From the NCBI RefSeq assembly GCF_021228235.1, contig NZ_JAJQRG010000002.1, forward strand, positions 558,001 to 622,000: a DNA stretch of 64,000 nucleotides, in the 5' to 3' direction. Shown piece after piece: positions 1-64,000 of the stretch; position 1 is the first letter of the stretch; the number at the start of each line of letters is the position of its first letter. The notes below the pieces were generated by a model, which ran no database searches, had not been told where the DNA came from, and saw nothing but the letters and a program-made list of their open reading frames with translations. This DNA comes from Pseudophaeobacter flagellatus. Lineage in GTDB: Bacteria; Pseudomonadota; Alphaproteobacteria; Rhodobacterales; Rhodobacteraceae. A program made the position numbers and the translations under genes.

Positions 1-2623
1 GCAGGTGGGCTATGGCCTGGGGCATTCGCACCATGGCGCGCCGGATCACGTCGGCGGCAGTGCCCTGAATTGGTGCGTTGATAGCGGCGCGTTTGGCAAA
101 GCTGGCGCGCGGTCCCTTGGCGGTGATTTCGGGCGTATGGATCTTCCGGCCAAACAGCGTCTGCACGTAGCCGTGCTCTTTGGCAAACTCCACCGTCTGA
201 TCCATATAGGCGCGAATGCCCGGAAAGCGTTCGAAGTAACGGTCGATAAAGCCCTGGGCCTCGGCGCGTGGAATGCGCAGATTGCGGGCCAGACCAAAGC
301 CGGAGATGCCGTAGATGACGCCAAAGTTGATCGCCTTGGCCTGGCGGCGAATATCCGAAGTCATTTCTTCCATCGGCACGTTGAACATTTCTGACGCGGT
401 CATGGCGTGGATGTCCTGCCCTTCGGCAAAGGCGGCCTTCAGCGCGTCGATCCCCGCGACATGCGCCAGGATGCGCAGCTCAATCTGGCTATAATCGAGG
501 CTGAGCAGCAGATTGCCTTCATCGGCTACAAAGGCCTCGCGGATGCGGCGGCCTTCCTCAGAGCGCACGGGAATGTTTTGCAGGTTGGGGTCGGATGAGG
601 CCATGCGCCCCGTATTCGCGCCGGTCTGGATGTACGAGGTATGCACCCGGCCAGTTTCGGGGTTGATATGGTCCTGCAGCGCATCCGTATAGGTGGATTT
701 CAGCTTGCTCAGTTGGCGCCAGTCCAGCACCAGGCCCGGCAGTTTATGTTCGGTGGCCAGGTCTTCCAGGATATCTGCACCCGTGGCATAGGCGCCTGTC
801 TTGCCTTTTTTGCCGCCTGGCAGCTCTAGCTTGTCAAACAGGATCTCGCCCAGCTGTTTGGGCGAGCCGACATTGAAGGGCTGCCCGGCGAGGGTGTGGA
901 TTTCATCCTCAAGCCCGGCCATTTTCTGGGCAAAGGCATTGGACATGCGGCTGAGCGTGTCGCGGTCCACCTTGATGCCGTTGCGCTCCATCTCGGCCAG
1001 TACCGGCACCAGCGGGCGTTCCAGGGTTTCATAGACCGTGGTGACCTGCTGCTGGTGCAATTCGGGTTTGAAATGCTGCCACAGGCGCAGGGTGATATCG
1101 GCATCTTCGGCGGCATAGGGCACGGCATCGGCCAGCGGCACCCGGTCAAAGGTGATGGCGGATTTGCCCGTGCCCAGCAGCGGCTTGATTGGCAGGGGCG
1201 TGTGGTCGAGATAGCGTTCCGACAGGGTATCCATACCGTGGTTATGTTCACCCGCATGCAGCGCATAGGACATCAGCATGGTATCGTCGATCGGCGCCAC
1301 ATCAATGCCATAGCGGTGCAGGATCTTGGCGTCATATTTCATGTTCTGGCCGATCTTGAGCACCGCCGGATCCTCAAGCATCGGCTTCAGGATCGCCAGC
1401 GCATCTTCCAGCGGCATCTGCCCATCGGCGAGGCCTTCACCGCCAAAGAGATCATCGCCGCCCTGTTTATGGGTCAGCGGAATGTAGCAGGCTGCCCCCG
1501 GTTCAACGCAGAGCGACACGCCAACCAGATCTACCACCATGGCATCCAGCCCGGTGGTTTCGGTATCCACCGCCACATAGCCGCGCGTATAGATTTGATC
1601 GATCCAGCCCTGTAGGGCGGCGGCATCACCAACTGAGGTGTATTTTTCCGCGTCAAAGGGCACGGCGCTGGGGGGGGCGACAGGGGCGGCTTCGCTCACG
1701 GGTGCTTCGGGGATGCTGGGCACTTCGCGGCCCAGCTGTTCGGCCATACGCTTGGCCAGGGTGCGGAACTCCATTTCCGCAAGAAAGCCCAAAAGCACCT
1801 CGGCATCGGGTTCCAGTACCTCAAGATCTTCGAGGGCGAAATCCAGATCCATGTTGCAGTCCAGCTGCACCAGACGTTTGGACATTTCGATCTGGTCGCG
1901 CTTGTCGATCAGGGTCTGACGACGCTTGGGCTGTTTGATCTCTTCGGCGCGATCCAGCAGCTCTTCGAGAGAGCCAAATTCATTGATCAGCAAAGCGGCG
2001 GTCTTGATGCCGATGCCAGGCGCGCCGGGGACATTGTCGACGCTATCGCCTGCCAAGGCCTGCACATCCACCACCCGGTCGGGGCCGACGCCGAACTTTT
2101 CCACAACGCCATCGCTGTCGATGCGTTTGTTCTTCATGGCGTCCAGCATTTCAACGCCGCCGCCAACCAGCTGCATCAGATCCTTGTCCGATGAAATGAT
2201 GGTGCAGCGCCCGCCGGCATCGCGCGCCTGATGGGCGAGGGTGGCGATGATATCATCGGCTTCAAAGCCCTCGACCTCTTTGCAGGCGATGTTAAAGGCA
2301 CGGGTGGCCTCGCGGGTCAGCGGGAACTGGGGGCGCAGATCTTCGGGGGCCGGCGGGCGGTTGGCCTTGTAGAGATCATACATCTCATTGCGGAAGCTTT
2401 TGCCGGAATGGTCAAAAATCACGGCGACATGGGTGGGGGCATCCGGGCCGGTGTTGGCCTCGACATAGCGGTGCAGCATGTTGCAAAAGCCGGCCACAGC
2501 GCCAATTGGCAGACCGTCTGATTTGCGCGTCAGTGGCGGCAGGGCGTGATAGGCCCGGAAGATAAAGGCCGAGCCATCAATCAGATGCAGATGGCAGCCC
2601 TTGCCGAATGTACTCTCGCTCAT
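1..2623 (-). CDS. polA: DNA polymerase I, C-terminus beyond window
   Basis: Template-directed DNA synthesis with 5'-nuclease activity, used in Okazaki fragment maturation and excision repair. The protein starts MSESTFGKGCHLHLIDGSAF and continues with the 5'-nuclease N-terminus (FRAYHALPP, then GAVAGFCNML). The last readable codons give TAADVIRRAMVRMPQAIAHL, the O-helix-distal polymerase segment that directly precedes the catalytic VHDE motif. About 874 codons are present, and I estimate roughly 55-60 residues are missing beyond position 1. The ATG at 2623 is the first codon giving the family N-terminus. A 3'-5' exonuclease-like region probably lies in the middle, but I did not check its catalytic acids. 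The gene is divergent from nothing obvious and is followed upstream by the flavodoxin-like gene on the same strand. Confidence 0.96.
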   Translation of the reverse strand, partial: MSESTFGKGCHLHLIDGSAFIFRAYHALPPLTRKSDGLPIGAVAGFCNMLHRYVEANTGPDAPTHVAVIFDHSGKSFRNEMYDLYKANRPPAPEDLRPQFPLTREATRAFNIACKEVEGFEADDIIATLAHQARDAGGRCTIISSDKDLMQLVGGGVEMLDAMKNKRIDSDGVVEKFGVGPDRVVDVQALAGDSVDNVPGAPGIGIKTAALLINEFGSLEELLDRAEEIKQPKRRQTLIDKRDQIEMSKRLVQLDCNMDLDFALEDLEVLEPDAEVLLGFLAEMEFRTLAKRMAEQLGREVPSIPEAPVSEAAPVAPPSAVPFDAEKYTSVGDAAALQGWIDQIYTRGYVAVDTETTGLDAMVVDLVGVSLCVEPGAACYIPLTHKQGGDDLFGGEGLADGQMPLEDALAILKPMLEDPAVLKIGQNMKYDAKILHRYGIDVAPIDDTMLMSYALHAGEHNHGMDTLSERYLDHTPLPIKPLLGTGKSAITFDRVPLADAVPYAAEDADITLRLWQHFKPELHQQQVTTVYETLERPLVPVLAEMERNGIKVDRDTLSRMSNAFAQKMAGLEDEIHTLAGQPFNVGSPKQLGEILFDKLELPGGKKGKTGAYATGADILEDLATEHKLPGLVLDWRQLSKLKSTYTDALQDHINPETGRVHTSYIQTGANTGRMASSDPNLQNIPVRSEEGRRIREAFVADEGNLLLSLDYSQIELRILAHVAGIDALKAAFAEGQDIHAMTASEMFNVPMEEMTSDIRRQAKAINFGVIYGISGFGLARNLRIPRAEAQGFIDRYFERFPGIRAYMDQTVEFAKEHGYVQTLFGRKIHTPEITAKGPRASFAKRAAINAPIQGTAADVIRRAMVRMPQAIAHL

Positions 2624-2716
2624 GCCTGTCGCGCTCCCCTGGGAAATCCGTTCGTGTTCCGTTTCCGGTTATCGGTGATCTGGCGCGCAAGGGCAATTGC
2701 CGTTTGGGGCCAGAGC

Positions 2717-3202
2717 CTAGAACATCCCCATGGCCAGCCCTGCGCCCAGAGCCTGACCCAGATCGGCGCAGCGGGCCAGTTCTGCTGGGGCAATGGATTT
2801 CTCGGCTAGGATCGCCTCGGGTGTCTGCGCATGGGTGCATAGGATCAGCGGCGCCTGGATCTCGCGCAGGCGCCAGCCCTGGGCGATGCGGGCCAGTTGC
2901 CGCGCCGCGCCGGTTCCATCAGAGCCGGCGCAAATCATCTGGGCATAGGCGCGCCCGTTGAGCTTGCCCAGCACCGGGTAGTAGCAGCGATCAAAGAACT
3001 CTTTCATCTGCCCCGACAGGCTGGCCAGATTTTCTGGGCCGCAAAACAGATAGGCCCCGGCCGCCAGCAGATCGTCGGGACCAGCCTCGGCTGCCTGCAA
3101 GAGCCGGGTGTCGCATTCCTGGCTGGCCGCTGTTGCTGCAGCTTTCGCCATTTGCCGACTGCCGCCGGTGCGGGAATGATAGATAATAAGAAGCGTGCTC
3201 AT
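2717..3202 (-). CDS. Flavodoxin-like NAD(P)H-dependent oxidoreductase family protein
   Basis: Small (161-residue) flavodoxin-fold protein, probably an FMN-binding cytosolic reductase of unknown substrate. The N-terminus MSTLLIIYHSRTGGSRQMAK is a beta strand followed by the phosphate-binding loop (S/T-rich, H-S-R-T-G-G) of flavodoxins. YLFCGPENLASLSGQMKEF is the typical second FMN-contact loop with the Gly-Pro-Glu-Asn turn seen in NAD(P)H-dependent reductases. The open frame extends upstream to 3463, but that extension has no flavodoxin features, so the ATG at 3202 is chosen. Neighbours polA and the zinc-finger gene are on the same strand. The assignment is to family only; no specific reaction can be inferred. 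Confidence 0.8.
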   Translation of the reverse strand: MSTLLIIYHSRTGGSRQMAKAAATAASQECDTRLLQAAEAGPDDLLAAGAYLFCGPENLASLSGQMKEFFDRCYYPVLGKLNGRAYAQMICAGSDGTGAARQLARIAQGWRLREIQAPLILCTHAQTPEAILAEKSIAPAELARCADLGQALGAGLAMGMF

Positions 3203-3429
3203 GCGTCCAGCATATCGAGAATGGACTGTGGTGTCAGCGGGATCAGTAGAACATGGCGGGTCGAGGCTGAGACAGGCTGCACCGCATGCGGGCGCATCGC
3301 ATTTGCAGGGCCCAGGTTTCAAGCCCAGGCGAACCTGGCGGCAGCAGGGCCGACTGGGGCGCAGCCCAACAATCGCAATACAGGCAACCGGTCGGAAAAG
3401 CGCGCTAGCGATCCAGCCTGCTACATCGC

Positions 3430-3603
3430 TTAGTCTTCGAAAGACTTGAGGATGTATTTGCAATCACAATAGGGACATTCCACAAAGCCGGTGTCCTCGG
3501 GGATCTGCAGATAGACACGGGGATGACCCAACGCGCCTTCGCTGCCATCGCAGGCAACGCGGCTGGTCTCGACGATTTTGGTTTCGGGCGCTTCAATGGT
3601 CAT
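3430..3603 (-). CDS. Small zinc-finger (zf-CHCC / NDUFS6-like) protein
   Basis: 57 residues, easily overlooked because of its length. It starts MTIEAPETKIVETSRVACDG, continues GALGHPRVYLQI and ends in ECPYCDCKYILKSFED. The arrangement Cys ... His ... Cys-x2-Cys (CDG, GHP, CPYC) matches the zf-CHCC domain, which in mitochondria is the zinc-binding NDUFS6 subunit of complex I and in alphaproteobacteria is a free-standing small protein. The zinc-ligand pattern is seen directly. A role in complex I biogenesis or structure is family knowledge carried over and not shown here. Same strand as polA and the flavodoxin-like gene, with about 225 bp of non-coding DNA in between. Confidence 0.85.
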   Translation of the reverse strand: MTIEAPETKIVETSRVACDGSEGALGHPRVYLQIPEDTGFVECPYCDCKYILKSFED

Positions 3604-3685
3604 CGCTGGCGGTCCTTATGAATTTCGGCTAGGCGCATGGTGAAACCATGTATGTATGATGCAAAAACCGGGGGCAAGAGCTGCA

Positions 3686-4615
3686 ATGAGAGATGACGCA
3701 ATCCATATCGAAAGCTTGCGCAAAACCTACAAGGGCGCCAAGGGCCAGCCGGAAAAGCAGGCTCTGAAGGGCATCGATCTGACCATTCCGCGCGGGTCCG
3801 TCTTTGGGCTTCTGGGGCCAAACGGGGCGGGAAAATCCACCATGATCAATATCATGGCCGGGTTGGTGCGCAAATCTTCCGGGCGAGTGACGATCTGGGG
3901 CTTTGATCAGGATGCCAACCCGCGCCAAAGCCGCGCCGCCATTGGGGTGATGCCGCAAGAGTTGAACCTGGATCCGTTTTTTACCCCGCGCGGCGCGCTG
4001 GAGGTGCAGGCAGGCCTTTACGGCGTGCCAAAATCAGACCGGCGCAGCGATGAGATCCTTGCCATGGTGGGGCTGACCGACAAGGCGCAGGCCTATGCCC
4101 GTACCCTGTCGGGCGGCATGCGTCGGCGGCTTCTCTTGGGCAAGGCGCTGGTGCATCACCCGCATATCCTGGTGCTGGATGAACCCACTGCCGGGGTGGA
4201 TATCGAGCTGCGGCAAATGCTTTGGGCCAATATCCGCAAGCTGAACCAGCAGGGCATGACCATCATCCTGACCACCCATTACCTGGAAGAGGCCGAAGAG
4301 ATGTGCGACGAGATTGCCATCATTGATCAGGGCAGCGTGGTGGCCCGCGACAGCACCGCCAACCTGCTGGGCCGTCTGGATGCCAAATCCATGGTGGTGC
4401 AGCCCGCCAGCCCGGTCACGACCCTGCCGCAGGGTGACGGCATCACCTCTGAACTGCGGGAAGACGGCGCGGTGGTGCTGCGCTATCATGGCAATGAAAC
4501 CAGCGCCGAAGAGGTGCTGTCAGCCGTGCGCGCCGCCGAAATTTCCATCCGCGACGTCAAAACCGCCGAGGCCGATCTGCAGGATGTCTTCCTGTCGCTG
4601 ACCAAATCGGGCTGA
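3686..4615 (+). CDS. ABC transporter ATP-binding protein (ABC-2 / DrrA type)
   Basis: ATPase subunit of an exporter, 309 residues from this start. It contains Walker A GPNGAGKST, the signature LSGGMRRRL, Walker B ILVLDEPT with the following AGVD, and the switch histidine in ILTTHYLEEAEEM. The closely related group is the ABC-2 export ATPases (drug, polysaccharide or membrane-organisation exporters). After the ATPase core there is a C-terminal extension of about 80 residues, common in DrrA-like proteins. An in-frame ATG lies ten codons upstream at 3656; the one at 3686 precedes MRDDAIHIESLRKTYKG, a normal family start, and is preferred. No permease gene is adjacent, so the membrane partner must be encoded elsewhere. 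Confidence 0.88.
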   Translation: MRDDAIHIESLRKTYKGAKGQPEKQALKGIDLTIPRGSVFGLLGPNGAGKSTMINIMAGLVRKSSGRVTIWGFDQDANPRQSRAAIGVMPQELNLDPFFTPRGALEVQAGLYGVPKSDRRSDEILAMVGLTDKAQAYARTLSGGMRRRLLLGKALVHHPHILVLDEPTAGVDIELRQMLWANIRKLNQQGMTIILTTHYLEEAEEMCDEIAIIDQGSVVARDSTANLLGRLDAKSMVVQPASPVTTLPQGDGITSELREDGAVVLRYHGNETSAEEVLSAVRAAEISIRDVKTAEADLQDVFLSLTKSG

Positions 4616-4636
4616 GCTGACAGGCAGCCCCTTTGC

Positions 4637-4711
4637 CCCGGCGGACGCCGGGACAGGGGATTGGCAATCTGTCTGAACAAAGCCTTGATCTGTTTCGCGG
4701 GCGAAACATTT
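4637..4711 (+). repeat. Two-hairpin intergenic repeat, copy A
   Basis: Consists of a GC hairpin (4637-4652, CCCGGCG / CGCCGGG), a 38-base spacer, and a perfect 8-bp-arm palindrome TGTTTCGCGGGCGAAACA at 4691-4708. A second copy with the same order, a similar spacer and the identical second palindrome lies in inverted orientation at 61655-61730. It sits in the 236-bp gap between the ABC ATPase gene and gpmI. It may be an extragenic palindromic repeat family; no function can be assigned from sequence alone. Confidence 0.7.
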
Positions 4712-4851
4712 GCCGGGGCGCTCTGTGCCGCGATAAGGGGCGCAGGGGGCGGCAAATCGGCCTGCAGTGCGGAAGGTGGTTCACCCCGGCGGGGCAAGGG
4801 GGTAAAAGGCTGCAAACCCGTTGAACCACTGCCCTGATCCGGAGCCCTGAT

Positions 4852-6369
4852 ATGTCCACGCCCAAACCTGTTGTTCTATGTGTTCTCGATGGCTGGGGCA
4901 GTGCAGAACCCGGTGCCGCCAACGCGCCCTATCTGGCCAAGACCCCCACCTTTGATGGTCTTATGGCGGCGGGGCCGCAGGCGCGGCTGGTGACACATGG
5001 GCCGGATGTTGGTTTGCCCAAAGGTCAGATGGGCAATTCAGAGGTGGGCCATACCAATATCGGTGCAGGCCGGGTGGTGGCGATGGATCTTGGTCAGATT
5101 GATCTGGCAATCGAGGATGGCTCTTTTGCACAGAACGCCGCCCTGTTGGATTTCATTGCAAAGCTCAAGCAAACCGGCGGCGCGGCGCATCTGATGGGGC
5201 TGGTCTCGGATGGCGGGGTGCACGGGCATATCTCGCATATTCTGGCTGCGATCCGTGTCCTCACCGATGCGGGCGTGCCGGTCTGGCTGCATGCCATCAC
5301 CGACGGGCGCGACGTGGCGCCGAAATCTGCCTATGGCTATTTTGAACAGCTGAAAGAGGCCCTGCCGCAGGGGGCCAAGATCGCCACGGTGACGGGGCGC
5401 TATTTTGCCATGGATCGCGACAACCGCTGGGAACGGGTGAGCGAAGCCTATGCCGCCATGATCAAGGGCGAGGGCCGTTCGGTGGCGGATGCCCATGATG
5501 CGGTGACCCATGCCTATAACCAGTCCGAAACGGATGAATTCATCGGCGCCAGTGTGATCCGCGGCTATGATGGCGTCAAAGAGGGGGACGGTTTCTTCTG
5601 CCTCAATTTCCGCGCCGACCGCGCGCGCGAAATCCTGCGCGCCATTGGCGAGCCGGGCTTCGCCGAGTTTGACACCGGCCCGCGCCCCAAACTGGCAGCG
5701 CTGCTGGGCATGGTGGATTATTCATCCGCGCATAACGCCTATATGACAACGGCCTACCCCAAGGCTGAGCTGGTCAATACGCTGGGGGAATGGGTTGCCA
5801 AACAGGACAAGCGCCAGTTTCGCCTGGCCGAGACCGAGAAATACCCCCATGTGACCTTCTTCCTCAATGGCGGCAAGGAAGAGCCAGAGCAGGGCGAGGA
5901 TCGCGCCATGCCCAAATCGCCCAAGGTGGCGACCTATGATCTGCAACCAGAGATGAGCGCGCCAGAGGTGACCGAGAAATTCGTTGAAGCCATCAATGCG
6001 GGCTATGATCTGATTGTCACCAATTACGCCAACCCCGATATGGTGGGTCATACGGGTGATATTCAGGCCGCGATCAAGGCCTGCGAGGCGGTGGATCAGG
6101 GGCTGGCCCAGGTGGTAGAGGCGCTGCGGCGCGTGGGGGGCGCCATGCTGGTCACCGCAGATCACGGCAATTGCGAGGTCATGGTCAACCCGGAAACCGG
6201 CGGTGCCCATACCGCGCATACCACCAATCTGGTGCCACTGGTATTGGTGGGTGGGCCAAAGGGCGCTGGGCTGCGCAACGGCCGCCTTGCCGATCTTGCC
6301 CCTACCCTGCTAGAGCTGATGAACCTGCCCAAGCCGGATGAGATGACGGGCGAAAGCCTGCTGACCTGA
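4852..6369 (+). CDS. gpmI: 2,3-bisphosphoglycerate-independent phosphoglycerate mutase
   Basis: Interconverts 3-phosphoglycerate and 2-phosphoglycerate in glycolysis and gluconeogenesis through a phosphoserine intermediate with two Mn ions. At 505 residues it has the normal length. It starts with PVVLCVLDGWG (metal-binding Asp), carries GQMGNSEVGHTNIGAGR with the phosphorylated Ser at about residue 63, and has DGRDVAPKSA, the GRYFAMDRD segment, and the C-terminal metal motif VTADHGNCE. The start is the ATG following a purine-rich stretch at about 4838-4848. Followed after 28 bp by the EnvC-like gene and then the S41 peptidase, an order I recognise from other alphaproteobacteria. Confidence 0.97.
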   Translation: MSTPKPVVLCVLDGWGSAEPGAANAPYLAKTPTFDGLMAAGPQARLVTHGPDVGLPKGQMGNSEVGHTNIGAGRVVAMDLGQIDLAIEDGSFAQNAALLDFIAKLKQTGGAAHLMGLVSDGGVHGHISHILAAIRVLTDAGVPVWLHAITDGRDVAPKSAYGYFEQLKEALPQGAKIATVTGRYFAMDRDNRWERVSEAYAAMIKGEGRSVADAHDAVTHAYNQSETDEFIGASVIRGYDGVKEGDGFFCLNFRADRAREILRAIGEPGFAEFDTGPRPKLAALLGMVDYSSAHNAYMTTAYPKAELVNTLGEWVAKQDKRQFRLAETEKYPHVTFFLNGGKEEPEQGEDRAMPKSPKVATYDLQPEMSAPEVTEKFVEAINAGYDLIVTNYANPDMVGHTGDIQAAIKACEAVDQGLAQVVEALRRVGGAMLVTADHGNCEVMVNPETGGAHTAHTTNLVPLVLVGGPKGAGLRNGRLADLAPTLLELMNLPKPDEMTGESLLT

Positions 6370-6397
6370 TAAAACAGACCAAGAAGATCTGAACCAC

Positions 6398-7576
6398 ATG
6401 ATGACACGCGCCGCTGGGCTGCTTTTCCTTGCACTGATCACCCTTGCCGCACCGCTGCAGGGTCTGCAGGGGGCTGCCCGGGCGGCCGAGACACCACAGG
6501 CCCCCGCTGAGGCGGCACGGCAGGCCGCACGTCAGCTGGAGGCAGCAACCGTCGCACTGGAGGCGGCAGATAGCGCGCGCGATCGGGTCAAGGCGTTGAC
6601 GGAAACCCTGCATGCCTATGAGGCCGGGCTGGGCGCCATGCGCGAAGGCCTGCGGCGGGTGGCGCGGCGCGAAAGCCAGCTTGTGGCGCAGCTGAAATCC
6701 CGCGAAGACGAGGTGGCCGAGCTGCTGGGCATCCTGCAAACCATCGAAACCTCGGCGCCGCCGGTGCTGATGCTGCACCCTTCGGGGCCTTTGGGCGCGG
6801 CGCGGTCGGCCATGATGGTCGCCGAGGTGACGCCGGGTCTTTATGCCCGCGCCGAGGCCCTGCGCCACGACCTGGAAGAGGTGCAGACCCTGCGCATTCT
6901 GCAACAGAGCGCGGCCGACACCCTGCAAGAAGGGCTGGCCGGAGTGCAAGAGGCGCGCACGGCGCTGTCGACTGCTATTTCCGATCGCACCGACCTGCCG
7001 ATGCGCTTTACCGAAAATGGGGTGCGCACTGCGATCCTGATTTCCTCGACGGAAACACTGACCGGCTTTGCCAGTGGTCTGGCCGAGGTGGCGGGCGGTG
7101 CGGATAAGATCATCCCGCTATCAGCCGATATCAGCGCCCAGCGGGGCAGCCTTGCGCTGCCAGTCGAAGGCCTGCTGCTGCGCCGCTTCGGGGCACGGGA
7201 TGCCGCCGGCATTGCCCGTCCAGGGGTGCTGATTGCGGCGCGCCCGCGCGCCCTCGTCAGCTCTCCGACTGCGGCGACAATCCGTTATCGTGGCCCGCTG
7301 CTGGATCTGGGAAATGTGGTGATCCTGGAACCGCAGCCAGACACGCTTTTTATTCTCTCGGGTCTGGCAGAGGTCTTTGGTATCGCCGGGCAGGTCATTC
7401 CCGCGGGCACTCCGGTGGGCCTGATGGGCGGCAGCGCGCCCCAGGCTGGTGCCATTTTGTCACGTAGTGGTGAAGGGGGTGGAACTGACCGGACAGAAAC
7501 GCTCTATATAGAAGTTAGAATGGACAACAGTCCGGTGGATCCAGAAAAATGGTTCCAAATCGGAAAAGGTGGATAA
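6398..7576 (+). CDS. EnvC-like murein hydrolase activator (degenerate LytM)
   Basis: Periplasmic factor of 392 residues, probably controlling cell-wall amidases during division. A signal peptide is visible at the N-terminus (hydrophobic LLFLALITLAAPL, cleavage near ARAAE). Residues about 30-190 are Ala/Glu/Arg-rich and predicted coiled coil, as in EnvC. The last 130 residues resemble a LytM/M23 fold (LLLRRFGARDAAGIARPGVL, then NVVILEPQPDTLFILSGL, then GQVIPAGTPVGLMGG). The zinc ligands of active M23 peptidases (H-x3-D and H-x-H) are absent, so it is an activator and not an enzyme, as known for EnvC. ATG codons occur at both 6398 and 6401. Six bases separate its stop from the S41 peptidase start. 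Confidence 0.85.
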   Translation: MMTRAAGLLFLALITLAAPLQGLQGAARAAETPQAPAEAARQAARQLEAATVALEAADSARDRVKALTETLHAYEAGLGAMREGLRRVARRESQLVAQLKSREDEVAELLGILQTIETSAPPVLMLHPSGPLGAARSAMMVAEVTPGLYARAEALRHDLEEVQTLRILQQSAADTLQEGLAGVQEARTALSTAISDRTDLPMRFTENGVRTAILISSTETLTGFASGLAEVAGGADKIIPLSADISAQRGSLALPVEGLLLRRFGARDAAGIARPGVLIAARPRALVSSPTAATIRYRGPLLDLGNVVILEPQPDTLFILSGLAEVFGIAGQVIPAGTPVGLMGGSAPQAGAILSRSGEGGGTDRTETLYIEVRMDNSPVDPEKWFQIGKGG

Positions 7577-7582
7577 GGTTTC

Positions 7583-8920
7583 ATGAAAAAATTTGTCATG
7601 GCGGCTCTTGGCGGTACACTGGCCGGGATCGTTGCAACAACCTATGTGGCCGGGCCCCTGCTGGCGCAGGAGACAAGCCGCGAAGCGACGGTCTATGAAC
7701 AGCTGGATCTGTTTGGTGACATTTTTGAGCGTATTCGCGCGCAATACGTCGAAGAGGTCGATGAAAAAGAGCTGATCGAGGCTGCGATTGGCGGCATGCT
7801 GTCCTCATTGGATCCGCATTCCAGCTATCTGTCGCCAGAGGATGCCGCCAATATGCGGGTGCAGACTCGTGGCGAATTTGGCGGGCTTGGTATCGAGGTG
7901 ACCCAGGAAGAGGGCTTTGTCAAAGTTGTCTCTCCTATTGATGGCACCCCGGCAGATGAGGCCGGTATGGAAGCGGGCGATTTCATCACCCATGTGGATG
8001 GCGAAAGCGTGCTGGGCCTGGGCCTGGACGAAGCCGTCGATCTGATGCGCGGCCCCGTCGGCTCTGAAATCATCATCACCGTGGTGCGCGAAGGCGAAGG
8101 CGAGCCCTTCGATGTTTCGATCATCCGCGACACCATCAAGCTGACAGCCGTGCGTGCCCGCACTGAAGGCGACACCGTGGTGCTGCGCATCACCACCTTC
8201 AACGACCAGACCACCCCCAATCTTGAGGCCGGTTTGCAAGAACAGGTCGAAGCGGCGGGCGGCATGGACAATGTCAACGGCATCGTGCTGGATCTGCGCA
8301 ACAACCCCGGTGGCCTGCTGACCCAGGCGATCAGCGTGGCGGATAGTTTCCTCGACAGTGGTGAGATCGTTTCGACCCGCGGTCGCGACCCCGAAGACGG
8401 CGAACGCTTTAACGCGGTGCCCGGCGATTTGTCGAATGGCAAACCCATCGTGGTGCTGATCAACGGCGGCTCTGCCTCGGCCTCTGAAATTGTCGCCGGT
8501 GCGCTGCAGGATCATCGGCGCGCTATCGTTGTTGGCACCAAGAGCTTTGGCAAAGGTTCGGTGCAGACGGTGATGCCACTGCGCGGCGATGGTGCCATGC
8601 GTCTGACCACTGCGCGTTACTATACCCCGTCGGGCCGTTCCATTCAGGCCCTGGGCGTGTCACCTGACATCGTGGTGCAGCAGCCCCGTCGCACGGCTGC
8701 ACCCGAGAACGAGGAAGAAAGCCTGGCGCGCCGGTCTCGCAGCGAGGTGGATCTGCGCGGCAGCCTGAACAATGACAGCCTGACCGAGGATGAAATTCGT
8801 CAGATCAAGGCAGATCGTGCCAAGGCGGAAAAGGCGGCGGAACTGCGCGAGCAGGACTATCAGCTGGCCTATGCCATCGACATCCTCAAAGGGCTTGTTG
8901 CCCTGGGACCAAAGCCATAA
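7583..8920 (+). CDS. ctpA: S41 family carboxy-terminal processing peptidase
   Basis: Periplasmic serine protease that trims C-termini of exported proteins; CtpA/Prc relatives also control cell-wall hydrolases. 445 residues. It has an N-terminal signal sequence ending near LLAQE, then a PDZ domain (about residues 90-170, starting GEFGGLGIEVTQ), then the catalytic region with Ser297 in NGGSASASEIV and Lys324 in KSFGKGSVQ, the Ser-Lys dyad. A charged C-terminal tail of about 85 residues follows. The gene lies six bases after the EnvC-like gene and is probably co-transcribed with it and gpmI; a hairpin terminator follows at 8985-9014. Confidence 0.94.
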   Translation: MKKFVMAALGGTLAGIVATTYVAGPLLAQETSREATVYEQLDLFGDIFERIRAQYVEEVDEKELIEAAIGGMLSSLDPHSSYLSPEDAANMRVQTRGEFGGLGIEVTQEEGFVKVVSPIDGTPADEAGMEAGDFITHVDGESVLGLGLDEAVDLMRGPVGSEIIITVVREGEGEPFDVSIIRDTIKLTAVRARTEGDTVVLRITTFNDQTTPNLEAGLQEQVEAAGGMDNVNGIVLDLRNNPGGLLTQAISVADSFLDSGEIVSTRGRDPEDGERFNAVPGDLSNGKPIVVLINGGSASASEIVAGALQDHRRAIVVGTKSFGKGSVQTVMPLRGDGAMRLTTARYYTPSGRSIQALGVSPDIVVQQPRRTAAPENEEESLARRSRSEVDLRGSLNNDSLTEDEIRQIKADRAKAEKAAELREQDYQLAYAIDILKGLVALGPKP

Positions 8921-8984
8921 CCGCCAAGGTGTTTTTCATCACCTGTTCAGGGGGGAACTCCCTGAATTTGCACTGCGCAACACC

Positions 8985-9014
8985 AAAGACCGCCCCTGAC
9001 GGGGGCGGTCTTTT
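8985..9014 (+). terminator. Rho-independent terminator after the S41 peptidase gene
   Basis: The stem AAAGACCGCCCC pairs with GGGGCGGTCTTTT around a loop of about five bases and ends in a T run (TTTTCT). It lies 65 bp after the ctpA stop codon and before rsgA, so it closes the gpmI-envC-ctpA unit. Confidence 0.88.
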
Positions 9015-9109
9015 CTGCCCTGTTGCGCTGAAACAGAGACTTTCCCCCGGTTTTGGTCTATGACCAAGAGCGCGCCGGCCTGTGCGGCCCCCCTTGAAAG
9101 CCCGTGCCT

Positions 9110-10198
9110 ATGACACCAACCGACGATCCAATTGACGCACCAGCCGGTGCCACTCCAGCCGCCTCTGCCACAGGGTTGAGCCCGCTGGAAAAGCTGGGCT
9201 GGCAGCCGTTTTTTGCGGATCAGGTGGTGGATGAAGATCTGCAGGTAACCCCGCCGGTGCGGGTGGTCGAGGCCCATCGCAGCGGGCTGCGGGTGCGGGG
9301 GGATGGCATTGATCAGGTGGTGCCCCCCAAGCTGGCCGCTACTGTGGGCGACTGGGTATTGCTGGACCGGGTGCTGCCGACCTCTAGCCGGGTGCTGGAG
9401 CGCAAGAGCCTGTTCAAACGCCGAGCGCCGGGCCATGACCGCAGCCTGCAGCTGATTGCCGCCAATACCGACACCAGTTTCATTGTTTCCTCCTGCAACC
9501 CGGATTTCAATCTGGCCCGGCTGGAACGCTATCTGGCGCTTGCCTTTGGGGCCGGGGTAAACCCTGTGGTCCTGCTGACCAAGCCGGACCTTTGCGACGA
9601 CCCGACACCCTATGTAACCCAGGCTGAAGCGATATCGGACCGGGTGCCTGTGGTGCTGCTGAACGCCAAGAGCGCCGAGGCCAAGGCGCAACTGGCCCCC
9701 TGGTGCAAACCTGGCGAAACGCTGGTGTTCCTTGGGTCTTCCGGGGTGGGGAAATCAACCCTTGTCAACGCGCTGTTTGGCAAAGAAACGGCCGAGACCG
9801 CCGCGATCCGCGAAGATGACGCGCGCGGCCGCCACACCACCCGGCACCGCCACATGCGGTTTCTACCCAATGGCTGCGCGGTGATGGATACGCCGGGCAT
9901 GCGCGAATTACAGATGGCCGAGGCCGAAAGCGGCATTGCCGATCTGTTCGAGGATCTGACGGAACTGGCCAGCCAGTGTAAATTTCGCAATTGCAAACAT
10001 CAAAGCGAGCCGGGCTGTGCCCTGACCGCCGCCTTGGCCGAGGGCACCGTTACCCAGGCGCGGCTGGAGCGCTGGAACAAGCTGGCGGCGGAGGATTTGT
10101 TCAACACCGCCTCGCTGGCAGAGCGCAAGGGCAGCGACAAGGTGCTGCACAAGACCATTCGCGCGGTCCAGAAACGCAACAAGAAGTCACGCCGCTAG
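9110..10198 (+). CDS. rsgA: Ribosome small subunit-dependent GTPase A
   Basis: Circularly permuted GTPase that checks 30S subunit maturation. The 362 residues read: OB-fold N-terminal part (DGIDQVVPPKLAATVGDWVL), then G4 (TKPD, about residue 156), then the P-loop GSSGVGKST (about 209-217), then switch region and DTPGM (G3), and finally the zinc finger with Cys291, Cys296, His298 and Cys304 (CKFRNCKHQSEPGC). The order G4-G1-G3 is diagnostic. A GTG at 9104 is also in frame; the ATG at 9110 has better spacing from GAAAG at about 9095. The N-terminal 20 residues are Ala/Pro-rich and probably disordered. Confidence 0.95.
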   Translation: MTPTDDPIDAPAGATPAASATGLSPLEKLGWQPFFADQVVDEDLQVTPPVRVVEAHRSGLRVRGDGIDQVVPPKLAATVGDWVLLDRVLPTSSRVLERKSLFKRRAPGHDRSLQLIAANTDTSFIVSSCNPDFNLARLERYLALAFGAGVNPVVLLTKPDLCDDPTPYVTQAEAISDRVPVVLLNAKSAEAKAQLAPWCKPGETLVFLGSSGVGKSTLVNALFGKETAETAAIREDDARGRHTTRHRHMRFLPNGCAVMDTPGMRELQMAEAESGIADLFEDLTELASQCKFRNCKHQSEPGCALTAALAEGTVTQARLERWNKLAAEDLFNTASLAERKGSDKVLHKTIRAVQKRNKKSRR

Positions 10199-10266
10199 GG
10201 GCTGTTTTTGACATTAACGCCCGGAAATCGGCGACGCGCCTGGCCGGGATTGGCTAGGCTGGCCCC

Positions 10267-11331
10267 ATGATGTTTGACCTGCCTGATTCCCAGACGCTCT
10301 ATACAGCGCTTTGTGCCCGCGATCCCGCCTATGAAGGGCGCGCCTATGTGGGCGTGTCCTCTACCGGGATTTTTTGTCGCCTGACCTGCCCGGCGCGCAA
10401 CCCCAAGTTTGAAAACTGTCAGTTCTTTGCCAGCCCCGGTGCCTGTATCGAAGCGGGGTTTCGTGCCTGCAAACGCTGCAAGCCGCTGAAGGCGGCGGCC
10501 GGTGATGACCCGTTGGTGCAACCCTTGATCGACGCGCTGGAGGCACGCCCGACCCATCGCTGGCGCGAGGGGGATCTGGTGGCGTTAGGGCATGATCCCT
10601 CTACCGTGCGGCGGGCCTTCAAGCGCCATTTTGGCATGACCTTTCTGGAGATGGCCCGGCAGCGTCGGCTGCGTGAAGGCTTTACCGCGCTTTCTGCCGG
10701 GGCGCCGGTGATTGCGGCGCAGATTGATGCGGGTTTTGACAGCCCTTCGGCCTTTCGCGCAGCCTTTGCCAGGTTGGTGGGGATGGCGCCGGGAGCATTT
10801 CGCCGTGATGCGCTGCTTTTGGCGGATTGGATCGACACGCCGCTGGGGGCGATGATCGCCATCAGCTGTCCGCACCGGCTGCATTTGCTGGAATTTGCCG
10901 ACCGCAAGGCGCTGCCGCGTGAAATGATCCGGCTGCAAAAGGCGCAGCTAGGTGGTGTCGGCTTTGGCCGCCCACCGCCAACCCAGCAGATCGCCGCAGA
11001 GCTGGCGCGCTATTTCGCTGGGGAGGTTGCCCGGTTTCAGACGCCGCTGGCGCTGCATGGCACGGCCTTTGAACAAGAGGTCTGGCGCCACCTGTTGCAG
11101 ATCCCCGCGGGCGAGACTCGCAGCTATTCGCAGATCGCCCGTGATCTGGGGCGCGCCAGCGCGACACGGGCAGTGGCGCGGGCCAATGGCAGCAACCAGA
11201 TTGCCGTGGTGATCCCCTGTCATCGGGTGTTGGCGGCAGATGGCAGCCTGACCGGATATGGCGGTGGGCTGTGGCGCAAACAGCGCCTAATCGAGATAGA
11301 GACCGGTTTTCGCAGCCGCCTGATGGCCTGA
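10267..11331 (+). CDS. ada: Ada-type bifunctional methyltransferase / transcription activator
   Basis: Repairs alkylated DNA by transferring methyl groups to its own cysteines and activates the adaptive response. 354 residues. The N-terminal zinc domain has Cys37 and Cys41 (FCRLTCPARNP) and Cys68 and Cys71 (ACKRC), the four ligands of the phosphotriester-accepting centre. An AraC-type helix-turn-helix follows at about residues 90-180. The C-terminal O6-methylguanine methyltransferase domain carries the acceptor Cys318 in VVIPCHRVLAADGS. All key residues are present, so it should be functional in both repair and regulation. The gene is 68 bp after rsgA on the same strand and probably has its own promoter. 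Confidence 0.95.
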   Translation: MMFDLPDSQTLYTALCARDPAYEGRAYVGVSSTGIFCRLTCPARNPKFENCQFFASPGACIEAGFRACKRCKPLKAAAGDDPLVQPLIDALEARPTHRWREGDLVALGHDPSTVRRAFKRHFGMTFLEMARQRRLREGFTALSAGAPVIAAQIDAGFDSPSAFRAAFARLVGMAPGAFRRDALLLADWIDTPLGAMIAISCPHRLHLLEFADRKALPREMIRLQKAQLGGVGFGRPPPTQQIAAELARYFAGEVARFQTPLALHGTAFEQEVWRHLLQIPAGETRSYSQIARDLGRASATRAVARANGSNQIAVVIPCHRVLAADGSLTGYGGGLWRKQRLIEIETGFRSRLMA

Positions 11332-11346
11332 CCGGCCCTGCTGGGC

Positions 11347-11727
11347 CTAGCTGGTTTCCAGACAGTGGCGGCGAAAGGCCCGTTTCAGCATGTCAAGCTC
11401 GGCGCGCAGTAGTTCGATTTCGGCGCGCATATCATCCACGGTCGCCTCGCCTGCGATCAGGGAAAAGCTGTCCAGCTTCTGCCCGCCGCTGCCGCCTTCG
11501 GCGATGACAAAGGTCTGCACCCCATCGGCAATGGCCGTTGCCGGAATGGTGATGTGCAGGTTCCATTCAGCGTCGGTGCTGCCTTCGCTGATCACCACCC
11601 CGTCGAGCGGGCGATCCTGAAACAGGACCTGGATATCGGGCGGCAGGCCAGTGTCGTTGGCGCCGGTGATCACGCCTTCCCAGGTGCCGTTGCGAAAGCG
11701 GATCTTGGTAACGGTGAGCTTGCTCAT
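11347..11727 (-). CDS. Conserved hypothetical protein with C-terminal coiled coil
   Basis: 126 residues, not recognised. The first 90 residues look beta-rich (KLTVTKIRFRNGTWEGVITG, then DIQVLFQDRPLDGVVISEG, then WNLHITIPATAI), suggesting a small sandwich domain. The last 35 residues form a heptad-like amphipathic helix (MRAEIELLRAELDMLKRAF). No signal peptide or membrane segment is visible. The start follows a purine-rich AGGCCCCGAAAG. It lies 11 bp downstream of the 253-residue gene on the same strand, so the two are probably one transcript. It converges with ada, whose stop is only 15 bp away. Confidence 0.7.
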   Translation of the reverse strand: MSKLTVTKIRFRNGTWEGVITGANDTGLPPDIQVLFQDRPLDGVVISEGSTDAEWNLHITIPATAIADGVQTFVIAEGGSGGQKLDSFSLIAGEATVDDMRAEIELLRAELDMLKRAFRRHCLETS

Positions 11728-11738
11728 CTTTCGGGGCC

Positions 11739-12500
11739 TCAGATGTTGGCGCGACGATAGCGCGCAAAGGTCAGATCGCGGAGTATCACCTGGTTCATGT
11801 CCGGCGCTTCAAAGATGAGATCCAGCCAGATCCGCTCGATGCGCTTTTCGTTCAGGGTGGAATAGGCGAGGTCGTATTCGACGGTGACGTTTTTTTCACC
11901 CAGGGGCAATTCGCGCACCAGCTGTTCGGTATTGGGCCCGTTGCGAATGTTCAGCCGGGCAAAGATCTCCAGCGGCTTTTCGCTCTCTAGGATGGCGTCG
12001 ACACGGATCAGGTGATGCCGGGCAAGGTTGGTACAGGCTTCGGGCGGCAGATCCACCACCAGCGACAGGAAAGAGCCGTCAAACTTGAACACATCCATGC
12101 GCAGGCCAAAAGGCGCCAGATCTTCTTCGCGGCTGTTACGTAGCTGGCGCAGGGTCAGTTCGGAAATGCTGCAATCATGGAACAGGCTGACCTCTTCGCC
12201 GAGCCTGGATTTCGACGGCACCGAAGACAGCCCCGGAGCAGGCAGCGGCCCGCGCCAGAGCTCTGGTCGCCAGGACCAATCGGTGCCATGCGGGCGGGGA
12301 AAGGCGGAAGTACCGATCTGCGGCAAGGCCAGGCGTCCGTCTGCGATATGGATCAGCCGGTCCAGCTGGCCATGCAGGGCGCGCGCCTGATTGCGCTGCT
12401 GGCGCAGCTGCGGCAGCGCCATGGTTGCGGCCTGCGCCACTTCGCGCCGCCAGCGGCGCAGCGCCTGCCAGTGAAACACCCTGTTCAATAAACCGCCCAT
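11739..12500 (-). CDS. Conserved hypothetical protein (possibly DUF6478 family)
   Basis: 253 residues, soluble, no signal peptide. The N-terminal 60 residues are basic and helical (RRWRREVAQAATMALPQLRQ), followed by a conserved-looking block DWSWRPELWRGPLPAPG and a C-terminal beta-rich half (FDGSFLSLVVDLPPEA, RIWLDLIFEAPDMNQVILR). I recall similar Rhodobacteraceae proteins carried as DUF6478, but the assignment is from memory of sequence style only. A carbohydrate-binding-like or membrane-associated role is conceivable but unsupported. Co-directional with the downstream 126-residue gene and with the upstream lipoprotein gene. Confidence 0.68.
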   Translation of the reverse strand: MGGLLNRVFHWQALRRWRREVAQAATMALPQLRQQRNQARALHGQLDRLIHIADGRLALPQIGTSAFPRPHGTDWSWRPELWRGPLPAPGLSSVPSKSRLGEEVSLFHDCSISELTLRQLRNSREEDLAPFGLRMDVFKFDGSFLSLVVDLPPEACTNLARHHLIRVDAILESEKPLEIFARLNIRNGPNTEQLVRELPLGEKNVTVEYDLAYSTLNEKRIERIWLDLIFEAPDMNQVILRDLTFARYRRANI

Positions 12501-12578
12501 ATCGCCTGTCGCTACCTTTGATTGCCCGCCAGCCTGTGCGGATGCCTGCCCCCAGATCGGGATCTTTGTTCTGGCCTG

Positions 12579-13445
12579 TCAGTCCGCTGCCAATCTAGCC
12601 GGGGCAGCGGGGGGAAATAAACCTGCAATTTTTTGCCGCATCGATTGTTGCTGGCGGCGTTTCTGCGGGGGCTGCTGCGCTGCCGGGCTGGCGGCGGCGA
12701 TCGGGCGCGCCCTGGGGCGCAGGCCTGATGCTGTGGGGCTGGCTGCGGCAGGCGCGGTTGGGCGGGTCGCGGCTGTGGCTGGCTCTACTTGGCTGGCGGC
12801 AAGGCTGCGCCGGGCCATTTCGGTCAACAGATTCGCGCCGTTTCGCCCAAGCAGCGGGCTGCCTTCGGGGGCATAGAGCGCCAGCAGCACCAGCTGATCC
12901 CTGATCACAAAGGCACCACGCCAATGATCTGCACTTGCGGCGGAAACCCCCATGGCGCCATGGCCGGGCCAGCGTAGTTTGATCAGTGGCAACAGCCCCT
13001 TGTCATTGTAAGACAACAGCTGTGCCCCTGGGGCAGAGCGGGCCAGCTCGGCGGTTGAAGGCGGCTCGCTCTGGCTGGTCTTGCCCAGGGTGGCAGTGAT
13101 CACGGCAGCGCGGTGACGACCAAACAGGCTTGGGCCTTGCAATAGATTGCAGCGCGGCAGCAGAGCAAAGCCGTCATCGGGGCCTTGGCGCAGCGTGGCC
13201 TGGTCAATGCAGTGTCCCCTGGGTGCCACCAGGGTGACGGCACCTTTGGCCAGGCGGACCTGTGTTGGCGCCTGGCCCGGCGCAGTGCCCTGCCGCGAAG
13301 TCTGGCCAGAACTTGCGCCGGGGGCGGCAAAGGAAAACCCGGTTTCTGGCAGCGGGCCGCAGGCCGACAGAGCGCCGATCAGCGCAAGGGCGGCAAGGCG
13401 CGCCCCCCTCCCGCCAGGCGATCGCTGCTGCGCGTTCCGTCGCAT
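12579..13445 (-). CDS. Putative lipoprotein of unknown function
   Basis: From the ATG at 13445 the protein has a basic n-region, a hydrophobic stretch (LAALALIGALSAC) and a lipobox LSAC, so it is probably exported and lipid-anchored. The mature part is about 260 residues. The middle contains GHCIDQATLRQG, a Cys pair (DDGFALLPRCN) and a hydrophobic LVLLALYAPEGSPL; the last 80 residues are Ala/Pro/Gln-rich and probably disordered. In-frame ATGs at 13508 and 13592 give longer versions, but the n-region would then be unusually long. Transcribed divergently from the giant ABC-like gene. Function unknown. Confidence 0.65.
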   Translation of the reverse strand: MRRNAQQRSPGGRGARLAALALIGALSACGPLPETGFSFAAPGASSGQTSRQGTAPGQAPTQVRLAKGAVTLVAPRGHCIDQATLRQGPDDGFALLPRCNLLQGPSLFGRHRAAVITATLGKTSQSEPPSTAELARSAPGAQLLSYNDKGLLPLIKLRWPGHGAMGVSAASADHWRGAFVIRDQLVLLALYAPEGSPLLGRNGANLLTEMARRSLAASQVEPATAATRPTAPAAASPTASGLRPRARPIAAASPAAQQPPQKRRQQQSMRQKIAGLFPPAAPARLAAD

Positions 13446-13764
13446 TCTCCAGCGCCCATCCGGCCCGGTGTGCAGAGCCAAGGCCCGGCGTAGCGTAGTA
13501 GCATTCATCTTTGTTGGTCTTCTGACCGCGCGGGCCAGCCCTTGTTGCCCCGGAATTGGGGTCTGTTGTTCTGGGAGCTGCAATAAATCCACCCTTTCGG
13601 CAGCGCAAGTGAACAGCAGCGTGACCTAGATCACCTTGCTTTTGTCCAATATGGTGCATACCCAGACCAAGTTTTGATACAGTGACCCAATTTCTGCTGC
13701 ACACGGCAAGCCGGTGACCAGCGCAAGACCCTACCGTGCAGCTTTTATGCCACAAGGACCGGCT
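13446..13764. other. Divergent intergenic region before the ABC-like gene
   Basis: About 320 bp between the start codons of the lipoprotein gene and the giant ABC-like gene. It contains alternative in-frame starts for both genes and presumably two divergent promoters. AAGGA at 13754-13758, six bases before the ATG at 13765, is a good ribosome binding site and decides that start. No repeat or RNA gene seen. Confidence 0.5.
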
Positions 13765-16700
13765 ATGCCATCAACGCTGTTTTTGTTTATCTGGCGCTAT
13801 TCCAAGCGGCAGCAGCTGGGTCTTCTGGGGCTGACGCTGCTGATCTTTCCCTTTCTCTATGCCGCCTTGGAACTGCCCAAGCGGATCATCAATGATGCCA
13901 TCGGCGCGCCGGAACCCATTATTATGGTCTGGGGCCATGAGATGAGCCAGGTCAGCTATCTGCTGGTGCTATGCTGTGGGTTTCTGGCGGCAGTTGTGGT
14001 GTCCGGGATGCTGAAGATGCGGCTGAACACCGCCAAGGGCGTGGTGGCGGAACGGCTGCTGCGGCGGCTGCGCTATAGTCTGATCAGCCGGATGATCCGC
14101 TTTCCCAAGCCCTATTTCCGCACCACCAGCCAGGGAGAGCTGGTGTCGATGATCACCTCGGAAAGCGAACCGATGGGCGGCCTGATGGGCGATGCGCTGG
14201 CGCAGCCGGTGTTTCAGGCAGGGCAGATGCTGACCATCGTGGTCTTTCTGTTCATGCAAAGCGTCTGGTTCGGGCTGGTGTCGATTGCGCTGATCCCATT
14301 GCAGGCCTGGCTGATCCCGCTGTTGCAGCGCCAGATCAACCTGCTGAACAAAGAGCGCATCCAGGAGGTGCGCGCCCTGGCCGCTGAAATCGGTGAAACC
14401 GCCGCCGGGATCTCTGATTTGCGGGGCAATGGCGGCTGGCGTTTCCGTCTGGCGCAGATCTCGGATCGGCTGGGGCGCTTGTTTGAAATCCGTCGCCGGA
14501 TCTACAACAAGAAGTACTTCATGAAGTTCCTCAACAACCTGATCGGCCATATGACACCCTTTGTGTTTTATTCCGCTGGTGGGGTTCTGGCGATCCGTGG
14601 CGAAATCACCGTCGGCGCGTTGGTGGCGGGGCTTGCGGCCTACAAGGATCTTTCGGCCCCCTGGAAAGAGCTTTTGACCTATTACAACCAGGTGCAGGAC
14701 ATGGGGCTGCGCTGGTCGATCATGACTGAACGCTTTGCGCCCAAGGGCATGATCGATGCGGCCCTGATCGAGGGCATGCCCGATGATCTGCCGCATCTGC
14801 GTGGCGATGTGGTGTTTCGCAATGTGTCGCTGCGCGATGGCGATGGCAATATGGTGCTGGAAGATCTCTCGTTCACCATTCCCGAAGGTGCGCGGGTGGC
14901 GGTGCAGGCCAGCACTGATGCCGAGCGCAGGGCCTTTGCCCAGTTGCTGACCCGTGACGTGCTGCCGACGCGGGGCTCTATTCTGCTGGGCGGGCACCGG
15001 CTGGAGGCGCTGCATCAGGGGGTGATTGCAGCACGTGTTGGCTATGCCTATTCGCAGCCCTATCTGTTTGATGGCTCGCTGGGGGACAATGTGCTGATGC
15101 CGCTGCGTGCGACGCCACAGCTGCCACGGCCTTCGGTGCGGACCCAGCGTCAAATCACCGAGGCTGGCCGCGCTGGCAATAGCACTGACCCGCTGGAGGC
15201 GGATTGGGTCAATCCGGCGCTTGCCGGGCTGGGGTCCGAAGGCGATCTGCGCGACTGGTGGTTCCAATTGATAGAGGCCATGGGCGTCGATCAAGAACTG
15301 TTCCGCCGCACCCTGAAGACGCAGTTTCAGATCGGCAGCCATCCGGCGCTGGAACAACAGATCGTGGCACTGCGGCCACTGATCAAGCAGCGGCTGATGG
15401 CGGCGGGGCTGAACAGTGTGGTGCATCACTTTGACCCAGAGAGCTTTCATCCGGCGGTGCCCCTGGCCGTCAATATTCTGTTTGCCGCCCCTCGACGAGA
15501 AATCTCCCCCGAAGAGCTATTGGCGCCGGGGCGGCTGTTTTATCAGGTGATTCAGGATCAACATCTGGAAACCGAGACCCTGGGCATTGGCCTTGGCGTG
15601 GCAGAGATCCTGGTCAAGACCTTTGGCCGCGACAACTATGACCATCCGCTGTTCCAACGGCTTGGCCTGGATGAAGCGCTTTATGCCCGCCTGTGCAGCG
15701 CCGTTGAGGAACACACCGCCCTGCAAAGCCAGTCGCCCGTGTCGGCCGAAGGGCTTAGCGAAGCGGCGCGGGCGAGCTTGATGACCATTCCGTTTTTGCT
15801 CTCGGCTGAGCAGATCGGCCCCGGTTTCCCAAAAGGGTTCAAGGCGCGCATTCTGAACATTCGCGCGACCATTGGTGCGGCCTTGCGGGCGCGCTCTGGC
15901 GGGCTGTTTGTGCCGCTGGACCCGGCGGCCTATGTGCCGCGCCTCTCGGTGCTGGAAAACGCGCTTTATGGAAAAATCTCGCGCCATGCCGGCAACAAGG
16001 CGCATCAGGTCGAAGCCCTGGTGAGCGAGGTGATGACCGAACAGGGGCTGAACAAACGGTTGGCGCTGATCCTTTACGATCTTCCCTCTGGGCTGGGCGG
16101 GTCGCTGTTGGACCCGATGTTCCGCGAGCGTGCTGCCTTTACCCGCGCGGCGATCAAACGCCCCGATATCCTGATCCTGGATCGGGCCCTGGCCAGTCAT
16201 GATTCTGCCAGCCGCCTGCGCACCCGCGACCGGCTGCGCGATTTGCTGCCCGCCAGCACCATGATCTTTATGGAGGATGAATTCCGCCACCCAGAGCGCT
16301 ACGACCTGTTTGTCGAGATCCGCGATGGCCGCATAGACGGGGTTGAACGGCGGATGGATCCCAGCCCCGAGGGGCTGGCGGCAGAGGATTTCCGGCAAAA
16401 AACCGAGGTGATTGCCCGCGCCGATCTGTTTGCGCAGCTGGACACCCGCAACCAGCGTCTGCTGGCCTTCTCCGCCCAGTGGCACCGGGTGGCAGAGGGG
16501 GAGCTGGTGTTTGCCCAAGGCGAAAGCGGCGATGCCGTCTATCTCTGTCTGGAGGGGCGGGCAGAGCTGTTCTGGCCCGAGGCCTTGGGCGGTGCTGGCG
16601 GCGTCGGCGCGGTGCCAGTGACCGTGATCGAGCCGGGCCGCTTGATTGGCGATCTGGCCGTGATCTTGCAGCAGCCGCGTGAAATGGACCTGCGCGCCGT

Positions 16701-16941
16701 GGTCGACTGCCTGTTTCTGCGCATCGGGGCCGAGGAATATCGTGCGGTGATCGAGAGCGATGCCCGGGTAGCGACCCAGTTGCTTGAGACGGTTGCGGGA
16801 CATTTGGTGGGCCTGGCAAAACAGGTGCGGCTTGCCGGGTTTCCGATGGCAGAGGGGCTGGAGGTTGCAGTCTTTCCCGTTTCGGGCTCTGGTGCGTCTG
16901 GCGCGGATGATCCCGGATCTTCCGACGCGCCGGACAGATGA
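13765..16941 (+). CDS. ABC-transporter-like protein with degenerate ATPase and cNMP-binding domain
   Basis: 1058 residues. Residues about 1-310 resemble an ABC exporter membrane domain with several hydrophobic segments (LGLLGLTLLIFPFLYAAL, VSYLLVLCCGFLAAVVVSG). Residues about 347-810 resemble a nucleotide-binding domain starting VVFRNVSLRDGDGNMVLEDL, but Walker A is replaced by VAVQASTDAERRAF (no G-x4-GK), the signature by LPSGLGGSLLD, and Walker B reads ILILDRAL with Arg in place of the catalytic Glu. About 270 residues of unknown helical sequence are inserted between the two halves of this domain (about 445-715). Residues about 880-1015 form a Crp-like cyclic-nucleotide-binding domain (GELVFAQGESGDAVYLCLEG, then RLIGDLAVI). 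It is most likely not an active ATPase transporter but a membrane scaffold or sensor. The CPBP protease gene follows 24 bp downstream. Confidence 0.85.
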   Translation: MPSTLFLFIWRYSKRQQLGLLGLTLLIFPFLYAALELPKRIINDAIGAPEPIIMVWGHEMSQVSYLLVLCCGFLAAVVVSGMLKMRLNTAKGVVAERLLRRLRYSLISRMIRFPKPYFRTTSQGELVSMITSESEPMGGLMGDALAQPVFQAGQMLTIVVFLFMQSVWFGLVSIALIPLQAWLIPLLQRQINLLNKERIQEVRALAAEIGETAAGISDLRGNGGWRFRLAQISDRLGRLFEIRRRIYNKKYFMKFLNNLIGHMTPFVFYSAGGVLAIRGEITVGALVAGLAAYKDLSAPWKELLTYYNQVQDMGLRWSIMTERFAPKGMIDAALIEGMPDDLPHLRGDVVFRNVSLRDGDGNMVLEDLSFTIPEGARVAVQASTDAERRAFAQLLTRDVLPTRGSILLGGHRLEALHQGVIAARVGYAYSQPYLFDGSLGDNVLMPLRATPQLPRPSVRTQRQITEAGRAGNSTDPLEADWVNPALAGLGSEGDLRDWWFQLIEAMGVDQELFRRTLKTQFQIGSHPALEQQIVALRPLIKQRLMAAGLNSVVHHFDPESFHPAVPLAVNILFAAPRREISPEELLAPGRLFYQVIQDQHLETETLGIGLGVAEILVKTFGRDNYDHPLFQRLGLDEALYARLCSAVEEHTALQSQSPVSAEGLSEAARASLMTIPFLLSAEQIGPGFPKGFKARILNIRATIGAALRARSGGLFVPLDPAAYVPRLSVLENALYGKISRHAGNKAHQVEALVSEVMTEQGLNKRLALILYDLPSGLGGSLLDPMFRERAAFTRAAIKRPDILILDRALASHDSASRLRTRDRLRDLLPASTMIFMEDEFRHPERYDLFVEIRDGRIDGVERRMDPSPEGLAAEDFRQKTEVIARADLFAQLDTRNQRLLAFSAQWHRVAEGELVFAQGESGDAVYLCLEGRAELFWPEALGGAGGVGAVPVTVIEPGRLIGDLAVILQQPREMDLRAVVDCLFLRIGAEEYRAVIESDARVATQLLETVAGHLVGLAKQVRLAGFPMAEGLEVAVFPVSGSGASGADDPGSSDAPDR

Positions 16942-16965
16942 GACCCAGACAGAGGGCAGGGTAGT

Positions 16966-17856
16966 ATGAATGCAGAATCCGCCTATCGGGCGCATGAAAC
17001 CCTGGTGGCACCGGGGCGGGCGAAATCCCATATCTGGCGGATACTGGCCGGGCTTGGCATCATTGCAGGTGTCAGCTACGCGCTGAACCTCGGGGCCTTT
17101 TTACTGATTCTGCAGCTGACCTCTGCGGCGGATCTGGCATCCGTGGTACAGGGCAGCACGCCTGCGGCGATGCTGCTGGTACTGGTGACCTTTGGCTTTA
17201 TGGCGCTGGGGGCCGGCTTGGCGGCGCGGCTGTTGCAGGGGCGCTCTTTTGTCAGCCTGATCGGGCCGCTGGTGCCGATGCTGCACCAGTTTACCCAGGT
17301 CTTTTTGCGGTTGCTGATTGTCTTTGGCATCGTGCTGTTGCTGCCGCCTTATGATTTTGGCGCGCCGCTGGTGCCCAATGTCGCGCTGCCGCTCTGGCTG
17401 GGGCTGCTGCCACTGTCGCTTTTGGCGGTTTTGGTGCAGGTCAGCGCTGAAGAAGTGGTGTTTCGTGGCTATCTGCAACAGGCGCTGGCGGCGCGATTTC
17501 AAAATCCGTTGATCTGGCTGCTGCTGCCTGCGGCGCTGTTTGGGCTGGCCCATTACATGCCGCAAGAGGCGGGCGACAATGCATGGCTCTTGTGTCTGTG
17601 GGCCATGGGCTTTGGCTTGGTAACGGCAGATCTGACCGCGCGGGCCGGCACGCTTGGCCCGGCCATTGCGGTGCATTTCTTTAACAATATTGTTGCCTTG
17701 CTGATTGTGGCATCGCCTAGCAGCCTGAACGGGTTGGGGCTTTACCTGCTGCCCTATGATCTGTCGGATGTGGCAGGGTTGCGGCCCTGGCTGCTGGTGG
17801 ACTGCGCTACCATGCTGGTGGCCTGGCTAGTGGCGCGACTGGCGATACGGCGCTGA
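16966..17856 (+). CDS. CPBP family intramembrane metalloprotease
   Basis: Multi-pass membrane protein (296 residues, about eight hydrophobic segments) of the CAAX-protease/bacteriocin-processing (CPBP, ABI) family. The diagnostic residues are present: Glu162-Glu163-x3-Arg167 (SAEEVVFRGYL), His196 (FGLAHYM), and His237 with Asn240/Asn241 (HFFNNIVAL). These form the glutamate/histidine active site of type II CAAX prenyl proteases. The substrate is unknown in bacteria of this group. It starts 24 bp after the ABC-like protein and shares its strand, so the two are probably co-expressed and may act together at the membrane. Confidence 0.88.
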   Translation: MNAESAYRAHETLVAPGRAKSHIWRILAGLGIIAGVSYALNLGAFLLILQLTSAADLASVVQGSTPAAMLLVLVTFGFMALGAGLAARLLQGRSFVSLIGPLVPMLHQFTQVFLRLLIVFGIVLLLPPYDFGAPLVPNVALPLWLGLLPLSLLAVLVQVSAEEVVFRGYLQQALAARFQNPLIWLLLPAALFGLAHYMPQEAGDNAWLLCLWAMGFGLVTADLTARAGTLGPAIAVHFFNNIVALLIVASPSSLNGLGLYLLPYDLSDVAGLRPWLLVDCATMLVAWLVARLAIRR

Positions 17857-17919
17857 TTGCAATTCGCGTCAATGCACCTTATCTGGGATGCCAAACCGGC
17901 CCCCCGATAGAGGCATGAT

Positions 17920-18864
17920 ATGAACTGGATCACCAATTACGTTCGCCCAAGGATCAATTCGATCTTTTCGCGCCGCGAAGTGCCTGAGAACCTTTGGCAC
18001 AAATGCAGTGAATGCGGCACCATGCTGTTTCACCGCGAGCTGAGCGACAATCAAAACGTCTGCACCAACTGCGATCACCACATGCATATCACGCCGCGCG
18101 ATCGTTTCGCCGCGCTGTTTGATGGTGGTATCTTCACCGAGGTCACAGTGCCGGAACCGATTGCGGATCCGCTGAAATTCCGGGATCAGAAGAAATATCC
18201 CGACCGCATGAAGGCGGCGCAAAAAAAGACCGATGAAAAAGAGGCCATGCTGGTGGTTTCCGGCGAAATTGGCCGCACGCCGATCATTGCCGCGGCGCAG
18301 GATTTCTCCTTTATGGCCGGGTCCATGGGCATGTATGTCGGCAATGCGATCATCGCCGCCGCCGAAGAGGCCGTGAAGCTTGGCCGCCCGCTGGTGCTGT
18401 TCTCGGCTGCGGGGGGCGCGCGCATGCAGGAAGGCATCCTGTCGCTGATGCAGATGCCGCGCACCACCGTTGCGGTGCAGATGCTGAAAGAGGCAAACCT
18501 GCCCTATATCGTTGTGCTGACCCACCCCACCACCGGGGGCGTGACGGCATCCTATGCGATGTTGGGCGATGTGCATATTTCCGAACCCAACGCGCTGATC
18601 TGCTTTGCCGGGCCGCGGGTAATCGAACAGACTATTCGCGAAAAGCTCCCCGAAGGCTTCCAGCGGGCGGAATACCTGCTGGACCATGGCATGCTGGACC
18701 GGGTGATTCCGCGCACCCAGATGCGCCAGGAGCTGGTCACCATCATCCGTATGTTGATGGGGCTGCCGCCACAGGTGGTGGGGGATCTGCCCGCCCCGAG
18801 CGAGGGCGAAACCGCCGCTCTTGACGCCCCGGATGCCGCTCAACCTGCCCCATCGGACGGCTGA
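17920..18864 (+). CDS. accD: Acetyl-CoA carboxylase carboxyltransferase subunit beta
   Basis: With AccA forms the carboxyltransferase that transfers CO2 from biotin to acetyl-CoA, the first step of fatty acid synthesis. 314 residues. The N-terminal zinc ribbon has Cys29, Cys32, Cys48 and Cys51 (KCSECG ... VCTNC). The crotonase-like core includes FMAGSMGMYVGNAI, LVLFSAAGGARMQEG and LTHPTTGGVTASYAM. The C-terminal 25 residues are an Ala/Pro/Asp-rich tail not needed for the fold. Next gene is folC, an accD-folC order common in proteobacteria. A hairpin lies between them. Confidence 0.97.
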   Translation: MNWITNYVRPRINSIFSRREVPENLWHKCSECGTMLFHRELSDNQNVCTNCDHHMHITPRDRFAALFDGGIFTEVTVPEPIADPLKFRDQKKYPDRMKAAQKKTDEKEAMLVVSGEIGRTPIIAAAQDFSFMAGSMGMYVGNAIIAAAEEAVKLGRPLVLFSAAGGARMQEGILSLMQMPRTTVAVQMLKEANLPYIVVLTHPTTGGVTASYAMLGDVHISEPNALICFAGPRVIEQTIREKLPEGFQRAEYLLDHGMLDRVIPRTQMRQELVTIIRMLMGLPPQVVGDLPAPSEGETAALDAPDAAQPAPSDG

Positions 18865-18885
18865 ATGCGCTAGGCTTTTGTGATG

Positions 18886-18912
18886 CGGCCCGCCTTTTAT
18901 CAGGGTGGGCCG
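18886..18912 (+). terminator. Hairpin after accD, possible weak terminator
   Basis: CGGCCCGCC (18886-18894) can pair with GGTGGGCCG (18904-18912), including one G-T pair, and is followed by TTTGTCGTTT. The T run is interrupted, so termination before folC is probably partial. Confidence 0.45.
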
Positions 18913-18966
18913 TTTGTCGTTTATCTGTCCCTGTCTTTTTGACCCGTTGCCAGTTGAGTATGCTTC

Positions 18967-20241
18967 ATGACCCAGCCAAAATCCGACGTCATCCTCGCCC
19001 GCATGCTGGCGCTGCACCCGAAGATTATCGACCTGACGCTGGATCGGGTCTGGCAGCTGCTGGCGCGGCTGGACAACCCGCAGGATAGCCTGCCGCCGGT
19101 GATCCACCTGGCGGGGACCAATGGCAAGGGGTCAACCCAGGCGATGATTCGCGCCGGGCTTGAAGGCTGGGGAAAATCTGTCCACGCCTATACCTCGCCG
19201 CATCTGGCGCGGTTCCACGAACGCATCCGCCTGGCCGGAGAGCTGATTTCCGAAACGCATCTCAGCGAAATTCTTGATGAGTGCTACGCCACCAACGGCG
19301 GGGAAAGCATTACCTATTTTGAAATCACCACCGTGGCCGGGCTGCTCGCCTTTGCCCGCACCCCGGCGGATTATACCCTGCTTGAGGTTGGCCTTGGGGG
19401 CCGACTGGATGCCACCAATGTCGTCGCCAAGCCAGAGCTCACGGTGATCACGCCGATCTCGATCGACCATGAACAGTTTCTGGGCGATACCCTGGCCAAG
19501 ATCGCCTTTGAGAAGGCAGGCATCATTAAACGCGGCGTGCCGGTGGTGGTGGGCCCACAACCCGAAGAGGCCCTGGACGTCATCGAAGCCAGGGCGGCGC
19601 AACTGTGCGCGCCGGTCCTGGCCTATGGGCAGCAGTGGCACGTTAGCGAAGAACGCGGCCGCCTGGTGTATCAGGATGAACGCGGCCTGCTGGATCTGCC
19701 AATGCCCGCGCTTCTGGGCGCACATCAGGTGCAAAACGCAGGCGCGGCCCTGGCGGCGCTGCGCCGCCTTGGCGCCGATGAAACCGCCTGCGAAGCAGCA
19801 ATGCTGCAGGCCGAATGGCCGGCCCGAATGCAGCGGTTGAAAACTGGTCCGCTGGTTGCGGCGGCAGGGCAGGCCGAACTCTGGCTAGACGGCGGCCATA
19901 ACGCCGCCGCCGGTAGCGCCCTGGCAGAGGTCCTGGCAGCATTGCCCAAACGGCCGACTCACCTGATTTGCGGCATGCTCAACACCAAGGATGTGACCGG
20001 TTATCTAGCCCCGCTGGCGACCCAGGCTCAAAGCCTGACGGCGGTCTCCATCCCAGATGAGGTCAACACGCTGTCGGCCAGCGAAACCAAAGCCGCCGCC
20101 GTATCGGTTGGCCTGCCCGCCACCTGTGCAGAAAACACCAGCGCCGCCCTAGAGCAGATCCTGCACCAGGACCCCCAGGCGCGGGTGCTGATCTGCGGCT
20201 CTCTTTACCTTGCGGGCCATATCCTACGCGAAAACGGCTGA
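18967..20241 (+). CDS. folC: Bifunctional folylpolyglutamate / dihydrofolate synthase
   Basis: ATP-dependent Mur-ligase-family enzyme that adds glutamate to dihydropteroate and to folates. 424 residues. The P-loop GTNGKGST is at about residues 50-57 (HLAGTNGKGSTQAM). SPHLARFHERIRLAGELIS is the folate-site omega loop, EVGLGGRLDATNVV carries the Mg-binding segment, and LDGGHNAAA the C-terminal ligase motif. Start at the ATG 18967. It ends 45 bp before the convergent decayed gene. Confidence 0.96.
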   Translation: MTQPKSDVILARMLALHPKIIDLTLDRVWQLLARLDNPQDSLPPVIHLAGTNGKGSTQAMIRAGLEGWGKSVHAYTSPHLARFHERIRLAGELISETHLSEILDECYATNGGESITYFEITTVAGLLAFARTPADYTLLEVGLGGRLDATNVVAKPELTVITPISIDHEQFLGDTLAKIAFEKAGIIKRGVPVVVGPQPEEALDVIEARAAQLCAPVLAYGQQWHVSEERGRLVYQDERGLLDLPMPALLGAHQVQNAGAALAALRRLGADETACEAAMLQAEWPARMQRLKTGPLVAAAGQAELWLDGGHNAAAGSALAEVLAALPKRPTHLICGMLNTKDVTGYLAPLATQAQSLTAVSIPDEVNTLSASETKAAAVSVGLPATCAENTSAALEQILHQDPQARVLICGSLYLAGHILRENG

Positions 20242-20286
20242 ACGGATACTCTGCCCCTGCTTCATTTGGCTCCAAATATCCACTGT

Positions 20287-20691
20287 TTAAGCCCGGTCAA
20301 CAGCTTGGCGCACCGGCAGAAAGGGCAGTGCTTGGTCGCGCCTTGTTCCAATCGCAACCGGTGCGCGCAGTTTCTGGTCGATAGTTTCGGGCCGGTCCGG
20401 ACTGGAAGAAAAACCAGAAGATCGCAAATTCATGGGGCCTGAAAGGCCCATCAAAGCCCCCTTGTTTGCTGTTTGCAAGCTGTGCGGCGTGCCATCATCA
20501 TTTGTGGCCGAACTGAGTTGCTGCAACGTGCCACCTTTCCACCTCTCTACACTGGTGTGTTTGAAGCTATAGGCGGTGGTTCTGATTAAAGGCACCTTTA
20601 CCACAATCTCCGTCGTCACCTTCACGGTCAACGCGCCGCCGCCACCGGAAAAGCTGTAGCTGTGATCGCCGATGTCCTTGCCTTTGCGCAT
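20287..20691 (-). pseudogene. Decayed gene, DUF6134-like fragment
   Basis: The readable part contains RKGKDIGDHSYSF, VVKVPLIRTTAYSFKHTSV and ERWKGGTLQQLSSATNDDG, in the order typical of DUF6134 proteins (secreted, usually about 200 residues). The in-frame sequence upstream of the ATG continues the family (WKTAFDV) but has no signal peptide and soon reaches a stop. Downstream of TANKG the sequence no longer looks like the family and appears frameshifted. I therefore call it a remnant. An alternative is a genuine short gene of 134 residues; the similarity is from memory and not from a search. Convergent with folC. Confidence 0.45.
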
Positions 20692-20992
20692 GACGTCAAA
20701 GGCAGTTTTCCATTGGATGGGACAGAGAGGGCGTGAGCAGGTGCCGCCTAAGCGACAGCAATCCCGACGGCCATTGCAAGAAGACGCATATCATATTCCA
20801 TTGTGTGCTGCGATTTGCGCTTCAATGGGGGGCAAGCCTTACAACAGACTTACAAGCGATCGCATCCTGAACATGCCGCTGTGTCGTGAAGGGTGCACAG
20901 CGGTTGCTGCGCGTGCAACGGTTGGCCGCAACGCAGCGGTCATTTCCCGGCTGCTGTTGCGCCCGCCGGGAAATGACCCGGATATGAAGGCC
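20692..20992. other. Intergenic, no convincing gene
   Basis: About 300 bp between the decayed gene and the end of the LysR gene. The first 25 bp or so continue the decayed reading frame. The rest has no reading frame with plausible codon use, no hairpin followed by a T run, and no tRNA-like arms. Confidence 0.4.
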
Positions 20993-21937
20993 TCACTCGC
21001 TCTCTTTTACCGGAACACCGACAGGCGATGGCTTGGCTTTGACGGGCGTTTCCAACAAAACCTCTAGAAAAGCACTGGCTGCCGGGGAGAGGGATCGCCC
21101 GGTTTGACGCACCAGCCCGATTCGCCGCCGGGCCCCAAAACCTATGATGGATCGCTGGACAAGCCGCTCGGTCGGCAAAATCGGCAGTGTCAATTCCGGC
21201 AGCGCCGTAATGCCCAGCCCCTCGGCCACCAATGCACCGGCGGTTGCCAGATGCGCGACCTCAAACCTTGGCGAAAGCGGCCGGTTCAGCCGAAGGCAGG
21301 CGCTGTCCAGTAATTCACGTACGGATGTGCCCTGTGCCATTGCAATGAACGGCATCTCTACCAGTTCCGACCAATCATATGGTCGGTCTTCCTGAAGCGG
21401 CCCCTCGGGTGCCCCAATCGCAACAAAAGCATCATCCATCACCGGTTGAAACGCGAGCCGAGACCGTGTCGACAGCGTCCCCGCAGTGAAGCCGATTTCT
21501 GCACGCCCCGTTTCAATAACCTCGATCACGCTGTCCGATAGCGCGTCGATGATTTTCAGGTCGATGTCCGGATACTTCGATGTAAAACGGCGCAGGACCT
21601 GGGGCAAAAAGGCCGCCGTGACAGAGGGGAGCCCCGCAATGGTCAACTGCCCATGCCGCGCCGATAGGTGCGCGTCGAACTCAGCATATGCATCTTGGGC
21701 GGTGTGAACCATACGCGCTGCGATACGGGCAAGCACAGCGCCGCTGGTGGTAAGTCTGACATTGCGCGTGTCCCGGTCAAAAAGGCGTGTGCCGAGCTGA
21801 TCTTCAAGCGCCGAAATGTGGCGAGAGAGAGCAGATGGCGACATGCGCAGTGCCTCGGCGGCGGCGCGGAAGGATCCGGTTTCTTGCAGTGTCAGTACCG
21901 CAGTGTAATCAGACAAAGACATATTGTTGCGTTTCAT
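20993..21937 (-). CDS. LysR family transcriptional regulator
   Basis: 314 residues with an N-terminal winged helix-turn-helix (TGSFRAAAEALRMSPSALSR, then LEDQLGTRLFDRDTRNVRLT) and a periplasmic-binding-like effector domain. It is transcribed divergently from the TAXI-TRAP/AtuA-like operon with 90 bp between starts, so it most likely controls that operon and senses its substrate or an intermediate. The ATG at 21937 is used; another in-frame ATG at 21922 (MSLSDYTAV) is an equally plausible start because neither has a strong ribosome binding site. Confidence 0.92.
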   Translation of the reverse strand: MKRNNMSLSDYTAVLTLQETGSFRAAAEALRMSPSALSRHISALEDQLGTRLFDRDTRNVRLTTSGAVLARIAARMVHTAQDAYAEFDAHLSARHGQLTIAGLPSVTAAFLPQVLRRFTSKYPDIDLKIIDALSDSVIEVIETGRAEIGFTAGTLSTRSRLAFQPVMDDAFVAIGAPEGPLQEDRPYDWSELVEMPFIAMAQGTSVRELLDSACLRLNRPLSPRFEVAHLATAGALVAEGLGITALPELTLPILPTERLVQRSIIGFGARRRIGLVRQTGRSLSPAASAFLEVLLETPVKAKPSPVGVPVKESE

Positions 21938-21988
21938 GCATCAATTATTCCAAAATCAGCCATTTTCGCAACAGGTAATTCATTGCAT
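21936..21988. promoter_or_regulatory. Dyad between the LysR gene and the TAXI-TRAP operon
   Basis: ATGCATCAATTA (21936-21947) and TAATTCATTGCAT (21976-21988) form an imperfect inverted repeat (shared arms ATGCA and AATTA) with 28 bases between them. AT-rich dyads in such divergent gaps are typical LysR binding sites. The first arm overlaps the LysR start codon, which would fit autoregulation. Confidence 0.4.
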
Positions 21989-22027
21989 GATCGCCTGGCC
22001 CCCATAGGGCATCCAAGGGAGGAACTC

Positions 22028-22987
22028 ATGAAACACACAATCGCCGCGCTTTTTGGCGCAACTTTGCTGGCATCGCCACTGGCCGCGCAGGAAACTGACC
22101 TGCTGATTGGCTCTACCTCGGCATCGTCGAGCCACTACGGATATTTTGTTGCAGTAGGCCAACTGATCAATGAAAATACCGAAGGGCTGAAAGCCTCTGT
22201 GGTTGAAACAGGCGCGACGCTGGACAACATCCGCCGCATGGGGCGCGGACAGATTGACCTTGGCCTGGTGACGACAAATGCAGTGCAGCACGCCGTATCG
22301 GGCACCAACGCCTTTGAAGGCAATGCGCAAGACCTGCGCCTGCTGTGGGTGTATACCAACGCGCCGCAAAACGTCGTTGTCCGCGCCGATGCTGATGCCG
22401 ATAGCCTGGAGGAGTTGGCAGGAAAACGGTTCAACCCTGGCATCAAGGGCGGATCGACCGAAGCCACGACCGAAGCCGTGTTCAAAGCGCTTGGGCTCAG
22501 CGCCGATTATGTGCGCGGCTCGACAACCGATATTGTCGGTGCAATCAAGGACAATCGCCTGGTGGGCTATGTCAAATCGGGTTCGGGTCTAAAGCTTGAC
22601 GGGTCCACCATGGATATCGCGGTTTCGACAGATATTTCGGTTCTTGGCTTAAGCCCGGAACAGGCTGACACCCTGCGGGCAGACATGCCGGATATTTCCG
22701 TCGTGGATATTCCAGCAGGTGCTGCTGATGATATCCCTGCGTACAGCACCTGGGCCTTTGGGGTTGGGGTCGCCGCGCCTGCATCAATGGACGACGAAAC
22801 GGCCTACCAAATTGTTTCTGTTATCATGGCCGACAAGACCGCACAGGCCAATGCCATGGCTGCGCTTGAGGGGGCGAACTTGGCCCAGATGACTTTGGAT
22901 TATGGCACCATATCGCTGCATCCGGGGGCCGCGCGCTGGTTCGAAGAACAGGGCATGGAGATCCCTGCCAAGTTGATGGCCAAGTGA
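22028..22987 (+). CDS. TAXI-family TRAP transporter substrate-binding protein
   Basis: Periplasmic solute receptor of a tripartite ATP-independent transporter, 319 residues. Signal peptide MKHTIAALFGATLLASPLAA with cleavage before QE. The mature start DLLIGSTSASSSHYGYFVAV, followed by VVETGATLDNIRRMGRGQIDLG, is the TAXI pattern. The start is fixed by the ribosome binding site GGGAGGAACTC. The stop overlaps the next gene's vicinity (one base gap), so translation is coupled. The substrate is not predictable from sequence; TAXI systems carry glutamate, dicarboxylates and other organic acids. Confidence 0.92.
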   Translation: MKHTIAALFGATLLASPLAAQETDLLIGSTSASSSHYGYFVAVGQLINENTEGLKASVVETGATLDNIRRMGRGQIDLGLVTTNAVQHAVSGTNAFEGNAQDLRLLWVYTNAPQNVVVRADADADSLEELAGKRFNPGIKGGSTEATTEAVFKALGLSADYVRGSTTDIVGAIKDNRLVGYVKSGSGLKLDGSTMDIAVSTDISVLGLSPEQADTLRADMPDISVVDIPAGAADDIPAYSTWAFGVGVAAPASMDDETAYQIVSVIMADKTAQANAMAALEGANLAQMTLDYGTISLHPGAARWFEEQGMEIPAKLMAK

Positions 22988-22988
22988 T

Positions 22989-24848
22989 ATGACCCTTGCG
23001 AATATTCAAAAAGGGCTTGCCATATTGGTAGGAGCCTTCGTTTTCTACACAGCGGCAAGTGGTCCGTTCGAAGGGCTGATTCAGCGCGCGCTTTTCCTGG
23101 CGCTGGTGTCCTCTTTGGGTTTCGCGCTCTACCCGTTGGGCGCTGGCACCCGCTGGCGTCCGATTGGTGTTGCAATTGATCTCGCGCTTTGCGGCCTTGT
23201 GCTGATCGCTTGTGGCTATGTCGTTTGGAACTACGACGAAATAATGACGTCGCTGCCCTGGGCCACAACCATAGACAAAGCGTTGACTGTAGGGCTTGTG
23301 CTGGCGGTGCTAGAGCTTGGGCGACGCACCGTAGGATTGATCTTTCCGGTCCTCGTTCTGGTGGGGCTGGGCTATGCGCTGTTCGGAAATTTGCTGCCTG
23401 GTGCCCTGCGTCATCGCGGTTTTGATACGGCCTTTGTGACCGAGACGATCTTTCTTGGGGATCTTGGGATCTGGGGCATGTTGACGGGGGTAGCGGCAAC
23501 GGTCATCGCCGCCTTTGTCCTGTTCGGCGCGCTTTTGCTGCATACCGGGGGTGGGCAGGCGTTCATGGATCTTGCCATGCGCCTTGGCGGCCGTCAGCCC
23601 GGTGGGGCGGCCAAAATTGCAACCATTGCAAGTGGCCTGTTCGGGATGATCTCGGGCTCTGCGGTGGCAAATGTCGCGACCACGGGCAACTTTACCATCC
23701 CGATGATGATCCGGCTTGGCTATCCGCGGCCCTTCGCAGCAGCGGTAGAGGCGGTGGCGTCGACAGGGGGCCAAATCGCACCGCCAATCATGGGGGCTGC
23801 TGCCTTCGTCATGGCGGAAATTCTGGGCCTTCCCTACACCACAATTATCCTCGGGGCGATCATCCCGGCTGTCCTGTTCTATGCCTCTGTCTTTGTTACC
23901 GTGCATTTTGTCGCCCTGCGCCGTGGCCTTGCCGTTGTTCCGGAGGACGAGTTGCCTGCATGGGCCACCATCCTGTCACCACGTCGTGTGGCACCGATCC
24001 TTTGTGCGCTTGGTGGGCTTGGCATCGGCATCTGGCTTGGCCGGTCGATTGCCACCGCTGCGTTTTACGGCGTCATTGGGCTGTTGATCGCATTTATTGC
24101 AACCGAAGCGGGCAGGCTGTCCCCGCGTGAGATGATCGGCAAGGTCATCAACGGATTGGAAGACGCCGGAAAAGGCATGGTCATCATCGGCGTGCTTTTG
24201 GCGGGTGCGCAGGTGCTGGTGTCGATGATCAACCTGACGGGCATCGGCGTGACCCTGTCATCCCTGATCGTGTCGATGGCGGGCGACAGCGTGCCGATGG
24301 TTGCGGTTATCGTGGGTTTTGTCTGCCTGATCATGGGTATGGGCCTGCCGACCACCGCCGCCTATGTTCTGGTTGCAGCCGTGCTGGCACCCGCCATGAC
24401 AGCCGTGGGTGTTGACCCCTTGGCGGCCCATCTTTTTGTGTTCTATTTCGCCACGATTTCTGTCATCACGCCCCCCGTCTGCGTGGCAGTCTTTGTTGGG
24501 TCTGGCATTGCAAACACCAACTGGCTCCCGGCTGCGGGGCACGCTGTGCGCCTTGGCGCGGTGACCTATCTTGTGCCCTTCTTGCTGCTGCTCTTTCCCG
24601 GCATGTTGCTTCAAGGCGGCGCTGTTGCGATAGCCGAAGCGATCCTGGCGGGGGCGGCGCTGGTGCTTGCGGTGCCGACGCTGCTGACAGGGTCGCCACT
24701 TGTCGGAAACCGGGCGATCGACACGGCTTTGCTTATTGCGGTGATTGCTCTGGCAATCTGGCCCCAGTCATTCACCCCTATCCTTGCCCTCGCCGTATAT
24801 TTTGGTGCCCGCAGGCTGGGCCAAAGGCACAAGGAGGTCTTGGCATGA
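22989..24848 (+). CDS. TRAP transporter fused permease (DctQM type)
   Basis: 619 residues, highly hydrophobic, with about 16 membrane segments. It combines the small (Q) and large (M) TRAP subunits, the usual form for TAXI systems. Recognisable M-subunit parts are GMISGSAVANVATTGNFTIP, VEAVASTGGQIAPPIMGAAA and GMGLPTTAAYVLVAA. It imports the ligand delivered by the TAXI receptor using a cation gradient. The gene starts two bases after the receptor stop and overlaps the AtuA-like gene by four bases (ATGA), indicating one operon. Confidence 0.93.
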   Translation: MTLANIQKGLAILVGAFVFYTAASGPFEGLIQRALFLALVSSLGFALYPLGAGTRWRPIGVAIDLALCGLVLIACGYVVWNYDEIMTSLPWATTIDKALTVGLVLAVLELGRRTVGLIFPVLVLVGLGYALFGNLLPGALRHRGFDTAFVTETIFLGDLGIWGMLTGVAATVIAAFVLFGALLLHTGGGQAFMDLAMRLGGRQPGGAAKIATIASGLFGMISGSAVANVATTGNFTIPMMIRLGYPRPFAAAVEAVASTGGQIAPPIMGAAAFVMAEILGLPYTTIILGAIIPAVLFYASVFVTVHFVALRRGLAVVPEDELPAWATILSPRRVAPILCALGGLGIGIWLGRSIATAAFYGVIGLLIAFIATEAGRLSPREMIGKVINGLEDAGKGMVIIGVLLAGAQVLVSMINLTGIGVTLSSLIVSMAGDSVPMVAVIVGFVCLIMGMGLPTTAAYVLVAAVLAPAMTAVGVDPLAAHLFVFYFATISVITPPVCVAVFVGSGIANTNWLPAAGHAVRLGAVTYLVPFLLLLFPGMLLQGGAVAIAEAILAGAALVLAVPTLLTGSPLVGNRAIDTALLIAVIALAIWPQSFTPILALAVYFGARRLGQRHKEVLA

Positions 24849-26143
24849 ACCCCTTCAGAATTGGTTGTGGCGCGGGATTTCAAGGGGACCGGATCGCACC
24901 GGCTGCCGATCTTGCAGATCGCGGGGCGCTGGATGTTCTGGTCTTTGAATGTCTGGCCGAACGCACCATCGCATTGGCGCAAAAGGCACGACTTGACGAT
25001 CCCGACGCAGGCTATGATCCGCTGCTTGAGCGCCGCCTGCGCGCAACCCTGCCGGGCTGTGCAAAACACGGTACCAAGATTATCACAAACATGGGGGCGG
25101 CCAACCCGGGCGCCGCAGCGAAAAAGGCCCGTGCCATTGTGGCTGATCTTGGGCTGTCGTTGAAAGTCGCGATGGTGACGGGGGACGATGTCTCTGATCA
25201 GATCGCGGATTTCATCCTTGATGAAACCAAGCAACCCGCCTCGACGCTGGGGCAACGCATGGTTTCGGCAAATGCCTATATCGGCGTTTCCGGTATCGTC
25301 GAGGCGCTGGCGCAGGGGGCTGACATTGTCATATGCGGACGTGCGTCTGATCCTGCGCTGTTCTTGGCGCCTTTGGTGCATCACTTTGGCTGGGCGATGG
25401 ACGATTACGAAAAGCTTGGGCGCGGTACATTGATTGGCCACCTGCTTGAATGTTCCGCGCAGATTACCGGTGGGTATTTTGCGGATCCGGGCGTCAAGGA
25501 TGTGCCTGACCTTGCCAATATCGGCTTTCCTTTGGCCGAGGTAACAGCAGATGGCAACGCGGTTGTGACCAAGCTTGCGAATACCGGCGGGATTGTCACC
25601 CCGGCCACCTGTACCGAACAGCTGCTTTATGAAATCCATGACCCCGCGCGCTATCTGCAGCCGGATGTCGTGGCGGATTTCTCGCAAGTTACCTTCGAAG
25701 CCATTGGCAAGGATCGCGTGGCGGTGCGCGGTGCAACTGGCCAGCCCCCGACCGGGCAACTCAAGGTTTCGGTTGCTTACCGAGACGGCTGGCAAGGAGA
25801 GGGGCAAATTTCCTACATGGGGAGCAATGCCCGCGCCCGCGCCGACCTGGCCAGGTTAATTCTGGACCAGCGACTGACTGCATCTGATATCGACGAGCGT
25901 CTTGGGCACCTGATTGGCAGCGAAGAGGAGACGCGCCTGCGCTACACCGCCCGCTGCACCAGTGCCGCCACCGCCCGTTTGATCGGCGAAGAAGTGGAAT
26001 CGCTTTACCTATGCGGCCCGGCAGCAGGGGGGGGCGTTTCGAAGTCAGTGCGGGAAATCATCGCCATTGCCTCGACATTGATGCCTTCGCAGCGTGTTCA
26101 ATTGCGCGCTGATATCTTGGGAGTGAACCATGAAGCTGCATGA
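24845..26143 (+). CDS. AtuA-like (DUF1446) family protein
   Basis: 432 residues resembling the main domain of AtuA, a protein of the acyclic terpene utilisation cluster of Pseudomonas whose reaction is not established. Seen: RIGCGAGFQGDRIAPAADLA at the N-terminus, VFECLAERTIALAQ, TNMGAANPGAAAKKA, VICGRASDPALFLAPL, and GGIVTPATCTEQLLYEI. In most genomes AtuA has a C-terminal extension of about 100 residues; here that part is a separate gene that overlaps by 14 bp. Linkage to a TRAP importer suggests catabolism of an imported carboxylate; that is inference. Confidence 0.85.
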   Translation: MNPFRIGCGAGFQGDRIAPAADLADRGALDVLVFECLAERTIALAQKARLDDPDAGYDPLLERRLRATLPGCAKHGTKIITNMGAANPGAAAKKARAIVADLGLSLKVAMVTGDDVSDQIADFILDETKQPASTLGQRMVSANAYIGVSGIVEALAQGADIVICGRASDPALFLAPLVHHFGWAMDDYEKLGRGTLIGHLLECSAQITGGYFADPGVKDVPDLANIGFPLAEVTADGNAVVTKLANTGGIVTPATCTEQLLYEIHDPARYLQPDVVADFSQVTFEAIGKDRVAVRGATGQPPTGQLKVSVAYRDGWQGEGQISYMGSNARARADLARLILDQRLTASDIDERLGHLIGSEEETRLRYTARCTSAATARLIGEEVESLYLCGPAAGGGVSKSVREIIAIASTLMPSQRVQLRADILGVNHEAA

Positions 26144-26441
26144 GCTTGCCCACGGCCGAACCGGGGATAAAGGGGATACCTCCAATATATCCATTATCGC
26201 CTACCGTGCAGAGGATTTTGATCGTTTGCTCGCCGAGATTTCAGCCGAACGCGTCGCCGCCTATCTAAACCAGCCGACCAGCGCGGTGTCGCGCTATGTT
26301 CTGCCGCAGCTCTGCGCCATGAATTTTGTCCTTAAAGGTGCCCTCAAAGGGGGGGTCACAAGATCCCTGGCACTGGATGCCCATGGCAAATGTCTCTCTT
26401 CAGTGCTGCTTGAAATGTCGTTGACATCTGACAGCGCGTAA
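26130..26441 (+). CDS. AtuA-related small protein (detached C-terminal domain)
   Basis: 103 residues. The block HELAHGRTGDKGDTSNISII, then VSRYVLPQLCAMNFVLKGAL, matches the C-terminal domain found fused to DUF1446 in AtuA proteins. The overlap with the preceding gene (26130-26143) makes translational coupling likely and suggests the two polypeptides form one complex. The remainder of the frame ends in a normal C-terminus. Alternative reading as an independent enzyme is less likely given the overlap. Confidence 0.82.
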   Translation: MKLHELAHGRTGDKGDTSNISIIAYRAEDFDRLLAEISAERVAAYLNQPTSAVSRYVLPQLCAMNFVLKGALKGGVTRSLALDAHGKCLSSVLLEMSLTSDSA

Positions 26442-26453
26442 GCCCCCAAATCT

Positions 26454-26519
26454 CCGCGTCCCCAAGCCTTGGGCACGCGGGGCTGCTTCAGATTGCTTGG
26501 GCCCCAGATTGCTTGGGCC
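26454..26519. repeat. Long hairpin and tandem 15-bp repeat between convergent genes
   Basis: CCGCGTCCCCAAG pairs with CTTGGGCACGCGG (26454-26480) apart from one mismatch, leaving almost no loop. CAGATTGCTTGGGCC is repeated at 26489-26503 and 26505-26519 with one base between. Located between the convergent AtuA-related and LysR genes; the hairpin may act as a bidirectional terminator although it lacks a T run. Confidence 0.5.
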
Positions 26520-26534
26520 AGGGTGCGTCTTTGG

Positions 26535-27458
26535 CTAGATTCTGCGGAATGTTTCCTGGATGACCTGTTCGGCCACGGGGGAAAGCTGGCGGTCCTGCTG
26601 GACGATCACAAAAAACGGTGAGACCAGAATATCTTCGACGAGATCCAGCCGCGTGACATTGACGTCCAGGCCAGAGCCCGCCAGCAGCTCTGCAACCTCG
26701 TAGGATTGCGGCGCGATGGCGGTTGACCCCTGCAAGAGCGCCAGCGCCACAAGCAGGGATGAGGTGTTGGTGACCTGGGTCGGCCTCTTGACGCGATTGG
26801 CGTAGAACGCCGCCTCAACCGCGGCGCGGATCGGGGTGCCGCGGTCCTGAATGACCCATTCGAAATCGGCTAGGTCGCGCAGGCGGAGCGACTTGCGCCC
26901 GGCCAGGGGATGGTCGCGGCAGACCAGCATAGAGACCACTTCGTTGCGGGCTGGATGAATGCGGTAGTGGTGGCCGCTGTCATCGGGCGGAGGCCGGGCG
27001 ATGATGAAATCGAAATTGCCCTCATCCAGTCCGCGAAGCAATGCGGCTGAGGGCGCGACCTCGACGGTGAACTCTACCTCTGGGGCCAGCTCACGGACGG
27101 CGCGGATCACCGGAACGACCATGCCCACTGCGGGGCCCGTCACCGTGCCGATGCGTACGGATCCCGTGCGGCCGTCGGTGACCTGTTGCACATCGGTTTC
27201 CAGCCTGTCGAAGCTCTGGAGGATCTGCCGGGCGTGGCGCACAACTGTTTCGCCGATCGCTGTCGTTGCCATGCCTTTGGCGTGACGGGTGAACAGCGGC
27301 GCGCCGACAAGGGTTTCGATTTCAGAGAGCATCCGCGATGCCGCAGGTTGCGATATTGCGATTTCTTCGGCGGCGGATTGAAGCTTGCCTGTCTCTGCCA
27401 CCCGCAGGATCAGGCGCAGATGAGAGGTCTTGAGACGGCGTGCAATCGACATGAACAT
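26535..27458 (-). CDS. gbpR: LysR family regulator of sugar uptake (GbpR-like)
   Basis: 307 residues with a LysR helix-turn-helix (TGKLQSAAEEIAISQPAASR) and the hallmark SQPAASRMLSEIE recognition helix of the GbpR/galactose-binding-protein regulator group. It is divergent from chvE with about 140 bp between starts, the same arrangement as gbpR-chvE in Agrobacterium. GbpR responds to L-arabinose, D-galactose and D-fucose, which matches the catabolic genes that follow. The start may be ATG 27458 or the in-frame ATG 27452 (MSIARR). The symbol is by synteny and family; effector not shown here. Confidence 0.82.
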   Translation of the reverse strand: MFMSIARRLKTSHLRLILRVAETGKLQSAAEEIAISQPAASRMLSEIETLVGAPLFTRHAKGMATTAIGETVVRHARQILQSFDRLETDVQQVTDGRTGSVRIGTVTGPAVGMVVPVIRAVRELAPEVEFTVEVAPSAALLRGLDEGNFDFIIARPPPDDSGHHYRIHPARNEVVSMLVCRDHPLAGRKSLRLRDLADFEWVIQDRGTPIRAAVEAAFYANRVKRPTQVTNTSSLLVALALLQGSTAIAPQSYEVAELLAGSGLDVNVTRLDLVEDILVSPFFVIVQQDRQLSPVAEQVIQETFRRI

Positions 27459-27598
27459 AACACCTTTGGTATGTCATTTGTGGTTATTAGAATTTTACTG
27501 TTATGTAAACCTGCCCTACCCATGCGGCGAGCCTAATCGCTCGGAATGAGGAAGCGCGCGATAGATATATAAATGACCGCGCATTTTGGGAGGAAACC
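27459..27598. promoter_or_regulatory. gbpR / chvE divergent control region
   Basis: Contains TTTACTGTTATGTAAA (27494-27509), a 5-bp inverted repeat with a 6-base centre that fits a LysR operator (T-N11-A type). An AT-rich GATATATAAATG at about 27564-27575 is a possible -10 region for chvE. The chvE ribosome binding site is GGGAGGAAACC immediately before the ATG at 27599. Operator assignment is inference. Confidence 0.45.
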
Positions 27599-28651
27599 AT
27601 GAAACTCACCCGCCTGCTTATCACAGCGGCGGCGTCGGCACTCGTGTCGACTGCTGCCTTCGCTGAAGGAACTGTTGGTATCGCAATGCCGACCAAATCG
27701 TCTGCGCGGTGGATCTCGGACGGCAATTCGATGGTGGAACAGTTCGAAGCTGCTGGCTATGGCACCATCTTGCAATATGCCGAGGATGATATCCCCAACC
27801 AGCTTGCCCAGATTGAAAACATGATCACCAACGGCGTTGATGTTCTGGTGGTTGCCGCGATCGACGGTACAACGCTTTCGAACGCGCTGGAAAATGCCCA
27901 TTTCGCCGATATCAACGTCATCGCCTATGACCGGCTGATCCGCGACAGCGAATATGTTGACTACTACGCCACCTTCGACAATTTCAAAGTTGGCGTTCAG
28001 CAGGCGTCATCGCTGGTTGACGGGCTGAAAGAGCGCTTTGGCGATGGTCCCTATAATGTCGAACTGTTTGGCGGCTCGCCCGACGATAACAACGCCTATT
28101 TCTTTTACAATGGTGCGATGTCGGTACTGCAGCCGCTGATCGACGCGGGCACCGTCAATATTGTATCCGGCCAGATGGGTATGGAAACCGTCGGCACCCT
28201 GCGCTGGGATGGTGCGGTGGCACAGTCCCGCATGGATAACCTCCTCTCGGCCCATTACACCGAAGCCCAGGTGCATGGTGTTCTCTCTCCCTATGACGGC
28301 CTGTCGATTGGTATCATCTCGTCGCTCAAGGGGGTGGGCTATGGTTCGGATGATCTGAAAATGCCGATCATTACCGGCCAGGATGCTGAACTGCGCTCGG
28401 TCAAGTCGATGCTGGCAGGCGAGCAATATTCAACCGTTTTCAAAGACACGCGTGAGCTTGCCCGGGTGACTGTGGGCATGGTTGATGCGCTGCTCAAAGG
28501 CGGCGAGCCTGAGATCAATGACACCAAGACCTATGACAATGGCGTCAAGATCATCCCAAGCTATCTGTTGGAACCGGTTTCTGTCGACATGTCGAACTGG
28601 GAAGAGGTGATCATCGGGTCCGGTTACTACACGATGGACGAAGTCCAGTAA
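27599..28651 (+). CDS. chvE: Periplasmic multiple-sugar-binding protein
   Basis: Type I (ribose-type) periplasmic binding protein, 350 residues, signal peptide cleaved near residue 22 (TAAFA-EGT). The mature start [17 protein letters not shown] is the strand-loop that contacts sugar in Chv[54 protein letters not shown] and [12 protein letters not shown] are all typical of ChvE. ChvE binds L-arabinose, D-galactose, D-glucose, D-fucose and sugar acids. The paired ABC ATPase and permease follow, then catabolic genes for arabinose/galactose; so import of those sugars is likely. Confidence 0.93.
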
Positions 28652-28717
28652 CCTGGTTTCCCTTTGGTTCTGTCCGCTTGCGGGCGGGCAGGCCTTTTCA
28701 ATCATGGAGGTAGGGCT

Positions 28718-30238
28718 ATGAACGCGCTACTCGAGATGCGCTCGATCACCAAGGAATTTCCTGGGGTCAAGGCGCTCGACTCGGTAAACCTGGCCGTAAA
28801 ACAGGGTGAAATTCATGCTCTCGTCGGGGAAAACGGCGCTGGCAAATCTACACTGATGAAGGTGCTCTCCGGTGTTTATGCGGCGGGAAGCTATGAGGGC
28901 GAAATTCACTATGACGGCGCGCTGGCCGAATTTTCCGGCATCTCGGATTCCGAAGCGCGCGGGATTATCATCATACATCAGGAACTGGCGCTGGTGCCGC
29001 TGCTGTCGATTGCCGAAAATCTCTTTCTTGGCAATGAATACGCGGTTGGCGGCATTGTCGACTGGCGCGAAACCAATCGCCGCACCGAAGATCTTTTGCG
29101 CAAGGTTGGGCTGTCAGAACCGCCAAGCGCGCTGGTTGATGCGCTGGGCGTGGGCAAACAGCAGTTGGTCGAGATCGCCAAGGCGCTTTCAAAAGAAGTG
29201 CGCCTGCTGATCCTCGACGAACCTACCGCCGCGCTCTCGGAAAGCGACAGCCAGGCGCTGCTGGATCTGATGCTTGAATTGAAAGAGCAGGGCGTCACCC
29301 AGATCATCATCAGCCACAAGCTGAACGAGGTGCGCCGCGTGGCCGATACCGTGACCGTTATACGCGATGGCACCAGCGTCTCTATCATGGAGGCCGAGAA
29401 GGGCGAAATCACCGAAGATCGCATCGTGCGTGACATGGTGGGCCGTGACATGGCCGACCGCTACCCCAGGCGCGCCCGCCGCGCGGGGGAAACGCTGATG
29501 GAGGTCAAAGGCTGGAACGTCTGGCACCCGCAGCATAGCGAGCGGCAGATGATCGACGACGTCAACCTGACTGTGCGCGCAGGCGAAGTCGTTGGTATCG
29601 CCGGGCTGATGGGGGCCGGGCGCACCGAACTGGCGATGAGCATCTTTGGCCAGTCCTACGGCCGCAATATATCCGGTAGCGTCGAAATGAAGGGTGCCCC
29701 GGTTGATGTGAGCTCTGTCTCCAAGGCGATCAAGGCCGGGTTGGCCTATGTCACCGAAGATCGCAAATCGCTGGGTCTGGTTCTTGATGAAACCATTCAG
29801 CGCAACATCACCCTGGCCAATCTGCCTGAGGTGTCGCGCAACATGGTGCTGAACGAAGCCCGCGAAACCCAGGTAGCCGAAGACTACCGGTCGGCGCTGA
29901 ACATCCGAACCCCCAGCGTGTTTCAGAAGGTTATGAACCTGTCAGGCGGCAACCAGCAAAAGGTTGTGCTGTCCAAATGGTTGTTCGCGCAGCCCGAGGT
30001 GCTGATCCTGGACGAACCGACCCGCGGCATTGATGTCGGGGCCAAATTTGAAATTTACGGCATCATCAACGACCTTTCGGCCCAGGGCAAAGGTGTCGTG
30101 ATGATTTCCTCCGAGATGCCCGAACTTCTGGGCATGTGTGACCGTATCTACGTAATGAACGAAGGCTCCTTCGTCGGCGAACTCTCAGCCGAAGACGCCA
30201 GCCAAGAGCGCATCATGTCGCTCATCGTGACCGAATAG
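28718..30238 (+). CDS. gguA: Sugar ABC transporter ATP-binding protein (two ATPase domains)
   Basis: 506 residues with two tandem ATPase domains, as in ribose/arabinose/galactose (RbsA-AraG) importers. N-terminal domain: Walker [10 protein letters not shown], degenerate signature LGVGKQQL, Walker [13 protein letters not shown]-terminal domain: [13 protein letters not shown] in place of Walker A, full signature LSGGNQQK, then [13 protein letters not shown]. It starts at the ATG at 28718, behind GGAGG; the frame is open further upstream but without family sequence. The 66 bp gap after chvE contains a short hairpin (CCGC-TT-GCGG) that may lower expression of downstream genes relative to chvE. 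Confidence 0.94.
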
Positions 30239-30249
30239 GAGACAGCAAA

Positions 30250-31485
30250 ATGGAACTTGCAGAAGGCACCGCAGAGGCCCCCAAGAAACTGGGGATCAAG
30301 GAATACCTCGTGCGGCATATGCGTGAATATGGTCTCTTGTTTGCCCTGATCGCGATCATGGCATTTTTCCAGATTGTCACCAATGGCACGCTGTTGAAGC
30401 CGGTGAACGTGACCAATCTGCTGCTACAGAACAGCTATATCATCATCATGGCGTTGGGGATGCTGATCGTCATTGTCAGCGGCAATATTGACCTGTCGGT
30501 GGGCTCCGTCATGGGGTTTGTCGGCGCGCTGGCCGCGGTGATGATCGTCGAATGGGAACTCTCCACCGGAGTCACCATGGTGACCTGCCTTGTGGCGGGC
30601 GGCCTTATTGGTGCGGCGCAGGGCTATTGGATCGCCTATTGGAAGATTCCCTCCTTCATCGTCACGCTGGCGGGGATGCTGGTGTTTCGCGGCCTGTCGC
30701 TCTGGCTGCTGGAAGGCCAATCTCTGGGCCCGTTCCCGCGTGAATTCCAGATGATATCAAACGGCTTTGTGCCGGATATTTTCCCATCGTGGCTGTCCTC
30801 GGCGCTGGCCGATTTGCTGAACGTCAAGCGGGTGAATGTGCTGTCGCTTTCGACGGGGCTGGTCGCGGCGGGGCTGATCACCTGGATGGGCATGAAATCA
30901 CGCGCCCAGAACCGCGCCTATGGCATGGAGGTAGAGCCAAGCGCCTTCTTCTATGCGCGGATCGGGATCACGTCGTTGGCGCTGATCTTCATCTTCTACA
31001 AGCTGTCGACGTTTCGCGGCCTGCCCAATGTGCTTTTGACCATGGGTGTGCTGACCCTCATCTATGCCTTCTTCACAGAGCGCACCGTCACTGGCCGCCG
31101 CATCTATGCCCTGGGCGGCAACGAAAAGGCCGCCAAACTGTCGGGTATCAAGACCGAGCGCCTGACCTTTCTGGCCTTTGCAAACATGGGGGTGCTGGCC
31201 GCAGCGGCGGGCATGGTCTTTGCCGCACGGCTGAACTCGGCCACGCCCAAAGCAGGCTTTGCGCTTGAACTGGATGTGATCGCAGCTGTGTTCATTGGTG
31301 GGGCCTCTATGTCGGGTGGTGTCGGCAAGATCGTCGGCGCGGTTGTCGGGGCCTTCCTGATGGGCGTGCTGAACAACGGTATGTCGATCCTTGGCATTGG
31401 CATCGACTACCAGCAGGTGATCAAGGGGCTGGTGCTGCTCGCCGCTGTGATCTTCGATGTTTACAACAAATCAAAGCAGGCCTGA
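30250..31485 (+). CDS. gguB: Sugar ABC transporter permease
   Basis: 411 residues, about ten membrane segments, of the ribose-type permease family. Typical features are the repeated motif IVIVSGNIDLSVGSVMGFVG and GAVVGAFLMGVLNNGMSI near the C-terminus. Forms the membrane channel for ChvE-delivered sugar together with the GguA ATPase. The stop at 31485 is followed by only one base before the next start (31487), so transport and catabolism genes form one operon. Confidence 0.93.
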   Translation: MELAEGTAEAPKKLGIKEYLVRHMREYGLLFALIAIMAFFQIVTNGTLLKPVNVTNLLLQNSYIIIMALGMLIVIVSGNIDLSVGSVMGFVGALAAVMIVEWELSTGVTMVTCLVAGGLIGAAQGYWIAYWKIPSFIVTLAGMLVFRGLSLWLLEGQSLGPFPREFQMISNGFVPDIFPSWLSSALADLLNVKRVNVLSLSTGLVAAGLITWMGMKSRAQNRAYGMEVEPSAFFYARIGITSLALIFIFYKLSTFRGLPNVLLTMGVLTLIYAFFTERTVTGRRIYALGGNEKAAKLSGIKTERLTFLAFANMGVLAAAAGMVFAARLNSATPKAGFALELDVIAAVFIGGASMSGGVGKIVGAVVGAFLMGVLNNGMSILGIGIDYQQVIKGLVLLAAVIFDVYNKSKQA

Positions 31486-31486
31486 T

Positions 31487-33229
31487 ATGACATTTAAACC
31501 CGCAAAATGGCCCCGCAAACTGCGCTCTGCCGAATGGTACAGCGGCAGCACCAAGGACGTGATCTACCATCGTGGCTGGATGAAGAACCAGGGCTACCCG
31601 GACGATCTGTTCGACGGTCGTCCCGTGATCGGCATCCTGAACACCTGGTCGGACATGACGCCCTGCAACGGCCACCTGCGCGAACTGGCTGAAAAGGTGA
31701 AGGCCGGCATCTGGGAGGCCGGGGGCTTTCCGCTGGAGGTGCCTGTCTTCTCGGCCTCGGAAAACACGTTTCGCCCCACGGCGATGATGTTTCGCAACCT
31801 CGCAGCGCTGTCGATCGAAGAGCAGATCCGTGGACAGCCGATGGATGGCTGCGTGCTGATGGTCGGTTGTGACAAGACCACGCCCTCGCTGTTGATGGCT
31901 GCGGCCTCCTGCGATCTGCCCTCTATCGTGGTGACGGGCGGGCCGATGCTGAACGGCTGGTTCCAGGGCGAACGTGTTGGTGCAGGCACCCATCTGTGGC
32001 GCTTTTCCGAGGCGGTCAAAGCCGGGGAAATGACGCAGGAGGAATTCCTGTCAGCGGAGTCTGCGGTGACCCGCTCTTCCGGCACCTGCAACACCATGGG
32101 CACGGCCTCCTCGATGGCCTCTATGGCCGAAGCGCTGGGCATGGCCCTGTCCGGCAATGCAGCGATCCCGGCTGTCGACAGCCGCCGCCGTGTTATGGCG
32201 CAGCTTTCGGGGCGGCGCATCGTGCAGATGGTTAAGGACGATCTCAAGCCCTCTGACATCCTGACCCGCGCTGCCTTTGAAAACGCCATTCGCTGCAACG
32301 GCGCGGTGGGGGGATCAACCAATACGGTGGTACATATGCTGGCCATCGCCGGCCGTGTTGGCATTGATATCACCCTTGATGACTGGGACCGCTGTGGCCG
32401 TGACATTGCCACCATTTTGAACCTGCAGCCTTCTGGCAAATACCTGATGGAAGAGTTCTTTTATGCAGGCGGGCTTCCGGTTGTTCTGAAACGGCTGGCC
32501 GAGGCCGGGAAGCTGCACAAGGACGCGTTGACCGTTTCGGGGGAAACGATCTGGGATGAAATCAAGGAAGCGGTCAACGGCAACGAGGACGTGATCCGGC
32601 CCGTTGACAAGCCATTGACGGAAAAAGGCGGTATCGCTGTTCTCAAGGGCAATCTCGCGCCCAAGGGCGCGATCCTCAAACCCTCTGCGGCTTCGCCTGA
32701 ACTGATGCAGCATCGTGGCCGCGCCGTGGTGTTTGAAGATATCGACGATTACAAGGCGCGCATCGAGGATGATGATCTGGATATCGACGAAACCTGCATC
32801 ATGGTGCTGAAGAACTGCGGCCCAAAGGGGTATCCCGGCATGGCCGAGGTGGGCAACATGGGGCTTCCCCCGAAGGTTCTGAAGAAGGGTATCACCGACA
32901 TGATCCGTATCTCGGATGCGCGCATGTCCGGCACCGCCTATGGCACTGTGATCCTGCACACCTCGCCCGAGGCGGCGGCTGGTGGCCCGCTGGCGGTGGT
33001 GCAGAGCGGTGACATGATTGAGGTCGATGTCGAAAACCGTCGCCTGCATCTGGATATCTCCGATGCCGAACTGGCCGACCGCCTGTCCAACTGGCAACCG
33101 CGCCATGAAACGGCGGCGTCGGGCTATGCCTGGCTACATCAGGCTCATGTTGAGGGGGCCGATACCGGCGCTGATCTCGACTTTCTCAAAGGGTGCCGCG
33201 GGGCACCGGTCGGAAAGGATTCGCATTGA
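31487..33229 (+). CDS. L-arabinonate dehydratase (IlvD/Edd family)
   Basis: Removes water from L-arabinonate to give 2-dehydro-3-deoxy-L-arabinonate; related enzymes also use D-galactonate and D-fuconate. 580 residues. It is nearly superimposable by memory on the Rhizobium leguminosarum enzyme (KWPRKLRSAEWY start; C-terminal FLKGCRGAPVGKDSH). The three cysteines that hold the [2Fe-2S] cluster are present at 60 (MTPCNGH), 128 (VGCDKT) and 201 (SSGTCNTMG), with the Mg-site Lys129. The frame is open upstream to 31457 but the family start is MTFKPAKWPRK, ATG at 31487. The stop overlaps the next start. Confidence 0.93.
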   Translation: MTFKPAKWPRKLRSAEWYSGSTKDVIYHRGWMKNQGYPDDLFDGRPVIGILNTWSDMTPCNGHLRELAEKVKAGIWEAGGFPLEVPVFSASENTFRPTAMMFRNLAALSIEEQIRGQPMDGCVLMVGCDKTTPSLLMAAASCDLPSIVVTGGPMLNGWFQGERVGAGTHLWRFSEAVKAGEMTQEEFLSAESAVTRSSGTCNTMGTASSMASMAEALGMALSGNAAIPAVDSRRRVMAQLSGRRIVQMVKDDLKPSDILTRAAFENAIRCNGAVGGSTNTVVHMLAIAGRVGIDITLDDWDRCGRDIATILNLQPSGKYLMEEFFYAGGLPVVLKRLAEAGKLHKDALTVSGETIWDEIKEAVNGNEDVIRPVDKPLTEKGGIAVLKGNLAPKGAILKPSAASPELMQHRGRAVVFEDIDDYKARIEDDDLDIDETCIMVLKNCGPKGYPGMAEVGNMGLPPKVLKKGITDMIRISDARMSGTAYGTVILHTSPEAAAGGPLAVVQSGDMIEVDVENRRLHLDISDAELADRLSNWQPRHETAASGYAWLHQAHVEGADTGADLDFLKGCRGAPVGKDSH

Positions 33230-34158
33230 TGAAAATTGCACTTGTAGGCATTGGCAAGATTGCCGTGGATCAGCATGTTCCGGCCATCGCCGCCGCGCCG
33301 GATTGGGATCTTGCCGCGACCGTATCACGCCAGGGCACAGTTGATGGCGTCCCCGCCTTCACCGATCTGGATGAAATGCTGCAGAACTGTCCCGACATTC
33401 GTGTCGTGTCGCTCTGTCTGCCGCCGGTCCCGCGCTTTGTTGCGGCCCAGACCGCGATCCGGGCCGGGCGGCATGTCATGTTGGAAAAGCCGCCTGGCGC
33501 GACGCTATCGGAATGTCACGCGCTGGAAACCCTGGCGCGGGCGCAGCGGGTTTCGCTCTTTGCGACCTGGCATTCGCGTGAAGCAGCGGGCGTGGCAGGC
33601 GCCAAGGCATGGCTGGCCGACAAGACCCTGCGCCGCCTTACCGTGACCTGGAAAGAGGACGTGCGCCGCTGGCATCCTGGTCAGGACTGGATCTGGCAAC
33701 CCGGCGGCCTGGGTGTCTTTGATCCCGGTATCAACGCCCTGTCGATCGTGACAGAGATCCTGCCCGATCCCATCCATGTTACCAATGCGGTTCTGCAGGT
33801 GCCTGAAAACTGCCAGACCCCGATTGCCGCCTCGGTTGGGTTTTATCATCCACAAGGGGCCGAGATCACGGCCGAGCTGGATTTTCTGCAGCAGGGCGAA
33901 CAGATCTGGACCATCGAGGCGGAAACGGATCAGGGCAAGCTGATGCTATCCGCTGGCGGCGCCAGGCTGACCATCGACGGCAAGGAAACGCTGGAGGACA
34001 CCGGCTTTAGCCTGACGGGAGAGTACCCCCGGCTCTATGCGCGCATGGCGCAGGTTGTCGGCGATGGTGACATCGATATGGATCTGTCACCGATGCGCCA
34101 TGTGGCAGATGCCTTTACGCTGGGGCGGCGGGTTTCTGTCGCACCTTTCATCGAGTGA
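33229..34158 (+). CDS. D-galactose / L-arabinose 1-dehydrogenase (Gfo/Idh/MocA family)
   Basis: NAD(P)-dependent oxidation of the aldose at C1, giving the lactone and thus the first oxidative step for arabinose and galactose. 309 residues. Rossmann fold start KIALVGIGKIAVDQHVP, then LEKPPGATL with the family Lys-Pro, then WKEDVRRWHPGQDWIWQPGG and GVFDPGINALSIVTEILP, which match galactose dehydrogenase of Pseudomonas fluorescens. Start by AAGGA 10 bases upstream; overlaps the dehydratase stop by one base (TGATG). Frame extends to 33193 upstream without family content. Confidence 0.9.
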   Translation: MKIALVGIGKIAVDQHVPAIAAAPDWDLAATVSRQGTVDGVPAFTDLDEMLQNCPDIRVVSLCLPPVPRFVAAQTAIRAGRHVMLEKPPGATLSECHALETLARAQRVSLFATWHSREAAGVAGAKAWLADKTLRRLTVTWKEDVRRWHPGQDWIWQPGGLGVFDPGINALSIVTEILPDPIHVTNAVLQVPENCQTPIAASVGFYHPQGAEITAELDFLQQGEQIWTIEAETDQGKLMLSAGGARLTIDGKETLEDTGFSLTGEYPRLYARMAQVVGDGDIDMDLSPMRHVADAFTLGRRVSVAPFIE

Positions 34159-34165
34159 GCGCACC

Positions 34166-35176
34166 ATGCGGCATGCACCCGTTGAAACCTTTGGCACGAC
34201 GCCGGGCGGTGATCCCGTTCACCTTCTGCGTTTGGAAAACGGCGGCAGCCGTGCCGCAGTGATGAGCTGGGGCGCAAGCCTGCAGGATTATCGTGTTCAG
34301 GGCTGGGAGGCTCCGGTCATTCTTGGCAGTCCGGATTTTGCCGCCTATCTGGGGCCTTTGCAGCATTGCGGGGCAATTGCAGGCCGTGTCGCCAACCGGA
34401 TCGCCAAGGGGCGCGCGCCCCTGCAGGGCCGCGTTGTCGCGCTGGACCGCAATGAAAACGCCAGGACCTGTCTGCATGGCGGTGCCCGCGGGACCAGTCT
34501 GCGCAATTGGACCATTGCCGAATATGACAGCGCGCAGGTGGTGTTGAAGGTCAGCCTGCTCGATGGTGAAGGTGGCTTTCCCGGCAGGCTCGACATCACC
34601 GCGCGCTATGCGCTGGAAGATGACGGCGCATTGCGCCTGACGCTAAGCGCCCGAACCGATGCACCGACATTTTGCAATCTGGCCCATCACGCCTATTGGA
34701 GCTTTGCCCCCGAGGATGGCTTGCAACACCATGACCTGACCCTGCCCGCCGATAGCTACCTGCCGGTTGATGCCGATCTGATCCCGCTTGGACCGCCTGC
34801 GCCGCTGGATGGGACGCGGTTTGATTTCCGCAGGCCACGGGCCGTCAAACGCGCGGGCGATGCACTGTTGGATCACAACTTTTGCTTTGCTGAACCGACA
34901 CAGGCGTTGCGCTCTCTGTGCTGTCTTGACTATGGCCCCATGCGGCTTGAGGTCAAGGCTGATAGCTCTGGCTTGCAGATTTATGAGGGCGCCCATCTTG
35001 ATACGGGGCTGGCGGCCACGCTCACTGGTATGCCCTATGGGGCCAATGCCGGCCTTGCGATCGAACCGCAGGCCTGGCCCGACGCCCCCAATCATCCCGA
35101 ATACCCGGATATCCGGCTGAACCCGGGTGAGACCTATCGCCAGGTCTCGCGGTTTCACCCGCATGTCCGCGACTGA
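34166..35176 (+). CDS. galM: Aldose 1-epimerase
   Basis: Interconverts alpha and beta anomers of the sugar so that the 1-dehydrogenase gets its preferred anomer. 336 residues in the galactose mutarotase fold. Seen: GGCIAGRVANRIAKG-like block (HCGAIAGRVANRIAKG), the catalytic-His region CLHGGARGTSLRNW and NLAHHAYWSF, and the C-terminal catalytic Glu region (GLAIEPQAWPDAPNHP). The start MRHAPVETFGTTPGG is at 34166, eight bases after the dehydrogenase stop. Longer upstream frames read through the dehydrogenase gene and are rejected. Confidence 0.9.
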   Translation: MRHAPVETFGTTPGGDPVHLLRLENGGSRAAVMSWGASLQDYRVQGWEAPVILGSPDFAAYLGPLQHCGAIAGRVANRIAKGRAPLQGRVVALDRNENARTCLHGGARGTSLRNWTIAEYDSAQVVLKVSLLDGEGGFPGRLDITARYALEDDGALRLTLSARTDAPTFCNLAHHAYWSFAPEDGLQHHDLTLPADSYLPVDADLIPLGPPAPLDGTRFDFRRPRAVKRAGDALLDHNFCFAEPTQALRSLCCLDYGPMRLEVKADSSGLQIYEGAHLDTGLAATLTGMPYGANAGLAIEPQAWPDAPNHPEYPDIRLNPGETYRQVSRFHPHVRD

Positions 35177-35193
35177 AATCCAAGGAGACAGAT

Positions 35194-36111
35194 ATGAAGA
35201 AAAGACTGACCGGCATTCTGCCCGTTGCCCCGACGCCCTTTCACGCCGATGGCCGCGTCGACGAAGACGGGATGCGCCGTGTTCTCGATTGCCTGATCGA
35301 CCAGGGGGTCGATGCGATCTGCATCCTGGCCAATTATTCCGAACAGTTCCTGCTGTCCGATGACGAGCGGGCCACCCTGACCAGGCTGAGCCTCGAACAT
35401 GTGGCAGGCCGGGTGCCGGTGATCGTGACGATCAGCCACTTTTTTACCGGTATCGCAGTGGCGCGCGCTGTCGAAGCGCAGAAGATGGGCGCGGCGATGG
35501 TGATGATGATGCCTCCCTATCACGGGGTCGGGCTGGTCCCCAGTGAGGCAGGGATCCATGAGCATTTTCAGGCCGTTTCGGATGCGATCAACATCCCGAT
35601 CATGGTGCAGGACGCGCCGCTATCTGGTGTCTCGCTGCCGGTGCCGTCGCTGGTTAAAATGGCGCGCGAGATCGAAAATGTCAGTTATTTCAAGATCGAA
35701 ACGCCTTTTGCTGCCGATAAGCTGGCAGCGCTGATCGAGGCTGGTGGCGATGATATCGTCGGCCCGTTTGACGGTGAAGAAGCGGTGACATTGCTCGCCG
35801 ATCTCGATGCCGGGGCAACCGGAACCATGACCTCGGCACTGCAGCCAGAACTGATCCGGCCGATCGTCACGCGCTATCTAGATGGCGATCACGACGGGGC
35901 GCTGGCGCAGTGGAAACTGTGCCTGCCGCTGATAAACCATGAAAACCGCCAATGCGGTCTGCGCGCGGCCAAGACGGTGATGATGGCTGGCGGCGTGATC
36001 GGGTCGGACCATGTCCGCCATCCACTGAAGCCGATGAGCGAAAGAACAACAACCAGACTCTTGCAACTTGCTGGTGAGCTTGATCTGATCGCACTTCGCT
36101 GGGGCAAATAA
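35194..36111 (+). CDS. 2-dehydro-3-deoxy-L-arabinonate (KDA) dehydratase
   Basis: Dihydrodipicolinate-synthase-superfamily enzyme, 305 residues, converting KDA to 2-oxoglutarate semialdehyde. The Schiff-base Lys167 lies in VSYFKIETPF; the strand-1 motif is ILPVAPTPFHADGRVD and the oxo-acid binding segment includes LANYSEQFLLSDDERATLT. Position directly before the semialdehyde dehydrogenase and within an arabinonate operon makes KDA dehydratase (EC 4.2.1.43) the best call; an aldolase activity cannot be excluded from sequence. Ribosome binding site AAGGAG at 35181-35186. Confidence 0.85.
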   Translation: MKKRLTGILPVAPTPFHADGRVDEDGMRRVLDCLIDQGVDAICILANYSEQFLLSDDERATLTRLSLEHVAGRVPVIVTISHFFTGIAVARAVEAQKMGAAMVMMMPPYHGVGLVPSEAGIHEHFQAVSDAINIPIMVQDAPLSGVSLPVPSLVKMAREIENVSYFKIETPFAADKLAALIEAGGDDIVGPFDGEEAVTLLADLDAGATGTMTSALQPELIRPIVTRYLDGDHDGALAQWKLCLPLINHENRQCGLRAAKTVMMAGGVIGSDHVRHPLKPMSERTTTRLLQLAGELDLIALRWGK

Positions 36112-36124
36112 GGAGACAAGAAAC

Positions 36125-37639
36125 ATGACATTTCAAGCACACGGAAAACACCTGATCGCAGGCGATTGGGTGGCAAGTGCCACGACATTCAACTCCGAGC
36201 CCGCACATGGTCCGGCCCAGAGCTTCAGCCTCGGCACACCCGGTGATGTCGACCGTGCCTGTAATGCGGCCGAAGAAGCCTTCTGGTCCTACGGGTATTC
36301 CACCCGCGCCGAGCGGGCCGCCTTGCTGAACGCGATTGCCGACGAGATTGAGGCACGTGGCGATGCCATCACCGAGATCGGCACGCAGGAAACCGGCCTG
36401 CCAGAGGCCCGGTTGCAGGGCGAACGTGGCCGGACCACCGGCCAGTTGCGCCTGTTTGCGGCGCATATTCTCAATGGTGACTATCTGGATCGTCGCCACG
36501 ACGCAGCGCAGCCGGATCGTGCGCCGCTGCCGCGGCCTGATCTCAAACTGGTGCAGCGGCCCATTGGCCCGGTGGCTGTCTTTGGCGCCTCGAACTTCCC
36601 GCTGGCCTTTTCCACCGCAGGCGGTGACACCGCTGCCGCGCTTGCAGCTGGCTGCCCCGTTGTTGTCAAAGGCCATCCAGCCCACCCCGGCACCGGCGAA
36701 ATCATCGCCGAGGCAATTCGGGCCGCCATCGCCAGTTGTGGTGTGGCACCGGGCGTCTTTTCGCTGATCCAAAGCAATACACGCGATGTCGGAGAGGCCT
36801 TGGTGCAGCACCCGCTGATCAATGCGGTGGGCTTTACCGGTTCACTTGGCGGTGGGCGCGCGCTGTTTGATCTTTGCGCCGCGCGACCTGTTCCGATCCC
36901 CTTCTTTGGGGAACTGGGCAGCGTCAACCCGATGTTCCTGTTGCCGACCGCCCTGCAGGCCCGTGGCGGCGATATCGCCACTGGCTGGGCCGGGTCGCTG
37001 ACCATGGGGGCCGGGCAGTTCTGCACCAATCCGGGTATTGCCATCGTCATTGATGGCGCGGATGCAGATGCCTTTACCAGGGCGGCGATCAACGCGCTGG
37101 AGCCGGTCGGCGCGCAAACGATGCTCACCGATGGGATCGCCAGCGCCTACCGCGCCGGGCGCGACCGTCTGGCCGCCAGCGCAGGGGTGCAGGAACTGCT
37201 GACCTCCAGCTGCGATCAGCGCAATGCGACGCCCTATCTGTTCGCCACAACCGGCGCAGAATGGCTTGCCAATCACGCGCTGGGCGAAGAGGTCTTTGGC
37301 CCGCTCGGCCTGATCGTCCGGGTCGCGGATGAGGCTGAAATGCTGAAGGTGGCGCAGTCCTTGGAAGGCCAGCTGACCTGCACGCTGCATATGGACAGCG
37401 GCGACACCAGCCTTGGGCAAAAGCTGATGCCTGTGTTGGAACGCAAGGCCGGCCGTGTCATGGCAAACGGCTTTCCAACCGGTGTCGAGGTCTGCGAGGC
37501 GATGGTCCATGGTGGGCCATACCCTGCCTCGACCAATTTTGGTGCAACCTCGGTGGGCACCTTTGCGATCCGTCGCTTCCTGCGGCCTGTCTGCTATCAA
37601 AATATCCCCGACAGTCTTCTGCCGGGCGATCTGGACTGA
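36125..37639 (+). CDS. 2,5-dioxovalerate (2-oxoglutarate semialdehyde) dehydrogenase
   Basis: NADP-type aldehyde dehydrogenase of 504 residues, oxidising 2-oxoglutarate semialdehyde to 2-oxoglutarate, the last step of the non-phosphorylating arabinose pathway. Catalytic Cys300 in AGQFCTNPG and Glu263 in FFGELGSVNP; cofactor region GPVAVFGASNFPLAFSTAGG. The substitution of the common ELGGK/GQxC arrangement by ELGSVNP is typical of the KGSADH branch. Function inferred from position after KDA dehydratase; the family also includes enzymes for other semialdehydes. Confidence 0.88.
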   Translation: MTFQAHGKHLIAGDWVASATTFNSEPAHGPAQSFSLGTPGDVDRACNAAEEAFWSYGYSTRAERAALLNAIADEIEARGDAITEIGTQETGLPEARLQGERGRTTGQLRLFAAHILNGDYLDRRHDAAQPDRAPLPRPDLKLVQRPIGPVAVFGASNFPLAFSTAGGDTAAALAAGCPVVVKGHPAHPGTGEIIAEAIRAAIASCGVAPGVFSLIQSNTRDVGEALVQHPLINAVGFTGSLGGGRALFDLCAARPVPIPFFGELGSVNPMFLLPTALQARGGDIATGWAGSLTMGAGQFCTNPGIAIVIDGADADAFTRAAINALEPVGAQTMLTDGIASAYRAGRDRLAASAGVQELLTSSCDQRNATPYLFATTGAEWLANHALGEEVFGPLGLIVRVADEAEMLKVAQSLEGQLTCTLHMDSGDTSLGQKLMPVLERKAGRVMANGFPTGVEVCEAMVHGGPYPASTNFGATSVGTFAIRRFLRPVCYQNIPDSLLPGDLD

Positions 37640-37642
37640 CAT

Positions 37643-38545
37643 ATGGCCACAGCACACTGGATCGCCGTCGACTGGGGCACCTCGCGCCTGCGCCTTTGGG
37701 CGCTGGACGGCATGGGGCGGGTCGTCGGCGATGCAGCGTCCGACAGGGGCATGGGGCGTTTGCAGCCAGATGACTTTGAGGGCGCGCTGCTGGAACTGGC
37801 CGCGCCTTTTCTGGCCGAGGGAGGCCGCACCAAGGTGTTGATCTGCGGTATGGCCGGGGCGCGGCAGGGGTGGATCGAAGCCCCCTATTCTGCCGTGCCC
37901 TGCTTGCCCGCAAAGGGGCGTACAGTCCGGGCACCAACGCGGGACCCGCGCCTTGATGTGCGTATTCTGCCCGGGCTTTGCCAGATGGACCCGCCCGATG
38001 TCATGCGCGGCGAAGAGACCCAGATCGCCGGTATTCTGGCAAGGGATCCGGGGTTTGACGGTACGCTTTGCCTGCCCGGCACCCATTCAAAATGGGTGCG
38101 CATTGCGGGCGGTACGGTGCAGTCCTTCAACACTGCCATGACGGGAGAGCTGTTTGATCTGCTGTGCCACCAGTCAATCCTGCGGCATTCGCTTGACGCT
38201 AGTTGGGATGATGCTGTTTTTGCTGCGGCAATTGCCACCTCAGAGGCGCAGCCCGCGCAGGTGTTTTCACAGCTGTTTGGGCTGCGGGCCGGGTCGCTTG
38301 TCGGCGCGGGGGCGCAAGATGCATCGCAGGCCCATCTGTCGGGCTTGCTGATCGGGGCCGAGCTGGCGGCAATGCGCAACTATTGGCAGGGCAGGGCGGT
38401 GGCTGTGATTGGCGCCGACAACCTAGCCCGCTGCTATCATAGCGCACTTGCGCAGCTTGGCGGCGAGGTAACCACAATGAATGGGGTCGATCTTGCCCTG
38501 GAGGGGCTGAAAGCAGCCTATCGTCAACAAGAGGACTGCCCATGA
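37643..38545 (+). CDS. dgoK: 2-dehydro-3-deoxygalactonokinase
   Basis: Phosphorylates 2-keto-3-deoxygalactonate, the first step specific to the De Ley-Doudoroff galactose branch. 300 residues. WIAVDWGTSRLRLWALDG is the sugar-kinase actin-fold ATP loop, LPGTHSKWVRI the conserved active-site block, and QLFGLRAGSLVGAGAQDASQ the C-terminal region of the family. It overlaps the aldolase gene by four bases, so the pair is translationally coupled. Confidence 0.92.
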   Translation: MATAHWIAVDWGTSRLRLWALDGMGRVVGDAASDRGMGRLQPDDFEGALLELAAPFLAEGGRTKVLICGMAGARQGWIEAPYSAVPCLPAKGRTVRAPTRDPRLDVRILPGLCQMDPPDVMRGEETQIAGILARDPGFDGTLCLPGTHSKWVRIAGGTVQSFNTAMTGELFDLLCHQSILRHSLDASWDDAVFAAAIATSEAQPAQVFSQLFGLRAGSLVGAGAQDASQAHLSGLLIGAELAAMRNYWQGRAVAVIGADNLARCYHSALAQLGGEVTTMNGVDLALEGLKAAYRQQEDCP

Positions 38546-39150
38546 CACAGCGCAACCTTGTCGCCATCCTGCGCGGCGTGACGCCTGCCGATGTGACAGC
38601 CATCGCAGGGCGGCTTATCGAAGCCGGTATCCTGCAGATCGAAGTGCCACTGAACTCGCCAGACCCGCTGGAGTCTATCGCCCTGCTAGCACAGGCCTTT
38701 GACGACACGGCACTGATCGGCGCAGGCACGGTACTAACCCCGCAGGATGTCGCGCGGGTGCAGGCGGCTGGCGGGCGGCTGATTGTGTCGCCCGACACCA
38801 ACCCTGAGGTGATCCGGGCCAGCAAGGCGGCTGGTCTTGTGTCCTATCCCGGTGCCATGACCCCGACCGAGTGTTTTGCCGCGCTGCGGGCCGGGGCCGA
38901 TGGGCTGAAGCTCTTTCCCGGTGCCCTGATCGGCCCGGCCGGGCTCAAGGCGGTGCGGGCTGTGCTGCCGCCGGAAACAACTGTGCTGGCTGTTGGCGGC
39001 GCAGAGCCTGACAGCTTTGCACAGTGGCGCGCGGCGGGGGCAAACGGGTTTGGCCTTGGTGCCGCGCTTTACCGTCCCGGAGACAAGGCCCAGGATGTTG
39101 CTATACGGGCGCAGAAGGTGGTTCGCGCCTATGACGAGGTGTTTGCATGA
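38542..39150 (+). CDS. dgoA: 2-dehydro-3-deoxy-6-phosphogalactonate aldolase
   Basis: Class I aldolase (202 residues) splitting KDPGal to pyruvate and glyceraldehyde 3-phosphate. N-terminus NLVAILRGVTPADV, catalytic Glu in QIEVPLNSP, and Schiff-base Lys123 in DGLKLFPGALIGP. It follows the kinase by overlap and is followed by a four-base overlap with the lactonase gene. The KDPG aldolase Eda at 42472 is a related but distinct enzyme with its own kinase gene, so the two are not redundant copies. Confidence 0.93.
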   Translation: MTQRNLVAILRGVTPADVTAIAGRLIEAGILQIEVPLNSPDPLESIALLAQAFDDTALIGAGTVLTPQDVARVQAAGGRLIVSPDTNPEVIRASKAAGLVSYPGAMTPTECFAALRAGADGLKLFPGALIGPAGLKAVRAVLPPETTVLAVGGAEPDSFAQWRAAGANGFGLGAALYRPGDKAQDVAIRAQKVVRAYDEVFA

Positions 39151-39998
39151 CCAAGGCAGAGATTTTTGATACCCGCGCCTGCGCGCTGGGCGAGGGGCCG
39201 CTTTGGCATCCTGAACGGCAGCAATTGTTCTGGTTCGACATTCTGGGCAAGCGGCTGTTGTCGCAGGTGGATGGCGCAGCGCTGGACTGGCAGTTTGACG
39301 AACATGCCTCGGCGGCGGGCTGGATTGATCGCGATAGGTTGTTGATCGCCTTTGAAACCGGGCTTTTCACTTTTGATATCACCAGCGGCACCCGCAGCTT
39401 GCTGCATCCGCTGGAAGCCGAAAACCCGGTCACCCGGTCAAATGACGGGCGGGCCGATCCCTGTGGCGGCTTTTGGATTGGCACGATGGGCAAACAGGCC
39501 GAGCCGGAGGCCGGGGCGATTTACCGGCTCTACCAAGGGGAGCTTCGCAAGCTATTCGACGCAGTTACGATCCCCAATGCGATCTGTTTTGCCCCGGATG
39601 GCACCACCGCCTATTTCTGCGACACCCCCCAGGCAAAGATCATGCGCCAGCCGCTTGATCAGGCGGGCTGGCCAGTTGGTGACGCAATCGTCTTTGTCGA
39701 CCTTGGCCCAGAGGCGCTGTTCCCTGACGGGGCGGTATGTGACGCCGAAGGCGCGCTTTGGAATGCGCAGTGGGGGGCGGGGCGCGTGGCGCGGTATTTG
39801 CCCGATGGCCGACTTGATCACGTGGTTCATGTCGGCGGCAAGCACAGCTCTTGTCCTGCCTTCGGCGGTGCCGATTTTTCTCAGCTTTTTGTGACCACAG
39901 CGCGGCAAGGTCTTCACCAGGCCGGACCTGACGAGGGCTGCCTTTATCGCGCGGACATCAACTACACAGGCTGCCCGGAAAACCGCGTCATTCTTTGA
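39147..39998 (+). CDS. SMP-30/gluconolactonase family lactonase
   Basis: Hydrolyses the aldonolactone made by the 1-dehydrogenase (L-arabino- or galactono-lactone). 283 residues, six-bladed propeller. LGEGPLWHPERQQLFWFDI at the N-terminus holds the metal-binding Glu, RSNDGRADPCGGFWIGTMG is the conserved central Asn/Asp block, and TIPNAICFAPDGTTAYFCD and LFPDGAVCDAEGALWNAQW supply further ligands. Last gene of the sugar operon. Substrate preference is inferred from neighbours only. Confidence 0.9.
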   Translation: MTKAEIFDTRACALGEGPLWHPERQQLFWFDILGKRLLSQVDGAALDWQFDEHASAAGWIDRDRLLIAFETGLFTFDITSGTRSLLHPLEAENPVTRSNDGRADPCGGFWIGTMGKQAEPEAGAIYRLYQGELRKLFDAVTIPNAICFAPDGTTAYFCDTPQAKIMRQPLDQAGWPVGDAIVFVDLGPEALFPDGAVCDAEGALWNAQWGAGRVARYLPDGRLDHVVHVGGKHSSCPAFGGADFSQLFVTTARQGLHQAGPDEGCLYRADINYTGCPENRVIL

Positions 39999-40016
39999 AA
40001 CAATAGCCGCACTGTT

Positions 40017-40026
40017 GGGGGGGGGG
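40017..40026 (+). repeat. Run of ten G between convergent genes
   Basis: Ten consecutive G bases between the lactonase stop and the end of the convergent membrane protein gene. No hairpin is associated with it. It is outside coding sequence, so length change would not affect a protein. Confidence 0.8.
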
Positions 40027-40029
40027 CGT

Positions 40030-40596
40030 TTACTCCATGACGGCGTCCATGCCGATGGCAGAGATGGTCTGGTAATAGATAGAGAGCACCAGCAAAAAGA
40101 AGGCGAACAATATCAGCTCATGCTTGAAATGGTGGGAATGAAAGAAGGCGCGATCTCGGTGACGAATGACATCCATCAGCTCGTCCCCGAAGCGGATCGA
40201 CAGAAAAGTGCCTAACCCGGACAGTAAGATTATTCCCCAATACGGGAATGGGGTCGTAACTATGTTGTACAACAGTTCGGTCAGGACGGTCGTCTTATAG
40301 TAGCCAGGACCATAGAGCATCACTGCAGCATTCAGGCCAATCGCCACGAGCCAGACGGCGATTTCCGAGACGACCATGCGAATGCCGAACAGCAATCGAA
40401 GGGGGAAATCCAGGAGGAACCCGGCGTCGGCCACTGGCGTACACAGGACAAAGAAACTCCAGGTGAGCAGCGCCGCAGCGCCGCCGGTCGCGATATCGTA
40501 TTCGTAGCTGAGATAGCCAAAATACCCGACCAGAAGGCAGCAGAGGAGAATGAACTTTATGAAAATCTGTCTGTGCGGTTTTCCTGTCATGTCCAT
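40030..40596 (-). CDS. Membrane protein of unknown function
   Basis: 188 residues from the ATG at 40596 (another in-frame ATG at 40590 is possible; the frame is open to 40671 without plausible content). Four or five hydrophobic segments are visible: FIKFILLCCLLVGYFGYL, AALLTWSFFVLCTPVADAGF, SEIAVWLVAIGLNAAVMLY, YWGIILLSGLGTFL and LILFAFFLLVLSIYYQTI. A basic, His-rich loop (RHRDRAFFHSHHFKHE) precedes the last segment. Not recognised. It is not part of the sugar operon (opposite strand), and the next gene on the right is divergent from it, across the presumptive kdgR promoter. Confidence 0.72.
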   Translation of the reverse strand: MDMTGKPHRQIFIKFILLCCLLVGYFGYLSYEYDIATGGAAALLTWSFFVLCTPVADAGFLLDFPLRLLFGIRMVVSEIAVWLVAIGLNAAVMLYGPGYYKTTVLTELLYNIVTTPFPYWGIILLSGLGTFLSIRFGDELMDVIRHRDRAFFHSHHFKHELILFAFFLLVLSIYYQTISAIGMDAVME

Positions 40597-40738
40597 GCCT
40601 ACCTGCACCCCTCTTGGAAACAGTAGTGAAAATGCCTCGGGTGATCCAGCGAGGATTGCGCAAGAGGGCAAGACCGCCTGTCGCTTTGGTTAATTGGCTG
40701 AAGATGGGGCAAACATAGCTCTTGCCGGGTATGGCTAA

Positions 40739-40759
40739 CCTGTACTATAGGTATACAGG
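40739..40759. promoter_or_regulatory. Inverted repeat upstream of the GntR gene, candidate operator
   Basis: CCTGTA at 40739-40744 and TACAGG at 40754-40759 form perfect 6-bp arms with a 9-base centre. It lies about 50 bp before the GntR-type start codon and overlaps an AT-rich TACTATAG that could be a -10 element (a TTGCCG lies 15 bases upstream). The arrangement suits autorepression by the GntR protein or shared control with the divergent membrane protein gene. Confidence 0.5.
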
Positions 40760-40808
40760 ATTGCAAGGCACAGCCCCCTGCTATGCCTCACACGAGTAAG
40801 AGATTGCC

Positions 40809-41543
40809 GTGAGTGATGACTTTGACAACCTGGATCGGCGCCCGCTTTATTCTCGCGTGGCCGACAGTATCCTGACCATGATTGCCGAGGGTGGGCTGCG
40901 CCCCGGCGATACGCTGCCCTCTGAGGCGGAATTGGGCACCCGCGCCGGGGTTAGCCGGGTGGTGATCCGCGGGGCCCTGGCCCATCTGGCGGGGGCCGGA
41001 CACATCAAGATTTCCAATGGGCGCAAGGCACAGGTCAATGCCATCAACCCTGATATTCTGGCCGGTACTTTCAGCCATGGGCTCGCCACCGCGCAGTTTT
41101 CAGTCAACAAGGTGTTGGAACTGCGCCAGGGCATTGAAACCGCCACCGCCGCCCTGGCCGCAACCAACCGTACCGTAGCCCAGGTCGAGACCCTTGCAGC
41201 GCTTTGCGCCCAGATGGAACAGGCGGTGCGCGATCCCGAAACCTTTGCCGATCTGGACTATCTGTTTCACCTGACCATTGCCGAGGCGACGGACAACCCG
41301 CTTTATGTCTATATCGTCACGCCGCTGCGCCGGATCATAAAAGAGTCCATCACCGCAGGGCGGCGCGCCCAGCCGTCGCCCGAGGCGCAGAACCGTATCC
41401 TTGGCGATCACCGCCGCATCCAAAAGGCCATTGCCAAGGGCGATGCCGCCGCCGCCAGCGATGCGATGCGACGCCACTTTGCAGCTGCCAATCAAGCACT
41501 GCACCCAGATGATGCCAATATCTTCACAGGACCCGCCACATGA
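40809..41543 (+). CDS. FadR/GntR family regulator of keto-deoxy-sugar metabolism
   Basis: 244 residues. N-terminal GntR winged helix (PLYSRVADSILTMIAEGGLR, then LPSEAELGTRAGVSRVVIRG) and a C-terminal FCD helical effector domain (ELRQGIETATAALAA, then DLDYLFHLTIAEATDNPLY with metal-binding Asp/His). The start is GTG at 40809. It overlaps the kinase gene by four bases, so all three genes of the group (regulator, kdgK, eda) are co-transcribed. Effector probably a 2-keto-3-deoxy acid, by analogy with KdgR-like FCD proteins; not shown. Confidence 0.9.
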   Translation: MSDDFDNLDRRPLYSRVADSILTMIAEGGLRPGDTLPSEAELGTRAGVSRVVIRGALAHLAGAGHIKISNGRKAQVNAINPDILAGTFSHGLATAQFSVNKVLELRQGIETATAALAATNRTVAQVETLAALCAQMEQAVRDPETFADLDYLFHLTIAEATDNPLYVYIVTPLRRIIKESITAGRRAQPSPEAQNRILGDHRRIQKAIAKGDAAAASDAMRRHFAAANQALHPDDANIFTGPAT

Positions 41544-42475
41544 CCACGACCCGCCCACTGGACATCCTCTGCTTTGGCGAACCGATGTTTGAATTTTCCT
41601 GGCTTGAAAAAGACATGATCCGTCCCGGCATTGGCGGCGATGTGTCCAACACCGCCGTGGCGGCGCGCCGGGCTGGGGCCTCCTCGGGGATGCTGACCCA
41701 TCTGGGATGTGATGGCTTTGCCGACCATATTCTCAAGCTCTACCAGGATGAAGGTATCGACGCCTCGCGAATTGTGCAAAAGGAGGGGGCGCAGACCGGG
41801 CTATACTTCATCGAATACGGCCCGCAGGGGCATCGGTTTTCCTATCGCCGTGCCGGTTCTGCTGCCAGCCAGATTACCCCGGAAGACCTGACCCCGCAGA
41901 TGTTTGAACAGATTGGTGTGCTGCATCTTAGTGGTATCACCCAGGCGATTTCTGACAGTTCCTGCGCCGCCGCGCTTCGGGCCGCAGAACTGGCGCGCGC
42001 CGCTGGGGCACAGGTGTCTTTTGATACCAATCTGCGGTTGAACCTTTGGTCGGCGCCCCAGGCCTGGCGGGCGTTGCAGCAAATCCTGCCCCTGGTGGAT
42101 CTGGTCTTTCCCAGCATCGAAGATTGCCAAGCCCTGTTTGGCACCAGCGACACCATCGAGATCTGTGATCGCTTCTTGTCTTTTGGGGTGCAGATGGTTG
42201 TACTGACGATGGCCGAAAAGGGCGCGCTGGTGGCAACCCCGCAGGGCCAGCACAGGATCTACGCCTTTCCGGCCGATCTGCGCGATGCAACCGGGGCCGG
42301 TGATACCTTTGATGGTGCCTTTCTTGCTGAATATGTCCAAACCGGCGACCCTGTCGCCGCCGGACGGTTTGCCTGCGCGGCGGCCTCCCTTTCTGTCGAA
42401 ACCAACGGGGCCGTTGCGTCCATCCCCACCCGAGAGTCAATTCTTGCCCGTCTCAACCAAGGTGAAACCCAATGA
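41540..42475 (+). CDS. kdgK: 2-keto-3-deoxygluconate kinase
   Basis: PfkB-family kinase (311 residues) making KDPG from KDG. Signature 1 region GEPMFEFSWLEKDM and GGDVSNTAVAARRAGAS; signature 2 DATGAGDTFDGAFLAEY with the catalytic Asp255. YRRAGSAASQITPEDL is characteristic of KdgK. Product goes to the Eda aldolase encoded next (four-base overlap). Sources of KDG in this organism could be uronates or the gluconate route; none of these upstream genes are in the window. Confidence 0.92.
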   Translation: MTTTRPLDILCFGEPMFEFSWLEKDMIRPGIGGDVSNTAVAARRAGASSGMLTHLGCDGFADHILKLYQDEGIDASRIVQKEGAQTGLYFIEYGPQGHRFSYRRAGSAASQITPEDLTPQMFEQIGVLHLSGITQAISDSSCAAALRAAELARAAGAQVSFDTNLRLNLWSAPQAWRALQQILPLVDLVFPSIEDCQALFGTSDTIEICDRFLSFGVQMVVLTMAEKGALVATPQGQHRIYAFPADLRDATGAGDTFDGAFLAEYVQTGDPVAAGRFACAAASLSVETNGAVASIPTRESILARLNQGETQ

Positions 42476-43122
42476 AATTGAATTCCGAAGCCGCCCGCAG
42501 CGTGACCCGCGATATTTGTAATCTTGCACCGATCATGCCGGTGCTTGTGGTACGCGACGCGGCCTATGCAGTCCCCCTGGCCAAGGCGCTGATCGCCGGA
42601 GGTCTGCCCGCGCTGGAGGTCACTTTGCGGACGCCTGCGGCGCTACAGGTGATCGAAGCCATGGCAAAGGTAGAGGGTGGCGTGGTGGGCGCAGGCACCC
42701 TGGTCACGCCGCAGGATGTACACGATGCCAAGGCGGCTGGCGCTGTTTTTGGTGTCTCTCCCGGTGCTACGGATGCCTTGATCGAGGCCTGCCTGGAGGA
42801 AGAACTGCCGTTGCTGCCCGGTGCGGCCACCGCTAGCGAAGCCATGCGCCTGCTTGAACGTGGCTTTACCACCCAGAAGTTTTTTCCCGCCGAAGCCTCT
42901 GGTGGTGCGCCCGCGCTCAAGGCGATTGGCGCGCCTCTGCCACAGATCAGTTTTTGCCCAACTGGCGGCATCAACCTTGCCAATGCCAAGAGCTACCTTG
43001 ATCTGCCAAATGTGCTCTGTGCGGGTGGCAGTTGGATTGCCCCTGATGCGCTGGTTACAGCGGCGGATTGGGATCAGATTGAGGCCCTCGCGCGTGAAGC
43101 AAGGCAAACACTGTCGGCCTGA
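42472..43122 (+). CDS. eda: KDPG / 4-hydroxy-2-oxoglutarate aldolase
   Basis: Class I aldolase of 216 residues that yields pyruvate and glyceraldehyde 3-phosphate from KDPG. ALEVTLRTPAALQ holds the catalytic Glu, GAGTLVTPQDVHDAKAAGA the active-site loop, and the Schiff-base Lys136 is in TTQKFFPAEASGG. Entner-Doudoroff pathway. Last gene of the regulator-kdgK-eda group, which ends about 95 bp before the HlyD-type gene on the opposite strand. Confidence 0.95.
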   Translation: MKLNSEAARSVTRDICNLAPIMPVLVVRDAAYAVPLAKALIAGGLPALEVTLRTPAALQVIEAMAKVEGGVVGAGTLVTPQDVHDAKAAGAVFGVSPGATDALIEACLEEELPLLPGAATASEAMRLLERGFTTQKFFPAEASGGAPALKAIGAPLPQISFCPTGGINLANAKSYLDLPNVLCAGGSWIAPDALVTAADWDQIEALAREARQTLSA

Positions 43123-43216
43123 CCACGCCCCCGTGCGGGTTGGATGCCGCCATCCTATGCCTGCGAACCGGGACAGTTGCAGGATATAGGCGCAGGATTT
43201 GGGTGGTGGGGTGCGT

Positions 43217-44557
43217 TTACTGTTCCCGGAATGCCCTGATCATACTGTCTGCGACGGGTTTCATAAGGTATTGGATGAAGGTTCTGTTCTGGGTCTGAAT
43301 CATGATTTGAGCAGGCATGCCCGGCGTAGGGGTGAATCCTCTGACACGCTGTAATTCGCTTGGGGCCACGGAAATACGCGCCACATAGATTTCTTGTGGA
43401 AGCTCTTGCGAGCGGTCCAAAATCGCGTCTGCGGATACGTAATAGACTTTGCCTTCAAGGATTGGCGTCGTGCGCTGGTTCAGGGCGGTCAGCCTGACTG
43501 TGGCAGCTTGCCCCTTGCGGACCACGTCAATTTCGGTGCGGGGAATCTGGGCTTCGATGATCAGGGGTTCCCCGGTTGGCAATATTTCCAGAATAGCCTT
43601 GCCACTTTCGACGACACCGCCCGGAGTGTGATAATGCAGGCGAACAACCGTCCCTGAAACCGGCGCAACGATTTCGGTCCGGGTTAGGATGCTTTCGGCT
43701 TTGCGGGCCTGTTCGCGAACGCTTTCCAGCTCTGATTGTACCGCTTGCAACTCGTCAAGTGCTGCGCTTTGGGTTTCGTTGATTGTCTGCAAGATCTGCG
43801 ACTCGTAGCGCTGGGACAGCGAGGCGGTTTCGTCGATTTCGGATTGAAGGCGGCCAATCTGGCCTTGGGCTTCAGCCAAAGCCCGACGCAGGGTGTTGTA
43901 TTCCGATTTGCGCACCAGCCCCTTTTCCAACAGTATTTCTTTTGCCTGGGAATCTTCTTCCAGAATTTCCAACTGAGCGTGGGTGGCAGCCAGTTGTTTT
44001 TCGTAGCCGACCGACCGGCTTTTCAGGGCTTCGATGCTTTGCTCTAGCAGGCTTATTTCACTCTTCAATTGCTGGGTGGCAGCGTCAAACACAATCTGCT
44101 GCCCATCAAGCATTGCGACCACATTGTAGTCTGAGCGGAGTTGTTCAAGTCTGTCGGGGTAAACCAGCTTATCCTTGCGATTGTATTCGGCGAGAATACG
44201 GCTTTCCATTGCTTCCAATCTGACCTGGCGCAAGAACAGCTCGCGTTCGGTTGCAAGGGCAGAGGTTTCATCCAGCAGCACGATTGGCTGCCCTGCGACA
44301 ACGTTCTCGCCTTCTTCGACAAGAATGGCCTTGATGATGCCGCCTTCGAGGTGCTGAACAATCTTGTTGCTGCCGGTGGCGACAAAGCTGCCCTGAGAAA
44401 TGACCGCAGCGGCCAAGGGGGCCCTGAACGCCCAGACCCCAAAGCTGCCAAGCCCGAAAATCAGCAGGAACAGGCCGAAGGTGACATGCTTTGTGATCGA
44501 GCGGGGAACATCGTCATACCATTCCGCCGATTCAGCAAGTACAATTGGGTTAGGCAT
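43217..44557 (-). CDS. HlyD-family type I secretion membrane-fusion protein
   Basis: Links the inner-membrane ABC exporter to an outer-membrane TolC protein. 446 residues from the ATG at 44557, which has GGAGG eight bases upstream. One N-terminal membrane segment (VTFGLFLLIFGLGSFGVWAF), then lipoyl-like half-motif GSNKIVQHLEGGIIKAILVEEGE, a long coiled coil (about residues 110-290) and the second lipoyl half with VAPVSGTVVRLHYHTPGG. C-terminal beta-barrel. It overlaps the ATPase stop by eight bases. No tolC gene is in the window. Confidence 0.93.
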   Translation of the reverse strand: MPNPIVLAESAEWYDDVPRSITKHVTFGLFLLIFGLGSFGVWAFRAPLAAAVISQGSFVATGSNKIVQHLEGGIIKAILVEEGENVVAGQPIVLLDETSALATERELFLRQVRLEAMESRILAEYNRKDKLVYPDRLEQLRSDYNVVAMLDGQQIVFDAATQQLKSEISLLEQSIEALKSRSVGYEKQLAATHAQLEILEEDSQAKEILLEKGLVRKSEYNTLRRALAEAQGQIGRLQSEIDETASLSQRYESQILQTINETQSAALDELQAVQSELESVREQARKAESILTRTEIVAPVSGTVVRLHYHTPGGVVESGKAILEILPTGEPLIIEAQIPRTEIDVVRKGQAATVRLTALNQRTTPILEGKVYYVSADAILDRSQELPQEIYVARISVAPSELQRVRGFTPTPGMPAQIMIQTQNRTFIQYLMKPVADSMIRAFREQ

Positions 44558-46598
44558 TGCGCTGTCCTCCATTGCCTTGTGGCGGTAGCTTGCCAGCAGC
44601 GTTTGTGCGTTCCGACAGTTTTTGCAGAACCTGATTGCGTTCGCCAAACAGCGCGATATTGCCATCCGCCAGCAGCATGATCTTGTCGACGACGCTTAGC
44701 AGTGATGGTTTTTGGGTGATGACAACCACGGTGATGCCGGCCTCGCCGGCATGGCGGATGGCATTGGCAAGCGCCCGATCCCCAGCGGTGTCGAGGTTGG
44801 AGTTGGGTTCATCCAGAACCAAAAATCGCGGGTTGCCGAAAAAGGCGCGCGCCAGAGCAATGCGTTGCTTTTGCCCGCCCGACAGTGGCGAGCCATCGGC
44901 AGCGACCATGGTTTCGTAGCCATGCGGCAGCGAGGCGATCATATCATGCACATCGGCCAGAAGCGCCGCACGGTGGATGTCTTCGTCGCTGGCACCGGCG
45001 CGCATCCGGGCGATGTTGTTCTTGATGGACCCGGGAAACAACTGCACGTCTTGCGGCAGATAGCCGATGTTTTCGCCCAGTTGTCGGTCATCCCAATTGC
45101 GGAGGTCCATCAGATCAAGCCTGACGTTGCCTGAGGTTGGCAGAATTGAGCCCACAAGCATTTTCCCCAGTGTCGTCTTGCCGGCACCAGAGTTCCCAAT
45201 CACCGCCAATGAATCCCCTGGATTCAGGCTGAATGTCAGACCGTTGAGGATGACCTGTTTCGTACCTGCCGGGACAAAGAGCAGGCGCTCGACATTCAGG
45301 CGGCCCTCGGGGCGGGGCAAGCGGAGTTTTTCGTATTTTTGTACCGATGACATCATCAGGTTGCTTACCCGGTCATAGGCCGCGCGGGATTGTGAAAAGC
45401 CGTTCCACCCTTCGATCGAGCCTTCGATAGGTGCCAGTGCACGCCCGGCAATGATAGAGGCCGCGATGACCATCCCGCCGGTTATTTCCCCTTCGAGCGC
45501 CAGATAGGCCCCCCAACCCAGCATCGCAATCTGGGTGAGCAACCTTGCCCCGCGTGAGACGGCGGCCCAAATGATGTTTCGATCCTGTGCCAGAACCTGG
45601 GCGCGCAGCGACGCGGCGGTGTCACGGCCCCACAATGCGACCGCCTCGGGGACCATGGCGAGGGCATTGATGATCTGGCTGTTGCGCGACATCGAGTCGA
45701 GATGCATGTTTGCCCGTGACTGGGCCTGATTGGCCTCGGCAAAGGGTTTGGATGTAGCCCTTTGGTTGATCAACGCGATGAGCATGAGCGTAACCGCTGT
45801 CGCGATCACAATCATGCCAAGATGCGGATGAACAAGGAAAATCGCGGTGATGAACAGGGGGGCGAAGGGGACATCCAAAAATGAGATCAGCGTACCGGAT
45901 ACCAAGAAGGACCTGAGCAACTGCAGGTCCCCCAGGGTCTGATACTGCCGCCCGTTGTCTTGTAGAGAGGCATGTGCCGCCGCACTCAGGACTGGTGCGC
46001 CCAGCAGGACAGCCACCTCTACGGCCGTGCGCATCAGTATGAAGCGTCGGACAGCATCAAAGATGGATTGCATGATCACCGCACCGGCGATGACAATTGT
46101 CAGCATTATCAGCGTGTCGAGCGACCGGCTGGTCAAGACCCTGTCGGAAATCTGAAATAGGTAGATTGGGATCGCCAGCACCAGAAGGTTTGTCGCGCAG
46201 GTCAAAAGCATGACAAAGCCGAGATTGCGCCGCACGACTTTTCGCCCCTGCCGCAGCTTTAGGGCAAATTGTTCCGGGCCGCCGCGCTTGTGAAACTGTG
46301 GTTTTGCACCCCCACCATCGCCGCCACCACCACGACCGCCGCTATTGGTGTTGGCAGGTGGCTTGCCGCCGCCTTGCTTGAGGGTCGGTCCGGTATCGCC
46401 ATCAATCTGAACGCCACCGATCCCCCTGGCGATAGGCTCCGCGGTGTCGATTTTCTCGGGTTTGTTGCATCGTTGTGCGGGCGTCAACAGCAGTGGATCT
46501 TTTGCTTTGCCATTCTGCGCGGTGCCGGTCGTGGTGGTGTTTTGTTGCGTTTTGTTGCGAATGCGTTGGTCCGCTTCAGAAACAGTTTTATCTAACAT
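44550..46598 (-). CDS. Type I secretion ABC permease/ATPase
   Basis: 682 residues (ATG at 46598; a TTG at 46610 is also in frame, and no Shine-Dalgarno sequence is visible, suggesting coupling to the upstream gene whose stop is 17 bases away). The first 105 residues are low-complexity (NTTTTG-like Thr run, Gly-rich GGRGGGGDGGG) and not part of the exporter. Then six membrane segments, and an ATPase with Walker A GNSGAGKTT (about 468-476), signature LSGGQKQRIALARA and Walker B FLVLDEPNSNLD. The peptidase C39 domain is absent, as is normal for RTX-type exporters of the PrtD/HasD/LapB kind. Most related to PrsD/AprD-type proteins. Confidence 0.93.
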   Translation of the reverse strand: MLDKTVSEADQRIRNKTQQNTTTTGTAQNGKAKDPLLLTPAQRCNKPEKIDTAEPIARGIGGVQIDGDTGPTLKQGGGKPPANTNSGGRGGGGDGGGAKPQFHKRGGPEQFALKLRQGRKVVRRNLGFVMLLTCATNLLVLAIPIYLFQISDRVLTSRSLDTLIMLTIVIAGAVIMQSIFDAVRRFILMRTAVEVAVLLGAPVLSAAAHASLQDNGRQYQTLGDLQLLRSFLVSGTLISFLDVPFAPLFITAIFLVHPHLGMIVIATAVTLMLIALINQRATSKPFAEANQAQSRANMHLDSMSRNSQIINALAMVPEAVALWGRDTAASLRAQVLAQDRNIIWAAVSRGARLLTQIAMLGWGAYLALEGEITGGMVIAASIIAGRALAPIEGSIEGWNGFSQSRAAYDRVSNLMMSSVQKYEKLRLPRPEGRLNVERLLFVPAGTKQVILNGLTFSLNPGDSLAVIGNSGAGKTTLGKMLVGSILPTSGNVRLDLMDLRNWDDRQLGENIGYLPQDVQLFPGSIKNNIARMRAGASDEDIHRAALLADVHDMIASLPHGYETMVAADGSPLSGGQKQRIALARAFFGNPRFLVLDEPNSNLDTAGDRALANAIRHAGEAGITVVVITQKPSLLSVVDKIMLLADGNIALFGERNQVLQKLSERTNAAGKLPPQGNGGQRNA

Positions 46599-46615
46599 TT
46601 TTGTACTCAATTATA

Positions 46616-48664
46616 TCATGCTAACATTGTTTGCATCATGTCTGGGTTCCCGCTGTATTCGGGTGATGTTGCAACGATTTCGGCATCAGGTGGTGCCTCG
46701 CCGTCCGGGCTCACCATTCCCTCCGCCAGAAATGCGACGGCCTCATTGGCAAGCGCGGGTAATGCTACGCCCAGTGGATCTGAATCGGTGTCGATCAGAT
46801 TGGCCTGGTAAAGCAGGGCGTCGCTGTAGGCTTCCCCATTGACCCGCACTTCAGAATCCACGCCGTAGACATTCACGGATGCAGTATTGATCGCGGCATT
46901 GGACCCGGTCACCAGCTCTATGGACGCGCCGGTCTGTTCTTGAAAATTCTCAAGGGCCAAATGGACCTGGTCTGAATCTCCCATGATATTGGTTTGATCC
47001 AACCAATTGAGGGTCGTGAAATCCCCAGAGATGTATAGAACGGTCAGGATGTCATCGCCTGCGAATGCCTGATCATGGGCGAGGCTGTCGTTGATCGTCG
47101 TTGCGCCATTCGCAAATGCATTGCTCGCCTGCGCGAAATTCGACGTCATATCGGTGTAGCTGTCGATCCCGGTGGTTGAGATATTCGCGCCGTTGAACAA
47201 CAGGTTGTCGCCGCCGGAAAAGCCAAAGGGCACATCGCCTGTGTATGTGATGGTGTCATAATCCATCACGACGTTCATCTGGCTGATCTGATTGACGGTG
47301 ATCATGTTGCCACCGATCATCACCAAATCGTAGCCATATCCGATTTCCATTATATCGGCCAAGTTCACGATGGTGTTGTCCCCCATCACGATATGCGTGT
47401 TGCTACCAGTGAACTGGACATCGGCACGATCATGGTCGGTCATGAAGCTGAACTGGCTGACCCAGTTTGCCATGATAATATCGCCATCAATCCGGGTAAC
47501 CGCCCAGTTCTGCGGCAGGCCGGTGGGCGCGGCGCTTGCATCCTCGGCCATGGCTGCGTCGTCTGTGACGGGCTGTGAAGAGATATGCGACATCGTCGCC
47601 ACGTTGAGGCTGGCAGAGAACATTGCCCCGGGCTGCGCGTTCAAGGTGACGTGTTCGAACAGCACATTTACCTGGCTTATCAAATTCAGGTCGACGACAT
47701 CCCCCATGACCGAAATCACGGGCGCATCAAGCCAGCCCACGGAAATGGACGCGTCATTCACCATGACGTTGGCACCGGTAACCAAATGATGCCCGTCATC
47801 AATCTCGAACTGTTCGGAAGCGGGCGATGGTCCGTCGAGCCCCTGAAAGGGATCGGTGTTTGCCAGCGCGTCGGGGTCGTCTTCGTTCTCGGGGTCGTCA
47901 TCGCTCAACACGACATCGGGATTTTTCGCCTGGAAGTAGGCCGGCATGATATCGTCCAAAATCGGCGTTTCTTCGACGGTTTCGCCATTCACATAGCTGC
48001 CGTCGGCATCCTCCCCGTGCAGGGCGGTTACGATCTCACCTATTCGGGATGTGCCGTCGGTGGCGGCCATGCTGTCATGCAGGGCTTTCACGGTGTCGAG
48101 TGTGCTTTCGCTAAAGTCCAGCGGAACGCTGGTTGCAGCGACCCCCAGGACCTGGGCAATCGTATTGATACTCTGCAAAGTGGTCAGATACTCGGCAGGA
48201 TCAGAAAATTCCGCCGGTATTTCGTTCAGGAAGAGATCGTCATTGTCCTCCATCCAGGCGGTTTGGATCGTAATTGTCACAACGCTGCCCGCAGGCTCCA
48301 GCGTTAAGTGAGGTCGATTGAAGCTGAAGGACAGGGAAACCGTTCCTGATACAGCCCATGCCAGTTCGTCTGCGCCATCCACCAAAGGCTGATAGTAGGG
48401 CAGATGAGTGTTCAGAATATCATGGCCATAGAATTGGGGAGCCTGTTCCAAATCCGGCGGGGAGTATTCCACAATTGGTGTAAAATCCGTGAGTGTGTAG
48501 GGAGCCTTGAACGTAACAACAATATTGGTCAGATCATTTGTTTCAGCGTCTGCCAATTGGAGCGCTTTAAAGTCGTCATAGGCATCGCGCATGCGTTCTT
48601 CTTCTACTGCGATATGGAAGAAGCCGATCATGTGGGCGACGATTTCGGTTACTTTATCAAACAT
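46616..48664 (-). CDS. Repeat protein encoded with a type I secretion system
   Basis: About 682 residues (ATG 48664; GTG 48703 would add 13). No signal peptide or membrane segment. Residues about 35-260 form a conserved-looking N-terminal part (NIVVTFKAPYTLTDFTPIVE). The acidic stretch (DDDPENEDDPDALANTD) leads into a region with five degenerate copies of a 40-60-residue unit whose core is hxxhNxhxQhNhhxDxD: LNLISQVNVLFEHVTL, MANWVSQFSFMTDHD, VNQISQMNVVMDYDTI, LNWLDQTNIMGDSDQV and LLYQANLIDTDSDPL. Flanking units carry GANVMVND or GSNAAINTAS. It is probably a cargo or surface partner of the transporter. No RTX nonapeptides are seen. The C-terminal 50 residues are acidic/Pro-rich. No homologue recognised. 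Confidence 0.72.
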   Translation of the reverse strand: MFDKVTEIVAHMIGFFHIAVEEERMRDAYDDFKALQLADAETNDLTNIVVTFKAPYTLTDFTPIVEYSPPDLEQAPQFYGHDILNTHLPYYQPLVDGADELAWAVSGTVSLSFSFNRPHLTLEPAGSVVTITIQTAWMEDNDDLFLNEIPAEFSDPAEYLTTLQSINTIAQVLGVAATSVPLDFSESTLDTVKALHDSMAATDGTSRIGEIVTALHGEDADGSYVNGETVEETPILDDIMPAYFQAKNPDVVLSDDDPENEDDPDALANTDPFQGLDGPSPASEQFEIDDGHHLVTGANVMVNDASISVGWLDAPVISVMGDVVDLNLISQVNVLFEHVTLNAQPGAMFSASLNVATMSHISSQPVTDDAAMAEDASAAPTGLPQNWAVTRIDGDIIMANWVSQFSFMTDHDRADVQFTGSNTHIVMGDNTIVNLADIMEIGYGYDLVMIGGNMITVNQISQMNVVMDYDTITYTGDVPFGFSGGDNLLFNGANISTTGIDSYTDMTSNFAQASNAFANGATTINDSLAHDQAFAGDDILTVLYISGDFTTLNWLDQTNIMGDSDQVHLALENFQEQTGASIELVTGSNAAINTASVNVYGVDSEVRVNGEAYSDALLYQANLIDTDSDPLGVALPALANEAVAFLAEGMVSPDGEAPPDAEIVATSPEYSGNPDMMQTMLA

Positions 48665-48772
48665 TGTACTGGCCCCAATTTCTGCGATTGAATGGCCGCT
48701 CACCTCTTTAATTTCTAGATTTGTTGGCAGACCAATCCTGTCTGCAATTGTGGTTGGATGTTTTGGAAAGGA

Positions 48773-48798
48773 ACCGGGCCCAATGTATTGGGCCCGGT
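48773..48798 (-). terminator. Strong hairpin between cargo gene and downstream secretion genes
   Basis: ACCGGGCCCAA (48773-48783) and TTGGGCCCGGT (48788-48798) form a perfect 11-bp stem with loop TGTA. On the minus strand it lies just after the stop of the Gly-rich gene and is followed by TTCCTTTCC. It likely stops or attenuates transcription so that the cargo transcript is made in excess over the exporter genes. Confidence 0.75.
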
Positions 48799-48813
48799 CT
48801 CTGTGATTAAGGC

Positions 48814-50553
48814 TTATGCGCCGTCGCTGTCGTCGCCGATATAGCTGGAGCTGAAGCCCCCGCCGACCACGGTCATGTCGACACTGTTGCCAAGTACGTT
48901 GGCACCCATCACGATGCTTTGGTTAAACGCCGTGGTGTCGATCTGCGAGGCTGCCGAAGCAAAGGATTCCCCGGTTACGAACCCGTCGTCACCGTTGTGC
49001 GAACCCCACATTCCGGCATTCCCGCCAGCACCACCAGCGCCGGTTGTGGCGTTGCCGCCATTGCCGCCGGATCCGCCGCCAGACTGAACGCCACCAGCAG
49101 TTGCGTGGCCACCGAATGCGTTGCCGCTATCGCCGCCCCAGGAGTGTCCGCCATAGCCGTCGCCGCCGTCACCGGCACCCGCAAGGTTGATACCGCCATT
49201 GCCCTGAGCGTTGCTCAGCGCGGCAGACCATGCGCCGGCATCGCCGCCGTCACCGCCGTTGGCGTCTCCGCCAGCGCCGTAACCTGCGCCATTGCCGCCA
49301 GCAGCCGCGATCGAACCAGCGTCGCCGCCGTCACCGCTTTCACCCGAGCCGGCACCAAGGCCAGCACCAAGTGCATCAGCATCGGCGTCGCCGGTGTCGC
49401 CACCGTTAGCCCCGGCCAATCCAAGGCCAAGCAGGCCCAGACCGATGCCAGCCGCTCCGGCGTCACCGCCTTCGCTGCTGTCCGCACCGGCACCTGCTGC
49501 ACCGATGCCTACGCCAGCACCGCCGGCATCACCGGAATCGCCGCCTTCGGCATTCGACCCGGCAAGACCAAGTCCAAGACCAAGGCCAGCCCCGATAGAA
49601 GCAGCACCGCCACCGGCTGCGCCGTCGGCATCTGCGTCAGAGCCGGCTCCACCGATACCAACGCCCAGACCGATTGCAGCGGCACTACCGCCGTTCGCGC
49701 CTGTGCCGCCTTGGGCCGCGCTGTTGCCGCCATTGCCGCTTGCACCACCGGTTGCACCGGCAGAGCCACCGATGCCAAAGCCACCAAGGGCAACGCCACC
49801 GTTTGCATCGGCATGGCCGCCGCCGGATCCGCCATCTGCGTCGGCATCAATGCCTTCATCGGATGTCGCGGTGCCGCCGTTGGAGGTGTTGGTCTGGTTC
49901 ATCGTGCCGCTGTTGGACACATTGCTCAGGTGGTCATTGTCTTGCAGGTTGTTGGACTGCGCATTGATCGTCCCGGCATCGTTGCCCGCACCGTTCAGCG
50001 CGTCATTCAACATGCCTTCCAGATCCAGGTCATTGCCGGGATTGTAGTCAATGTCGCCGCGCGCCATGATGAAATCACCGGCGTTGGAGTGGTGCAGATC
50101 AATGTCGGCAAAGTCATCGTCCGTTGGCTCATAGCCGCTCAGATCGATATCAACGTCGACACCAACGGTGGTCTCGCTTGTATTGGTGTTGGAGTTGTGG
50201 TTGCCGTTCAGGTTGCCGTTGGCGTTCAGGTTGGCATTCCCGTTGGCATTCCCGTTGGCGTTACCATTATGGTTGCCGTTGTGGTTGCCATTTCCGTTGT
50301 GGTTACCATTTCCGTTGTGGTTACCATTGCCGTTCAGGTTGCCATTCCCGTTACCGTTCAGATTGCCATTCCAGCTTTCGCTGGATTGAGTTTGGTCCTG
50401 ATCCTGATCAGAATGCTGACCCTGACCCTGACCCTGCGCCTGAAGCTGCGCCTGAAGTTCGGCCTGTGCTTGCGCTTGCGCTTGATCCTGTTCCTGATCT
50501 TGGGAGTCGTTGTTCCAAGGACCAAATTGGAAGAGGTTATTTTTCGTACCCAT
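48814..50553 (-). CDS. Gly/Asn-rich low-complexity protein, probable type I secretion cargo
   Basis: 579 residues. The ribosome binding site GGAG eight bases before the ATG supports this frame; an opposite open frame of similar length exists but lacks such support. Residues about 17-50 are Gln/Ala/Asp repeats (QAQAQAQAELQAQLQAQ). Residues about 60-125 are tandem NGN units (NGNGNHNGNGNHNGNGN, then NANGNANGNANLNANGN). Residues about 130-220 are acidic and Asn-rich. Residues about 230-530 are Gly/Ala-rich with many GGDGGDAG and GLGLGLGLAG patches. The C-terminus AFNQSIVMGANVLGNSVDMT has an aliphatic end of about 45 residues that may be the secretion signal. No RTX repeats, no Sec signal. Function unknown; suspected extracellular fibre, adhesin or matrix protein. 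Confidence 0.8.
   Translation of the reverse strand: MGTKNNLFQFGPWNNDSQDQEQDQAQAQAQAELQAQLQAQGQGQGQHSDQDQDQTQSSESWNGNLNGNGNGNLNGNGNHNGNGNHNGNGNHNGNHNGNANGNANGNANLNANGNLNGNHNSNTNTSETTVGVDVDIDLSGYEPTDDDFADIDLHHSNAGDFIMARGDIDYNPGNDLDLEGMLNDALNGAGNDAGTINAQSNNLQDNDHLSNVSNSGTMNQTNTSNGGTATSDEGIDADADGGSGGGHADANGGVALGGFGIGGSAGATGGASGNGGNSAAQGGTGANGGSAAAIGLGVGIGGAGSDADADGAAGGGAASIGAGLGLGLGLAGSNAEGGDSGDAGGAGVGIGAAGAGADSSEGGDAGAAGIGLGLLGLGLAGANGGDTGDADADALGAGLGAGSGESGDGGDAGSIAAAGGNGAGYGAGGDANGGDGGDAGAWSAALSNAQGNGGINLAGAGDGGDGYGGHSWGGDSGNAFGGHATAGGVQSGGGSGGNGGNATTGAGGAGGNAGMWGSHNGDDGFVTGESFASAASQIDTTAFNQSIVMGANVLGNSVDMTVVGGGFSSSYIGDDSDGA
50200..50380 (-). repeat. Tandem codon repeats encoding the NGN tract
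   Basis: The DNA for the NGN region consists of short units (about 6-18 bp) such as GGTAACCACAACGGAAAT repeated with small variations. This makes copy number changes by slippage plausible. It is inside the Gly-rich gene. Boundaries are approximate. Confidence 0.7.
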
Positions 50554-51263
50554 TGTGTTTCTCCGAAAAATGCATAGTCCGGATCGCCACTCATTTCAAA
50601 AGCGATCATCGGGGTCTGCGATTAGATTGTAGGTGATTTTCAGTGCGAGGTGCCGACAGGGACATGAGGTTGAGACATGATGTCGTCCTGACCTGGCACC
50701 ATAAAGTGTGATTGTTTTTCGTTTTGCCCCCCCCCTCTGTATCTATTTCGATTTTGGAAACGATGGTCGCGGAAATGCTGAACTAGATAATTGTGGTCTG
50801 GTTGCCGAACCATCCACGAGAAGCATTGCGAAACTGGGTTTGAAAAACCAGCCGACCAAAAGGCTTAAGCGGTGGGGCTTCTTGTTACTGATTGTTAATA
50901 TTTGATTTTCGGAGATGTGCTTAGCCTTTGCAGCACAATGGGTCTGGTTTCTTTGCAGGGGGGGGGTAGTCCGTTTGAGAGGGTAAGTATAACCCGTATT
51001 ATTAATCCGGTTGCATGCAAGGCGAAGTTTCAATTGGGGGTTGTGGCCGGCGGAGAATCGCCAGAAATGCCGATTCCTCTATATAATTATGATAATTTTA
51101 TGTTAATACTTGAGATCTGGGCGTAATGAGAGATTCGTGAGCAGTCGCCCGACCCTTTGATAAAACTAAAGCCAGATAAGAGTTATTCTTACAGAGCTGG
51201 GCGCAAAATCACCGTGTATTGGTTTGATTTTAAAAGTTTTTGTTGCGTCTAGATGCAGGCACG
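50554..51263. other. AT-rich intergenic region between cargo and LuxR genes
   Basis: About 710 bp with visibly lower GC than the flanks. It contains C9 at 50727-50735 and G9 at 50958-50966, an AT-rich stretch at about 51080-51110 (TATATAATTATGATAATT), and must hold the promoters of the two divergent units. TACAAT at about 50625-50630 on the minus strand is a possible -10 for the cargo gene. A 65-codon reading frame at 50708-50905 has no ribosome binding site or domain and is not called. No RNA gene recognised. Confidence 0.5.
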
Positions 51264-52049
51264 ATGCGTAATGAGCAAGTGGAGCATAGTGTGGACATTG
51301 AAGAAAAAATTGATTCGATAACTTGTATTTTCGTCGGGAATTCGCATGATTTCTCTGATCATGCGATTGATCTGGCCACGATCAGTGTCGGATCGGTTAA
51401 GTTCAGGCGGCTGGGAAAAATTGAAGACCTGCTATCTCGCAAGTTTGATCGGCCGGATCGGGTGCGATCTATCATATTAAATCAATCTATGGCACATAGT
51501 TTTATTGATATAATAGATGAGCTGCAAACAAGGTTTCCCAATGCAACAACGGCATTGGCCTTCCGACAGCGCGAACTGGCCCGCATGGTTCTGACGCAGG
51601 TGGGCAAGCAACGCCCAAGGGGGGGAATCGCATTTCTGCCGATGAATCGCGATATGGATCGCTGGTTGACGGTGCTGCGGCTTTTGATCTGTGGTGAAAA
51701 CTTCATTCCAAGTGATTTGTACGACTTTTCTGCCCAAAATATGGATGTAAAGCCAATCCATGACGGTTCAGAGGATGGTCATGCCGCGCCCTGTGCGGGG
51801 CCAGAAGGAAAGCACAACACGCCGACCAATGGGGCATCCGGGATTCGATTGACCCTGCGCGAAGCAGAGGTCCTGTCCTGTGTGGCGGAGGGCAAGCAAA
51901 ACAAACTTATCGCAAATCGATTGGGACTGTCAGAGCATACGGTGAAATTGCATATCCACCATGTGATCGCCAAGCTTGGCGTACATAACAGGACAGAGGC
52001 GGCGGTTTGGTTCCTTGAAAACCAGGGGGGCGCGCAGTTCACCCAATGA
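51264..52049 (+). CDS. LuxR-type transcriptional regulator (CsgD/VpsT-like architecture)
   Basis: 261 residues from the ATG at 51264 (an in-frame TTG at 51240 extends it by eight). Residues about 15-165 resemble a receiver-like domain without the usual phosphorylation Asp pattern (CIFVGNSHDFSDHAIDLAT, then GIAFLPMNRDMDRWLTVLRLL, then LLICGENFIPSDL). The C-terminal LuxR helix-turn-helix is clear: LTLREAEVLSCVAEGKQN, then LIANRLGLSEHTVKLHIHHV. CsgD and VpsT, which control matrix genes, have the same layout. It is divergent from the secretion cargo gene, so it is a candidate regulator of it. The overlap with the next gene is ATGA. Confidence 0.88.
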   Translation: MRNEQVEHSVDIEEKIDSITCIFVGNSHDFSDHAIDLATISVGSVKFRRLGKIEDLLSRKFDRPDRVRSIILNQSMAHSFIDIIDELQTRFPNATTALAFRQRELARMVLTQVGKQRPRGGIAFLPMNRDMDRWLTVLRLLICGENFIPSDLYDFSAQNMDVKPIHDGSEDGHAAPCAGPEGKHNTPTNGASGIRLTLREAEVLSCVAEGKQNKLIANRLGLSEHTVKLHIHHVIAKLGVHNRTEAAVWFLENQGGAQFTQ

Positions 52050-52546
52050 GTGAGGCAGAAAAGCAGCTCAACTTTGATGCCTTCCTGTTGCTTGTCGGCA
52101 AGCTGAACTATGTTTGGACCAACACCGAAAGTTTGCTCATTCATTTAATAGCAGGGCTTGCCGGTCTGGATAAAGAAACAGCCACTGTTATTTTCCTGAC
52201 ATTAAATACCACGCGCGCGCGCATAGACCTTGTCGAACGGCTGTCAAAGCTTGACAAAATTGATGCCGTTGAAAGAGGTGCTATTCTGGATTTGACCGGT
52301 CGCATTCAACGGCAGTCGGCGTTGCGCAACAGGTACAATCATTGCATTTATGCATTTGACGCCGAAGGCGGTAATCCACACACAATATTAATGAGAATAG
52401 CGGACCGCAAAGATACGCTCAAGATTGGACAGTCGACGCCGCTGAATGACGCGGCTGCAGAAGATATCGAGGTGGCGATATCGGAACTGAAGGACATTAA
52501 TAAAAAAATCTGGAATACAATTTTGCATTTTGGCTACCCTAGCTAG
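52046..52546 (+). CDS. HEPN-like helical protein of unknown function
   Basis: 166 residues, predicted all-helical, no signal peptide. The sequence LRNRYNHC around residues 93-100 has Arg94-Asn95-x3-His99, the R-N-x3/5-H pattern of HEPN-domain nucleases, preceded by the long helices typical of HEPN proteins (VWTNTESLLIHLIAGLAG, ARIDLVERLSKLDKI). It overlaps the LuxR gene by four bases, so it is made with it. There is no nucleotidyltransferase partner, so a classical HEPN-MNT toxin pair is not evident. The HEPN assignment is from the motif only and could be wrong; many small proteins of this layout are uncharacterised. Confidence 0.6.
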   Translation: MSEAEKQLNFDAFLLLVGKLNYVWTNTESLLIHLIAGLAGLDKETATVIFLTLNTTRARIDLVERLSKLDKIDAVERGAILDLTGRIQRQSALRNRYNHCIYAFDAEGGNPHTILMRIADRKDTLKIGQSTPLNDAAAEDIEVAISELKDINKKIWNTILHFGYPS

Positions 52547-53153
52547 AAAATAATTCCGCCTGATAGGGTTTGTGGTTTAATATTCCTTGGCGAAATAATA
52601 ATTATCTGCACTTCAGGTTAATTGCGCTATTACTTTCAATTTTTCGGTGTGATCTTCGCCGAAGATTGGAACCTACCCGAACCAACTTGGCACTTTGACC
52701 GGGAAGGACCGGCATCTGGCGCCGTAATGAGCTTGTAGCCATCCATGTCTCGCTTCCATGATAGGCATTTGCACCCTGGCATCTAAGTTGAGGCCGGACA
52801 GCAACGGAGGGTGCGGGCATGACCCGGCAGCGACAAAGCCGATACTGGGGGCAGGGGCGACTCGCAGCCCATTCGCGAATGTCCTAATTCCGGTCGTCTC
52901 GCGCCCTGACCTGGTCTGCATCGGCAGAAAGAGGCAGGATCGGGCGGGCTGTGGCGGCGGAAAAACACTCAATCAAAAAGAGCGGCAGCAAAGCGCACAC
53001 AATACATGGCTGTTTTGGCGGCTCGGCGCCGGAAATTCGGCCTTTGTCATCCTGGGCTGGAGGCGCGCACATGCTGGGCCTACCTCTTGTTCACGGCCCG
53101 CAGAGATGAAGGCGCGCCGCAGAAAACACAGTAGAATGAATGGAGTGTACAAC
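52547..53153. other. Intergenic, no recognised gene
   Basis: About 600 bp between the HEPN-like gene and the EF-hand gene. AT-rich at the left, then normal GC. A reading frame in phase with the EF-hand gene extends upstream to 52758, but it lacks any domain, and GGAG eight bases before the ATG at 53154 marks the true start. No hairpin with T run, no tRNA-like structure seen. Confidence 0.5.
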
Positions 53154-53399
53154 ATGAACAAGATTGCCCTAGCCGCCGTTGCTGTCGCAGCTCTGACCGC
53201 ATCCCCGCTTGCAGCTCAATCCGTCGCTGGCGTGGATGCCGACGGAAATGGCACCTTCTCCCTCGAGGAGCTTCAGGTAGCTTATCCAGAGCTTACCGCC
53301 GAAGTCTTTGTACAGATCGACGCCAATGCCGATGGCACCGCTGATCTGGACGAAGTGCAGGCGGCCCAGGAAGCAGGTATTCTGTCGGCCGCAGGTTAA
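53154..53399 (+). CDS. Small exported EF-hand protein
   Basis: 81 residues. Signal peptide MNKIALAAVAVAALTASPLA with cleavage near AQS, then two EF-hand loops: DADGNGTFSLEE and DANADGTADLDE. Calcium-binding acidic residues at loop positions 1, 3, 5 and 12 are present in both. Probably a periplasmic or secreted calcium-binding protein; its target is unknown. It has its own ribosome binding site and a GC-rich hairpin downstream. Its position near a calcium-independent-looking secretion cluster and a sulfatase may be coincidence. Confidence 0.8.
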   Translation: MNKIALAAVAVAALTASPLAAQSVAGVDADGNGTFSLEELQVAYPELTAEVFVQIDANADGTADLDEVQAAQEAGILSAAG

Positions 53400-53437
53400 C
53401 CCGCGCTTCCCTCACAGTTTACCACTCATGAGAACAG

Positions 53438-53463
53438 CCTAGCCCTGCAGGCGCGGGGCTAGG
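53438..53463. terminator. Hairpin between the EF-hand gene and the FGE gene
   Basis: CCTAGCCC (53438-53445) pairs with GGGCTAGG (53456-53463) around a ten-base loop, with no T run behind it. It lies between convergent genes and may serve both. Confidence 0.35.
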
Positions 53464-53516
53464 TCCCCGATGCCCCTGACCGTAAAATCAAGCTCTGTGC
53501 GGCGGTGTGGCGGGGG

Positions 53517-54482
53517 CTATGGATCCCAGGCGACGCGAAACCCCTGATGGCTGGTGGTGCTGTCGGGCGTGTTGCCGGTGCGTGCGGCGATGCGGTATCT
53601 GTGGCAGTAGCTGTGGTGACACAGGAAAGACCCGCCCTTCAGCACTTTGTGTCCCTGCATCGCTTTTGCACGCTGGCGCAGGCGTTTCTTGAGCGAGGCA
53701 ATGCGGAAGGGGTCAGCGGTCCATTCCCAGGTATTGCCAACCATATTGTACAGCCCATAGCCATTGGGCTGGAACGCGCGCACGGGCGCGGTGCTGGCAA
53801 AGCCATCGGCGCAGCTGTTGGCGCTCGGAAACGGGCCCTGCCAGATGTTGCAGGGCAGAAACCCTTCCTCTTGCGGTTCGTCGTCGCCCCAGGGGTAGCG
53901 CACATCTGCTTGGCCGCCGCGGGCGGCATGTTCCCATTCTGCCTCTGAGGGCAGTCGGCCGCCAACCCAGCTGGCATAGGCGCGGGCATCGTTCCAGGAG
54001 ACATGCACCACCGGGTGGTCTGGTGGGAGCTCTGGATTTGCGGCAGCACTGCCCTGGGTGTCGCGCCAGTTGGCCCCGTCGACGCGGCGCCACCATGCGA
54101 TGCCATCCACCGAATGGGTTGCCCTGGCGCGCGCGGCAAGGTCAGACCAAAACACAAAGGACCAGCCATAGGTTTCGGCCTCGGTGATATATCCCGTTTG
54201 GCTGACAAAGGCGTCGAACTCTGCATTGCTGACGGCGCTGGCGGATAGGGAAAAGGGGCGGATCAGCTGTCGGCGCAGCGGGCCTTCGCCATCCTCTGCG
54301 TGCAGCGGGTGACGAGTGCCAACAAGCCCCGGCCCACCGGGAATGTCACACAGATCTGCGGGCTGACGGGGCAGGGGCTGGCCTGTCTGTATCCTCTGCT
54401 TTGGGGCGGGGGTGGCGGGCTTTGGCCCGGTTGGCCGGGGCGGCGTACAGCAGGCTTTAGGCAAGGGTGGTTTTCCCGTCAT
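53517..54482 (-). CDS. Formylglycine-generating enzyme (sulfatase activator)
   Basis: Oxidises the active-site Cys of sulfatases to formylglycine using O2 and copper. 321 residues from ATG 54482. The FGE core has [20 protein letters not shown], then [34 protein letters not shown] and [17 protein letters not shown]. The catalytic cysteine pair is intact: Cys288 and Cys293 in [16 protein letters not shown]. So it is a true aerobic FGE and not one of the many FGE-like proteins without the cysteines. It overlaps the sulfatase stop by 26 bp and would be co-translated with it. Confidence 0.93.
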
Positions 54483-55860
54483 GGGTAGTGGCAGTGGCGG
54501 CGGCCTTGGGCGTGGGGGATGGCGGTGCAGACAGGTCCAACCCATAGTCCAGACAGCACTGCGCATGGGCCTGACGCATCTCTTGATAGGCCGGGTGCTC
54601 TGGGCCCAGATTGGTGGTCTGCCACCAGTCCTCGGTCAGATCATAGAGCTGCTCGGCCCCGTCGCCATACCGGATGAAGCGATACTGCCCCTTGCGGATC
54701 GCGGCATGATCATCAAAAAAAGTCGGCACGGCGCGGTCCGGCACCCTTGCGCCCCGGATCTGTGGCAGCAAAGACCGCCCGGCGCTTTGTGCAATGGGTG
54801 GTAAGTCAAGATAGGCCATCAGGGTTGGCCCAAGATCAATCAGCCCAACCGGATCGGTGATCACCTGGTGCCCAGGCTGGCGGGGGTCGTGAATGATTAG
54901 CGGCACATTGGCCACCTGTTCCCACAGGGTGGATTTGCCAAACCAGTTGCGCTCTCCCAGGTGCATTCCATGGTCCGACAGAATGACAACCAGCGTGTTG
55001 TCCGCATGGGGCGAGGCCTTGAGCGCATCCCAGACCCGGCCAATCTGGTAATCGGCGTAAGACAGCGCGGAAAAATAGTTGCGCACACTTTGTCGCCAGT
55101 ATCTACGGCGGCGGTTCTCGATATTTTCGCGCGCCAGATCTGCGGGCGTCTGCGTCAGATCAAAGCCGCGCGCCCAGTCTTTGGGCTGGTTCAGGCTTTT
55201 GAAATCATACATTACCTTGAAGCGCGCCGGTGTGGTCCAGGGGCCATGCGGGCTTTGCAGGCCGACTTCGCGGTAAAACGGGGCGTCCTGGTCGTAGGAC
55301 TGCAGGAAGGCGATTACGGAGTTCGCAACCTGGTTGTCGTAAAGCTGGTTGTCGCTCTCCGGTGTTGTTGTGGCGGGGCCGCCCCGGTGGCCACCATATT
55401 CAACCTGATCGGGGATCACCCGGTTCGCAAAATGCCGCTTGCGCCTGCCAAGCGTGAACTTCCCCAGGCTCTCGCTGTAGGGCGTCGAATAGACCGCATC
55501 GTGCACCTCTTTGGGCAGGACACCGTATCCACGCATGACCTTGCCACCCGGCACGCAGTAATAGCCCTGTTCGCGCAGCCTTGTCGGCCACATCTTTTGC
55601 GGCGCGACTTTGTCAAAATACTGCGCATCGGCTTTGGTGACACCAGTGTGATGCGGCGACAGTCCCGACATGAAACTGGCCCGTGAGGGGCTGCAAACCG
55701 GGGCCTGGCAATAGGCAGAGTGAAAGCTGGTGGACTGGGCGCAGATTCGGTCCAGATTGGGCGTCTGCAGCGCCCCGCCAAAGATCGACTTGTATCTCCA
55801 GAAGGCCACTGCATCGTCCATGCTGATAAGCAGTATGTTCTTTTTGGGACCGTTTGCCAT
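54457..55860 (-). CDS. Type I sulfatase
   Basis: 467 residues, alkaline-phosphatase superfamily. The modification site is Cys56-x-Pro-x-Arg60 (PVCSPSRAS), the target of the neighbouring FGE; metal-site Asp15-Asp16 (ISMDDA); further conserved [20 protein letters not shown] and [10 protein letters not shown]. No signal peptide is visible, so it may act in the cytoplasm, as some choline or carbohydrate sulfatases do. The substrate is not predictable; sulfated algal polysaccharides or choline sulfate are candidates in marine strains. Start at the ATG behind GAGG. Confidence 0.93.
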
Positions 55861-56056
55861 GTCAGGTGCCTCGGGTTGTCTTAGTCCTTTGGCGCATCCT
55901 TGCTGGGACCACCGTGCCTAAACTGGATGGCAGACATGGTTCTGATCGACAAGCAGGCAGCTGGCGAAAAATGCCAGCCTTGGTGATTTTGGCCAGGGGG
56001 GCTGCGCCAATAGGGCTGGCGCGCGAGTCTCCCCGCGGGCCATGTGTCTGTTGGGG

Positions 56057-58291
56057 TTACCCTTGTATCTGCTGGGTGTGCACCAGGCCCTGCCCTGTTG
56101 GCAGAAAGGCCGGATCCGTCGCATCGGGCTGTACAGAGCCAACCTTGCTGACCGTCAGATGCGCCGGGCCTTGCCCCTGCAGATGGCGGTCATAGGCCAT
56201 ATCAAAACCCTGCTCTATCCCCGCCGCAAAGCCGATGGTGTCAAACAAGGCGGTGGTGCGGCGGTTGCGCTGCAACTTGCTGCGCAGGGCGGCAAGGGCA
56301 TCGGTATCGCAGGCCAGATCGCGGGCGCGGCTCTCGTAGTCGGCGGCGGAACTGGCGATGAGTTCCGGCATGTCGATCGCGCGAAGCAGGCTGGCCCCGA
56401 CACGGGCTGCAAATTGCCGCCCCGGCAGCGTCAGTACCGGTAGCCCGGCCCAAAGCGCATCGCTGGCTGTGGCATGGCCATTGACCACAAAGGTATCGAG
56501 GAACAGATCGGCGGCCTGAAGCCGTGCAAGGTGCTTGTCCTGCGGCAAATGGGGGGCAAAGATCAGCCGGTTCGTATCCTGGCCCCTGTCTTGCGCGGCG
56601 CGGCGCAGATTGGCCTTGGCGCTGTCGCCGCAATCCAGCAGCCAAAGCACGCTGCCCGGCACCTGATCGAGCAGGCGCATCCAGATGTCAAACTCGGCCG
56701 GGGTGATCTTGTCGCTGCTGTTGAAGGAACAGAACACAAAGCCCCTGTCCGGCAGGCCGCAGTCCTTGCGGGTGTATTGATGTGCCGAAATGCCCCGCTT
56801 GTTGTCATTGGCCTGATAGCTATGGGGCAGGCGCAGCAGGTGTTCTTCGAAATAGCGTTCGCTGCCGAGAGGGCAGGTAACAGAATCGGCGATGAGATAA
56901 TCCATCGCGGTGCTGCCCAGGGTGCCGGGAAAGCCCAGATAAGACATCTGCAGCGGGGCCAGCCGTTCGGCAAATAGCGCGGTGCGGCTGTTTGGGGCAA
57001 ACCCCTTCAGATCCACCGCGATATCCAGCTTGTCCTGCTGCACCAACTGGGTGGTCTCTGCGTCGGACAGGCGGCTGATATCCTTGAAGCTGGTGACAGC
57101 CTTTCGGACCCGGCTGCGCATGGCGTCGGCGGGGGCGGCATCATAGGAATAGGCAATGATGTCAAAGCGGCTTTTGTCATGGGCTTCAAACAGCCCGGCC
57201 ATCAGGCGCATGGTGGCGTGGTCGTGGTAGTCCGGGGAAAAATAGCCGATGCGCAGGCGCTGGGGGCGGTCCTGTCCCAGCTGTTCCGCCGAGAGCGGCC
57301 TGGCGGCACGAACCGAGGGCAGAGCTGCGTTGGCATGGGCCTGGATGCGCAGGCGCAACAGGTCCGGGTTGTCTTCAAAGGTCAGCGCGGCAAGGGGCGG
57401 GCAGGCCTGCCCCGAGAGGCCGAGTTGGCGGCGCAGGCGTTGGTATTCCGTCACCCAACTCCAATCACAGAGCTGCGCCTGAGCATGCAGTTTTTCGGCG
57501 CGGGTACGGTCATCGCTAGGGGTTTTTTCCAGCATGGCGTTGAAGCCTTCGATCGCCTGTTCCGTGTCACCATCCATGGATTGAAGCTGGGCCAGTTTAT
57601 ACTGCGCATTCTCCAGCTGGGGGGCCAGTTCCGTGGCGCGTTCCAGCAGGGTCTTGGCCTTTTGCGTCTGGCCGGTTTTCAGCAGGACATTGCTATAGTT
57701 GGACAGCACGTCCGGGTCATCGGGGGCAAGGCTGGCGGCCTTTTCCAGCAGTGGCGTTGCCTCGTTCAGCCGCCCCAGCCCAATCAGCGTATCAGCCATG
57801 TTGTTAAGACCGCCGATCAGGGTTTCATCCAGGTTCAGGGCCTTGCGATACAGTGTCAGCGCATTGTCGATCTGGCCCTGGGCGCGGCAGACATCCGCCA
57901 TGGCCGCAAAGGTCGCCGCATCCCTGGGAGCAAGTTCGCAGGCCTTGTTGAGACAGGTTGCTGCTGCGTCCAGATCCAGGGCTTTCAGGTGGCATTTGCC
58001 CAGCATGTTCCACAGAAAATGCGATTTTCGGTTGCTGTTCAGCAAGGCAGCGCAGGTACTGGCAACGGCAGCGTATTTTTCTGCCGCAAAATCAGCAAGC
58101 AGTGCATTTTGCTGTTCTTCTGATAGGGGCAACTCTTGCCGGGGCGTTGTTTTCAAGGCGGTCAGAGCATCCCGCGCACGGGTGTTCTTTGGGAACTTGG
58201 CAAGGATGTCACCATAGATCTTTGCGGCGTCTTGGTGCTTTTGATCTCGTTCCGGCTGTTCGGCTTTGGTCATGGATCTAGCGATGTTCAT
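56057..58291 (-). CDS. TPR protein with O-GlcNAc-transferase-like (SPINDLY) domain
   Basis: 744 residues. Residues about 25-265 are tetratricopeptide repeats (FLWNMLGKCHLKALDLDAAA, AMADVCRAQGQIDNALTLYR, NNMADTLIGLGRLNEATPLL, NYSNVLLKTGQTQKAKTLLE). The C-terminal GT41 domain shows RIGYFSPDYHDHATMRLMAG with the active-site His, SYLGFPGTLGSTAMDYLIAD, FNSSDKITPAEFDIWMRLL with the UDP-binding Lys, and GHATASDALWAGLPVLTLPG. Transfers a sugar (GlcNAc or fucose) to Ser/Thr of proteins; the target is unknown. Probably cytoplasmic. Start at ATG 58291 with AGGA upstream. Confidence 0.9.
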   Translation of the reverse strand: MNIARSMTKAEQPERDQKHQDAAKIYGDILAKFPKNTRARDALTALKTTPRQELPLSEEQQNALLADFAAEKYAAVASTCAALLNSNRKSHFLWNMLGKCHLKALDLDAAATCLNKACELAPRDAATFAAMADVCRAQGQIDNALTLYRKALNLDETLIGGLNNMADTLIGLGRLNEATPLLEKAASLAPDDPDVLSNYSNVLLKTGQTQKAKTLLERATELAPQLENAQYKLAQLQSMDGDTEQAIEGFNAMLEKTPSDDRTRAEKLHAQAQLCDWSWVTEYQRLRRQLGLSGQACPPLAALTFEDNPDLLRLRIQAHANAALPSVRAARPLSAEQLGQDRPQRLRIGYFSPDYHDHATMRLMAGLFEAHDKSRFDIIAYSYDAAPADAMRSRVRKAVTSFKDISRLSDAETTQLVQQDKLDIAVDLKGFAPNSRTALFAERLAPLQMSYLGFPGTLGSTAMDYLIADSVTCPLGSERYFEEHLLRLPHSYQANDNKRGISAHQYTRKDCGLPDRGFVFCSFNSSDKITPAEFDIWMRLLDQVPGSVLWLLDCGDSAKANLRRAAQDRGQDTNRLIFAPHLPQDKHLARLQAADLFLDTFVVNGHATASDALWAGLPVLTLPGRQFAARVGASLLRAIDMPELIASSAADYESRARDLACDTDALAALRSKLQRNRRTTALFDTIGFAAGIEQGFDMAYDRHLQGQGPAHLTVSKVGSVQPDATDPAFLPTGQGLVHTQQIQG

Positions 58292-58577
58292 GGAATCCTA
58301 TCTCACAGTCACGCAAATGGCGGCCAGTCATCGTTCTGATGACTTTCAGGCCGTGTCTCTAGGGGTAGGGCATGGGCATTAAAATTGGGTTTCTTTCCCT
58401 TGTCTGTGGGGATTTGGCGGCCGTTCTGCGGTGGTGTGGCGGCAACACTCAGGCTGCATGTGGGGCTGGGCCGGGGCGCTGGGCGCCTGTCCGATCTGCG
58501 CAAAGCAATTGTTTTTGGCAGGCGTCGCGCCTAGGCTGGGCGCAAATCGGAACAGATCTATCGGTAGGCGTGACGAC

Positions 58578-59654
58578 ATGAGCGAGCAAACCCCCAACCC
58601 CTATGTGGGGCTGCCCGAAAGGGCCTTTTGGAAGCGCGCAGTGGCGGCGCATAACCCGCTGGAAATTTCCCAGTTGTGGCAGCCAAAGTTCCCGATCGGG
58701 CGGCGGCACCGGGTGATAACGGCGGGGTCGTGTTTTGCGCAGCATTTCAGCCGGGCTCTGGTGGCGCGTGGCTATCGTTGGCTGGATGCGGAACCCGCGC
58801 CAAAACTGCTGAGCGAGGCACAGGCGCGCGACTATAACTATGGGATTTTCTCCTGCCGAACCGGGAATATCTACACCGCGCGTATGCTGCGCCAATGGTT
58901 GAGCTATGCGCTGGAAGAGGCCCCGCTCCCGGCGGAACACTGGGAAAAGGCGGGGCGGTTTTATGATCCCCTGCGCCCGGGGATCGAACCAGATGGCTTT
59001 GCTGATCTGGCAGAGCTTACCGCCTCGCGCGGTGCCGTGCTGGCGGCCCTGCGCGAGGCGGTAAGCCAGGCGGATGTCTTTGTCTTCACCATGGGGCTGA
59101 CCGAATGTTGGCGGCACCGGGAAAGTGAACTGGAATATGCCATGTGTCCGGGGACCCTGGCCGGAGAATTCGACCCGGACCAGCATGAGTTCGTGAACCA
59201 GAGCTTTGTTGGCATTCACCGCGATATGCGCGCCGCGCTCAAGATGCTGCGCCAGGCAAACCCCAAGCTGAAGGTGCTGCTGACCGTGTCGCCCGTGCCG
59301 CTGACCGCCACGGCCTCGGGGCAGCATGTGCTGACGGCGACCAGTCATTCCAAATCGGTGTTGCGTGCGGTGGCGGGGGAACTGGCGGCAGAGCTTCCGC
59401 AGGTGGATTACTTTCCGTCCTACGAGATCATCACCCACCCCGCCTATCGCGGCATGTTCTATGCCCCGAACCAGCGCAGCGTGGTGCCGCAGGGGGTCAA
59501 CCACGTAATGGAGAATTTCTTTGCCTGCCAAAACGCTGCTTTCCCTTGGCTGCAAAGACAGGGCAAGGGGGCGCGGCAGGGGCAGGGCAAGGCGGTAGCC
59601 CCTAGCACACGGGCGCTGCAGTGCGATGAGGAGTTTCTGGATGCCTTTGGATAA
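58578..59654 (+). CDS. GSCFA domain protein
   Basis: 358 residues with the motif Gly50-Ser-Cys-Phe-Ala54 (VITAGSCFAQHF), the SGNH-esterase-like nucleophile site that names the family. Further blocks: VFTMGLTECWRHRESELEYA and PKLKVLLTVSPVPLTATASG, then a His in VPQGVNHVMENFF. GSCFA proteins are associated with surface-polysaccharide biosynthesis and may be O-acyl transferases or hydrolases. The frame extends upstream to 58431, but the start at 58578 is the one with the family N-terminus. It overlaps the next gene by 14 bp. Confidence 0.88.
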   Translation: MSEQTPNPYVGLPERAFWKRAVAAHNPLEISQLWQPKFPIGRRHRVITAGSCFAQHFSRALVARGYRWLDAEPAPKLLSEAQARDYNYGIFSCRTGNIYTARMLRQWLSYALEEAPLPAEHWEKAGRFYDPLRPGIEPDGFADLAELTASRGAVLAALREAVSQADVFVFTMGLTECWRHRESELEYAMCPGTLAGEFDPDQHEFVNQSFVGIHRDMRAALKMLRQANPKLKVLLTVSPVPLTATASGQHVLTATSHSKSVLRAVAGELAAELPQVDYFPSYEIITHPAYRGMFYAPNQRSVVPQGVNHVMENFFACQNAAFPWLQRQGKGARQGQGKAVAPSTRALQCDEEFLDAFG

Positions 59655-60432
59655 GCCCAAGAAGGGGCGGGCGGGGGCGGAGCAATCCGAAAGTGCCCCG
59701 CGGGCGAGCCTGCGATTTTGCGTTTTTGGCGACAGTCATATCGCCTGTATCAAACATGCGCAGGATGAAGGTCTGTTGGCGCTGGATGGCGTCGTGCTGG
59801 AATACTGGGGCGCGCCGGGGCCGCAGTTTCGCGACCTGCACCTGCAAGACGCGCGCCTGGTGGCGACCACCGCAGCGGCCCAGGCCAGTCTGGCCAAGAT
59901 CAATCCGGCCCGCAGCGCCGCGCTGGCACCGCAGGATTATGATGGGTTTCTCTTTATCGGTTGCCGTTTGCGCAGCTCGGATTACCTGGTGCCGCTGCTG
60001 CGCAGTCAGCCGGGTAGCCCCGGCTACCTGAGCGCGGCAGTGCGTGCCTTGATGTTGGATCGCTGGCTAGAGAGCTGCCGGGGCTATCGTGCCGCGCGCG
60101 AATTCGCCAAGGTCCGGCCCGTGTTCTTTTCCCCGGCCGGTTTTCTCAATGAGGGCACGCTAAGCGAGGAGGAACTGGCAGAGACCCTTGATACCGAGGC
60201 AACACCCGAGGCCCGCGCGGCGCTGTGGGACGAGATCGCGCAGGCCATGGCGGCAGACGGGGTGCATCTGCTGCGCCAACCCGAAGAGACGATCATACAG
60301 GGTGGCTTGACCCGGCGGGCCTATGCGACCAGCCTGGGCGCGGAAGAAGATGACCGAGTGCATAAGAATGGCGCCTATGGCGCGCTGATCCTGAACCATG
60401 CGCTATCGCAGCTGCCTTTGGTGCAATCCTGA
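59641..60432 (+). CDS. SGNH-like protein paired with GSCFA protein
   Basis: 263 residues from ATG 59641 (GAGGAG eight bases before it; ATG 59626 also in frame). The block RFCVFGDSHIACIKHAQDEG has a G-D-S-H motif reminiscent of the GDS nucleophile of SGNH hydrolases. Also DYDGFLFIGCRLRSSDYLVP. A C-terminal Asp/His dyad is not obvious. Together with the GSCFA gene it probably acts on a polysaccharide or lipid substituent. Function not known. Confidence 0.7.
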   Translation: MPLDKPKKGRAGAEQSESAPRASLRFCVFGDSHIACIKHAQDEGLLALDGVVLEYWGAPGPQFRDLHLQDARLVATTAAAQASLAKINPARSAALAPQDYDGFLFIGCRLRSSDYLVPLLRSQPGSPGYLSAAVRALMLDRWLESCRGYRAAREFAKVRPVFFSPAGFLNEGTLSEEELAETLDTEATPEARAALWDEIAQAMAADGVHLLRQPEETIIQGGLTRRAYATSLGAEEDDRVHKNGAYGALILNHALSQLPLVQS

Positions 60433-60466
60433 AAGAGTGTCGCGGCTGCGGCGGCGAAATCGAGAC

Positions 60467-60494
60467 TTGAAATCAAGGGCGGTTGGCGTTAGAT
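60467..60494 (+). promoter_or_regulatory. Sigma70-like promoter of secE-nusG
   Basis: TTGAAA at 60467-60472 and TTAGAT at 60489-60494, spacing 16 bases, 36 bp before the secE ATG at 60530. No tRNA gene lies here, although a tRNA-Trp gene often does in other bacteria. Confidence 0.55.
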
Positions 60495-60529
60495 GCGCCA
60501 GACCCTGCTAGCAGAGAGACACAAGGCAC

Positions 60530-60727
60530 ATGGCCACCATAAATCCCGTTCAGTTCATCCAGCAAGTCCGCGCCGAGGTGAGCAAGGTCGTCTGGCCTAC
60601 CCGCCGCGAAGTTCTGCTGACCACTGTTATGGTCTTCATCATGGCTGCCCTGACGGCTGTCTTCTTTGCGATGGTTGATCTTGTGATCCGCTTTGGTCTG
60701 CAAAGCCTGCTGGGCATATTTGGATAA
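60530..60727 (+). CDS. secE: Preprotein translocase subunit SecE
   Basis: 65 residues, short form with one membrane segment (VMVFIMAALTAVFFAMVDLV). The conserved amphipathic start QFIQQVRAEVSKVVWPTRRE includes the Trp-Pro-Thr-Arg-Arg block. Stabilises SecY in the translocon. The gene order secE-nusG is standard. Confidence 0.95.
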   Translation: MATINPVQFIQQVRAEVSKVVWPTRREVLLTTVMVFIMAALTAVFFAMVDLVIRFGLQSLLGIFG

Positions 60728-61023
60728 ACGGCTGTCTTGGGCACCCGCCGCGCGCAGTTGCGGGCCTTGCCAGTCCCTAACCCTCTGGCCCCCGGCCAAT
60801 TGCAGGCGTATATGCCTGCAGGAAAACCTGCTCCGGCTCTTGATCTTGAACCCATTGGCGGGTAGTTGAGCCGGAACTTCTGACGTGGGCGTGCGGCGAT
60901 TCGAGTTGCGCGCCGATTTTTGTTAGGACGCAGTTGGCGTCTGGCGCAGGATCACGGCAGAAATCATATTCACTGACGGCGCTGAAAATACTTCGCGCGG
61001 CAAATCTAAGGACGGTCAAGTTC
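60728..61023. other. secE-nusG gap with hairpin
   Basis: 296 bp, longer than usual between these genes. TGCAGGC (60801-60807) pairs with GCCTGCA (60814-60820) around GTATAT, with no T run. A stretch upstream of nusG (CTAAGGACGG) carries a GGA ribosome binding site. No tRNA or reading frame recognised. Confidence 0.5.
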
Positions 61024-61557
61024 ATGGCGAAACGGTGGTATTCGGTCAGCGTTCTTTCGAACTTCGAAAAGAAAATCGCAGAGCAGATTCGCACCTCGGT
61101 TGCCGAGCAGGGGCTTGAGGATGATATCGACGAGGTTCTGGTCCCCACCGAAGAGGTGATCGAGGTCCGTCGTGGCAAAAAGGTCTCGACCGAGCGTCGC
61201 TTCATGCCAGGCTATGTGTTGGTGCACATGGAAATGTCCGATCAGGGCTATCACCTGATTTCCTCGATCAACCGGGTCACCGGCTTTCTGGGGCCGCAGG
61301 GTCGTCCGATGCCGATGCGCGACGCCGAAGTTCAGGGCATCCTGGGCCGCGTCGAAGAGGGCATCGAAGCCCCACGCACCCTGATTTCCTTTGAGATCGG
61401 TGATCGGGTCAAGGTCAACGACGGTCCGTTTGAAGACTTTGATGGCATGGTCGAAGGCGTTGATGACGCCACCCAGAAGCTGAAGGTTTCCGTGTCGATC
61501 TTTGGCCGCGAAACCCCGGTCGAGCTGGACTTTACCCAGGTCACCAAGCAGAGCTGA
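61024..61557 (+). CDS. nusG: Transcription termination/antitermination protein NusG
   Basis: 177 residues. N-terminal NGN domain (KRWYSVSVLSNFEKKIAEQI, then RRFMPGYVLVHMEMSDQGYH) and C-terminal KOW domain (IGDRVKVNDGPFEDFDGMVE). Coordinates RNA polymerase with Rho and the ribosome. The frame is open to 60934, but the family start is MAKRWYSVSV at 61024. A strong terminator follows. Confidence 0.97.
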   Translation: MAKRWYSVSVLSNFEKKIAEQIRTSVAEQGLEDDIDEVLVPTEEVIEVRRGKKVSTERRFMPGYVLVHMEMSDQGYHLISSINRVTGFLGPQGRPMPMRDAEVQGILGRVEEGIEAPRTLISFEIGDRVKVNDGPFEDFDGMVEGVDDATQKLKVSVSIFGRETPVELDFTQVTKQS

Positions 61558-61580
61558 TTGCCAGCCTGATCCAGAATGCA

Positions 61581-61615
61581 AAAACGCCGCGATGCCCAGG
61601 GCCTCGCGGCGTTTT
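61581..61615. terminator. Rho-independent terminator after nusG
   Basis: AAAACGCCGCGA (61581-61592) pairs with TCGCGGCGTTTT (61604-61615), 12-bp stem, followed by TGCGTTTT. Its A run and T run on both sides make it bidirectional. It separates nusG from the ribosomal protein genes. Confidence 0.88.
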
Positions 61616-61654
61616 GCGTTTTCGCTGTCGTCTCGGTGATCTGCGGCGCGGCGC

Positions 61655-61730
61655 AAATGTTTCGCCCGCGAAACAGATTAAGGCGCTGTTGACAGGGCTT
61701 GCCCAGTCCTGACCCCGGCGCGCGCCGGGG
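61655..61730 (-). repeat. Two-hairpin intergenic repeat, copy B
   Basis: Inverted copy of the element at 4637-4711. The palindrome TGTTTCGCCCGCGAAACA is at 61658-61675; the GC hairpin CCCCGGCGCGCGCCGGGG (perfectly self-complementary) is at 61713-61730; the 37-base spacer is similar to that in copy A. It lies between the nusG terminator and the opposite-strand gene at 61766. Confidence 0.7.
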
Positions 61731-61765
61731 GTGTGTCGGAAGGGGGCGGCAGGGTCTGTGCCGCG

Positions 61766-62572
61766 CTACTTGTACTTGCCACAACTGGAGGGGCGGCGAG
61801 AGCCGATGTCGTCAGGCGTCGTCTTGTCGAAGGTTTTTCCATTCCAGCACAGCATGCGGTAGCTATAGGCGATGGCGCTTTTGCCGGTCAGGTTCAGGGA
61901 CAGGGTTTCAGTTTGTGCGCCGTCAACCGCAGCGGTCAGGGACACTTTGTCAAGCTCCGACAGCTTGCCTTGTGCACCTGCTGTGACGGTGACGTTGCTG
62001 CCCGCATCAAAGCCAGTCGCATACAAGACTGCCTCGACGATCCGCACATTGTCGTCAGAAAATCTCTGGGCTGCGGAGGGTGACATTTCTCTAAGGTTTT
62101 TCTCTACCTCAAGCCAGTTGTCGACCTGCAGGAAGAGGCCGGTGTATTTCTGAAAGCGCGTCCCGGTCAGGTCATAGTTGGCCTCTACCTCTGCCGAGGG
62201 GGTGCCTTCAAGGGCAGGTATGGTCTTTGCATTCGCAGTGCCGTTTCCGCTGATTTTGTTCAGGATCTTTCTGTCGATCTGAAATTCGCGGCCCTGATTG
62301 GTTTCAACACCCTCCAGCAGGGTGATGCGTTTGAAGTAGTTCTTTGTGACTGGGCCAGTGAGTCCGGACTGGCCTTGCAGGACGCCAATTTCACCGGGCA
62401 GCTGGATTAGTTCGGCACCCTTGGTGGAATAGGGCAGACCACCAAGTTTCAGATAGGTACCAAGCGGGATTAGTGACCAACCGTATTTTGCATCAACCAT
62501 GGACTGGGCAGTCGCAGCGCCGTTGAAAAGGGTGACGGCAAGCCCGAGGCAAATCAACTTGAGGTAAGACAT
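61766..62572 (-). CDS. Exported protein of unknown function
   Basis: 268 residues. Signal peptide MSYLKLICLGLAVTLFNGAA with cleavage near ATAQS. The mature part is beta-rich with GKSAIAYSYRMLCWNGKTFD and a second Cys near the C-terminus (RRPSSCGKYK), so a disulfide is possible. No domain recognised. It interrupts, on the opposite strand, the usual continuation from nusG to rplK. Start preceded by CAGGAGTACTCGCCA with GGAG ten bases upstream. Confidence 0.7.
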   Translation of the reverse strand: MSYLKLICLGLAVTLFNGAATAQSMVDAKYGWSLIPLGTYLKLGGLPYSTKGAELIQLPGEIGVLQGQSGLTGPVTKNYFKRITLLEGVETNQGREFQIDRKILNKISGNGTANAKTIPALEGTPSAEVEANYDLTGTRFQKYTGLFLQVDNWLEVEKNLREMSPSAAQRFSDDNVRIVEAVLYATGFDAGSNVTVTAGAQGKLSELDKVSLTAAVDGAQTETLSLNLTGKSAIAYSYRMLCWNGKTFDKTTPDDIGSRRPSSCGKYK

Positions 62573-63027
62573 TGGCGAGTACTCCTGTTTTTTTAAAATT
62601 TATTTCCGGTCGAGGGAGCCAGCGCGGGGCAGAGAGGGGCACGCAAGCGCGCCGTTGCTGTGGCTTGGGGGCTTGCTGCCGCCATGAATTGGCATTGCCC
62701 AAGTGGTCATCTCTGCTGGCAGAGTGTCCGTTCATTTGAAGCGTCAATCAAGCATTTTGCGCGCAGCGGGGGCGGTTTTGACGGTCTGTGCTTGGATTTT
62801 GTTGCTTCGGCCAGCTGAGAGCCTGCTACGGGCCGGGGCTGGTCCGTGGTGGTCAGTGTAACCGGGATCTTGCACTTGCCACCTGAACCATTCCGCTGTA
62901 GATGCCGCCCTTATCGTCTTTGGGCGAGATTCTCTCGTGGGAGATTCGGAGGTCGCGATCTTCGGTCGGACCACGCAACACCAAACCGGATGGGACGCGT
63001 TCCATCCTTCGTTGAAAGGAAAACCAA
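62573..63027 (+). promoter_or_regulatory. rplK-rplA upstream region with promoter and leader hairpin
   Basis: 455 bp. A possible promoter is TTGCCA at 62876-62881 and TAGATG at 62899-62904 (spacing 17). A hairpin at 62951-62972 pairs GGTC with GACC-like bases (GGTC...GGACC) around GATCTTCGGTC and may be the L1 autoregulatory leader site; this is inference from position. The rplK ribosome binding site AAAGGAAAACC precedes the ATG. The left part (62573-62870) contains no recognised gene. Confidence 0.45.
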
Positions 63028-63453
63028 ATGGCTAAGAAGCTTGTTGGTTCGATGAAACTGCAGGTTGCTGCAGGTCAGGCAAACCCCTCCCCGCCAGTTG
63101 GCCCCGCTCTGGGTCAGCGCGGCATCAACATCATGGAATTCTGCAAGGCGTTCAACGCCAAGACCGCAGACATGGAGCCAGGTGCGCCTTGCCCAACCGT
63201 GATCACCTACTATCAGGACAAGTCCTTCACCATGGACATCAAGACGCCACCTGCGTCTTATTACCTGAAGAAGGCTGCCAAGGTTAAGTCCGGTGCCAAG
63301 ACACCTTCGCGTGAAACCGTTGGTACAGTGTCAGTTGCTCAGGTGAAAGAAATCGCCGAAGCAAAGATGAAAGATCTGAACGCCAACGATATCGAAGCGG
63401 CGATGAAGATCATTCTGGGCTCCGCCCGCTCTATGGGCATCGAGGTGAAGTAA
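63028..63453 (+). CDS. rplK: 50S ribosomal protein L11
   Basis: 141 residues. [20 protein letters not shown], then [18 protein letters not shown] and [20 protein letters not shown], are the standard L11 signatures. Binds the GTPase-associated 23S rRNA region and L10-L7/L12 stalk base. Start at ATG 63028 after AAAGGAAAACCAA. Followed after one base by rplA. Confidence 0.98.
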
Positions 63454-63454
63454 G

Positions 63455-64000
63455 ATGGCAAAGTTCGGAAAACGTACACGCGCCGCGCGCGAAGCAGTCG
63501 CTGGCAAAGCCAACCTCTCCGTTGCTGATGCCGTTGCTCTGGTGAAGGCCAATGCAACCTCGAAGTTCGACGAAACCATCGAGATTGCCCTGAACCTCGG
63601 CGTTGACACCCGTCACGCGGATCAGATGGTTCGTGGCGTTGTTGGCCTGCCAAACGGCACCGGCAAATCCATGCGCGTTGCAGTCTTTGCCCGTGGCCCC
63701 AAGGCTGACGAAGCCAAGGCCGCTGGCGCAGATGTGATCGGCGCAGAAGACCTGATGGAAGCCATCCAGGGCGGCAAAATCGATTTTGATCGTTGCATTG
63801 CCACCCCTGACATGATGCCCGTCGTTGGTCGTCTGGGTAAGATCCTTGGCCCACGTAACCTGATGCCAAACCCCAAGGTTGGCACGGTGACCATGGACGT
63901 CAAGGCAGCTGTTGAAGCGGCCAAGGGCGGCGAAGTCCAGTTCAAAGCGGAAAAAGGCGGCGTTGTGCACGCTGGCGTTGGCAAGGCCTCTTTTGATGCC
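63455..64000 (+). CDS. rplA: 50S ribosomal protein L1, partial at window end
   Basis: The first 182 codons are in the window; the family is about 230 residues, so the last 50 or so are outside. [20 protein letters not shown] start, [40 protein letters not shown] and [19 protein letters not shown] are classical. L1 also represses its own operon by binding the leader mRNA. ATG at 63455, one base after the rplK stop. Confidence 0.97.

Follow-up and report, generated by a model that had tools for sequence, protein, structure and literature searches.

An ABC-exporter-like protein of Pseudophaeobacter flagellatus with lost ATPase motifs, a putatively triplicated NBD segment and a C-terminal cNMP-binding domain

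Results

Architecture of the protein

The stretch of Pseudophaeobacter flagellatus DNA analysed here (the window; 64,000 nucleotides) carries on its forward strand a confirmed 1058-aa ORF with an ATG start (13765..16941), followed on the same strand by a gene for a CPBP (Rce1-like) intramembrane protease (16966..17856; PF02517, 4.1e-17), the neighbour named in the original prediction. In the large protein, a membrane domain of ABC-exporter type is combined with a degenerate nucleotide-binding domain (NBD), in which profile comparison finds three Q-loop/helical segments, and with a cNMP-binding domain at the C-terminus. The exporter-type transmembrane domain occupies residues 1–335 (13765..14769), within which Pfam ABC_membrane (PF00664) matches residues 51–290 at 4.9e-19 and 69.5 bits against a cut-off of 28, as expected for the exporter-like membrane domain originally proposed. 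Using phmmer, an ABC-type bacteriocin transporter was matched at 4.8e-26, and alignments with solved exporters extended as far as residues 443–458. The NBD N-lobe lies at residues 345–416 (14797..15012). The ABC_tran match (0.019) was under the Pfam cut-off, and no peptidase family was found in the protein by a Pfam scan at E-values up to 1.

Loss of ATPase motifs among relatives

Aligned with the family, residues 382–389 (14908..14931), which occupy the Walker A slot, read ASTDAERR rather than GxxxxGK[ST], with Gly, Lys and Ser/Thr all substituted, and the signature position (782–788) reads LDPMFRE instead of LSGGQ. In the C-lobe (residues 801–870; 16165..16374), Walker B (803–807) reads LILDR, with Asp806 retained and Arg807 in place of the catalytic Glu, and an H-loop His was not seen at its aligned position. 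The alignment thus confirms the replacement of all three elements, Walker A, signature and catalytic Glu, that had been predicted.

A motif census was taken over 107 distinct proteins, defined as distinct C-termini among ORF matches above 600 bits, with the cut loci L086 and L088 and the membrane-domain-only and L127-type proteins kept outside it. Sixty-one came from Rhodobacteraceae (57 fused to the cNMP-binding domain and four of a ~900-aa type, L039–L042) and 46 from elsewhere. The Walker A Lys was present in 0/61 Rhodobacteraceae proteins versus 24/46 of the others, the catalytic Glu in 0/61 versus 20/46, and the Walker B Asp in 52/61 versus 12/46. A signature Ser was found in four of the 61, a Walker A Lys plus Ser/Thr in two of the 46, and the full canonical motif set, as scored, in none of the 107. 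Two proteins outside Rhodobacteraceae (L124 and L153) possess the Walker A Lys plus Ser together with both Asp and Glu of Walker B. Alignment of orthologues, the check proposed with the original prediction, therefore finds the losses conserved. Orthologues with intact Walker A and Glu, which had been expected to mark the window's copy as simply decayed, are represented in part by the relatives L124 and L153, but the loss runs through a bacterial family and does not represent decay of one copy. Instead, the near-intact motifs of these two proteins indicate the origin of a lineage along which, as judged from the alignment, the ATPase motifs are lost.

All folded domains were under purifying selection, with dN/dS of 0.043–0.231 against four orthologues (0.043–0.105 for the transmembrane domain), while the C-terminal tail was weakly constrained (0.40–0.80 against three orthologues; dS was saturated with the fourth). 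The membrane domain was also the most conserved part, with a mean identity of 76% to the 57 fused Rhodobacteraceae members, compared with 46–60% for the other domains. Because the motif losses are conserved under purifying selection, the best reading of these sequences is that the protein is a non-hydrolysing derivative of an exporter. Evolution from a transporter, as originally suggested, is in keeping with this result and with the near-intact relatives.

Of the 385 genomes sampled across the class (Alphaproteobacteria), 132 matched the family, partial and membrane-domain-only matches included, and the ABC-like gene (E<=1e-60) was found in 83/292 genomes of the order. Two matches were present in 59 of these 83, a lower bound on copy number since two candidates were scored in each genome. 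At least five second matches were not the other full-length paralogue group, being membrane-domain-only in G064, G181, G193 and G137 and ~900 aa long in G203, and one congener (G097) has a single full-length member and no second. Membrane-domain-only relatives were seen at 16 loci, and an NBD ORF was absent from 15 of the 17 stretches scanned around such relatives. Ruegeria sp. TM1040 also carries a member. No relative was confirmed among viral contigs, and the family was not recognised in any description within the openly accessible literature searched.

An apparent internal triplication within the NBD

The original prediction included a 270-residue insertion. An extra segment is present (~290 residues by repeat register), but it is not foreign: profile comparisons and a shuffle control show internal repeats, and insertion of a foreign domain was rejected. 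The segment corresponds to two extra tandem copies of the NBD Q-loop/helical segment, which would give three copies in place of the one in an ordinary NBD. Repeat unit R1 (residues ~417–545; 15013..15399) contains a Q-loop strand, an xxDNxL motif (N442) and helices. Against a canonical NBD profile built from exporters at 27 loci, of which several are duplicated or closely orthologous, the region 400–545 matched columns 59–107 (P 2.8e-14) and R3 (~707–800, including the degenerate signature; 15883..16164) together with the C-lobe matched columns 76–232 (P 5.7e-34), so that the R1 and R3 matches overlap in canonical coordinates. By itself, R2 (~546–706; 15400..15882) matched ordinary NBDs weakly (P 4.5e-4); hhalign aligned it with R3 at P 2.1e-15 and a score of 85.2, where 40 column shuffles reached at most 21.9. 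N570 of R2 and N732 of R3 are each conserved in 107/107 proteins. For the helix after the ENxLFG segment, R1 matched R2 (37.2 versus a shuffled maximum of 16.5) and partially matched R3 (21.4 versus 13.0), with no match between R2 and R3 (12.8 versus 12.3).

These data suggest that the insertion is better read as a tandem internal duplication giving a triplicated segment, each copy being a putative helical subdomain. AlphaFold models were poor both for the full-length protein (mean pLDDT 52.9, pTM 0.28), which was set aside, and for the NBD by itself (63.2 and 0.39); the 50 listed PDB matches of the latter were ABC proteins with query-normalised TM-scores of at most 0.29, and are uninformative on the repeats. 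To our knowledge no other NBD has a triplicated Q-loop/helical segment, and no precedent was found in the openly accessible literature searched. This would be an unusual NBD architecture.

A cNMP-binding domain, fused or separate

The predicted Crp-like domain is present at residues 890–1010 (16432..16794), where cNMP_binding (PF00027) matches residues 908–999 at 1.8e-11 and 44.3 bits, above its cut-off of 27.5, and a protein kinase A chain was matched at 1.6e-10. Within the phosphate-binding cassette (958–975), Arg972 and position 963, usually a Glu, are functional sites. The Arg is kept here and in 57/57 fused Rhodobacteraceae proteins. The cassette Glu is Asp963 here, as it is Asp in 45 of the 57, with Glu in the other 12, and the Thr-Ala that would follow the Arg is missing here, the sequence reading PREMD. 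Given the Glu-to-Asp change and the loss of Thr-Ala, cNMP binding by this protein may be weak or gone.

Downstream of 42 of the 44 non-fused relatives lies a separate same-strand cNMP ORF (median gap 22 nt; 38 within 100 nt), a count made without the truncated membrane-domain fragment L147 in the cNMP model and unchanged with it. The cassettes of these separate partners are mostly canonical (Gly 42/42, Glu 38/42, Arg 41/42). A quick tree of 72 of the 107 rows shows one change between fused and separate states over the 60 rows counted, the 12 with no cNMP domain seen being left out. Taken together, the gene arrangements indicate a long-standing partnership between the cNMP domain and the exporter-like protein.

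Gene neighbourhoods

Neighbouring gene clusters, named by one scanned representative each or by eye, differed between branches. Glycosyltransferase-cluster genes lay within four genes of 26/38 non-fused loci outside Rhodobacteraceae versus 0/37 fused loci (L123 was counted as fused, being the same gene as L095). In L124 and L153, the fused gene is preceded by genes for an Apyc1-like hydrolase (PF23023, 6.1e-29 for the L153 copy) and an ion channel. ORF maps showed no active ABC partner gene recurring beside the ABC-like gene.

Discussion

The loss of the ATPase parts, together with the retention of the membrane part and the nucleotide-sensing domain here and in the Rhodobacteraceae relatives examined, suggests that a pump was converted into a signal-controlled membrane device. 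Our explanation, to which we give about even weight for and against, is that an exporter-fold family found across the class Alphaproteobacteria works with a cNMP-binding domain and that the member in the window is ligand-controlled and non-hydrolysing. On the sequence evidence, the cNMP-binding unit, separate in many relatives, is fused here, with the NBD segment present three times and the residues for ATP binding and hydrolysis gone in Rhodobacteraceae, where the membrane domain is best preserved. The protein would dimerise as other exporters do and be unable to hydrolyse ATP, and its enlarged NBD may now serve as a coupling platform that conveys the ligand state of the cNMP-binding domain to the membrane domain. 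Candidate ligands would be cAMP, cGMP and other nucleotides, for example ppGpp, and the output could be a gated passage or flippase, or else the presentation of a docking surface. Given the glycosyltransferase neighbourhood of many non-fused relatives, the ancestral protein probably exported or flipped a glycan or glycolipid under nucleotide control. More tentatively, control may have moved from ATP to a signalling nucleotide. On this view, dismantling of the ATPase site, triplication of the coupling segment to form a transmission platform and fusion of the cNMP-binding domain would have yielded a ligand-gated, non-hydrolysing device. Several observations sit poorly with the explanation: the altered cassette, the uneven helix matches between the repeat units, the weak match of R2 to ordinary NBDs, the poor AlphaFold models and the weakly constrained tail; in addition, the glycan link is missing from all 37 fused loci, and the Walker B Asp, which a nucleotide-free NBD would not need, persists in most Rhodobacteraceae proteins.

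That same Asp, the strong conservation of the membrane domain and the frequency of two family matches per positive genome, which makes pairing possible, are also consistent with a protein that is still an exporter, either as a heterodimer with an active ABC protein or by binding ATP without hydrolysis, with the cNMP-binding domain merely tuning it. We regard this as possible but doubtful. The Walker A Lys and catalytic Glu are absent from both paralogue groups in Rhodobacteraceae, so neither could make up the sites of the other in the conventional manner, and this form of pairing is disfavoured; moreover, at least five second matches are of other types, the congener G097 has a lone full-length member, and no adjacent active ABC partner recurs.

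Rather unlikely, in our judgement, is a role in the membrane as a scaffold or assembly factor that no ligand gates; the exporter fold would then serve for docking, and the cNMP-like domain would survive as a structural relic. The altered cassette on the window's side of the tree (Asp at 963 in most fused Rhodobacteraceae proteins) and the existence of membrane-domain-only relatives fit such a role. By contrast, the cassette Arg is invariant in those fused proteins, Glu is kept wherever Asp has not replaced it, and the cNMP partner is almost universal in the non-fused branch.

A partnership with the CPBP protease, for example as adaptor or substrate presenter, is very improbable. ORF maps place CPBP next to the gene in 15/19 fetched loci belonging to the window's paralogue group, and coordinates do so in two more (G228 and G233); the greedy ORF maps miss genes under longer antisense ORFs, such as CPBP in L062 and L067. 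However, the maps show it beside 0/12 loci in the other paralogue group and beside no locus outside Rhodobacteraceae. The co-occurrence check proposed for this link speaks against it, with CPBP (E<=1e-25) in 224/292 genomes of the order versus 83/292 for the ABC-like gene, and the CPBP-accD-folC order was intact in 9/9 fetched loci without that gene. Disfavoured by both genome distribution and gene order, the protease is probably a neighbour and not a functional partner. Decay of an ordinary transporter copy, for which one might cite the greater motif retention outside Rhodobacteraceae (L093, L124, L153), the partial second match with two stops in G150 and the splitting over two overlapping frames of L086 and of the S. 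meliloti 1021 pSymB homologue, is scarcely credible against a motif loss shared by 61/61 Rhodobacteraceae proteins, every one a long single frame, dN/dS far under 1 in each folded domain and one-piece matches in other S. meliloti records.

The family also bears on wider questions. Living bacteria present a series from near-complete through partly lost to fully lost ATPase motifs and membrane domains lacking an NBD, with related membrane domains throughout, which makes the capacity of the ABC exporter fold without ATP directly testable. Through its near-constant cNMP partner, the family offers a way to study how nucleotides control an envelope function in Alphaproteobacteria, among them Sinorhizobium meliloti, where SMb20813 may be the gene concerned. 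SMb20813 is reported as an msbA homologue (PMC10945364).

Among known systems, MsbA, TM0288 and PCAT1-like exporters align with this protein over the membrane domain and NBD N-lobe; the MsbA model TIGR02203 matches residues 40–444 at 7.2e-36, yet its 123.8 bits are far under the equivalog cut-off of 602. Unlike these exporters, the protein has lost the motifs and possesses three helical segments and a cNMP-binding domain. CFTR and the sulfonylurea receptors are ABC proteins whose NBD sites have degenerated and which became a ligand-gated channel or a regulator, and a ligand-gated device here, if true, would be their bacterial counterpart in principle. Belonging to the eukaryotic ABCC proteins, with two NBDs each and lacking a cNMP-binding domain, they would offer an analogy only, with no kinship claimed. 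Another transporter with a recruited cNMP-binding domain has a transporter fold that differs from the exporter fold seen here. HetC of Nostoc PCC 7120 is likewise an ABC exporter fused to a cNMP-type domain. This peptidase-containing exporter is reported to need its cNMP-type domain in vivo, the domain binding ppGpp in vitro, and its ATPase catalytic residue is essential (PMC10986499). In HetC the cNMP domain is N-terminal and a C39 peptidase is present, whereas the protein described here has its cNMP domain at the C-terminus, no peptidase found and no catalytic Glu.

Architecture and internal repeats of the focal protein

The open reading frame at 13765–16941 (+) encodes a protein of 1058 residues, in which a Pfam scan detected the membrane region of an exporter as well as a cNMP-binding domain, with an ABC_tran score under the Pfam threshold. 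In a sequence search against solved structures, residues up to about 443–458 aligned with exporters (bacteriocin transporters, TM_0288 and MsbA) and residues 771–857 aligned weakly with the signature-to-H-loop part of exporters; no match was found for the middle of the protein between these parts. Within the nucleotide-binding domain (NBD), Walker A, the signature and the catalytic Glu are all replaced, as the original prediction held, together with the H-loop His, and the Walker B Asp is retained.

The 270-residue insertion that had also been proposed does correspond to an unmatched middle stretch, but profile comparison revealed this to consist of repeats of a segment of the NBD itself. Three similar stretches, each with the pattern of the exporter Q-loop followed by an 'ENI.YG' segment, are marked by Asn (N442 in 105, N570 and N732 in all of 107 distinct family proteins). 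The corresponding units R1, R2 and R3 (about residues 417–545, 546–706 and 707–800) matched one another with P values of 2.1e-15 (R2–R3), 3.9e-6 (R1–R2) and 6.4e-6 (R1–R3), scoring 85.2, 39.1 and 36.0 against maxima of 21.9, 20.5 and 15.5, respectively, in 40 column shuffles per pair. When compared with a profile built from 27 loci of ordinary exporters, some of them redundant, R1 spanned canonical columns 59–107 and R3 with the C-lobe spanned 76–232; as these ranges overlap, columns 76–107 are present at least twice. R2 alone matched this profile weakly (P 4.5e-4). For the helix after the Q-loop segment, profile comparison supported R1 versus R2 (37.2 vs 16.5 shuffled), partially supported R1 versus R3 (21.4 vs 13.0) and gave no support for R2 versus R3 (12.8 vs 12.3). 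At the sequence level, we refer to this region as a triplicated Q-loop/helical segment, each unit of which might fold as a full helical subdomain. Because relatives with better-kept motifs also carry the triplication, it likely predates loss of the ATPase motifs. It was likewise seen in three proteins with a divergent membrane domain from one other family of the class (L127 3473–6025, L128 3635–6589 and L131 5453–8296).

Motif loss and constraint

Both the Walker A Lys and the catalytic Glu are missing from all 61 Rhodobacteraceae proteins. Of the 46 from elsewhere, 24 retain the Lys, with Glu or Asp as the next residue in 17 of these and Ser in two, and 20 retain the catalytic Glu; Lys, Asp and Glu occur together in just three (loci L093, L124 and L153). 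On the tree of the ABC part described below, presence of the Lys requires a minimum of nine changes. Comparison of the focal protein with four close orthologues gave dN/dS values of 0.043–0.231 across all folded domains, and its C-terminal tail was under loose constraint. These comparisons show conserved motif loss in Rhodobacteraceae and sequence constraint on the focal protein.

The membrane domain is the best-conserved domain, and 16 further loci hold relatives consisting of this domain only; an NBD reading frame was missing from 15 of 17 such stretches scanned, two stretches being short. Membrane-domain-only relatives at L043–L047, L141 and L152 are proteins of about 400–465 aa with an extra N-terminal stretch and have, by eye, cupredoxin-like, multicopper-oxidase-like or cytochrome-c-like genes nearby. 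Here the membrane domain without an NBD possibly has a copper-related role.

A fused or separate cNMP-binding partner

Non-fused relatives (~900 residues) are without the cNMP domain, and in 42 of 44 a separate cNMP reading frame lies downstream on the same strand, at most 100 nt away in 38 loci (median gap 22 nt). In L119, one of the two without this partner, an overlapping reading frame does match the cNMP model. The cassette of the separate partner is mostly canonical (Gly 42/42, Glu 38/42, Arg 41/42). A quick tree built from the ABC part (72 rows, of which 60 were counted for this character) requires a single change between fused and separate states. Both the architecture and the cNMP partner are shown at the sequence level. 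In fused Rhodobacteraceae proteins the cassette Arg is present in 57 of 57, with Glu replaced by Asp in 45, including the window's protein, and kept in 12; in the tree subset, the Asp group forms the window's branch (n=13) and the Glu group the other branch (n=8) plus L077, of uncertain placement. The separate partner of L132 (5206–5652) matched PDB 5d1i, a stand-alone 'Cyclic nucleotide-binding protein' (1.7e-21).

Distribution and gene neighbourhood

A second family member in the same genome shares 49% identity over nearly full length. Across the order, 83 of 292 genomes had a match (E≤1e-60), 59 of them two, with two candidates scored per genome; at least five second matches were not the other full-length group (four membrane-domain-only, one ~900-aa relative). 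A profile built from 37 members matched 132 of 385 genomes and 88 of 277 genera in the class (E≤1e-40, some partially), and in a draw from the phylum 31 of 32 matching genomes (398 searched) were Alphaproteobacteria. In one congener (G097, locus L201) the window's gene is absent and its flanking genes are present, reflecting loss or original absence. Plasmid records with matches include Ruegeria, Sulfitobacter, Azospirillum, Rhizobium and Sinorhizobium, among others. In S. meliloti RCAM1750, the ABC gene is annotated 'ABC transporter ATP-binding protein' and its cNMP partner 'Crp/Fnr family transcriptional regulator'; the pair is flanked by two methyltransferase genes, with a glycosyltransferase gene about 2 kb off. 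The homologue on pSymB of S. meliloti 1021 (L161 11962–14713) matches as two pieces in two overlapping frames, and as one piece in other S. meliloti records; the 1021 copy may therefore be broken or misread.

A partnership with the adjoining CPBP protease gene was not supported: the order CPBP, accD, folC, DUF6478 is kept in 9/9 fetched Rhodobacteraceae loci without the focal gene, so the adjacency looks like synteny only. The DUF6478 protein of this block is encoded upstream in the window (11739–12500, −; PF20086, 3.3e-126). Neighbours up to four genes away belong to glycosyltransferase clusters at 26 of 38 non-fused loci outside Rhodobacteraceae and at none of 37 fused loci. One cluster representative was of GT group 1, with EpsE as its best NCBIfam model (under cut-off), and another was of the GT28 C-terminal type. 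Two loci with a fused gene carry, upstream of it (L124 3818–4741 and L153 4047–4880), an ion-channel gene, identified by a scan of the L124 copy, and a metallo-hydrolase gene of the Apyc1-like type (PF23023), identified by a scan of the L153 copy; this could be a cyclic-nucleotide module. A hydrolase of another cluster occurs near the non-fused L132–L134 and near L040; that of L132 scored best with RNase Z and lower with a cyclic-nucleotide phosphodiesterase model, all under cut-off. L039, L042 and L075 have an HlyD-like gene, assigned by eye, as well as another ABC protein close to the family member, a setting that is possibly type I secretion.

Proposed mechanism and comparison with HetC

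We suggest that the focal protein would form a dimer that does not hydrolyse ATP, with ligand control exerted via the cNMP-binding domain and gating or docking performed by the membrane domain. The nearest tested precedent that we found for an ABC exporter carrying a cNMP-type domain is HetC of Nostoc, whose domain bound ppGpp in vitro (PMC10986499); the ligand of the focal family therefore need not be cAMP.
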